Both the position numbers and the translations under genes were made by a program. Source: Candidatus Heimdallarchaeota archaeon (GTDB taxonomy: Archaea; Asgardarchaeota; Heimdallarchaeia; Heimdallarchaeales; Heimdallarchaeaceae). From it: DNA of 33,122 bases. The stretch covers positions 1 to 33,122 of the forward strand of contig BPTO01000017.1 of the NCBI GenBank assembly GCA_023705985.1. The letters run 5' to 3'. Numbering within the stretch: the first letter of the stretch is position 1; each line of letters starts with the position of its first letter. The notes beneath the pieces are model-generated. The model searched no databases, was not told the DNA's origin, and was given only the letters and a program-made list of their open reading frames with translations. Below are positions 1-33,122 of this stretch, piece after piece.

Positions 1-46
1 AGATAAGGCCACGTGACTGGAGTTCAGACGTGTGCTCTTCCGATCT
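1..46 (+). other. Illumina adapter contamination
   Basis: This is library-construction sequence, not genome. Bases 13-46 read as the standard Illumina TruSeq read-2 adapter ending in GCTCTTCCGATCT. Bases 1-4 (agat) fit the end of the P7 primer and bases 5-12 (aaggccac) sit exactly where the 8-base index lies. Translated from the GTG at 13 it gives the well-known artefact peptide MTGVQTCALPI, which would be wrongly fused to the gene fragment that follows. Genomic sequence starts at about base 47. Confidence 0.97.
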
Positions 47-246
47 ATGGAGATTTACGACAATCCCCAGAATTGTTAAATGATTCTCCATATCAAGATG
101 GTTGGATACTTGAGATTGAAATCGACAACATAGACGATTTAGATTCACTACTAGATAATAGTGAAATAACTGATCTTTTCCAAGAACAATTAGATGAAGA
201 AGATTATCCTAAGGAAGAATTAAGCGATACTGATAGCATTGATTAA
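47..246 (+). CDS. Glycine cleavage system H protein, C-terminal fragment
   Basis: Partial gene, 5' end lost at the contig edge. The H protein carries a lipoyl-lysine arm that shuttles aminomethyl groups between the P, T and L proteins of glycine cleavage. The visible 66 or so residues contain SPELLNDSPYQDGW followed by a LEIEI strand and DLDSLL. This matches the 'PE-LN-dPYg-GWl-ki' C-terminal part of the family and the helix that follows it. The lipoylated lysine lies upstream and is missing. The tail after that helix is very acidic (about a third Asp/Glu). Family members are usually 125-140 residues, so roughly half is present. The reading frame seems to extend to 13 only because of the adapter; no native start is visible. 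Assignment rests on one conserved stretch. Confidence 0.8.
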
Positions 247-318
247 ATCTAATCATGAAAATACCGTTTATTTTTCTGATATACACTAGTTTAAGAGTGG
301 TAGCTTATTATTGAAAGT

Positions 319-347
319 AAGTTTCAACTTAGAAACTTTTATAAAAG
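319..347 (+). promoter_or_regulatory. Inverted repeat and TATA box upstream of pheS
   Basis: A perfect 7-base inverted repeat (AAGTTTC at 319-325, GAAACTT at 332-338, 6-base loop) runs into CTTTTATAAAAG (336-347), a 12-base palindrome that makes a good archaeal TATA box. Transcription would begin near 370, giving pheS a leader of about 105 bases, longer than for most genes here. The hairpin followed by TTTT could instead end gcvH transcription. No closer TATA box was evident in 370-476. Confidence 0.45.
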
Positions 348-476
348 TATATTTAATAAACACATGAAGATTAAAGGGACTTGTATTACTTGGAATTTCA
401 TTAACCCTTCTTGATTTGTATTTCTACCTATTAGTGATAACTATTTTTCCAAGAATTCTAAAAGGAGTTTTGTATA

Positions 477-1967
477 ATGAATAACGCTGAAAATAAAATA
501 TTCTTATCCCCCGAAAATGTTAAACTATACGAAGAGATTAGCAAAAAAAAGGAGATAAGTATCGAAGAATTACTTGAAGTAACAAAGTTGAATCGAGGAA
601 AATTGGAATATCATTTGTCATTTCTGGTTTCAGAAAAACTTGTAGAACGTAATGACATTTTAACTAAAAAACTTAAACTAACAAAAACAGGTTTAGACGC
701 AGTTAAAAATGGTTTGATTGAACGTCGTATCATCAAAATTCTAAAAGAGAAGTCATCTGTTTCTTTCCCAGGATTATCGAAATTAATTCAAAGCGATAAA
801 AAGGAGTTGAATGCAGGTATTGGACTTTTGAAGAAGCAAAACATATTGAAAATTGAGAATGGTCAAATTTCTCTTATCGATGAAAATATTGATTTCAATA
901 TAGATTTACAATCTGTTCTTGAAGGCATCAAAACTAGCCAGATAGATGATGCTGGTATTAGTACAGAAACTATTGTTAAAAGAAATCTAGGAGTCCTTGA
1001 AGATAAAAAAGACACAATTCTAAAAACAATTGTAGATTACTCAAAAATAAAAGATAGGATCGAGAAAACAATTGAAGTAAGTCGACTAACACCAGAAATG
1101 ATTCGGGATGGTTCTTGGAAGACCATCCGTCTAAAAGAATATAATCTTAAAGTTTCTCCTCCACACTTCTTTGTAGGGCGAAAACAACCTTATGCACAGT
1201 TTTTAGATGATGTGAAAAGAAAACTTGTAGCTTTAGGTTTTCAAGAGATGAGAGGTCCTATAGTTGAGCTAGAATTCTGGAATTTTGATGCTCTTTTTCA
1301 AGCGCAAGATCACCCAGCTAGAGAATGGTCAGATGTATATAGAGTATCTAATCCTCAAAAAGGGTCTTTACCTCAAGAAGAATATGTTGAATTAGTGCAA
1401 AAGGTTCATGAAAATGGGTATGATACAGGAAGTAAAGGTTGGAGATACAAATGGGACCCAAAGAAATCTGCAAGAATGGTATTAAGAGCTCAAGGAACTT
1501 CTGTCAGTGCTAGGACATTAGTTAATCTAGCTGTTCCTTCTAAATATTTCAGTATTTCACGTTGTTATCGACCTGATACAGTTGATGTTACCCATTTATC
1601 CGAATTCAATCAAGTTGAAGGAATTGTAGCAGATCCATCAATCACATTTCGAGATTTATTGGGTATTTTGGATACATTTGCTAAAGATGTAGCAGGAGTT
1701 AAAGAATATACTTTCAAACCTGATTATTACCCTTTCACTGAACCTTCTGTTGAACTTAGTACAGTCGATCCCAATCTAGGAAGAATCGAGTTTGGAGGTG
1801 CGGGTATTTTTCGACCTGAAGTCACAAGGCCTTTCGGTATAGAAGTTCCTGTAATTGCTTGGGGGTTAGGAATCGATAGATTGTTTATGGTGAAACATGA
1901 GATTACAGATATTCGTGAATTATTCAGTCACAAATTAGATTGGTTGAGAGAAGAAAAAATGATTTGA
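477..1967 (+). CDS. pheS: Phenylalanyl-tRNA synthetase alpha subunit
   Basis: Catalytic subunit of the cytoplasmic (alpha-beta)2 enzyme that charges tRNA-Phe with phenylalanine. The N-terminal 200 or so residues form winged-helix modules (for example LEYHLSFLVSEKLVER), the DNA-binding-like domains of archaeal and eukaryotic PheS. The class II core follows from about residue 215: WNFDALFQAQDHPAREW, motif 2 around SRCYRPDTVDVTHLSEFNQ, and motif 3 GIEVPVIAWGLGIDRLFM near the end. At 496 residues it is the normal archaeal length. The ATG at 477 is fixed by AAAGGAG at 461-467, nine bases upstream. pheT begins 11 bases after the stop, so the two subunits are co-transcribed. Confidence 0.97.
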   Translation: MNNAENKIFLSPENVKLYEEISKKKEISIEELLEVTKLNRGKLEYHLSFLVSEKLVERNDILTKKLKLTKTGLDAVKNGLIERRIIKILKEKSSVSFPGLSKLIQSDKKELNAGIGLLKKQNILKIENGQISLIDENIDFNIDLQSVLEGIKTSQIDDAGISTETIVKRNLGVLEDKKDTILKTIVDYSKIKDRIEKTIEVSRLTPEMIRDGSWKTIRLKEYNLKVSPPHFFVGRKQPYAQFLDDVKRKLVALGFQEMRGPIVELEFWNFDALFQAQDHPAREWSDVYRVSNPQKGSLPQEEYVELVQKVHENGYDTGSKGWRYKWDPKKSARMVLRAQGTSVSARTLVNLAVPSKYFSISRCYRPDTVDVTHLSEFNQVEGIVADPSITFRDLLGILDTFAKDVAGVKEYTFKPDYYPFTEPSVELSTVDPNLGRIEFGGAGIFRPEVTRPFGIEVPVIAWGLGIDRLFMVKHEITDIRELFSHKLDWLREEKMI

Positions 1968-1978
1968 GGAGAAAGAAA

Positions 1979-3673
1979 ATGGTAACAATAAAAGCTAGCT
2001 ATAATAATATGAAAGAACTCATTGGTGAGGATGTTACAGTTGCAGAACTAGACGAACTTCTCTCTTTTGCTAAGTCGGAAATTGATGATTATGTTAGAGA
2101 AGAAGATATGTTAGAAATCAATGTCAAGACAAGTAACAGACCGGATTTATGGTGCCCTGAAGGACTGGTTAGGGAAATCAAAGGAATTCTCGGAAAAGAA
2201 AAAGCCATACCTTCATTGAGTATCAAAACAAGTGGTTACAAAGTTAAAGTTGATCCAAAATTAGCCTCAAGCCGTCCTTACATTGCGTGTGCAGTGGCTA
2301 AAAATTTGCATCTTTCTGATTATATAATTAAACAATTCATGCAACTGTCAGATAAAATAGATTACTCATATGGAAGAAAGAGGAAAAAAGCTTCTATTGG
2401 TCTGTACAATCTCTCAATGATCAAATCTCCCATAGATTACAAAGTTATAGAAAAAACTCATCATTTTGTTCCACTAGGTTATGACAAAGAGATGAATCTT
2501 GAAGAAATACTTGAACATCACGAGAAAGGGTTAGAATATGGTTACATAGTGCGAGAATATGGGCATTATCCAATTCTTCTCTCCTCTGATGGTGTAACTT
2601 TATCATTACCACCAATTATTAACAGCAATACAGTTGGAAGAATAACAGAAGAGACAAAAGAATGTCTAATAGAGGTAACAGGAACAAACTTTGAGACTGT
2701 TAATGTAGAACTAAACATTTTGTGTCAAACTTTAGCAGACAGAGGTGCGGAAATATTCAGTGTTGAGATAGTCTACCCTCAAGAAATTCACAAGGAAAAT
2801 GTTATTACTCCTGAACTCACAAAACAAGAGATAATAGTAGATCTTGAGATAATAAACAAGTATTTAGGTACTGAGATAACCCCTTCTACTGCTATTAAAA
2901 TCCTTGAAAAACGCCGATTTGAAGGAAAATCTTTAGATACGTCAAAAATTAATGTGATTATTCCTCCTTATCGTTTAGATATACTACATTGGGTTGATAT
3001 AGCAGAAGAGATTGTAATAGGACTTGACTATAATAAAGTTGGAGCAACAAAATGGCACGTTCTAACAACAGGAGGGTTATCTCAAGAAACAGAGGATGAA
3101 AATAAAGTTCGCGATATCTTAATCGGTACTGGAGCTGTGGAAATTCTTACTAACACTCTTACTGATTCAACTATATTAACTGACAAAGTAAATCTTGATG
3201 ATGATTCATTCGTAAAAATCGGGAATGCTGTTAGTAAATCTTATAGCGTTATAAGAAATCAGATTTATCCTAATTTAATTTCTGTTCTTTCAAAAAATAC
3301 ACATGAATCATATCCTCAAATTATATTCGAGGTTGGAGAAGTCGTTAAGATAGATAATGAGAAACCTTATACGCAAACTAATTTAGCATATCTTTATGCA
3401 GATGCAGAGGCAAGTTTTGAAGATGCACATAAACTGTTACATCGCCTTATGTCTCTACTGAATGTGGAATACATCATCGAATCAAAGGAACATCCTTCAT
3501 TCATATCAGGCAGATGTGGTATAATCCTTGTTGAAGGTGAAAAATGTGGTGTAATCGGTGAAATCCATCCAAATGTATTAGAAAAGAATTTGATTTGGGT
3601 ACCTGTTGTGGGTCTGGAACTCGAATTATTCTTGCTTCCATCTCTATCATGCGAAAGAAAATTCACTTTTTAA
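1979..3673 (+). CDS. pheT: Phenylalanyl-tRNA synthetase beta subunit
   Basis: Non-catalytic partner of PheS, which binds the tRNA and edits mischarged Tyr-tRNA-Phe. It has the archaeal/eukaryotic domain order: an N-terminal B1-like domain (VKTSNRPDLWCPEGLVREIK, near residue 50), the central B3/B4 editing region with REYGHYPILLSSDGV, the B5 domain ending in IPPYRLDILHWVDIAEEI, and a C-terminal class II-like fold with FISGRCGIILVEGEKCGVIG. The ATG at 1979 is preferred over an in-frame TTG at 1940, because GAGGAG at 1966-1971 lies seven bases upstream and the TTG falls inside pheS. This gives 564 residues, normal for archaea. Its last 11 bases overlap the 3' end of the convergent gene. Confidence 0.96.
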   Translation: MVTIKASYNNMKELIGEDVTVAELDELLSFAKSEIDDYVREEDMLEINVKTSNRPDLWCPEGLVREIKGILGKEKAIPSLSIKTSGYKVKVDPKLASSRPYIACAVAKNLHLSDYIIKQFMQLSDKIDYSYGRKRKKASIGLYNLSMIKSPIDYKVIEKTHHFVPLGYDKEMNLEEILEHHEKGLEYGYIVREYGHYPILLSSDGVTLSLPPIINSNTVGRITEETKECLIEVTGTNFETVNVELNILCQTLADRGAEIFSVEIVYPQEIHKENVITPELTKQEIIVDLEIINKYLGTEITPSTAIKILEKRRFEGKSLDTSKINVIIPPYRLDILHWVDIAEEIVIGLDYNKVGATKWHVLTTGGLSQETEDENKVRDILIGTGAVEILTNTLTDSTILTDKVNLDDDSFVKIGNAVSKSYSVIRNQIYPNLISVLSKNTHESYPQIIFEVGEVVKIDNEKPYTQTNLAYLYADAEASFEDAHKLLHRLMSLLNVEYIIESKEHPSFISGRCGIILVEGEKCGVIGEIHPNVLEKNLIWVPVVGLELELFLLPSLSCERKFTF

Positions 3674-4598
3674 TTATTTTCTTTCTAATCTTTATTCTTT
3701 CTAAACTTATTATTCTCTCCCAAATTGTATCTGTCAAATATTTAAGAGCATCATCGTTATTATATGTGTCAATTACAGGAACCTTTGCTTTAATTGACAC
3801 TTCGTAAAGATAGTCTTGAATACTTCTTATCTCATTAAATTCATCAATGTATTTTTTGGCTTTTCGAAAAACTTCTTTAGTTTCTCTAGATTGGAATCTC
3901 AACAAGTGCGCCTTCTCATCTTTTAGATACAGCAAAATAAGTATAACATTAGGATTTTGAAGAATAGAAGGTTTTAGAATATTTGGAGAGAGATGAACAC
4001 CTTCAATTATTGTATTTTCTCTTGAAAAAAGTGCACTTTGTATAGCTGCTTCTATGCCTACAACTACAAGACGGCTTTGTTCTTCGTAACCAACTATTGA
4101 TTGATGAAGTACGGGGTTTAACTGAGATTTAAGATGTTTGTAGGCTTCATAACTACTACAATGTAATTCAGGAACAAGCTTTGGTGAAATAGTTTGTCTT
4201 AAAATTTCTCTAATCATATCTGTCCAAATAATATTAGAAATTTCCAATCGTTGAGAAAGGAGAGATGCCAACGTACTTTTGCCAATGCCTGGAACACCAG
4301 CTAGTAAAATTACTATTGGTTTGTATTTTTCTTCTCCTTCCTTTACTATGTACCTTTCAACAAAATGTTTATCTCTTTTTTCTATTTCTGAAGTTATGAA
4401 CTTAATTAACTGTTTTTTATTTATCTTTTCAACAATTGAACTAACTTTTTGTTCTACCTTACCTGCAATTTCATGAGATGTGTTCATGTCCATTCCTATT
4501 GCAATTAAGGAGGATGATAAGATCCCCTTAGAAAAATACTCGTACTTGTCTTTCTTTTTATAGATTTTAAGTAAATCATCCTTTTGTTTAATACTCAT
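3663..4598 (-). CDS. 2-phosphoglycerate kinase-like P-loop kinase (copy 1)
   Basis: Member of the family of archaeal 2-phosphoglycerate kinase, which in some methanogens makes 2,3-bisphosphoglycerate for cyclic diphosphoglycerate. Substrate here is unproven. The N-terminal 90 residues resemble an ATP-cone-like domain (FSKGILSSSLIAIGMD). Then come a Walker A motif GVPGIGKST at about 102-110, a TDMIREILRQTIS motif, PELHCSSYEAYKHL and NTIIEGVHLSP, all characteristic of the family. The ATG at 4598 is chosen; a GTG directly before it at 4601 is a possible start. A TATA-like element at 4625-4633 lies about 28-31 bases upstream, so the mRNA is nearly leaderless. It converges on pheT with an 11-base overlap. 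A second copy lies at 21916-22809. Confidence 0.75.
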   Translation of the reverse strand: MSIKQKDDLLKIYKKKDKYEYFSKGILSSSLIAIGMDMNTSHEIAGKVEQKVSSIVEKINKKQLIKFITSEIEKRDKHFVERYIVKEGEEKYKPIVILLAGVPGIGKSTLASLLSQRLEISNIIWTDMIREILRQTISPKLVPELHCSSYEAYKHLKSQLNPVLHQSIVGYEEQSRLVVVGIEAAIQSALFSRENTIIEGVHLSPNILKPSILQNPNVILILLYLKDEKAHLLRFQSRETKEVFRKAKKYIDEFNEIRSIQDYLYEVSIKAKVPVIDTYNNDDALKYLTDTIWERIISLERIKIRKKIIKK

Positions 4599-4624
4599 CA
4601 CTACACATTAGTTTATCTCATCTA

Positions 4625-4633
4625 AAAATATAA
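4625..4633 (-). promoter_or_regulatory. TATA box for the 2-phosphoglycerate kinase-like gene
   Basis: Read on the minus strand this is TTATATTTT preceded by an A-rich stretch that fits a BRE. Its centre is about 28 bases from the GTG at 4601 and 31 from the ATG at 4598, the usual archaeal TATA-to-start distance for leaderless or nearly leaderless genes. Confidence 0.5.
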
Positions 4634-4690
4634 CTTTTATTGATTTGGTTTCTTATGATATGATACTATTGACAAACCTTCAACATATAA

Positions 4691-4698
4691 CTTATAAG
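4691..4698 (+). promoter_or_regulatory. TATA box for the kinase-fold gene
   Basis: CTTATAAG, a perfect 8-base palindrome, is centred about 25 bases upstream of the ATG at 4720. This suggests a leaderless mRNA and decides that start against the earlier in-frame TTG at 4645 and ATG at 4660, both of which would lie upstream of the transcription start. Confidence 0.55.
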
Positions 4699-4719
4699 CT
4701 AACTATCTTATGTTTGTCA

Positions 4720-5760
4720 ATGAGTGATTCCATTAAAACTACCCTCCTACATTTTGTTGAATCATTCTCCTATTATCTCGTTGATGAAGCAAGAAAGGAA
4801 TTTGGAAAAAACGTTGAAGATATCCAGATCCAAGATATCGAATATCGTAAAGAAGCAGGTCGATATGGAGAAGTTTATGTTATTGATGTATTCTACTCAT
4901 CTACATTTGGATCTCATAAAACAAAACTTGCAATAAAATTCATGGAAGATACTAATGACATTTTAACAGAGATAAAGAATAGTGCTTTATTAGAGAAAAA
5001 CTTTGTTTCTAGATCAATAGTAAGAGTTCCGAGATATATTTATGTTAATTTACAAACTCCTTCATTTATTGCTTATGAAGGGATGGAGGGTATATCTTAT
5101 GAAGATGCTACTCAAATTTCTGATAAGAGCTTCTGGGCAGGATATGTATTATCAATAATTCACGGAAGGGAAACAAGGAAAGTTATATCTGATATATATG
5201 AAGAGATGTTTAGACGTTTGGTCTTAGCTATCTTTGGTGGACATGATTCTGAGCAAGAAATAATGGAGAAATCAAAAATCCTAATTCAAATGATGAATGA
5301 ATCAAGTGGCGGCTGTGATTCTTTTGGAGATTTTCATCAAAGTAATTTACTTGTTAGAGGAACACAAAGAGGGGATTTGTTAAGTATTGCACTTATCGAT
5401 CCAACATTCTGGATGGAAGGTTCCTTTGACAGATTTGAAGATATAGGAACTTTTTTCGGAAGACAAGCGATTGTTGAATTTAGAAAAACACATGATTTTG
5501 AAGTTGTTGCAGAGGACATAAGAGAATTTCTAAAAGGATATAATGTGCACTTACAAGAAGTTAATGCACCTTTATTAGCAGAAATATATCCCAAAGGATA
5601 TCCTCTAGATTTATTTTTAGCAATCTGGGCAATGATGGATATTATGGATAAAACCAACACTCTCAATATACCTAAAAATCATCAAGACATTGTTTCTCTA
5701 AAGAATATGGCACAATATTGTCTAATTACCCATCCAATGAGAACTAAAATTGATTCATAA
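4720..5760 (+). CDS. APH-like kinase-fold protein
   Basis: A protein of the aminoglycoside phosphotransferase / small-molecule kinase fold; the substrate cannot be told. With the start at 4720 it has 346 residues. Visible motifs are a likely ATP-binding lysine in KLAIKFM (about K73), a catalytic loop SFGDFHQSNLL (about D204, N209) matching the family's 'HGDxHxxN', and IALIDPTFW (about D227) in place of the metal-binding DFG/IDxE. The catalytic loop has Phe-Gly-Asp rather than His-Gly-Asp. The family includes sugar, choline and antibiotic kinases; nothing points to resistance here. The JAMM protease gene starts nine bases after its stop, so the two are probably one transcript, with transcription driven from the TATA box at 4691-4698. 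Confidence 0.7.
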   Translation: MSDSIKTTLLHFVESFSYYLVDEARKEFGKNVEDIQIQDIEYRKEAGRYGEVYVIDVFYSSTFGSHKTKLAIKFMEDTNDILTEIKNSALLEKNFVSRSIVRVPRYIYVNLQTPSFIAYEGMEGISYEDATQISDKSFWAGYVLSIIHGRETRKVISDIYEEMFRRLVLAIFGGHDSEQEIMEKSKILIQMMNESSGGCDSFGDFHQSNLLVRGTQRGDLLSIALIDPTFWMEGSFDRFEDIGTFFGRQAIVEFRKTHDFEVVAEDIREFLKGYNVHLQEVNAPLLAEIYPKGYPLDLFLAIWAMMDIMDKTNTLNIPKNHQDIVSLKNMAQYCLITHPMRTKIDS

Positions 5761-5769
5761 AGTAGTATA

Positions 5770-6654
5770 ATGCGGAAGAAATTTAAAGTTCCATTCAATA
5801 GATATTATCAAGATATGAGCGATAATAAAGAAATCTTAATGTCAGCAAATGCTATTGCTAAATGTCTAACCGTTGATTCAATGGATCACACCAAGGAATC
5901 AGCTGGAGTACTCTTAGGGTACATTGACAAAGATACAGATACTCTAATTATTACTGACATGGATACTGGGAAGCAGAAACAGACCGCAACCTATGTAGTA
6001 ATAGAGGATGAAGCACTTGTACAGATAGTGAAGGATTTACAGGATAGGGAAAGAGAAGAGTATATTGTTGGATGGTGGCATACACATCCCGGATATGGTA
6101 CTTTTCTTTCTGGAACTGACAAGGGTACTCAACGTACTTATCAGAACTTATTCCCTGAGGCAGTTGCTATGGTTATTGATCCTTCTAAATACTATGGTTC
6201 TAAGAATCAAAAGGATCTTGATATAAGTTTTTTCAGATTAATTAATGATTATGATTATAAACCTGTACCCTTTGGTATTTATTATGATGATCATACAAGA
6301 CATCTATCCAATCTTGTAAGCGTTGAACTTAAATGGAAAATTCCCCAACTTGCTCCTGATGAAGTAAGAAAACTTCATTTGAGGTTAGATTCTCTACATT
6401 CATCTACATTACTTGATGAAGACAAACGTATTTTGCATGGTTTTGTTGATATTTTAAGTGCAACTGTAGGGAAAGAGATTGACTCCAAGGAAGAAAAGGA
6501 ATTGCTCAATTCTGTAGACTATAAACTAGCTGGAATAGCTGAAGATATTGATCGTATTTATGATAATGAGACATCCAATATTTATGCGATTTTGAATATC
6601 ATAGCTGTTGTAGTTTTCGTTATTTCATGGTTTTTAATTGCTCGTTTTTCCTAA
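5770..6654 (+). CDS. Tail-anchored JAMM/MPN metalloprotease (Rpn11-like)
   Basis: A JAB1/MPN/Mov34 zinc isopeptidase-like protein. Relatives in eukaryotes (Rpn11, Csn5, AMSH) remove ubiquitin or NEDD8; archaeal relatives cleave ubiquitin-like or sampylated proteins. The JAMM motif is intact: E43 in KESAGVLLG and the H-x-H-x7-S-x2-D signature as H104, H106, S114 and D117 in WWHTHPGYGTFLSGTD. The MPN core ends near residue 170. A middle region with charged helices (about 195-265) leads to one C-terminal membrane segment, about residues 270-291, ending in IARFS. The catalytic domain should therefore face the cytoplasm as a tail-anchored protein. It follows the kinase-fold gene by nine bases, with no clear Shine-Dalgarno sequence. 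The cleaved substrate is unknown; no ubiquitin or E1/E2 gene lies in the window. Confidence 0.85.
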   Translation: MRKKFKVPFNRYYQDMSDNKEILMSANAIAKCLTVDSMDHTKESAGVLLGYIDKDTDTLIITDMDTGKQKQTATYVVIEDEALVQIVKDLQDREREEYIVGWWHTHPGYGTFLSGTDKGTQRTYQNLFPEAVAMVIDPSKYYGSKNQKDLDISFFRLINDYDYKPVPFGIYYDDHTRHLSNLVSVELKWKIPQLAPDEVRKLHLRLDSLHSSTLLDEDKRILHGFVDILSATVGKEIDSKEEKELLNSVDYKLAGIAEDIDRIYDNETSNIYAILNIIAVVVFVISWFLIARFS

Positions 6655-6669
6655 ATCTTCTCTCTATAA

Positions 6670-7521
6670 TTAGTATTTAAGAATTGTTTCTCCAACTCTA
6701 ATTGCTTCTAGAGTGGGTTTGACATCGTGAGTACGTATAACGTGTGCTCTATTTACTAATGCTATCATAGTTGCGCCTATAGAACCATAGAGTCTACTTT
6801 CAGATGGTGCATCGTTAATAGCCTTTCCAATAAATGTTTTTCTACTTATACCTACATAGATGGATTTTTCTAAAATTCGAAAATCTTTCAACTTTTTGAT
6901 AATATTATAGTCATGTTTGTGTGACCTTGCTTCCCAACTTCCAATACCAGGATCAATCAAAATGTTATCCGGTCTGATTTTATTTTTTTCTCCGATGATT
7001 ATACTTTTATCTAATTCTTCTATTATATCAGTAATTTGAAAAACGTCACCTGGTTCATTCTTTGAGGCCATAACAACAGCAGAAGCATCATAATCACCAA
7101 TAAGTTGTGCTACTCGTTGGTCTTTTTTAAAACCTGATATATCATTAATTATGCGAACACCTTTTTTCAAAGCATAATCAGTAACATTGCTTCTTGTTGT
7201 GTCAACAGAAAGCTCAACATTATCATATGAGCTAATGAAATCAAAAACAATAGATAATGCACTTTGTATGATTTTTTCCTCTTCCTCTGAGTTAATTCTT
7301 CCTTCCCCTCCATATATTTGAATAGGACGAGTGGATTGTGCACCAATATCCAAACAGTCAGCTCCTTCTTTAATCATTCTCATCACATTATCTTCGATTG
7401 TTTCCTTTGTACTAATTGATTTTTGATAGAATGAGGTAGAAGAAAGGTTAACAATCCCTACAATCCGACAAGGAAAGTTATCTCCAACAGGAATTTTACC
7501 TAAAAAACTTTTAATTTTCAT
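6670..7521 (-). CDS. folP: Dihydropteroate synthase family protein
   Basis: Pterin-binding TIM-barrel enzyme of the FolP family. Classical members join p-aminobenzoate to hydroxymethyl-dihydropterin; some archaeal relatives may act in methanopterin-like or other pterin synthesis, so the exact reaction is inferred. Motifs in order: GIVNLSSTSFY (family GILNVTPDSFS), GADCLDIGAQSTRP, ELSVDTTRSNV, IINDISG, an ISRKTFIG motif, and the C-terminal RTHDV (family R-x-H-D). It is 283 residues from the ATG at 7521. An upstream in-frame TTG (7542) is rejected because GTGAT on the minus strand lies just before the ATG. It overlaps the end of cofE by 11 bases, so translation is probably coupled. It converges on the JAMM gene with only 15 bases between them. 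Confidence 0.85.
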   Translation of the reverse strand: MKIKSFLGKIPVGDNFPCRIVGIVNLSSTSFYQKSISTKETIEDNVMRMIKEGADCLDIGAQSTRPIQIYGGEGRINSEEEEKIIQSALSIVFDFISSYDNVELSVDTTRSNVTDYALKKGVRIINDISGFKKDQRVAQLIGDYDASAVVMASKNEPGDVFQITDIIEELDKSIIIGEKNKIRPDNILIDPGIGSWEARSHKHDYNIIKKLKDFRILEKSIYVGISRKTFIGKAINDAPSESRLYGSIGATMIALVNRAHVIRTHDVKPTLEAIRVGETILKY

Positions 7522-8326
7522 TATTATCACTTTTCTTTTCAAAATCTAAGCATGGCAATAGCGGCCCTAGAAACATGCAATCTTCTTCTGTGATTAGGGT
7601 GTTAATATCTCTTTCATTATCTGGAGTGATCTTTTCGATTGGATGACCACGTATTATAACAAATGGTACTTTTTCATTAGTCTCCCCCATAACTAATTCA
7701 GCGGCTGTAGCAAGCTGATCAGCTATCGCTCGATTAGTAACATGCATTGGTCTATTAAACAGGTCCAATTTTCCTCTTTCATCAGTCACTGATTTAAAAC
7801 CGTAAGTTCCTAATGCACATCCAACAGTTCCAAGTCTCACGGGCATTGTCCTTGAATCCGCAATAACTATTCCTACAAATTTGTCAGTTATTTCTCTTAG
7901 TTTAAAATGAATGTTTTTTGCAGATTTGTTACAATCTTTTGGAAGAATAATTGCCCGGTTTTCTCCTACATTTGATTGATCTGCACCAGCATTCGCTAAT
8001 AATCCATACTTATTAATTGTAGTTATAGCTCCTGGAACTGTCCCGATAAATTGATTATCACATTCGTCTAAAATTATTTGTGCAAATTCTGCTGGTATTC
8101 TAGCTTTTATTGCAAGTTTTTTTGCTGTTTCAGTAGGACTAATTTTACTATAGTCAATAACCGCTTTTTCAGCCATTGAAACAACTTTACTAGCAATAAC
8201 TAGTATATCCTTATCTTGAAGAGTAATTCCTTCTTTTGTAATTGAAGCTATAAGTACATCAATAAGCTCATCGTTTTCATTAATTACTTTTGTTGAAGCT
8301 ATAGGGATAATAGAAATTACTTTCAT
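7511..8326 (-). CDS. cofE: Coenzyme F420-0:L-glutamate ligase
   Basis: Adds gamma-linked glutamate to F420-0 using GTP, completing the deazaflavin cofactor used for hydride transfer. Diagnostic stretches are NAGADQSNVG, FVGIVIADSRTMPVRLGTVG, and DLFNRPMHVTNRAIADQLATAAELVMGE. The 'SRTMPVRLG' segment differs from the 'TFGRPWRxG' of better-known CofE proteins, which may mark a subfamily. The length of 271 residues is near the usual 250. Start: GTGAT (8332-8336 on the minus strand) lies five bases before the ATG at 8326 and acts better as a ribosome-binding site than as the alternative GTG start at 8335. The presence of cofE implies F420 use. It overlaps folP, so cofactor synthesis genes are grouped. 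Confidence 0.92.
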   Translation of the reverse strand: MKVISIIPIASTKVINENDELIDVLIASITKEGITLQDKDILVIASKVVSMAEKAVIDYSKISPTETAKKLAIKARIPAEFAQIILDECDNQFIGTVPGAITTINKYGLLANAGADQSNVGENRAIILPKDCNKSAKNIHFKLREITDKFVGIVIADSRTMPVRLGTVGCALGTYGFKSVTDERGKLDLFNRPMHVTNRAIADQLATAAELVMGETNEKVPFVIIRGHPIEKITPDNERDINTLITEEDCMFLGPLLPCLDFEKKSDNNEN

Positions 8327-8638
8327 TTGAATCACATTTTAGTTAATGTCTAAAAATCATTCGAAATAAGTTTAATTCTATTCTAAAAGTACAACTTTGC
8401 TCTGTCCATTATCGAATTTTTCTAACAATTAAACCTAGGTAAGCTCTCCGTATAAACAGACTTAGCTGGAGCTGTAGATTGAAAAATATGTTATCGAAAT
8501 GAATAAAACACAACTATAATTTAATTATTGTTGATAAGCAGCTTAAAATTAGAAAAAGTATTTAAGCAAACTTTTCACTGTAACAGTATCTGTGTAATTG
8601 ATGTTCCATGCATTTCTTTCCCTCTCCGGTGTGATATT
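8327..8638. promoter_or_regulatory. Divergent intergenic region, cofE / AAA+ gene
   Basis: A 312-base stretch without a convincing gene. On the plus strand AAAGTATTTAAG (about 8556-8566) is a good TATA box, placing transcription start near 8590 and giving a leader of about 50 bases. The leader ends with GTGAT at 8631-8635, just before the ATG at 8639. An in-frame extension to a TTG at 8528 would read through this promoter, and its translation is Cys- and Phe-rich and unlike the rest of the protein. An imperfect inverted AGCT-CTCC / GGAGCT pair at about 8441-8474 has no clear role. Confidence 0.45.
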
Positions 8639-9877
8639 ATGACTTTATTGGAAAGAGTATTCAATATTTCGCAATATATGGATGAAAAAAAATACGATGT
8701 TCAGTCTAAAGAATTAGACACAAGTCCGTGGACGTCGGAATATTTACCTGAACTTTATGTCTCTTCTGAAAAATTGAATAGTCAAATTGCTAGACTTATT
8801 CAAATTTTAAAGGAAGGTAAGACATTATCGATCATATTGGGCAATATTAAATCTGGGAAATCCTATCTTATTAATCTCTTAAAAAATGGTTTGTCTGAAA
8901 TCTTATTCAAATACATCTCTAAGAAGAAAGCACATGTAATTTCATTTACACCAAATGATATTCCGGAATACTCTCAATCTACTTTTATGCAAGGAATTGG
9001 ACAGCAAGTATTTGGAAAATCCTATTCAACGAAGGAGCAAACAAAGGAGCAGACTGTTGTTACTCTAAAAAGATATGTAAAGGAAAAGGATTGTTTAATA
9101 GTTCTATTAATAGATGATTTTCAGAATGAAAATCTTAAATTAATTTCGAGAGATGCGGCAAAGCTCATTAACTCACTAAAGGAACATCTTGCTTGTATTA
9201 TAACTTGCAACATGAAAGATATAAGCGATTGTCAAGATGGAATGCGAGAAGGAGGTTTTAGTAATTTTTCGTATTCAATTCGTCTCCCTGAACTCACTTT
9301 AGGTGAAACATACGAATTAATCAAGAAGAGAATGTTATATGCTTTAAATCGTTCTAACATCAGAGTTACAGATATTTTCACTGAAAGAGCAATAGAATCA
9401 GCTTGGATAAACTCAAAAGGCAACCCTTGGGTACTTATCTCAATATTAGCTGATGCATATGAATACTCAAGAAAGAATGAATCTACCACTGTAGATTTTA
9501 ATGATGTGATGACTGTAATTAATATGTATTCTCGTTCCCCTGTTTTCGGTTACGCTGATAATAATGATGCTTTCATTATTCAACAAGCTTTGAATAATTT
9601 TCCACAAAGAGAAAGACAAGTTTGTGAATACTTGATTCAGAAAGATGCTTCAGCAAAAGAGTTGACTCATTATCTTTACGGAAATCTCTCATCTGCAGAA
9701 TATCGTAGTAAGTATATGGGGACTAAAAGTTTCTTAAAAAGATTGAAAGAAAAAAATGTTGTAATGGTCAAAGGGAAAGAAGGTAGATTAATTATTTTTG
9801 GGCTTACTCCTAAAATAAAAGAATGGACAACTCATTTTTCAGAAGAGAAAAAATCATCTATTAACGATGAAAATTAA
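8639..9877 (+). CDS. Orc/ExeA-like AAA+ ATPase with C-terminal winged helix
   Basis: P-loop ATPase of the Orc1/Cdc6, ExeA or archaeal STAND-like ATPase group. With the start at 8639 it has 412 residues. Walker A is GNIKSGKS (about 68-75) and Walker B is LIVLLIDDFQ (about 155-165). LPELTLGETYELIKKRM followed by a lid with SKGNPWVLISIL (the family's 'GNP' sensor-2-like region) matches the lid of ExeA/Orc proteins. The last 100 residues look like a winged helix (SAKELTHYLYG, KSFLKRLKEKNVVMVKG). The family includes replication initiators and DNA-binding regulators. This one lacks a clear origin-like repeat nearby, so a regulatory or unknown DNA-linked role is as likely as initiation. GTGAT at 8631-8635 sets the start. 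Confidence 0.65.
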   Translation: MTLLERVFNISQYMDEKKYDVQSKELDTSPWTSEYLPELYVSSEKLNSQIARLIQILKEGKTLSIILGNIKSGKSYLINLLKNGLSEILFKYISKKKAHVISFTPNDIPEYSQSTFMQGIGQQVFGKSYSTKEQTKEQTVVTLKRYVKEKDCLIVLLIDDFQNENLKLISRDAAKLINSLKEHLACIITCNMKDISDCQDGMREGGFSNFSYSIRLPELTLGETYELIKKRMLYALNRSNIRVTDIFTERAIESAWINSKGNPWVLISILADAYEYSRKNESTTVDFNDVMTVINMYSRSPVFGYADNNDAFIIQQALNNFPQRERQVCEYLIQKDASAKELTHYLYGNLSSAEYRSKYMGTKSFLKRLKEKNVVMVKGKEGRLIIFGLTPKIKEWTTHFSEEKKSSINDEN

Positions 9878-9962
9878 ATTATAGCTTGATTGAGTCGCTG
9901 TTCAGTATTTTTCAGTGGTCATATGACAGATAGATATTTACAACACTTATTATAAGAGGGCA

Positions 9963-9986
9963 GAAAGAAAAGAAAAAAAAGAAATT
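9963..9986 (-). terminator. Oligo-T terminator after the polytopic membrane protein gene
   Basis: Read on the minus strand, just past the stop codon at 9990, this stretch is almost all T with scattered C (including an eight-T run), the usual archaeal intrinsic termination signal. No hairpin is needed or seen. Confidence 0.55.
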
Positions 9987-9989
9987 AAG

Positions 9990-11135
9990 CTATTTGTTTG
10001 CGATTCTTCGAATGATTGTTATAATTAGAAATATAACATATGCTATTAGCATATTGAGAAGAAGAAGGTTAGTGAATTCTGTAAATAATGTAAAGAATGC
10101 TGCACCTCTAAGGTAGAAGCTGGAATTCATTAAATTTAGTATTGTGGAACTGAAACCAAATGCGATAATACCAACTGCGATATTTAGGGAGAAGAACGAA
10201 CCTTCAAAATTAAATTTCATATATCCTAAAGTTCCTTCAGCTCTTTGATGAACTATAAGAGCAAGGCCTAAACCTATTATGAAGCCAACTATTGGCAAAA
10301 TGTAGAATATATTGAGAAGCTTTACTGAAGAGAATATTCCATGACGTTCTTTCTCAAAAAGGATATTAAAGAACTGGGTATTTTCTTCAGTATAAATAGA
10401 ATTGGCAGTAAATTCATCATAAGTTCCATGACTTAATATACTGAAAACTAGTGCTCCAGCAATAGCTAAGAAAATCAATATTTGGCCGAATATTTCGAAT
10501 TTTTTCCCTTCAATACTAGCAGTGTACCTTTTTCTTGACAATATGATGAATGCAATCATATAAACCAAGGAAAAAACAGCTAACACTACATCGAAAACAG
10601 GAAAACCATTTACTGATTCTCCATACGCAACATTGACATGATAATCGAAAAATGCTTCATGTGCTGAAGTTAAATTCGTAGCTAGACTTATTCCAGCTCC
10701 AATTAATCCTTGGATCCCAAAAAGAATACCTATGGATAAAAATGCTGATTGTCCAGACATCTCTCTTGTAGCGAAAAATCCTGAAAGCAGTGCTGTAACA
10801 AGAAAAATGATTATTGCTGCTGTGAATGCATATCCTGCCGTGCTAGAATTCGAGTCAAATGGATGGTAAAACGATAATGCTGCTGCCATTGCTATGAGTA
10901 TTGAAGCAACGATATTTCTTGCTATTGCACATGTTACCATAATCACTGCTAGAGTAAATGTTATTGTTACTGGGGTAAACCAATCCCAAAGTGCCCTTAC
11001 TGTTAAAATATTAAAAAAAGGAAGAACAAATTCAGTAACTGCAACAAGTCCTACGCCAATTACAGTGGCTATCAACGCTCTTTTACTAAAAAATTGTCCA
11101 AAGTGAAAGAATTTTGTTTCTGTCATTTCTGTCAT
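9990..11135 (-). CDS. Polytopic membrane protein, unknown function
   Basis: I do not recognise this family. The 381-residue protein has nine or ten hydrophobic segments spread through its length (for example FTAAIIIFLVTALLSGFF, VVLAVFSLVYMIAFIIL and NIFYILPIVGFIIGLGLALI). A soluble loop of about 45 residues with FTANSIYTEENTQFFNILFE lies near residues 240-280. No signal peptide, transporter signature or metal motif is evident. The start ATG at 11135 has a second ATG three codons in. It lies downstream of the four-helix protein and the ABC ATPase on the same strand, but a T-run terminator at 11185-11192 suggests its own promoter. A partnership with the ABC ATPase is possible only by position; it does not resemble an FtsX/MacB permease. 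Confidence 0.6.
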   Translation of the reverse strand: MTEMTETKFFHFGQFFSKRALIATVIGVGLVAVTEFVLPFFNILTVRALWDWFTPVTITFTLAVIMVTCAIARNIVASILIAMAAALSFYHPFDSNSSTAGYAFTAAIIIFLVTALLSGFFATREMSGQSAFLSIGILFGIQGLIGAGISLATNLTSAHEAFFDYHVNVAYGESVNGFPVFDVVLAVFSLVYMIAFIILSRKRYTASIEGKKFEIFGQILIFLAIAGALVFSILSHGTYDEFTANSIYTEENTQFFNILFEKERHGIFSSVKLLNIFYILPIVGFIIGLGLALIVHQRAEGTLGYMKFNFEGSFFSLNIAVGIIAFGFSSTILNLMNSSFYLRGAAFFTLFTEFTNLLLLNMLIAYVIFLIITIIRRIANK

Positions 11136-11184
11136 ATTTATCTATCTCTTTTATTTTACTGATAAGAACAATTAACTGTATCAT

Positions 11185-11192
11185 AAAAAAAA
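11185..11192 (-). terminator. T8 terminator after the four-helix membrane protein gene
   Basis: Eight A residues on the plus strand give an uninterrupted T8 run on the minus strand, about 30 bases beyond the stop codon at 11221. This is a plausible archaeal terminator separating the two membrane protein genes. Confidence 0.45.
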
Positions 11193-11220
11193 GGTTTTGG
11201 AAGTCTAAGTGAATTTTTTT

Positions 11221-11634
11221 TCACCTTCTGGAGTCTCCAATTGACATTAATGTTGTTCCTATATATGTTAGAACTCCAGATGCTGCTGCTATCATAATAA
11301 CCCAGATACCATCTATTCCATTTTCGATATTGAGACTTACATTGTCTTTTTGCCAAATAGCTAGAAATGTGGTTAATAATACGATTGCTGCGAGCATAAA
11401 TCCTGTGAGTGTCAAATAAGCGTTTTTTTCACTTTCTTTAAATGAAGAGGATACAGAACCTAGAGTAAAACCTCCAAGAATACCTATAGCTAAATAAAAT
11501 AGAAACCACCAATAACTATCAGTGAGCTGTACAATGGATATAACAACTCCAAAGATTCCAATCGCCGTTAATGCTCCCCCTATGAAAGACGCTGGTCGAG
11601 GCATATCATCATCCCTACTTACTCGAATCCCCAT
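11221..11634 (-). CDS. Small four-helix membrane protein, unknown function
   Basis: A 137-residue protein with four hydrophobic segments: IGGALTAIGIFGVVISIV, WWFLFYLAIGILGGFTLG, LTLTGFMLAAIVLLTTFLA and GIWVIMIAAASGVLTYIG. A short charged N-terminus (MGIRVSRDDD) precedes the first, and a charged C-terminus (SIGDSRR) ends it. I cannot assign a family. It begins 60 bases after the ABC ATPase gene stops, on the same strand, so it could be co-transcribed with it. The overlapping reading frame 11156-11356 is not a gene. Confidence 0.6.
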   Translation of the reverse strand: MGIRVSRDDDMPRPASFIGGALTAIGIFGVVISIVQLTDSYWWFLFYLAIGILGGFTLGSVSSSFKESEKNAYLTLTGFMLAAIVLLTTFLAIWQKDNVSLNIENGIDGIWVIMIAAASGVLTYIGTTLMSIGDSRR

Positions 11635-11694
11635 GCTTACTTATTAATATTTCTAAAAAATATTCTCCTATTCATTTTTTACTTATCCTTTTCA

Positions 11695-12495
11695 TCATTC
11701 ATCAAACGTTGCACTGCAGGATGGACAAAATTTGAGTGATTTGTTGACTTTTTTTCCACAACCAGAGCAGCATATATTATCTTCAATTATTAAACCGTCA
11801 TTCATCACAATTTGCCTATCAGCTTTGGCTGAAATGTGATTTTCGTGAGTAACAAAAATCAGCGTTTTGTTTCCCTCTTTGCTTACACGTAAAAGTAAAT
11901 CTATTATTCTATTTCCTGTAGCAGAATCTAAATTTCCAGTAGGTTCATCGGCTAGAATGATTTTCACGTCATTTCCAAGAGCTCTAGCTATTGCAACTCT
12001 TTGCTGTTCTCCTCCTGATAACTGATTAGGCTTATGGTCTGCACGATCATCTAGATTTACTATTTTGAGCAACTCTTCAACCTTTTCTTTTCTTTCAGAT
12101 TTAGGTTTTTTGGTAAGAATCATTGGCATTTCAATATTCTTGGCTGCTGTAAGTTCTTCTAGAAGGTTGAAGTTCTGGAAAACATACCCTATTGTTTCTC
12201 TTCTCATGTAACTTAGTTGTTTATCTGTTAGACTACTCAAATCATGGCCATCAATAATGATTTTACCACTGTCTACATAATCTAAAGCTCCTATTATGTT
12301 TAATAGGGTTGTTTTTCCACTCCCTGATGAACCAACTATTGAAACAATTTCTCCTCTATTAATAGATAATTTTATTGAATTTAATGCTAGTACTTTAACT
12401 TCCCCCATATCGTAATGTTTATGCACATTGTCAACTATAATAAAACCCTTCGTAACATTCTTGGGTTGAATAGGTACAGAGTTGGAGGCTTTCAT
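11695..12495 (-). CDS. ABC transporter ATPase (MacB/LolD type) with C-terminal zinc ribbon
   Basis: ATPase of the family that drives MacB/LolD/FtsE-type exporters and mechanotransmitters. All motifs are intact: Walker A GSSGSGKT (about 55-62), Q-loop VFQNFNLL, signature LSGGEQQRVAIARAL, Walker B IILADEPTGNLD and switch histidine VTHE. After the ATPase core, about 25 residues carry a treble C-x2-C-x10-C-x2-C zinc ribbon (CSGCGKKVNKSLKFCPSC), which is not part of the standard family. The usual FtsX-like permease is not next door; the two neighbouring downstream genes encode membrane proteins of other kinds. The ribbon may mediate recruitment to a partner. The gene follows the MazG-like gene by 27 bases. 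Confidence 0.9.
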   Translation of the reverse strand: MKASNSVPIQPKNVTKGFIIVDNVHKHYDMGEVKVLALNSIKLSINRGEIVSIVGSSGSGKTTLLNIIGALDYVDSGKIIIDGHDLSSLTDKQLSYMRRETIGYVFQNFNLLEELTAAKNIEMPMILTKKPKSERKEKVEELLKIVNLDDRADHKPNQLSGGEQQRVAIARALGNDVKIILADEPTGNLDSATGNRIIDLLLRVSKEGNKTLIFVTHENHISAKADRQIVMNDGLIIEDNICCSGCGKKVNKSLKFCPSCSATFDE

Positions 12496-12522
12496 TGGTC
12501 ATTCATTAGTCCAAGTATTTTT

Positions 12523-12855
12523 TTATGTATCGGTCGTAGGAAATCTTTTTTTCATAATTTCAAACTCTTTTTTCCAAGCTTCCTCAATATTGATATCTAG
12601 GATCATGCATAATTGCAGGAAAAGATTGAAAACTTGAGCAAATTCTCTAGGCATTTGTGAATCATCGGGTTTTTTATGACCCATGCTTTCTGTTTTGTAA
12701 TCGGATAAAAATAAAAGGTGCTTACTTATTTCTCCAAGCTCTTCAATCAAGTGAATAAAAACCTCATTAGGTGAAAATCTAAGCCAATCTCTGTCTTCAA
12801 GAAACTCCCTTAATTCTGATTTTAATTCTTCTAAAGTCAAGCTTTCTTCTTTCAT
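12523..12855 (-). CDS. MazG-like NTP pyrophosphohydrolase-fold protein
   Basis: Small all-alpha protein (110 residues) of the MazG / phosphoribosyl-ATP pyrophosphatase / dUTPase-like superfamily, whose members hydrolyse nucleoside triphosphates to monophosphates. It shows the first metal motif in FIHLIEELGEISKHLL and the second helix in REFAQVFNLFLQLCMILDINIEEAWKKE. In the canonical ExxE...ExxD arrangement the last position should be Asp; here it is Gln (E-F-A-Q), so metal binding or activity may be altered. Its ATG overlaps the stop of the winged-helix/RING gene in an ATGA arrangement, so translation is coupled. Function linked to that protein is inferred from position only. Confidence 0.65.
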   Translation of the reverse strand: MKEESLTLEELKSELREFLEDRDWLRFSPNEVFIHLIEELGEISKHLLFLSDYKTESMGHKKPDDSQMPREFAQVFNLFLQLCMILDINIEEAWKKEFEIMKKRFPTTDT

Positions 12856-14978
12856 AGTGTTACCTTTTTAAGAGTTCTTTGAGAAATTCTGGATTTACAT
12901 AAAGGGCATTCTGATTTGATAGATATCCACTTCAGTAAGTGTTCTCTATGTGCTAAATTAGTGCAGCTAGGACATTCGTAAACTTCATCACCACTCTTGA
13001 TTAGACCCTGACACACTGTACATAGCGATGGCATTTGTCTGCAGTTGCTGCATGGGTTGTAAGGTGATTTTAATATATATCCACAATTTAGACATTTTGC
13101 TTTTTTAGCTGGTTCTATCAATTTCCCTATTCTTTCAAAATATGAAGTGGTTAATCTTCCTTTATAATATCCAAAAGCAGTTAACTGACATAAAAGCTTG
13201 AAAAGATCCTCTTTTTCCATCGAAAGTGAATTGGCTAAATTGCTTATCTTTACACGTTTTCTCCTTGATTTCTCAATTTCATTTACTAGACGAACATATA
13301 TTTTTCCTAGATCTTCTAGTTCTTTATTTGGCATGAAAGATTGGCTTGAAATTATGAAAGCGCTATTTCTCTTTATCTCTAATACTATTAGAGCTGATCC
13401 TACTAGCTCGTATAAAATATTCTTTACAGCTGTTATGGATTTATTCCATAGTTTCTGAATCATTTTTAGATTTATACTATCATTTGATATGATATAACCA
13501 AAAATCTCTATAAAGTGTGATTCAAAGTCCTCGAGTTGACTCAATGGTGGAAACAGAGGGATTTCATCAGGTATTAATCTATTTCCTACAATAGACCCTT
13601 TTATTAGTCCTTTTCCATAAAAACCGTACAATTTTTCTACTGCAAAATTTTTATCTATCCCCAAAGCAACAGAAATGTCTTTTACTGATATAATTGTTTT
13701 AGATATCACCATCCCTAAGACTATCTTCTCCCATCTTTCCAATGTTCCTTCTTGAGCTCTGCTGTATCGATTTACTTTGTTTATTTGAAGTCTATTGCCT
13801 TTCAATGTACAATCTACGAATCCGTCAAGCATCAGATTTATTACTGCTTCTGTGATTTCGTCTTCAGAACGACTCATGCTATTAGCTAATTTCTTAATTG
13901 CAATAGTGTTTTTTGTAGAAAGTAACCCAAATAATGCTTCATAATTAAAAAAACTGAGTGTAGCCATTTCTTCTATGGTTCGAACTGGTCTTAAATCTAG
14001 TTCCACAAGTGGAGTTACACTTACTTTATCAGTAAATGTAACCTGAAAAGTTCCCTTTGCTGTGAGTTCTGCTAGAATTCTGAGAATATTAATTGAATCT
14101 TTTTCTACATATTTGCTAATCGATTTTATTGTTGCTTTTTTTCTTAATAATAAATATCCAACTGTGTCTTTCTCTTCTTCATCTAAATCAGAAAGAGATA
14201 TTTTTCTTGGACTTATCATGAATTTTGATACTGTTACAATAACTTCACTGCTTAAAAAGCCAGTTTCGAGTTGAATTTTAGCTTCAAGTTTTCCATTTAA
14301 AAGTAATTTAGCTATGTTGTACAACACTTTTTCTCTTTTAATTCCTGTATCTTTTGCAACTTCAATAAGAATAGCTTTTCTTCGCATCATACATGTTCCT
14401 ATGATAAAAATATCCTCATCACTGATTTTTTCTTTTTTATCTAGTTGCTCTATTTTTATTGAGTTGATGTATCCTTTACTAATGTACCCTGCAAAATATC
14501 CATATTTTACAAGATCCATTAAATTATCTTTTATTTGTTCTTTAGAGATAATACAGATATTTGCTAGTTCACTGACTTTCACTTTTGGTAATGGTATTAA
14601 TATTCCTAAAATGATGATTTGTAGTTCTGTCAATTTTTTCTTAGATATTATTGGATATTTATAGAAATTACTTACAATAAATGTTCCTTTTTTGTAATGA
14701 CCTCTTAAAATTAGATCTTGAATCAAGAATTGTATGAATTGCTTAACTATTGCTTCTTTTAGTTTTAATTCAGTGGCAACCTTACGTATTGAAATTTCTC
14801 TATAGAGATATAGTTGAGTTAAAATATATGTTCTTTTAGCTTTAGCAACCTTAATCTCTTTATACTGTAAATTATATACATCATCACGTTCCATTGTCAG
14901 AGCAATCAACTCGAAAAGGTTAGAAAAATATTCTCTTCCGTACCTTATTAATATTCTCTTATTATTAACAACTGGCAA
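12852..14978 (-). CDS. Tandem winged-helix protein with C-terminal zinc ribbon and RING-like finger
   Basis: A 708-residue protein of repeated winged-helix units (about six or seven), each a helix-turn-helix pattern such as SIRKVATELKLKEAIVKQFI, VKVSELANICIISKEQIKDN and VKISNLANSLSMEKEDLFKL. The C-terminus holds two zinc modules. A ribbon has C629, C632, C643 and C646. A RING-like finger follows the pattern C653-x2-C656-x12-C669-x2-C672-x4-H677-x2-H680-x10-C691-x2-C694, including a W after the helix. RING fingers typically recruit ubiquitin E2s, and the Smc5/6 subunit Nse1 also joins winged helices to a RING-like domain, so an E3-like or scaffold role is possible but unproven. The start is a TTG at 14978 without a clear ribosome-binding site; an ATG at 14894 is an alternative. 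It is upstream of and coupled to the MazG-like gene. Confidence 0.7.
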   Translation of the reverse strand: MPVVNNKRILIRYGREYFSNLFELIALTMERDDVYNLQYKEIKVAKAKRTYILTQLYLYREISIRKVATELKLKEAIVKQFIQFLIQDLILRGHYKKGTFIVSNFYKYPIISKKKLTELQIIILGILIPLPKVKVSELANICIISKEQIKDNLMDLVKYGYFAGYISKGYINSIKIEQLDKKEKISDEDIFIIGTCMMRRKAILIEVAKDTGIKREKVLYNIAKLLLNGKLEAKIQLETGFLSSEVIVTVSKFMISPRKISLSDLDEEEKDTVGYLLLRKKATIKSISKYVEKDSINILRILAELTAKGTFQVTFTDKVSVTPLVELDLRPVRTIEEMATLSFFNYEALFGLLSTKNTIAIKKLANSMSRSEDEITEAVINLMLDGFVDCTLKGNRLQINKVNRYSRAQEGTLERWEKIVLGMVISKTIISVKDISVALGIDKNFAVEKLYGFYGKGLIKGSIVGNRLIPDEIPLFPPLSQLEDFESHFIEIFGYIISNDSINLKMIQKLWNKSITAVKNILYELVGSALIVLEIKRNSAFIISSQSFMPNKELEDLGKIYVRLVNEIEKSRRKRVKISNLANSLSMEKEDLFKLLCQLTAFGYYKGRLTTSYFERIGKLIEPAKKAKCLNCGYILKSPYNPCSNCRQMPSLCTVCQGLIKSGDEVYECPSCTNLAHREHLLKWISIKSECPLCKSRISQRTLKKVTL

Positions 14979-15007
14979 TTGCAGAAAGAGACTAAGTTAA
15001 CTAAGGT

Positions 15008-16303
15008 TTAGACTCTTTCAAGGTATTTTTTGTTTTCCCACTCTTTTACAGCTTCAAACCCTTTACTTTTGATATCTAAGTACTCTTTGTATTCTCGGCG
15101 TTTAACATCAAGATAAATGTCAACTATCTCTTTTCCAAGTACTTCTTGAATAAATTGACTTTTTTCCATGAAATCAAGCGCTTCATTAAGATCTGAAGGT
15201 AATTGTGTTATACCCATTTCTTTCCTTTCTTCAGAAGTTAGTTTCTCAACATTCTTTGTCGTGGGAGGTATTGGTTCTATTTTTCTTCTAATACCATCTA
15301 ATCCAGCTGCTAATAGTAACGCTTTTGCAAAATATATATTTGTTGCACCATCTGCTGCTCTATATTCAATCCTAGCTTTTTTCTCATAACCAGGAACGCG
15401 AATTAAAGCTGTCCTATTGGCTACTCCCCAAGATTTAAACACAGGGGCTTCATGACCTGGAACGAGTCTTTTATAGGAGTTTGTTGTAGGATTAAAGAAA
15501 GCTGTCATCGCATCAACATGCTCTAAGATTCCACCTACAAAATATCTTAAAGAATCACTTATACCTTTCTCTTCATCTGAAAAAATGTTAACTCCATCTC
15601 TTGTCAAAAACTGATGTATATGTAAACCATTACCTGCTTGATCATGGAAGGGTTTTGGCATAAATGTTCCAATTAATCCCTCAAGCACTGATTCAGTTTT
15701 AATTATCATTTTAGAAGTTTGAGAATTATCTGCTTGAATGAGTGCATCATCCATACCTAATTCAATTTCCTGTTGTCCTAAACCACATTCATGGTGAATA
15801 GTTTTCATTGAAATATCCATATCCCTCATATCGTCTGCAATTGTTCTTCTAAGAAGTGCAAGACTGTCAAAAGGTAAAGTGTCCATATACACACCATCAT
15901 CTGCGGGGGTGTAATCATCAAGAACAAAGAACCATTCAAGTTCTGGTCTTGTTTTGTATTCAAAACCCATTGCTTTAGCACTTTGTATTCCTTTTTTCAG
16001 GATACTTCGGGGGTCTGTAGGATGTGGAAATCCATCATTTGTATGAATATCACAGATGAATCTTCCTACTCTTAGATCCCAAGGTAGTACAGCAAATGTA
16101 TCTAGATCTGGTACTACTCTCATATCACTTTGCTCAGTTTTTAGAAATCCTAGAGAAGAGCCATCAACTCCTGATCCTTCATGCATTTCCTCCCAAATAT
16201 CTGCAGGGAACTCAACTGATTTTAATTCACCAAAAAGAGTAGTGAAATGAAATTGAATATAATCAACCTCTTTTTCTTTAAATATCGCCTTGAAATCCTT
16301 CAT
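15008..16303 (-). CDS. glnA: Glutamine synthetase, type I
   Basis: Makes glutamine from glutamate, ammonia and ATP in the cytoplasm; a dodecamer in this family. Landmarks are GSGVDGSSLGF near the N-terminus, KTRPELEWFF and HHECGLGQQEIEL (metal and glutamate site), GNGLHIHQFL, NPTTNSYKRLVPGHEAP (ATP/glutamate flap region) and RIEYRAADGATNIY. The length of 431 residues and the region after PPTTKN, where the adenylylation Tyr of the beta class is missing (KNVEKLTSEE), fit the alpha class, so control by adenylylation is unlikely. The ATG at 16303 is preceded by GTGA about nine bases away. It is divergent from the AIR-synthase-like gene and followed after 29 bases by the winged-helix/RING gene. 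Confidence 0.95.
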   Translation of the reverse strand: MKDFKAIFKEKEVDYIQFHFTTLFGELKSVEFPADIWEEMHEGSGVDGSSLGFLKTEQSDMRVVPDLDTFAVLPWDLRVGRFICDIHTNDGFPHPTDPRSILKKGIQSAKAMGFEYKTRPELEWFFVLDDYTPADDGVYMDTLPFDSLALLRRTIADDMRDMDISMKTIHHECGLGQQEIELGMDDALIQADNSQTSKMIIKTESVLEGLIGTFMPKPFHDQAGNGLHIHQFLTRDGVNIFSDEEKGISDSLRYFVGGILEHVDAMTAFFNPTTNSYKRLVPGHEAPVFKSWGVANRTALIRVPGYEKKARIEYRAADGATNIYFAKALLLAAGLDGIRRKIEPIPPTTKNVEKLTSEERKEMGITQLPSDLNEALDFMEKSQFIQEVLGKEIVDIYLDVKRREYKEYLDIKSKGFEAVKEWENKKYLERV

Positions 16304-16469
16304 TTCTTTTCACTTGAACGTTTTCTATAATTATCTGATAAGAAATGCTTCAATTAAATAATTTTGTGGTTATGACTTATGTAATTATGCTTTTCCAAGA
16401 AATTTCCTTGAGAATACTTTATTTTCATACGTAGAAAAATTTTAGAAAGTTAAGAATCTTTGTACTTTA
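16304..16469. promoter_or_regulatory. Divergent promoter region, glnA / AIR-synthase-like gene
   Basis: A 166-base AT-rich region with no gene. On the glnA side TTATAG (plus-strand CTATAA at about 16325-16330) is about 25 bases from its ATG. On the other side the match is weaker (TTTTAG near 16440, about 28 bases before the ATG at 16470). No clear operator palindrome stands out. Confidence 0.35.
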
Positions 16470-17519
16470 ATGAAAGAAGGTAAGTTGCCAATTCATCAAT
16501 TAAAAGATCTTATTATTCTAAAAGGATGTAAAAAGAAGGGCATCATCGCGTCAGGAGAAGTAGGATCCGATGTGGCTATTATTGATATAGATAAAGCGAA
16601 AAAGGATGTACAAAAATTCTATGAAAATTATTCAGAAGTTCTATTAGTTGAGAAATCTGATCCAATAACTTTTCCTACCTCTCATCCTGGTCGTTATGTC
16701 GTTATTATTAATGCTAATGATATTTCTTGTTCTGGTGCTCTCCCTTTTGGGATTTTACTTACTATCATATGTCCTCCCAACATCAAGTATAAAGAGATAG
16801 AGAAAATTCAACTCCAAGCACATCAGCAATGTAAAGAACTAGGGATAGCTATTTTAGGAGGTCATACAGAGATTTCTCAAAATGTTCGACAAACCTTGGT
16901 CTCAGGGCATATGTTTGGCTTTGTTCCAAAAGACTTGGTAGTTCCTAATATTCTCTCTGTTGGTGAGAAAATAGTTGTAATTGGTAATGCAGGAATTGAA
17001 GGAACTGGAATAATAATTTCAGAAGCTGGGAAATATATTAATACCGTTCTCAGCAAAAGTGAAGTAATAGAAGGAAAAAGAATAGGAGAGCAATTAAGAG
17101 TCGTAGATATTGCTCTTGATATAAATAAAAGATTTAAACCATCTCTTCTACATGATGCAACGGAGGGTGGTATTTATGGTGCCTTGACAGAACTAGTAAT
17201 TTATAGTTCAGTAGGAATCGAAATAAACTCTGAGCCACCTCTATCACCTATAACAAAAAAACTCTCTATATGGCTACAATTTGATCCATATAGGTTGATT
17301 TCTTCGGGTGCTTTAATAGTAGGCATAAATTCGAAGAAATCTCCAGAACTTGTTAAATACTTGCAAACTTTAAGAATACCATGTAAAGTTATTGGAACTG
17401 TTACTAAAAATAAAGGTGTAGTTAATTTCGGAGATTCAGTCATTGAATCACCAAAAGGTGATGAGATAATAACAGCTTTACAGAACTTGGAAGAGAAGAA
17501 AAATGCCTGTGACGACTAA
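16470..17519 (+). CDS. AIR synthase / HypE-like ATP-binding protein
   Basis: A 349-residue member of the PurM/HypE/SelD/ThiL superfamily, which binds ATP and activates carbonyl or similar groups. The N-terminal part has IIASGEVGSDVAIIDID, then ITFPTSHPGRYVV with NDISCSGALPFGILLT, and LGGHTEIS. The C-terminal half has the HDATEGGIYGALTELV motif matching the 'DPTRGG' of HypE. This points to the HypE side of the family, but the very last residue is not the catalytic cysteine that HypE needs: a Cys is third from the end in NACDD. A hydrogenase-maturation role is therefore doubtful. It overlaps Bud32 by 17 bases, so the two proteins are made together. Confidence 0.75.
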   Translation: MKEGKLPIHQLKDLIILKGCKKKGIIASGEVGSDVAIIDIDKAKKDVQKFYENYSEVLLVEKSDPITFPTSHPGRYVVIINANDISCSGALPFGILLTIICPPNIKYKEIEKIQLQAHQQCKELGIAILGGHTEISQNVRQTLVSGHMFGFVPKDLVVPNILSVGEKIVVIGNAGIEGTGIIISEAGKYINTVLSKSEVIEGKRIGEQLRVVDIALDINKRFKPSLLHDATEGGIYGALTELVIYSSVGIEINSEPPLSPITKKLSIWLQFDPYRLISSGALIVGINSKKSPELVKYLQTLRIPCKVIGTVTKNKGVVNFGDSVIESPKGDEIITALQNLEEKKNACDD

Positions 17520-18183
17520 TTTTTATCAAGATTATGATGAATGGGGAGCAGAAGCCATAATTGTGGAAGGAAAATGGTTTGGACTAGAAATCATAAAAAA
17601 AATTAGAGTAAGTAAAGGATATAGAATAAAACAGATAGATGAATCTTTAAGGCAAAATAGGACAATTGCAGAAACTCGATTATTAGTTGCTTCTAAAAAA
17701 GCTGGTATTAAAACACCTCATGTTTTTGAGGTGGATCTAGAAAATCATATTATCATAATGGAAAATATTAAAGGAGAAAAAGTGAAAGAAGTTCTCTCTA
17801 AGGAGATATTTTTAGATGAAAAACTAAATTTAGTTTATACAATAGGAGAATTGGTTGGAAAACTTCACAAAAATGATATAATTCATGGTGATTTAACAAC
17901 GAGTAATATCCTCTTCTATGAAGATAATCTTTATTTCATTGATTTCGGGCTTGGTAAATTTTCTAAAACAATTGAAGATAAAGCAGTAGACGTGTTATTA
18001 ATGAAAAAATGTTTTACTAGTACACATTCTGAATATTCCAAAGAATTCTTCTTTGCATTTCAAAAGGGATACAAGAAAATTGTATCTAATTCAGCTAGTA
18101 TTCTTAAACGAACTATTAAGGCTGAAGCTAGGGGAAGATATCTGAAAGAAAGTGATATTAATTGTGATTATCTTCTCTCTTAA
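17503..18183 (+). CDS. bud32: KEOPS complex kinase/ATPase Bud32
   Basis: Small atypical kinase of the KEOPS complex, which makes N6-threonylcarbamoyladenosine (t6A) at position 37 of ANN-decoding tRNAs; Bud32 hydrolyses ATP to activate Kae1. Motifs: a lysine-rich stretch IIKKIRVSKGYR after the first strands, the catalytic loop IIHGDLTTSNILF (D130) and YFIDFGLGKFS (D147). It has 226 residues, the normal standalone length, so it is not fused to Kae1. The N-terminal start (ATG 17503) lies within the end of the HypE-like gene. Its last 26 bases overlap the end of the convergent radical SAM gene. Kae1 itself is at 19477-20481 on the other strand. Confidence 0.93.
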   Translation: MPVTTNFYQDYDEWGAEAIIVEGKWFGLEIIKKIRVSKGYRIKQIDESLRQNRTIAETRLLVASKKAGIKTPHVFEVDLENHIIIMENIKGEKVKEVLSKEIFLDEKLNLVYTIGELVGKLHKNDIIHGDLTTSNILFYEDNLYFIDFGLGKFSKTIEDKAVDVLLMKKCFTSTHSEYSKEFFFAFQKGYKKIVSNSASILKRTIKAEARGRYLKESDINCDYLLS

Positions 18184-19480
18184 TAATAGGATTTTGGGAT
18201 ACCGCATTTGCTGTTTTCCAAGCTTCTTCAACATATTTTTCTTGGGTAGCCCAGTTTCCTTCTATTTTTCCTTCTTTCGTGAGCAAACCTAATTTTTTAC
18301 GTATTTTAACTGGTACTCTTCCATATGTTTCATTTTTGAATGCTGTACCTGGTAAAGGCATGAAAACATGTGCTCTTATAATAGCACTCTCTTTTACTAA
18401 ATATTCAACAATATTTATAGACTCCATCTCGTCTTGTTCGGATGCTCCAGGGAGTCCAAAAATGAAATCTACAATTGGCTGGAATCCTTCAGAAATTAGA
18501 ATATTAATTGCCTTGATTCCTTCTTCTACTGTATGACCTCGCATTATTCTTTGTAAAACTTTTTCACTTCCTGATTGAAGGCCAATGGAAATTCTTCTGT
18601 TTGTTATAAGGGGTTTAACAGCTGAAACTAGGTCTTCTGTGACTGTTTCAGGTCTAACTTCTCCTGGGAAGGTTCCAAAATAAACACTTCTTATGCCTTC
18701 TAATGAGGAAATTGATGATAATAGATGTAAGATAGCTTCTTTGTTGACAGAACGTGAACTTTTAGACATATATCCAAACGAATTAGGAGTTATAAATCGA
18801 ATATCACTTAATTTTCTAGGCATCATCCATTTTACTGTATCTATAACAATATCTGGTGATCTATGACGAACATTGTGAAGAAATAAATTTGGTACTTGAC
18901 AGAATTTGCATCCGAATGAACACCCGCGAGTAATTTCAAGTGGAGGGTACAATCCTCTTTTCTGCGAAACCAAAGGATAATCATTCAAATCAATCAATGG
19001 TGGGTTAGATTTTTTTACTATCTTTTCTCTATTATCATCAAAATATGCAACACCTGGAGTTGCTTTTAAATCTCCTTTTTCTAAGAATCTATTAAGAAAG
19101 TCTGATATAGAATATTCTGCTTCGCCAATAAAAGCATAATCAAATCCCATTTTGAGGGTGTTCAAAGGATCCCCAGATGGATGACTCCCACCGGCAATGA
19201 AGGTAATTTTTCTAATTTCTGAATAAGAAAGGTTATCATAAAATTGCTTCATTTGTGCATAAATTTCTGTTAACTGGGCTGACCTGAAAGATATAGCTAC
19301 TACAATTTCATCATATTTATTTAGATGTTTTTTTAGAATCTGCGAATTCAAACTTTCAAATGTTTTTAAATCTAAATTCCTCAACCTTTCATCTCTGTCA
19401 ATGGTTGCAATTAATGGTGTTAGGCTGTAAAAATTTTTCTTTTGTAAATCAACTAAAATTGCTTTAGAATTGCTTGTCAA
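18158..19480 (-). CDS. B12-binding / radical SAM protein (MJ1487-like)
   Basis: Radical S-adenosylmethionine enzyme with an N-terminal Rossmann-like B12-binding-type domain (about residues 1-150: IVVAISFRSAQL, ITFIAGGSHPSGDP, YAFIGEAEYS) followed by the radical SAM barrel. The cluster motif is RGCSFGCKFCQVP (C-x3-C-x2-C), with GLQSGSEKVLQRIMRGH and IFGLPGASEQDE later. It resembles the archaeal MJ1487 family, whose substrate is not known to me. Start is TTG at 19480 overlapping the kae1 stop in TTGA. No other start occurs before residue 78, so translational coupling with kae1 is the best reading. Position hints at a tRNA or KEOPS-related role but does not show it. Confidence 0.8.
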   Translation of the reverse strand: MTSNSKAILVDLQKKNFYSLTPLIATIDRDERLRNLDLKTFESLNSQILKKHLNKYDEIVVAISFRSAQLTEIYAQMKQFYDNLSYSEIRKITFIAGGSHPSGDPLNTLKMGFDYAFIGEAEYSISDFLNRFLEKGDLKATPGVAYFDDNREKIVKKSNPPLIDLNDYPLVSQKRGLYPPLEITRGCSFGCKFCQVPNLFLHNVRHRSPDIVIDTVKWMMPRKLSDIRFITPNSFGYMSKSSRSVNKEAILHLLSSISSLEGIRSVYFGTFPGEVRPETVTEDLVSAVKPLITNRRISIGLQSGSEKVLQRIMRGHTVEEGIKAINILISEGFQPIVDFIFGLPGASEQDEMESINIVEYLVKESAIIRAHVFMPLPGTAFKNETYGRVPVKIRKKLGLLTKEGKIEGNWATQEKYVEEAWKTANAVSQNPIIKREDNHN

Positions 19481-20481
19481 GCGGATTCTCTCCAGACAAC
19501 TTCTACATCTTCCGGCCTAAAATGCTGATCTACAAGAGTATCTTCAATTTTTGTTCTTATTCCAGATTGAAACATTAAGATTCCTAACCAAGCTATCATC
19601 ACACCATTATCTATAGCTAAATCTGCATTTAAACCCTTGAAACGTGCATCATGTGAAGAGGCCATACATTCTAGCATCTCTTTCAAGCGATTATTAGAAG
19701 CTACACCACCTGTAACCATAACTTCATTCTTCTTAGTGTGAGCTAAAGCTCTTTCTGTAACTTCAACTAGCATCGCAAATACAGTTTCTTGCAAACTAAA
19801 TGACAGGTCTTGTATAGTGTGAGAACCATTTTGTAGAAGTTTAGATACGTGAGTTAGAATTCCTGAAAATGAGACATCCATACCTTTTATCACATAAGGG
19901 ATGGAAATATACTTTTTTCCTTTCAAGGCTTCCAATTCAACAACTCTTCCCATTGGATGTTTTGAGTCACTCAAACCAGCATTTCTTCCAAAAACATCTA
20001 AACAGTTTCCTACTGGAATATCTAAGGTTTCCCCAAAAACTCTATATCTCCCTTCGGAATATGCAATAATTTGTGTATTACCTCCAGAAACATATAGAAC
20101 GACTGGATCTTCCAAATTACCAACATATCTACCTATTTCCACATGAGCAATAGGATGATTAACAGCTATCAAAGGTTTATTTATCGCTAAAGATAAAGTT
20201 CGAGCCGCAACAGCCCCAACTCGGAGACATGGTCCTAACCCTGGTCCTTTTGTAAAAGATACTAAATCTATCATTTCTGAGGATATTTTTGCTTCTTTCA
20301 AAGCTTTCCCGATTGCATCGGCAATATTCATGGAATGAAACTCAGCTGCTTCTCTTGGATGGATTCCGCTTCCATGAGGAGGTTTGTATGTTTTTTTTAC
20401 ATTAGCGAGAATGTCTCCTTTATTAGTTATTATTCCAATACCTAATTTATCTGCTGAGCTCTCTATTCCTATTGATATCAT
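19477..20481 (-). CDS. kae1: KEOPS catalytic subunit Kae1 (TsaD family)
   Basis: Transfers the threonylcarbamoyl group onto A37 of tRNA. ASKHA fold with metal-binding histidines in NHPIAHVEIGR (H109 and H113), GIESSADKLGIG at the N-terminus, GPGLGPCLRVG, YVSGGNTQIIAYSEGRYR, a GNCLDVFGRNAGL helix carrying the conserved Asp, and MVTGGVASNNRLKEML. It has 334 residues, normal for archaeal Kae1 without a fused Bud32. A TATA-like TTTTTAAAC (about 20507-20515 on the minus strand) lies near 30 bases from the ATG. It is coupled to the radical SAM gene by a 4-base overlap. Cgi121 and Pcc1 were not found in the window. Confidence 0.95.
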   Translation of the reverse strand: MISIGIESSADKLGIGIITNKGDILANVKKTYKPPHGSGIHPREAAEFHSMNIADAIGKALKEAKISSEMIDLVSFTKGPGLGPCLRVGAVAARTLSLAINKPLIAVNHPIAHVEIGRYVGNLEDPVVLYVSGGNTQIIAYSEGRYRVFGETLDIPVGNCLDVFGRNAGLSDSKHPMGRVVELEALKGKKYISIPYVIKGMDVSFSGILTHVSKLLQNGSHTIQDLSFSLQETVFAMLVEVTERALAHTKKNEVMVTGGVASNNRLKEMLECMASSHDARFKGLNADLAIDNGVMIAWLGILMFQSGIRTKIEDTLVDQHFRPEDVEVVWRESA

Positions 20482-20577
20482 TGTTTGATTCAGAAACGTT
20501 ACACAGTTTAAAAATCTATTTTAACAGAATAGTGAGGAGATAAGTTTTTGTAATCCTTATTAGTAATTTTAAGTAGA

Positions 20578-21522
20578 ATGCCAGAAATATTACAACCAGT
20601 CTATTTGTGGGAAAAACAAGAAAAAGCTCTAGAGAAAAAAAACTACTATTTAGGAAATTTACTAGTTGTAGTTACTTCTTTCTTTTACTTTGTCTTTTTT
20701 TCCATTGCAGTTTCAGGGAGTATGTATCCTCTTTTAAAACAAGCAGAAACTGATTTTGCCGATAAATTTAGTATAGTTGTAATATTTCTAAAAGTTTTCA
20801 CTAGTAGATATTGGGCAACATTTTTGCTTTTTATTCCCCTTATTTTACTAACAACATTCCTCTCTTTTCTTATAACTAAAACATATTGGAGTGACTTCCG
20901 TACGAATATAAAATATTTGAAGTTGGATTTAGCTCCTCTATCAACTAAAACAAAGATAAAGATTCTAGTCAAAGATTTCAGTAAAATAGTACTCGTTTCA
21001 CTTATAGTTTTTACTTTAACTGAAATACTTGTTTTTGCTGCAAGTTCTATCATTCTCACGTTTCTCTTACCTATTGTTGTAAATGATTTTAAGCTAGCCT
21101 TAACACCAGGTTATACAATTTTTCTAATTGCACACATTATTCTCTACCCATTATTCACATGGTTATATCAAAGATTAATTTCCAAGCGTTTAGTAAGTTC
21201 AACATCAATTGATCTTCGAGAATTTATGAACGAAGAAGGAGATATAGACCTAAGGAAGTGGAGAGACAAAACTTGGGGGAAAAAGCCCTACTCTTATGAT
21301 TGGGATAGTGAAGAATTCTATCCGATTGTATGTCCTTCATGTGCTTCTGTTATATCGAGTAATTTCACTGAATGCCCCATATGTCAAGCAGATTTGAAAG
21401 AAGAAATTGAAGAAATTATAGAAGAAATGAAAAATCAAAAGGATAGTGAGACTGATACTGAAGAAAATACTATAGGAAAAGAGAAAATGGATGAAAAATC
21501 CGACGATAATACAAAAAAGTAA
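20578..21522 (+). CDS. Membrane protein with C-terminal zinc ribbon and acidic tail
   Basis: Unknown family, 314 residues. Four hydrophobic segments are visible: LLVVVTSFFYFVFFSIAV, WATFLLFIPLILLTTFLSFL, IVLVSLIVFTLTEILVFAASSI and YTIFLIAHIILYPLFTWLY. After residue 205 it is soluble, with a zinc ribbon CPSCASVISSNFTECPIC (C-x2-C-x10-C-x2-C) and then about 50 highly charged residues rich in Glu, Asp and Lys. The zinc ribbon and tail should face the cytoplasm. It faces the B-box gene convergently with 12 bases between stops. No function can be given. Confidence 0.6.
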   Translation: MPEILQPVYLWEKQEKALEKKNYYLGNLLVVVTSFFYFVFFSIAVSGSMYPLLKQAETDFADKFSIVVIFLKVFTSRYWATFLLFIPLILLTTFLSFLITKTYWSDFRTNIKYLKLDLAPLSTKTKIKILVKDFSKIVLVSLIVFTLTEILVFAASSIILTFLLPIVVNDFKLALTPGYTIFLIAHIILYPLFTWLYQRLISKRLVSSTSIDLREFMNEEGDIDLRKWRDKTWGKKPYSYDWDSEEFYPIVCPSCASVISSNFTECPICQADLKEEIEEIIEEMKNQKDSETDTEENTIGKEKMDEKSDDNTKK

Positions 21523-21534
21523 AGATATTTTACT

Positions 21535-21807
21535 TTACACAATAGCAAAAAATATGCTACCCGCAATGATACCAAGTACTAGAATTAATAACAATCCTGA
21601 AATTACTGCATTTCGAATTCTGGATTTCCTTAGGCATGAAGGACATAAAGTAAGTTTTTCTTTTTCATTTTTTTGAGCAGCAAACATTGAGGAAAGAGCG
21701 TTGGTTTTCCAGTAAGACATTGAACATTTGTAGCACAGAATTCTCCCACAATTTTCGCATTCTTTAAAAGCTTCTGTTTCTGGGTGGTAATAGCAATATT
21801 TTGGCAT
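21535..21807 (-). CDS. B-box-like zinc finger protein with C-terminal membrane anchor
   Basis: A 90-residue protein. The N-terminus has a B-box-like zinc finger, CYYHPETEAFKECENCGR followed by ILCYKCS, with further cysteines in LCPSCLR near residue 57, and then one hydrophobic segment (VISGLLLILVLGIIAGSIFF) at the extreme C-terminus. It should be tail-anchored with the finger in the cytoplasm. Similar short finger-plus-anchor proteins are common in archaea and bacteria, and binding a partner is the likely job. The ATG at 21807 has GAGGG seven bases upstream on the minus strand. No specific function is known. Confidence 0.65.
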   Translation of the reverse strand: MPKYCYYHPETEAFKECENCGRILCYKCSMSYWKTNALSSMFAAQKNEKEKLTLCPSCLRKSRIRNAVISGLLLILVLGIIAGSIFFAIV

Positions 21808-21915
21808 GGTAATCCCTCAAGATAGTGCCTCAGTCAAAAGTCGATCATCATCATTCAGCTCGTTGCAACAACATCACAGGCTAATAAATTATTTTTTATG
21901 TGTTTTAAAAAATTT

Positions 21916-22809
21916 CTATTTCGTTGAAACTATTGAAACTATTTTATCAACAATAAGTTTTCGAACTTGCTGGAGTGGTTTTTGGCTACTTTCCAATTCC
22001 ACTATAGGGAGTTTTCGTATTTTAGTTTCATTAACAATGTGATCATGTACTTTTCTAATCTCTTCAAAATGTTTAATTAAATCCTCTTTTTCTTGAGTGT
22101 ATTGTGAGTTCAAATTTTCAAGATGTTGTGCAGAATCAGAGAGAGCGAGAGTTATGAAAATTACATTCGTTTTTTTTCGAATTATTTCATCAAAAAACGC
22201 TGGCAGTAAATGTTCTCCTTCAACTACTATGGAAACACTTTCAATTTCAGCTCTCGATAAAACAGCATCAACACCCATGTTAACAAATTTTGCATGGTTT
22301 TCAAATCCTATTATCACTTCATCCAATCTGCTACTATAGATGGGTCTAAGTTTTTTATATGCATTATATGTAGATGCATGAAGTTCAGGAGTTACTTCTG
22401 ATGAAAGAATCTTACGAAGAACATCTCTTACAACATCAGTTTCTATAATATGCTGAATCCCTAGATCTGATGCAATTTGTCTAGATAATGTACTTTTACC
22501 TACACCTTTAGCTCCTGTTATTAGAATCCATAATGGAATACCTGTATCATACCAATTTTCTATAAGAATATACTTTTCCGCAATATTCTCATTATACTTG
22601 CTTTTTAGATGATTATATACAAATTTATCGAAATAGCTTTTTGATAACTTATTTTTCTCTAATCTAAGTAAATCGCTGTAAATATGATTCGAAAATTGAT
22701 AACCTTCAGATATGGAGAAACCAATTAATTCTAACTTTTTCGCAAGAAAACCTCTTGAAAATAAGCGGTTAATAGTTCCTTTTATGAAAATTGTTGGCTC
22801 AACTACCAT
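21916..22809 (-). CDS. 2-phosphoglycerate kinase-like P-loop kinase (copy 2)
   Basis: Second member in this window of the 2-phosphoglycerate kinase-like family. It has 297 residues: an ATP-cone-like N-terminus (GFLAKKLELIGFSISEGYQF), Walker A GAKGVGKST (about 99-107), ETDVVRDVLRKILS, PELHASTYNAYKKLRP and SIVVEGEHLLP, each with a matching segment in the copy at 3663-4598. Overall the copies clearly differ, so this is an old duplication or separate acquisitions rather than a recent one. Function and substrate are unproven; the name follows the family. The ATG at 22809 has no clear ribosome-binding site. It stands alone between the B-box gene and the nuclease-like gene. Confidence 0.7.
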   Translation of the reverse strand: MVVEPTIFIKGTINRLFSRGFLAKKLELIGFSISEGYQFSNHIYSDLLRLEKNKLSKSYFDKFVYNHLKSKYNENIAEKYILIENWYDTGIPLWILITGAKGVGKSTLSRQIASDLGIQHIIETDVVRDVLRKILSSEVTPELHASTYNAYKKLRPIYSSRLDEVIIGFENHAKFVNMGVDAVLSRAEIESVSIVVEGEHLLPAFFDEIIRKKTNVIFITLALSDSAQHLENLNSQYTQEKEDLIKHFEEIRKVHDHIVNETKIRKLPIVELESSQKPLQQVRKLIVDKIVSIVSTK

Positions 22810-22908
22810 TTATTTATCATCTCAAAGTTCAACGAGAATATTATTTTTATTATACAATAAAAAAGTATGAATTCTTCTATTTAAAGCCTATGAATTATTA
22901 TTCTCAAT

Positions 22909-23442
22909 TCAAGAATCAAAGAAGTCAAGTATTTTCCTCTGTTTATACAATTGTAATCCTATACTATCAAGGTTTTTTTGAATGTAACCCGGTGTTGAGC
23001 AAAAAAGATGAACATTTCTTTTCCAGATTGTTTCTAATTCTTCATTTCCTTTAAAAGCATTAGTTTTTCTCCAGTTTTTTCGCCTATTATGATATATACC
23101 ATAGTCATTCGAAAAAACCAAATATCCAACAAAGATATTTTTATCTAAAAAATTTGTTAGTTTTTTTCTTTTCTTTTCTCTAAGGATAAGAGATTTTAAG
23201 TACTCTAATAATTGTCCTTCGAACTTTGTTTCCTCGCTCGCAGATATTTTATTATAGTTTTTTATTTCAAAAATCAAATAGTAAACCACATCATTGATAA
23301 CTCGTTTTGCAAGTATATCAACCCTTTTTCTACCAATTTTTCTCTCTTCCCAAACTGAAAAATTATTAGCGGAAAGATATATAGCTATCTTTTCTTGTGC
23401 CAATTGCCAATCAAGTTTTTCTTTTTTCTCGGTATCATGCAT
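22909..23442 (-). CDS. PD-(D/E)XK nuclease-fold protein
   Basis: A 177-residue protein with a restriction-endonuclease-like core: E17 in the first helix, KRVDILAKR with D42, and YYLIFEIKNYNK with E59-x-K61, i.e. the D...ExK catalytic pattern. The rest is Lys/Arg-rich with no recognisable extra domain (VGYLVFSNDYGIYHN, LFCSTPGYIQKN). Such domains occur in DNA repair, restriction and mobile-element proteins; nothing tells which. Its ATG (23442) is 19 bases from the TnpB element's inverted repeat. Before the element arrived it was probably the gene directly after the TPR gene. It is AT-rich like the host, unlike tnpB, so it is not part of the element. Confidence 0.6.
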   Translation of the reverse strand: MHDTEKKEKLDWQLAQEKIAIYLSANNFSVWEERKIGRKRVDILAKRVINDVVYYLIFEIKNYNKISASEETKFEGQLLEYLKSLILREKKRKKLTNFLDKNIFVGYLVFSNDYGIYHNRRKNWRKTNAFKGNEELETIWKRNVHLFCSTPGYIQKNLDSIGLQLYKQRKILDFFDS

Positions 23443-23461
23443 TTAGGTTCACTATGAGTTA

Positions 23462-23484
23462 TTTTCCCCACTTTCCCCACTTAA
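23462..23484 (+). repeat. Inverted repeat, left end of the TnpB element
   Basis: TTTTCCCCACTTT followed by CCCCACTTAA. The first 13 bases match the reverse complement of the other end (25204-25216) exactly, and the rest matches with small gaps. The CCCCAC unit occurs twice here, five bases apart. Confidence 0.7.
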
Positions 23485-23694
23485 GGGTAGTGGTAATAAT
23501 TTTGAGGACTCTTCCCAACCCAAGAACGTGGATAGTAGCGTAGCTTAAAGCAGTAGCATAGGGAGTCTCAAGCTCTGGGATTACACCTCCAACACACAGT
23601 GTTAGCGGAGGTGAGGGGGTTCATCTCCTCCCCGGGACTCATTACTGGAGACAGTGTTATTGAGAACCTTAGGTTCTCACTCCAGCTCCGGGGG
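23462..23694 (-). ncRNA. Probable TnpB guide RNA (omega RNA / reRNA) region
   Basis: The 3' non-coding end of a TnpB element normally encodes the guide RNA scaffold. This 200-base segment is GC-rich and strongly folded. One hairpin is at 23584-23613 (CACCTCC with GGAGGTG, and an inner AACAC / GTGTT). A second is at 23661-23679 (TGAGAACC-tta-GGTTCTCA), extended by CTGGAG at 23645-23650 with CTCCAG at 23680-23685 and CCCCGG at 23630-23635 with CCGGGG at 23688-23693. The region overlaps the tnpB stop, as in known omega RNAs. The guide would be the flanking sequence past 23462, beginning AATAACTCATAGTG on the minus strand. Exact RNA ends cannot be read. Confidence 0.6.
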
Positions 23695-25147
23695 TAAGCA
23701 GATGACTCTGCTTTGTCTGTAGCCATTGGCTCAAGACAGGGAAGACACGAAAAGAACTGAGTGGAAAAAACTTTCCACTAACTTGATCTTTTATTGAAGT
23801 GTATTTTGGTTGCAGAACGTATTTGATCAATCTTTTTGCTATATTCTTCGCTCCATTCAAATCTGCATTAAGGTTATACCCACAAGTATGGCAGATGAAT
23901 GTTGGTTGGTTAGGACGGGTAGTGTGATAGGATCCACAACGAGAACAACAAGAAGATGTCCACGATTCACCGATGCTAAGGATTCTATATTCTTCCCATC
24001 CGTGTAAAGAGAGCTTGAATTTGAGCAATTCTGTCACCCTCCTGTAGTTCCATTTGTGGATACTTTTACGGGAGTGGGGATGGAGATTACCTCTATAGTG
24101 ACTCTTACGGATATGAATAGGAAAGCCTACCACCACATAGAGATCATATCTCTTTCCAACAGAGAGTATATACTTGACTAACTTGTTGGTATAGGTGTGG
24201 TCGGTTAGTTTATGTTCCGTTCTTTGTCTCTTTCTGAGCGATTTAAGTTGGTGGAAAAGATCGTTTCTCTTGTTTACACTCAAACCAGTTTTAGCTAAAA
24301 TTTTCTGCAGTTTAGCGATTTTTCTTTCTTTTTTCTTTTGTAATTTTTTTCGTGTCTTATCAGACCAGAATCTGATCTCATGACGATTGATGGCTCCTTT
24401 CGGAGTTAAGAGTGCACTTACTGCACGTTTGTTGATTCCTAGATCTATCCCCAGCACAGCTGGAGGACGAGAGGAAAAGTACTTATCTGGTACATGAAGC
24501 AAGATGAAATGTACCCACCATTCCTTCTTCTTGGGATAGTAGAGCACTTCGAGCGCCTGTATTTTTCCCTGGTGGAGGCTATGTTCATGATAAGGGGAAC
24601 AGGCTAAAGGTAACCACAATTTCTCGTGTTTGTGAGTTCTGTTCTTCTTTGTATCGAGGGAGTCTCTTATCCCTACCCACCATCGGGCAATAGAGTTGGA
24701 AGGAGAACAAGTAAGAATAAACCTTTTACTATGGGCTAGCTGTGTACGAGGGATTTTTTTTAGTGGAGGATCTTTAACAGGAGCTGAATTATTTGCTTGT
24801 TGACTGTGGTAGATGGCTACAGCATTGTCTCTACATTCCTGCAATTCATTCTGGGAGCAGCGGGGAAAGCTCTTTTTCAAATCATGTCTAACTGTAGGTC
24901 GTTTGGGTAGTTTACTCTTCTTATATGTGATAAGCGTAAGATGGTCTAGTTTTGCTTTACTCACCTTCTTCTTACCCTTCTTTTTTGTTACTATTTGCTC
25001 TTCATTGTGATATGTTACTTTGAGGTACTGCTTGATTATTCTTGTATCTCTCCCCGTAATTTGCTCTAGTCTTCTTCTCTTCCGTGTTGTGATTACCTCT
25101 GCTTTAATTCTCACTTTTACAGTCGTTCTCACCCCACTTCTCGTCAT
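23669..25147 (-). CDS. tnpB: TnpB RNA-guided nuclease with rearranged RuvC site
   Basis: TnpB of IS605/IS1341 elements, an RNA-guided DNA endonuclease and the ancestor of Cas12. 492 residues, longer than the usual 350-450. The N-terminus is Lys/Arg-rich (about 1-90), followed by a REC-like middle and the RuvC core: VLGIDLGINKRAV (D235), a long basic helix KKLQKKKERKIAKLQK, the RuvC-II strand DLYVVVGFPIHI, a zinc finger C401-x2-C404 ... C419-x2-C422, and NADLNGAKNI (D429). The usual RuvC-II Glu is Gly (G341). A Glu (E394) stands in SIGESWTSSC just before the zinc finger, the alternative position seen in Fanzor and related TnpBs. So it may be active, not dead. The C-terminal tail overlaps the guide-RNA scaffold. 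Confidence 0.9.
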   Translation of the reverse strand: MTRSGVRTTVKVRIKAEVITTRKRRRLEQITGRDTRIIKQYLKVTYHNEEQIVTKKKGKKKVSKAKLDHLTLITYKKSKLPKRPTVRHDLKKSFPRCSQNELQECRDNAVAIYHSQQANNSAPVKDPPLKKIPRTQLAHSKRFILTCSPSNSIARWWVGIRDSLDTKKNRTHKHEKLWLPLACSPYHEHSLHQGKIQALEVLYYPKKKEWWVHFILLHVPDKYFSSRPPAVLGIDLGINKRAVSALLTPKGAINRHEIRFWSDKTRKKLQKKKERKIAKLQKILAKTGLSVNKRNDLFHQLKSLRKRQRTEHKLTDHTYTNKLVKYILSVGKRYDLYVVVGFPIHIRKSHYRGNLHPHSRKSIHKWNYRRVTELLKFKLSLHGWEEYRILSIGESWTSSCCSRCGSYHTTRPNQPTFICHTCGYNLNADLNGAKNIAKRLIKYVLQPKYTSIKDQVSGKFFPLSSFRVFPVLSQWLQTKQSHLLTPGAGVRT

Positions 25148-25191
25148 TCTTGAATCATTATTTTTATTAGATTTCCCTATAAAAAGCTAAC

Positions 25192-25216
25192 TTAAATGTG
25201 GTAAAAGTGGGGAAAA
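25192..25216 (-). repeat. Inverted repeat, right end of the TnpB element
   Basis: Reads TTTTCCCCACTTTTACCAC on the minus strand, then ATTTAA, against the other end's TTTTCCCCACTTT-CCCCAC-TTAA. It lies 15 bases before the stop codon of the TPR gene. Confidence 0.7.
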
Positions 25217-25230
25217 ACAATCTTGTATGT

Positions 25231-27003
25231 TTAAACTGAATTTTCCCATTCTTCAAACTTTGCAGCTGATTTGTAGTCTTTGTTTTGGATATCTATTTCT
25301 TTTGCTTTGTTATAACATTCTCTAGCTTCTGATTTTAGTTTTAGTTCTTCGTATAAAATACCTAAATTAGCCCATGAAATAGCTTTCCTTGGTTCGATAG
25401 TAGTTGCTTTTTGGTAACACTCTATAGCTTCATCATAACGTTTTTGCTCCTTTAATACATTACCTAGATTATTTAATGTAGCGTGGTCATCAGAATTTAA
25501 GCTCAATACCCTTTGATATATCTCTTCAGCTTTCTTATACAATCTTAATTCTTGATAGGCTAAAGCTAAATTGAATAAAATTTTAGGGTCGTCATCTGTT
25601 ACTGATATTACTTTTCTAAACGCCTCGCTTGCTCCTAAGTAATCTTTGGCTTTCATTAAAAGATCCCCTATCTTATTCCACAGTGTTGATTCGTCCCAAG
25701 GTAGTGATGAAGAGACTAGTTTAAGCACTCTGACTAATCTTTTGTCATCATGTAAAACTGATAATATCGAAGTTATTTTCTTCAAATATTTCTGAACAGA
25801 CTTGCCAGAGAGAAGGAGTTCTTCATAGGTGCTTATTGCATCATCAACCATTCCCATTCTTTCATAAACTAATCCTAAGTTTTCTAACAATCGTGTATCA
25901 TCTGGGAATTTTTGAACACCAGCTTGCAATATTTCAAAAGCTGTTTCATATCTTTTTCGTTCAATAACGCCTTCAACAAACTTTACAATAGATTCTGCAG
26001 ATGGCATCAATTGCAATTGTTCAATAAAATAATCATAATCACTATGCGATTCAATAGTGGAAATCATTCTTCCTGCTAATTTCCATCCTGCAGAATAATC
26101 ATGATCAAGGGTTAATGAGGATTTTAATGCTTTTATTGCTTGATCATTTTTATGCTGAGCAAAAGAGCATTCTGCTAAACCATTCCAATATTCCGGTATA
26201 TTATTTTTTAATTGAATAGCTTTTTTGAAGTTTTCTTCAGCTATTATGTAGTGTTTACCTTCAAAAGCTGCTTTCCCGGTAAAATAATGAAGAATATGGC
26301 TTTCGGGGTAGCTAGTAGTTGCACTTGATAATAATATTAGGGCTTCATTTGGATTGCCATTAGATAATGCTTCCTGTCCATCTACAAATTCTCTTATTGA
26401 ATAGAGTTCCCTCAATTCTTGTTCGTATTGTTGTTGCATTTCCGTAGATTCTTGAATTCTATTGCTTAAAGAACGAAGAGACGCATGTAAAGGGTAAGCT
26501 GATGAGATATTAAGAACACGATAAGCATCTGATTCAGGATGTAACTTCTCCTTTGATGATTGTTCCAGAAACTCGGGGGGAAGATAAATATAACATTCCA
26601 TTGATTTAATGTGATTCCCTTGATGTAAGTATATTGTCATCAGATTTGCCCAAATAAAGTAGTTTTCTGGTTTACTTTTTAGCAAATTTTGATATATATT
26701 CACTGCTAAATCATATTCGTGGATTTCTGTAAGTAGATTAGCAATAATCAAAATTTCATCTGATTTGTCATAAGGAAGGCTGGCTAAATTGTTTTTTATT
26801 GTTTTTTTAAGATCACTGAAGTGTTGAATAAAACTACTAAGAAAATGTTCATCCTTCCAGATGAATAGAAGTGAATTTATTTCTCCTGGAAGGTAACATG
26901 CATAAATTTTAGTTGTAGCTTGAATTATCTCAGATGATATAGTTTCCACTAATAACGTGGTATCATCTATGATTTCATCTATTTGCTTCGTTTCTTTATG
27001 CAA
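25231..27003 (-). CDS. TPR-repeat protein
   Basis: A 590-residue, almost wholly helical protein of tetratricopeptide repeats, which serve as protein-binding scaffolds. Clear repeats include YDLAVNIYQNLLKSKPENYF, HYIIAEENFKKAIQLKNNIP, YLGASEAFRKVISVTDDDPK, YKKAEEIYQRVLSLNSDDHA and YDEAIECYQKATTIEPRKA, about eight to ten in all, with two weaker stretches (about 170-225 and 395-440). No signal peptide or membrane segment, so cytoplasmic. Start: GGAGG (27013-27017, minus strand) lies nine bases before a TTG at 27003. A TTG at 27012 touches the GGAGG and is too close. No ATG occurs until about residue 122. The TnpB element lies directly after its stop. Confidence 0.8.
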   Translation of the reverse strand: MHKETKQIDEIIDDTTLLVETISSEIIQATTKIYACYLPGEINSLLFIWKDEHFLSSFIQHFSDLKKTIKNNLASLPYDKSDEILIIANLLTEIHEYDLAVNIYQNLLKSKPENYFIWANLMTIYLHQGNHIKSMECYIYLPPEFLEQSSKEKLHPESDAYRVLNISSAYPLHASLRSLSNRIQESTEMQQQYEQELRELYSIREFVDGQEALSNGNPNEALILLSSATTSYPESHILHYFTGKAAFEGKHYIIAEENFKKAIQLKNNIPEYWNGLAECSFAQHKNDQAIKALKSSLTLDHDYSAGWKLAGRMISTIESHSDYDYFIEQLQLMPSAESIVKFVEGVIERKRYETAFEILQAGVQKFPDDTRLLENLGLVYERMGMVDDAISTYEELLLSGKSVQKYLKKITSILSVLHDDKRLVRVLKLVSSSLPWDESTLWNKIGDLLMKAKDYLGASEAFRKVISVTDDDPKILFNLALAYQELRLYKKAEEIYQRVLSLNSDDHATLNNLGNVLKEQKRYDEAIECYQKATTIEPRKAISWANLGILYEELKLKSEARECYNKAKEIDIQNKDYKSAAKFEEWENSV

Positions 27004-27017
27004 TATAAGCAACCTCC

Positions 27018-27297
27018 AGGTTACTATTGAATTCCGGTGGAACCCCTTGAATTCAAATCATATTTTTAGATTCTAATATGATTCTCTATAGTTTTATTCT
27101 GGTATGAAATAAATAAATACATTTGTTGTATTTAAAGCTTACTAACTGTTGAATTTACGAAGTATAGGATTTTTTAGCTTTTTTTATCTTATTTAATTGA
27201 TAATCACTTTATATCTTGAATTCAGTAAAATTTTTTGATAGATGAACTTTTGTGCAAAACCTTTTAATCACAATAAATTAAAGAGGCAACAACTCCT
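27018..27297. promoter_or_regulatory. Divergent intergenic region, TPR / XPD-like helicase
   Basis: A 280-base AT-rich region without a gene. Minus-strand TTTAAATAC (27129-27136) could be the TATA box of the TPR gene. On the plus strand, CTTTTAATC and AATAAATT (about 27258-27276) lie 25-40 bases before the helicase ATG. Two TTGAATTC copies (27028 and 27049 areas) are separated by a GC-richer CGGTGGAACCCC. This arrangement could be a regulatory site but is unproven. Confidence 0.35.
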
Positions 27298-29460
27298 ATG
27301 TTTGATTCTAATCGAAAAATTGCGTATCTTGAAACTGAAGGTTATGAATTCTGCCCTGATTGTGGTAAACTCTTAGAATTTACTAGATCACAAGTTAGGT
27401 GCCCAAAATGTGGTTTCATCAGAAAGAACGGTGATGCTTCAACGAAGAGTACCCCTATCATAGAAAAAACCAATGAGCTTCATAAAGTCAAAGATGGTGA
27501 AACAAAGAAGACTCAATCCTCAACAAACAACAAATCATGGGAATATTATTTTCCATATATCAAAATCAGACCTCTTCAGAGGCAAATCATAGATATAATC
27601 TCAAAATGCTACGAAAAAAAAGCTCATTCGATTGTGCAAGCAGCAAATGGTATAGGGAAAACAATTGCAACATTATCACCCCTTTTACAATATAGTATAA
27701 ACGAAAACAAAACCATAGTTTATTGTTGTAGAACTCATCAACAACTTTCTAGAGTTATTTCTGAATTGAAAATGATAAAGCAATTAGCTCCTGTAACAGG
27801 AATTGCACTTCGAGGAAGAAGAGAGTTATGTTTACATCCTATCATACAAAAATATTCAACCGATTCAACAAATGCTGCTGAAATATGCCGTTATTTAAAG
27901 AAAGATGGTAAATGCGTATATTTCGCCAATCTTGCAAAAAAAGATAAGTTAAAAAAATTAGCTGAAATTACTGCGAATCAAGTTTTTGATAGTAAGGATT
28001 TGATGGAAATTTCTAAAACTCTAGAGGTTTGTCCTTTTGAAGTATCCAAAAACCTTGTAAAAGATGTTAATGTAGTAACAGCTAGTTATCAATATCTTTT
28101 CAATCCCCATATCAGAACAACGTTTCTCAATAGTCTAGAAAAGGATTTATCTGATATTATAGTTGTGATAGATGAAGCACACAATTTACCTTCTACTGCT
28201 ATAGATGCTAGTAGCTCATCTCTTTCTTATTATACACTAGATCGTGCGATGGATGAAGCTCTGAAATTCAAACAAGGAACAGAATATGACGTTATAGAAG
28301 CAATTTCCTCTGTTCTCAAAGATAGTTCCAAAGAACTAGACACTGAAGTTGAAGTAAGAATTGATCCAAATGACTTCTTAAGGAAAGTAGAAAAACGCTC
28401 AAAAATTGAAATCAATTCAAATGTTGTTCATGCGATTGGAAAATTGGGAGAGCTAATTAAAAATGATCAAGCGAAAAGAAACAAAGCTCCAATTGCTTTT
28501 TCTTCTGCAGTTGAAAGGCATCTAGAACATCTTTTGGAATCAAAGGATAGACATGATTATGCTCATTTTATTTCTATGTACCAATCAAAAAGAGGAGATT
28601 CACAACCTAAACTCATCTCATTATCTTTGGATCCACGAACAGTAACAGAAGAAATCTTCTCCAATGTTTATTGTTCAGTATCTCTCTCTGGGACATTAGA
28701 TCCTATTGAATCTTATATTTCATTAATAGGAATGCAAGATAGAGAAATACTTGAAATTTCTTTACCTTCTCCTTATGAAAAAGAAAATGTTTTTACTATT
28801 GTTATTGATAAAGTTTCTACAAAATTAGCTGATAGAAATAAGGTTACTTTTTCAATAATGGTTAAGGTGATAGAAGATGCTATTAAAGCAACACCAAAAA
28901 ATGTTGGAATCTTTTGTGCAAGTTATTCAATAATGAATAGTCTTATAGATGCCGGTTTAGAAAAAGTGGTTTCAAAACCCCTTTACATTGCTATGAAGGG
29001 TATATCGTCAAAAGAAAGTGATGAATTAATTCAAAAATACAAGAATGAAGCAAAAAATACAGGTGGAGTATTACTTTCGGTATTAGGTGGTAGAGCATCG
29101 GAAGGAAGTGATTACCCTTCTGAACAAATGCATACAGTAATAATTGTGGGTATTCCTTATGCAAGACCCTGTCCTACTGTAGATGCTTCAATTGAGTATC
29201 TTGAAAGTAAATTTCCAACGAAAGGACGTGAATTTGGTTATAATATTCCGGCATTAACAAGAGCTTCGCAAGCTGCTGGGAGACCAATACGAAGTTTGGA
29301 AGATTATGCAGTTGTAATTTTACTGGATTATCGCTTTGCCAGATATTATTATAAAAAACACATTCCCCTGTGGTTGACTCAAAATCTTAAAGTTGTTCAA
29401 CCTAAAAATGAATCAATATATAAGAATGTAAAGAAATTTTTTGATTATCATTATCATTAA
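27298..29460 (+). CDS. XPD/Rad3-type Fe-S helicase with N-terminal zinc ribbon
   Basis: ATP-dependent 5'-3' DNA helicase of the XPD/DinG superfamily 2 group, used in repair and, in eukaryotes, in TFIIH. Order: a zinc ribbon with C19, C22, C35 and C38 (FCPDCGKLLEF...VRCPKCGF), a Lys/Ser-rich linker (about 45-80), Walker A AANGIGKT (115-122), four cysteines for a 4Fe-4S cluster (C178, C197, C206 and C245), Walker B VIDEAHN (291-297), and motif VI QAAGRPIRS in the second RecA domain. 720 residues, longer than usual because of the ribbon, which resembles the N-terminal ribbon of RPB9/TFS and is not part of standard XPD. ATG at 27298 gives a complete protein. The following small gene starts 47 bases later. 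Confidence 0.92.
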   Translation: MFDSNRKIAYLETEGYEFCPDCGKLLEFTRSQVRCPKCGFIRKNGDASTKSTPIIEKTNELHKVKDGETKKTQSSTNNKSWEYYFPYIKIRPLQRQIIDIISKCYEKKAHSIVQAANGIGKTIATLSPLLQYSINENKTIVYCCRTHQQLSRVISELKMIKQLAPVTGIALRGRRELCLHPIIQKYSTDSTNAAEICRYLKKDGKCVYFANLAKKDKLKKLAEITANQVFDSKDLMEISKTLEVCPFEVSKNLVKDVNVVTASYQYLFNPHIRTTFLNSLEKDLSDIIVVIDEAHNLPSTAIDASSSSLSYYTLDRAMDEALKFKQGTEYDVIEAISSVLKDSSKELDTEVEVRIDPNDFLRKVEKRSKIEINSNVVHAIGKLGELIKNDQAKRNKAPIAFSSAVERHLEHLLESKDRHDYAHFISMYQSKRGDSQPKLISLSLDPRTVTEEIFSNVYCSVSLSGTLDPIESYISLIGMQDREILEISLPSPYEKENVFTIVIDKVSTKLADRNKVTFSIMVKVIEDAIKATPKNVGIFCASYSIMNSLIDAGLEKVVSKPLYIAMKGISSKESDELIQKYKNEAKNTGGVLLSVLGGRASEGSDYPSEQMHTVIIVGIPYARPCPTVDASIEYLESKFPTKGREFGYNIPALTRASQAAGRPIRSLEDYAVVILLDYRFARYYYKKHIPLWLTQNLKVVQPKNESIYKNVKKFFDYHYH

Positions 29461-29507
29461 ATTTTCCATTTAGAAACAATTTTATTCTCTTAATAAAAAA
29501 TAAGGTG

Positions 29508-29963
29508 ATGAAAGCAACTTTTATCCTTCCATTAACTGAAAATATTGTTAAGATTCTGGAAAAAATAGCTGAGAATTACAAGACTGATGTTAAGAAAGAA
29601 GATATGAAAGATGGTTATTTTATTTTAGCAAAACCTAAACTACAAATCGCCTCCGCTGTCGAAACTAGCAATTATATTATTCATGTTTGGGGTGCATCGG
29701 AAGAAGACATTAATTACCTAACAACAATGTTTGACAACCCCATACGAACATCCTCTGAAAAACTTTCTACGTTAGAATTTGCTCAAGAGCTTTTAATTCT
29801 TCCAAATATTGATAGTTTATCTAAAGATGAAATCATAGATTTTATGCAACTGAGTGAACAAGATTATGATCAATACAAAAAGCTGTTAAGACTATCTGTG
29901 ATGAGACAATCCCCCCACCATGCAGTGGAACAAGTACATAAAATTCTTGAAAAAAAACAGTAA
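29508..29963 (+). CDS. Small conserved-looking protein of unknown function
   Basis: A 151-residue soluble protein I do not recognise. A mixed alpha/beta N-terminal half (KATFILPLTENIVKILEKIA, YIIHVWGASEEDINYLTTMF) is followed by an all-helical half (FAQELLILPNIDSLSKDEI, LLRLSVMRQSPHHAVEQVHK). No membrane segment or metal motif. Start: the ATG at 29508 follows GGTG; the GTG at 29505 is less likely. It follows the helicase on the same strand after 47 bases, so the two may be co-transcribed and act together. I checked it against KEOPS subunits Cgi121 and Pcc1 because those are missing from the cluster, and saw no match. Confidence 0.5.
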   Translation: MKATFILPLTENIVKILEKIAENYKTDVKKEDMKDGYFILAKPKLQIASAVETSNYIIHVWGASEEDINYLTTMFDNPIRTSSEKLSTLEFAQELLILPNIDSLSKDEIIDFMQLSEQDYDQYKKLLRLSVMRQSPHHAVEQVHKILEKKQ

Positions 29964-30015
29964 TAGATATTGTAACTCTTCTAGTCACCTTCTTCTGAAA
30001 TCTGTTCATCCGGCA

Positions 30016-30026
30016 GATATTTAATA
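30016..30026 (+). promoter_or_regulatory. TATA box of the phospholipase D-like gene
   Basis: GATATTTAATA is centred about 27 bases upstream of the ATG at 30048, so the mRNA is expected to be leaderless or nearly so. Confidence 0.6.
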
Positions 30027-30047
30027 CAAACTCTCCTAGTGTAGTAT

Positions 30048-32069
30048 ATGAAATATAACAGTAAAATATTTATTCTTACTTTTTTATTGATTATACCACT
30101 TTTAGCTAACAATGTTGCTAGTTCTACAGCTTATACAAATGTACATCCTGAAGAACAAGTAGTCGATGAGATCACAACAACTCCTTTTACAGGAGTCACA
30201 ACAATAACTATGTTTAGCGGTCCTGATTCAGCTTATGATGTTGTGTATAACTCAGTATTAAATGCTCAAACCTCATTCTATCTTGAAGTATACACTTTAT
30301 CCAGTGAAGCATTAGTTGATGCATTAATAGCTGCTAAAGGTAGAGGTGTCAATGTGATTGTTCTGTTATCTCATGATAGAGTTAGCGGATATGAAGATGA
30401 TTATACTGAAGAATCTGCTTATAGATTGGTTAGTGCAGGTATAGATGTTTTATGGACAAGTTCAACTTTCAGATTTACTCATGCAAAATTTTGGGTTGTT
30501 GATAGCCAGACTGCTTATGTCTATTCAGGTAATTGGGCACCGTCTAGTATTCCAGTATCACCAGCAGCAAGAACAAATAGAGAGATGGGATTAGCTTTTA
30601 ATGATACCTTAATAGCAGAATATTATGAGAATGTTTTTTTTGATGACATGCTAATATCTACCCCTTATACTACAATTACAACTACAGGGAGTCTTCAAGC
30701 TGAAGATAGTGGAACATATACACATCCATTTACGCAAACTACTATTACAGAATATGCTGAAGTCACTCCGATATTCTCTCCAGATAATAGTTATGAACTT
30801 GTTTCGGAGCTTATTCAATCTGCTCAGAGTACAATAGATGTTGAACTACAATATATTAAGTTTGACTGTGACGCTTTAAACGACTTAATTGATGCTGCTT
30901 TAAGAGGTGTTTCTGTAAGAGTTCTAATTCCTAAACCCGGAGTGTCCAATGAAAATGTCACTGAAGTATTAATCAACGCTGGAGCTTCTGTTAGGTTTTT
31001 CAAGGGATTGGGGCATAATCACAACAAATACATTTCAGTTGATGGTGAAATAGTACAGATTTCAAGTATAAACTGGTCAAACAATTCTTTTGTTAATAAC
31101 AGAGAAGCAGGAGCTATCGTTAAAAACCCAACTGTAGCAAGCTACTTCAAAGCTATTTTTGATTTTGATTGGGATCAAAGCGAAATACCTTCAGGTTATA
31201 TGTCTCCAATAACAGTAATATCTCCTAAGAATGGAGCTATAATTTCAGGCACTCATACTTTTCAAATCGCATTTAATCTACTAAACTTTACATCAGGTGA
31301 TTTATACATTGACGATTTATTAGTTACTTCATGGAGTAATCCAAATGGCACTGTAACATTTGATCTTATTACAACATCTATTTCTGATGGTTATCATAAG
31401 ATAAACGTGACTGGAGATGTTGATGGTGGTGATACTATAACAACTGACCAATGTGTAAACATTATCAATACTGATGACTGGAAATTACTGATAACTGAAG
31501 TTAGATTTGATGCTTCTAACGAACCAGAGGGTGAGTACTTCGAACTGTATAATTATTTCGATTTTACTGTTTGTATAGGTAGTTGGATTGTTTCTGATAA
31601 AGAAGATGATTATGTTTTACCCACTGATGCAATAATTGCATCTGAAGAAGTTCTCATCTTTTCAAGAGATGAAGCCGTATTTATAAGCGAAATGGTTGAT
31701 TTAGGTGTAGATTATAATCTTCCAGACTTTATTTACACAGATATCCTACTTGCTAATACAGGAGATGAGTTAATCCTTTATGATTCAGATGAGATAATTA
31801 GAGATGCTGTAGTTTGGGGTTCAGGAAGTGTATCAGGTGTAGTTGCATGGTCTGGCACTGCTAGTGCGTCTACCACTCTTCAGAGGGATCCAGCTCAAAC
31901 CGATACTAACAACTGTAATGAAGATTTTCAATTATTGGCACCCTCTCCCGGTGTAGTATCTGTTGAATCAATAAATGAATTTGTAGGATTTAGTAGCCCT
32001 ATAATTATAATATCATCTATTATGTTTTATGGCTTAGCAAGTATAATAATTAGGAAAAGAAGGAAATAA
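30048..32069 (+). CDS. Secreted phospholipase D-like protein with lamin-tail domain and membrane anchor
   Basis: Extracytoplasmic protein of 673 residues. Signal peptide: MKYNSKIFILTFLLIIPLLA, cleavage likely near residues 24-28. Two phospholipase D domains follow, each with an HxK(x4)D motif: THAKFWVVDSQTAYVYSGNW (about residues 143-162) and HNHNKYISVDGEIVQISSIN (about 324-343). Members hydrolyse phosphodiester bonds in lipids or nucleic acids. Next an Ig-like segment (about 385-475), then a lamin-tail domain from LLITEVRFDASNEPEGEYFELYN (about 480-625), and a C-terminal membrane segment, FSSPIIIISSIMFYGLASIII, ending in the positively charged RKRRK. The product should be held on the outside of the cell membrane. 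Thr/Ser-rich linkers could be glycosylated. Substrate unknown. Confidence 0.85.
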   Translation: MKYNSKIFILTFLLIIPLLANNVASSTAYTNVHPEEQVVDEITTTPFTGVTTITMFSGPDSAYDVVYNSVLNAQTSFYLEVYTLSSEALVDALIAAKGRGVNVIVLLSHDRVSGYEDDYTEESAYRLVSAGIDVLWTSSTFRFTHAKFWVVDSQTAYVYSGNWAPSSIPVSPAARTNREMGLAFNDTLIAEYYENVFFDDMLISTPYTTITTTGSLQAEDSGTYTHPFTQTTITEYAEVTPIFSPDNSYELVSELIQSAQSTIDVELQYIKFDCDALNDLIDAALRGVSVRVLIPKPGVSNENVTEVLINAGASVRFFKGLGHNHNKYISVDGEIVQISSINWSNNSFVNNREAGAIVKNPTVASYFKAIFDFDWDQSEIPSGYMSPITVISPKNGAIISGTHTFQIAFNLLNFTSGDLYIDDLLVTSWSNPNGTVTFDLITTSISDGYHKINVTGDVDGGDTITTDQCVNIINTDDWKLLITEVRFDASNEPEGEYFELYNYFDFTVCIGSWIVSDKEDDYVLPTDAIIASEEVLIFSRDEAVFISEMVDLGVDYNLPDFIYTDILLANTGDELILYDSDEIIRDAVVWGSGSVSGVVAWSGTASASTTLQRDPAQTDTNNCNEDFQLLAPSPGVVSVESINEFVGFSSPIIIISSIMFYGLASIIIRKRRK

Positions 32070-32103
32070 ACTTCCTTCAATAATTCCTTCTTATTTTTTG
32101 CCT

Positions 32104-32112
32104 TTTTATATT
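32104..32112 (+). promoter_or_regulatory. TATA box of the DNA polymerase IV gene
   Basis: TTTTATATT is centred about 27 bases before the ATG at 32136. The T-rich run just upstream (about 32090-32108) may also end transcription of the preceding gene. Confidence 0.55.
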
Positions 32113-32135
32113 AAAATCAATCTTAGTTTACAGCT

Positions 32136-33122
32136 ATGATATTGGAGAATCCTATTCCTATTGTTACTGAGAAAGAGCTCAATTTTAATTCTATAGTGCT
32201 TTATATGGATTTGGATGCTTTTTTTGCTTCAGTTGAAATACGAGAACAACCTAAGTTAAAGGGATTGCCTATAATAATTGGTGGAGATCCAATAACAAAG
32301 AGAGGTGTGGTTTCAACTTGTTCTTATGAAGCTAGAACATTTGGAATCCATTCAGGTATGCCCATATCACAAGCTGTAAAACTTTGTCCACAAGTTAGAA
32401 TTATTAAATCCACACATGGACTTTATAGTAAGGTTTCAAAAAATATTATGAAGATAGTTGGTTATTATTCTCCAAAAGTAAAGGTTTCCGGTGTAGATGA
32501 AGCATATTTAGATGTTTCTGATATAGTGTCTGATTATGAAGAAGCTGAGAAATTAGCATACGAACTTAAGGATGATATTTATGCATCAGAAAAAATAACC
32601 TGCTCAATAGGTCTAGCCCCTAACAAAATATTAGCTAAAATAGCCTCTGGTGAGGATAAACCGGATGGATTGAAGATTGTAAAACCTTTTGAAATTGTGG
32701 ATTTTTTAGCCCCTCTAAAGATATCTACTATCCCTGGAGTAGGTAAAAAATCCGAGAGTTCTTTTAATAAAGACCGTGTTTACACTTGTGGAGATTTGAA
32801 GAATTTATCTTTGTCTAAAGTTGTTCATAATTGGGGAAAAAGTGGATTAAGGCTTTGGAAATTAGTTAATGGTTATAATACAGAAGAAATGAGTGATGAT
32901 AAATTCTCTAAAAGGGATCGTAAATCAATTAGTGATGAAAGAACATTTTTCAACCCATTAACAAAGTGGACAGATGTTTGGTTTTATCTAAATGATTCTA
33001 TTAAAACCATTGTTTCCTCAGCTCAAAAAAAGAATATGCAATATCGTACTATTACATTAAAAATTAGGTTTAGAAATTTCAAAACAGATACTCGAAGTCA
33101 TACAATTCCATGTTATTGCAAT
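32136..33122 (+). CDS. dinB: DNA polymerase IV (DinB, Y family), 5' part
   Basis: Translesion polymerase that copies past damaged bases. The reading frame from the ATG at 32136 is open to the window edge (329 codons, 987 bases) with no stop; the 3' end lies outside. The translation shows YMDLDAFFASVEIREQP (first metal-binding Asp residues), GGVVSTCSYEARTFGI-like VSTCSYEARTFGI, VSGVDEAYLDVS (second catalytic Asp/Glu pair), SIGLAPNKILAKIASGEDKP and IPGVGKKSESSF (helix-hairpin-helix of the thumb), then the start of the little-finger domain (RKSISDERTF). Family proteins are 340-420 residues, so most of the protein is visible. Preceded by a TATA box about 27 bases upstream, so probably leaderless. 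Confidence 0.95.
   Translation, partial: MILENPIPIVTEKELNFNSIVLYMDLDAFFASVEIREQPKLKGLPIIIGGDPITKRGVVSTCSYEARTFGIHSGMPISQAVKLCPQVRIIKSTHGLYSKVSKNIMKIVGYYSPKVKVSGVDEAYLDVSDIVSDYEEAEKLAYELKDDIYASEKITCSIGLAPNKILAKIASGEDKPDGLKIVKPFEIVDFLAPLKISTIPGVGKKSESSFNKDRVYTCGDLKNLSLSKVVHNWGKSGLRLWKLVNGYNTEEMSDDKFSKRDRKSISDERTFFNPLTKWTDVWFYLNDSIKTIVSSAQKKNMQYRTITLKIRFRNFKTDTRSHTIPCYCN

Follow-up and report, generated by a model that had tools for sequence, protein, structure and literature searches.

What protein does the long reading frame flanked by glnA and a short MazG-like gene encode, and what could its winged helices and C-terminal zinc finger serve for? The window, that is, the whole stretch of 33,122 nucleotides that was analysed, is one entire contig; the Asgard genome to which it belongs has 3.6 Mb and is about 90% complete. 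The Asgard origin suggested in the preliminary description was borne out, the nearest named relatives being Heimdallarchaeota, among them Candidatus Heimdallarchaeum endolithica with its complete chromosome.

The open reading frame spans 12852-14978 on the (-) strand, and all of it had at first been taken as the gene. The frame and its stop at 12852 stand, but the TTG at 14978 is probably not the start, a CTG being conserved instead. Most relatives have a frame that is closed 5' of the conserved start codon; in six of them a stop lies just two codons 5' of it, so that translation must begin at, or very close to, this codon. In the family (loci L006-L025) it is CTG in almost every genome and TTG in one, and several relatives have a GGGGT or GGTG-like stretch 5' of it. 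In the source genome, the CTG at 14900 is followed two codons on by an ATG (14894), the alternative start. The gene, encoding eight winged helices, a zinc ribbon and a RING finger, is placed at 12852..14900 (-), for a product of about 682 aa; residues are counted from CTG 14900. Stops inside the matches to relatives raised the possibility of an interrupted gene, which was rejected, as these stops lie upstream of the CTG. With such a start codon, standard gene callers would misplace or truncate the gene. Between glnA and the start, an AT-rich block conserved in the family (14943..14967, (-)) reads AATAAGGTAACTTTAATAAGTCATG in relatives; from sequence comparison only, it is a probable TATA-type promoter element.

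The protein ends with two zinc motifs. The zinc ribbon (13041..13094, (-)) has the pattern C-x2-C-x10-C-x2-C, with C603, C606, C617 and C620 as ligands. The RING finger follows (12894..13022, (-)), with the pattern C-x2-C-x12-C-x2-C-x4-H-x2-H-x10-C-x2-C; its ligands, assigned from conservation and the model, are C627, C630, C643, C646, H651, H654, C665 and C668, and it also carries V629, W658 and P666 at E2-contact positions, and K669 as linchpin. In an alignment of 19 orthologs, reaching down to 21% identity, all twelve zinc ligands, W658 and P666 are invariant, position 629 is V or I, and position 669 is K or R, in 19/19 sequences. The finger, the ribbon and the tryptophan noted at the outset are thus real, and the conservation of the finger, judged from this alignment, is far beyond chance.

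The zf-RING_2 family, with a cut-off of 27.3 bits, fell short in the whole-protein hmmscan (24.4 bits) and passed in a six-frame search (30.5 bits). Profile matches confined to the RING were to RNF165/ARK2C and Arkadia at 3e-7 and, with a broader tail profile, to RNF4 at 4e-9. A second model, of the tail only, had a pLDDT of 83. In Foldseek, the predicted RING superimposed on that of RNF165 with a TM-score of 0.85 and an RMSD of 1.1 Å, and Rad18 RINGs were also matched. The predicted fold is therefore that of a cross-brace RING, as had been proposed. A plain zinc ribbon was rejected, since the matches, by sequence and by fold, are to RINGs.

When ribbon and RING were taken together, another set of relatives appeared: WDR19/IFT144 (8e-8), WDR59 (5e-6), MIOS and WDR24 (both about 1e-5). 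In the HMMER alignment, WDR59, MIOS and the archaeal tail are identical in their ribbon-RING layout and in ligand order, C,C,H,H with a Trp after it. The histidines at ligands 5 and 6, pointed out earlier as a departure from the common order, are present but not unique; they are of the GATOR2/SEA type. Likewise, in structural comparisons of the tail by itself, IFT-A and GATOR2 chains matched best, and over its full length it is nearest to GATOR2, SEA and IFT-A tails. In the SEA complex, the RINGs play a structural role: by forming heterodimers, they keep the complex assembled (PMC9646525). The archaeal tail could similarly be a dimerisation module in a scaffold subunit devoid of ligase activity, all the more as each genome has several proteins with such a tail, which could pair mutually. 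This is the main rival to a ligase, and we give it a real, though clearly minor, chance of being correct. A purely structural RING, however, need not keep V/I, W, P and K/R at the four positions in 19/19 orthologs, and it is because the whole E2-contact set is retained that a ligase is preferred. The equivalent residues of the Caldiarchaeum srfp protein, I30, W58 and R69, matter for its E3 activity (PMC5654768). We consider it rather probable that Heimdall-group Asgard archaea have, in this protein, a RING ubiquitin ligase of the scaffold type. E2 binding, ligase activity and a substrate are what we infer for it.

For the part preceding the tail, we turned to an AlphaFold2 model of the window protein, obtained in a run with 23 relatives. 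The model (pLDDT 85, pTM 0.68) has eight winged helices followed by the zinc module, rather than the six or seven first counted. All are encoded on the (-) strand: winged helix 1 at 14664..14843 (AlphaFold2 residues 20-79), 2 at 14451..14627 (92-150), 3 at 14220..14420 (161-227), 4 at 14010..14180 (241-297), 5 at 13773..13943 (320-376), 6 at 13569..13736 (389-444), 7 at 13344..13520 (461-519) and 8, which adjoins the zinc module, at 13131..13304 (533-590). The second has a weak sequence-profile match to the winged helix of DDRGK1/UFBP1 (E 0.016). Apart from the C-terminal zf-RING_2, the Pfam matches are weak ones to several winged-helix families, and one to PCI that covers part of a single winged helix. 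A PCI-type protein of the proteasome lid or COP9 was rejected, as this match is limited to the core of winged helix 1 and is explained by the tandem winged helices.

With the full model as query, the top Foldseek match was TFIIIC tauB (2.1e-6), next to UFL1 on the 60S ribosome (3.9e-6 over 631 columns); a UFL1-DDRGK1 chimera, SelB and RPC62 were also found. By structure prediction, the chain appears closest to UFL1, TFIIIC and SelB, with TM-scores so low (0.1) that the UFL1 match may reflect just a common chain of winged helices. These matches could also point to a nucleic-acid-binding protein of the TFIIIC, RPC62 or SelB kind, which would work in transcription or on RNA and carry the RING as an accessory. 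Net charge is positive in 19/19 orthologs (+5 to +37), and a distant homolog, L130, matches TFIIE-alpha and RPC82 domains. However, the recognition helices are not basic, with mean charges from -1.9 to +1.4, and chains of winged helices match one another irrespective of function. A nucleic-acid binder is thus improbable in our opinion, and direct DNA binding by the array was demoted to a low rival on account of the recognition helices.

Nse1, the Smc5/6 subunit brought up in the preliminary description, resembles the archaeal protein in outline, by the presence of winged helices and of a RING-like finger after them, and the tail weakly matches the MAGE-G1/NSE1 complex (Foldseek E 2e-3). Nse1 has two winged helices, a C4HC3 finger and MAGE/Nse4 partners. 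Here there are eight winged helices, and ligand 6 is a histidine in 19/19 orthologs, not a cysteine. No Nse1 Pfam family hits the protein, and the best scores in the genome for the Nse1 finger (PF08746) and MAGE (PF01454) are 13.8 and 12.2 bits, below the cut-offs. The resemblance did not hold up, and we find an Nse1-like subunit of a Smc5/6-type complex hardly credible.

How widespread is the protein, and does its neighbourhood inform on its role? It is present in 22/22 other genomes of the Heimdallarchaeaceae-like family, being divided between contigs or truncated by a contig end in two of them, and in most genomes of the order, at 21-28% identity. Outside the class, one genome (G066) has a full-length homolog (5.7e-95) and another (G063) a shorter one. 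Elsewhere in the class and phylum, the observed matches were restricted to the tail, on other proteins. Upstream, glnA (15008..16303, (-), identified with Pfam) is a neighbour in nearly every family locus covering that side. Downstream, the MazG-like gene (12523..12855, (-), 110 aa, with an EELGE motif and no usable Pfam hit) is the usual neighbour in the family, and its start overlaps the stop of the RING gene by 4 bases. An ABC ATPase and two membrane proteins complete the surroundings. Two further families of the phylum have pdxS and pdxT next to their RING gene or close to it (L126 4355-8799, L129 2903-7540). Glutamine synthetase and PdxT both handle glutamine, and these neighbours are suggestive of a possible glutamine link, no more. 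Roadblock/longin-like genes occur near the RING genes that neighbour pdxS/pdxT or glnA. Elsewhere in the window, a Cas12f1/TnpB-type transposon nuclease is found at 23669-25147.

The window also encodes a JAMM protease (5770-6654), to which the RING protein had been tentatively connected; the HxHP..S..D motif of the protease is intact, and its C-terminus probably forms a membrane helix. The two genes do share a neighbourhood, about 6 kb apart, but seven genes on mixed strands separate them. A common operon was rejected: although synteny of the block is kept in the family, the strands differ, and no JAMM gene was found within the retrieved flank of the Heimdallarchaeum locus L052. This protease aside, no neighbour of the RING gene belongs to the ubiquitin pathway, and the gene shares no operon with ubiquitin, E1 or E2, which speaks against a ligase.

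The ubiquitin-like system expected for the source genome was found elsewhere in it, with ubiquitin (2.4e-12), a ThiF-type E1 (4.5e-63), an E2 (8e-34) and JAMM proteases. The genome's own E1 is at L089 8088-9089 and its E2 at L074 5102-5569. Neither of the two findings named at the outset as refutations, a plain-ribbon fold and a genome lacking such a pathway, was thus obtained. Ubiquitin, ending in GGY, has as neighbours an E1, a UEV-like protein and genes resembling those of ESCRT components, judging from their sequences and from Hatano et al. (PMC9192718). Both RING-binding loops are retained in the canonical E2, which lies on contig C130 (YPFKPPK in loop 4, W-T-P-A in loop 7). More broadly, E2 genes were detected in 54/54 genomes searched, and ubiquitin in 27/28. 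A second ubiquitin-like cassette was seen in the sister genus g2 (L090 4505-10632, G012:C179), with a Ubl of 119 aa ending in STAG, an E1, a JAMM protease and an E2 of 176 aa.

A UFM1-like operon is also present in the source genome (L148 6809-10871, G000:C7) and in Ca. Heimdallarchaeum endolithica (L149 6554-10630, G003). It comprises a UBA5-like E1, matching PDB UBA5 at 1e-48, a JAMM protease, a UFM1-like protein of 92 residues ending in ..INRGVVG (Pfam Ufm1 0.044, below cut-off), a UFC1-like E2 that passes the Pfam cut-off, and an EAP30/Vps22-like protein. UFC1 matches occur in 16/228 Asgard genomes. In a 2023 study, UFM1 and UFC1 were confined to eukaryotes, and UFL1 and DDRGK1 were traced to Asgard archaea (PMC10183829). 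Could the RING protein be the E3 of this system, equivalent to UFL1/UFBP1? Its winged helices match DDRGK1 and UFL1, as described above, and L130 passes the cut-off of the Pfam family E3_UFM1_ligase (PF09743), which other proteins also hit; the RING protein itself does not match it. UFC1-like genes, however, are found in just 2/23 close genomes, the RING protein being in nearly all of them. Moreover, UFL1 is a scaffold-type E3 without a known E3 domain (PMC9627666), and canonical E2s are what RINGs pair with. Dedication to the UFM1-like system is therefore very improbable. Small proteins of about 265 aa, matching the UFL1 family near its cut-off and without a RING, were noted in the Heimdallarchaeaceae-like family as well (L075 199-1008, G000:C132; L058-L063; L065).

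In the scaffold ligase that we favour, an E2 charged with ubiquitin would be primed, and kept reactive, by the zinc-ribbon/RING tail. The eight winged helices would form a rod that attaches to the substrate or to a large complex, as the UFL1/UFBP1 rod does to the 60S ribosome, and that positions the substrate.

The same ribbon-RING tail ends many other Asgard proteins, including HEAT-like and multi-pass membrane proteins. Among them are large receptors with extracellular domains (CARDB-like in some), a membrane helix and the tail (L077 3888-6215, L132 1218-3662, L133 2976-5426, L131 841-3903), which resemble, in outline, eukaryotic membrane-anchored RING ligases. A RING without the ribbon ends a 999 aa protein composed of a Dna2-like nuclease and an SF1 helicase (L080 3971-6970, G000:C2).

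Taken one by one, RING E3s of archaea, the ubiquitin of Asgard archaea and UFL1-like proteins are already known. The archaeal RING E3 that was tested experimentally, Caldiarchaeum srfp, is a small RING protein (PMC5654768). Our literature search, which had bioRxiv and many subscription journals outside its scope, retrieved no paper on the present architecture or on the spread of the ribbon-RING tail. A large, conserved, multi-domain ligase candidate with a tail of the GATOR2/IFT-A kind makes the complexity already attained by the Asgard ubiquitin system testable, as well as the origin of the RING tails of coat-like complexes and of the winged-helix rod of the UFM1 ligase. A speculative and rather unlikely extension is that the protein represents an ancestral kind of scaffold E3, which unites a UFL1-like winged-helix rod and a GATOR2/IFT-A-like zinc-ribbon/RING tail in one chain. 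If so, this tail would have been the basis of many ligases in Asgard archaea, with receptor, helicase and winged-helix versions; eukaryotic coat complexes would have inherited the tail as a structural joint, and the UFM1 ligase would have kept the rod without the RING.

Among known E3s, UFL1/UFBP1 is the best full-length structural match, and shares with the archaeal protein a rod of tandem winged helices. UFL1-UFBP1 has seven of them, most contacting the ribosome (PMC10937380). Formed by two chains and devoid of a RING, it acts together with UFC1, whereas the archaeal protein is a single chain of eight winged helices with a RING tail, present also in genomes where UFC1 was not detected. By its end, the protein is akin to WDR59, WDR24 and MIOS of GATOR2/SEA, and to WDR19/IFT144 of IFT-A, which all terminate with a zinc ribbon and a RING. 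These are beta-propeller/alpha-solenoid coat proteins; the archaeal protein has winged helices in their place, and only these precede the tail in the AlphaFold2 model, in which neither a beta-propeller nor an alpha-solenoid is seen. Compared with the SEA RINGs, which are structural dimers, the archaeal RING keeps the full E2-contact set, with CP-x-C-[KR].

Two sets of RING E3s complete the comparison. Like the archaeal finger, Caldiarchaeum srfp has I/V, W and R/K in its RING (PMC5654768), but it is a small stand-alone RING encoded in a ubiquitin operon, unlike the large multi-domain protein described here. The RING-H2 ligases RNF165/ARK2C, Arkadia and RNF24, together with RNF4, are the best matches to the RING alone, by sequence and by structure; they differ in that ligand 4 is Cys and ligand 6 His in the archaeal finger, and in being devoid of winged helices. 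Most likely, then, the archaeal protein is a ubiquitin ligase of unusual build, combining traits found in eukaryotes in the UFM1 ligase on the one hand and in the GATOR2/IFT-A coat complexes on the other.
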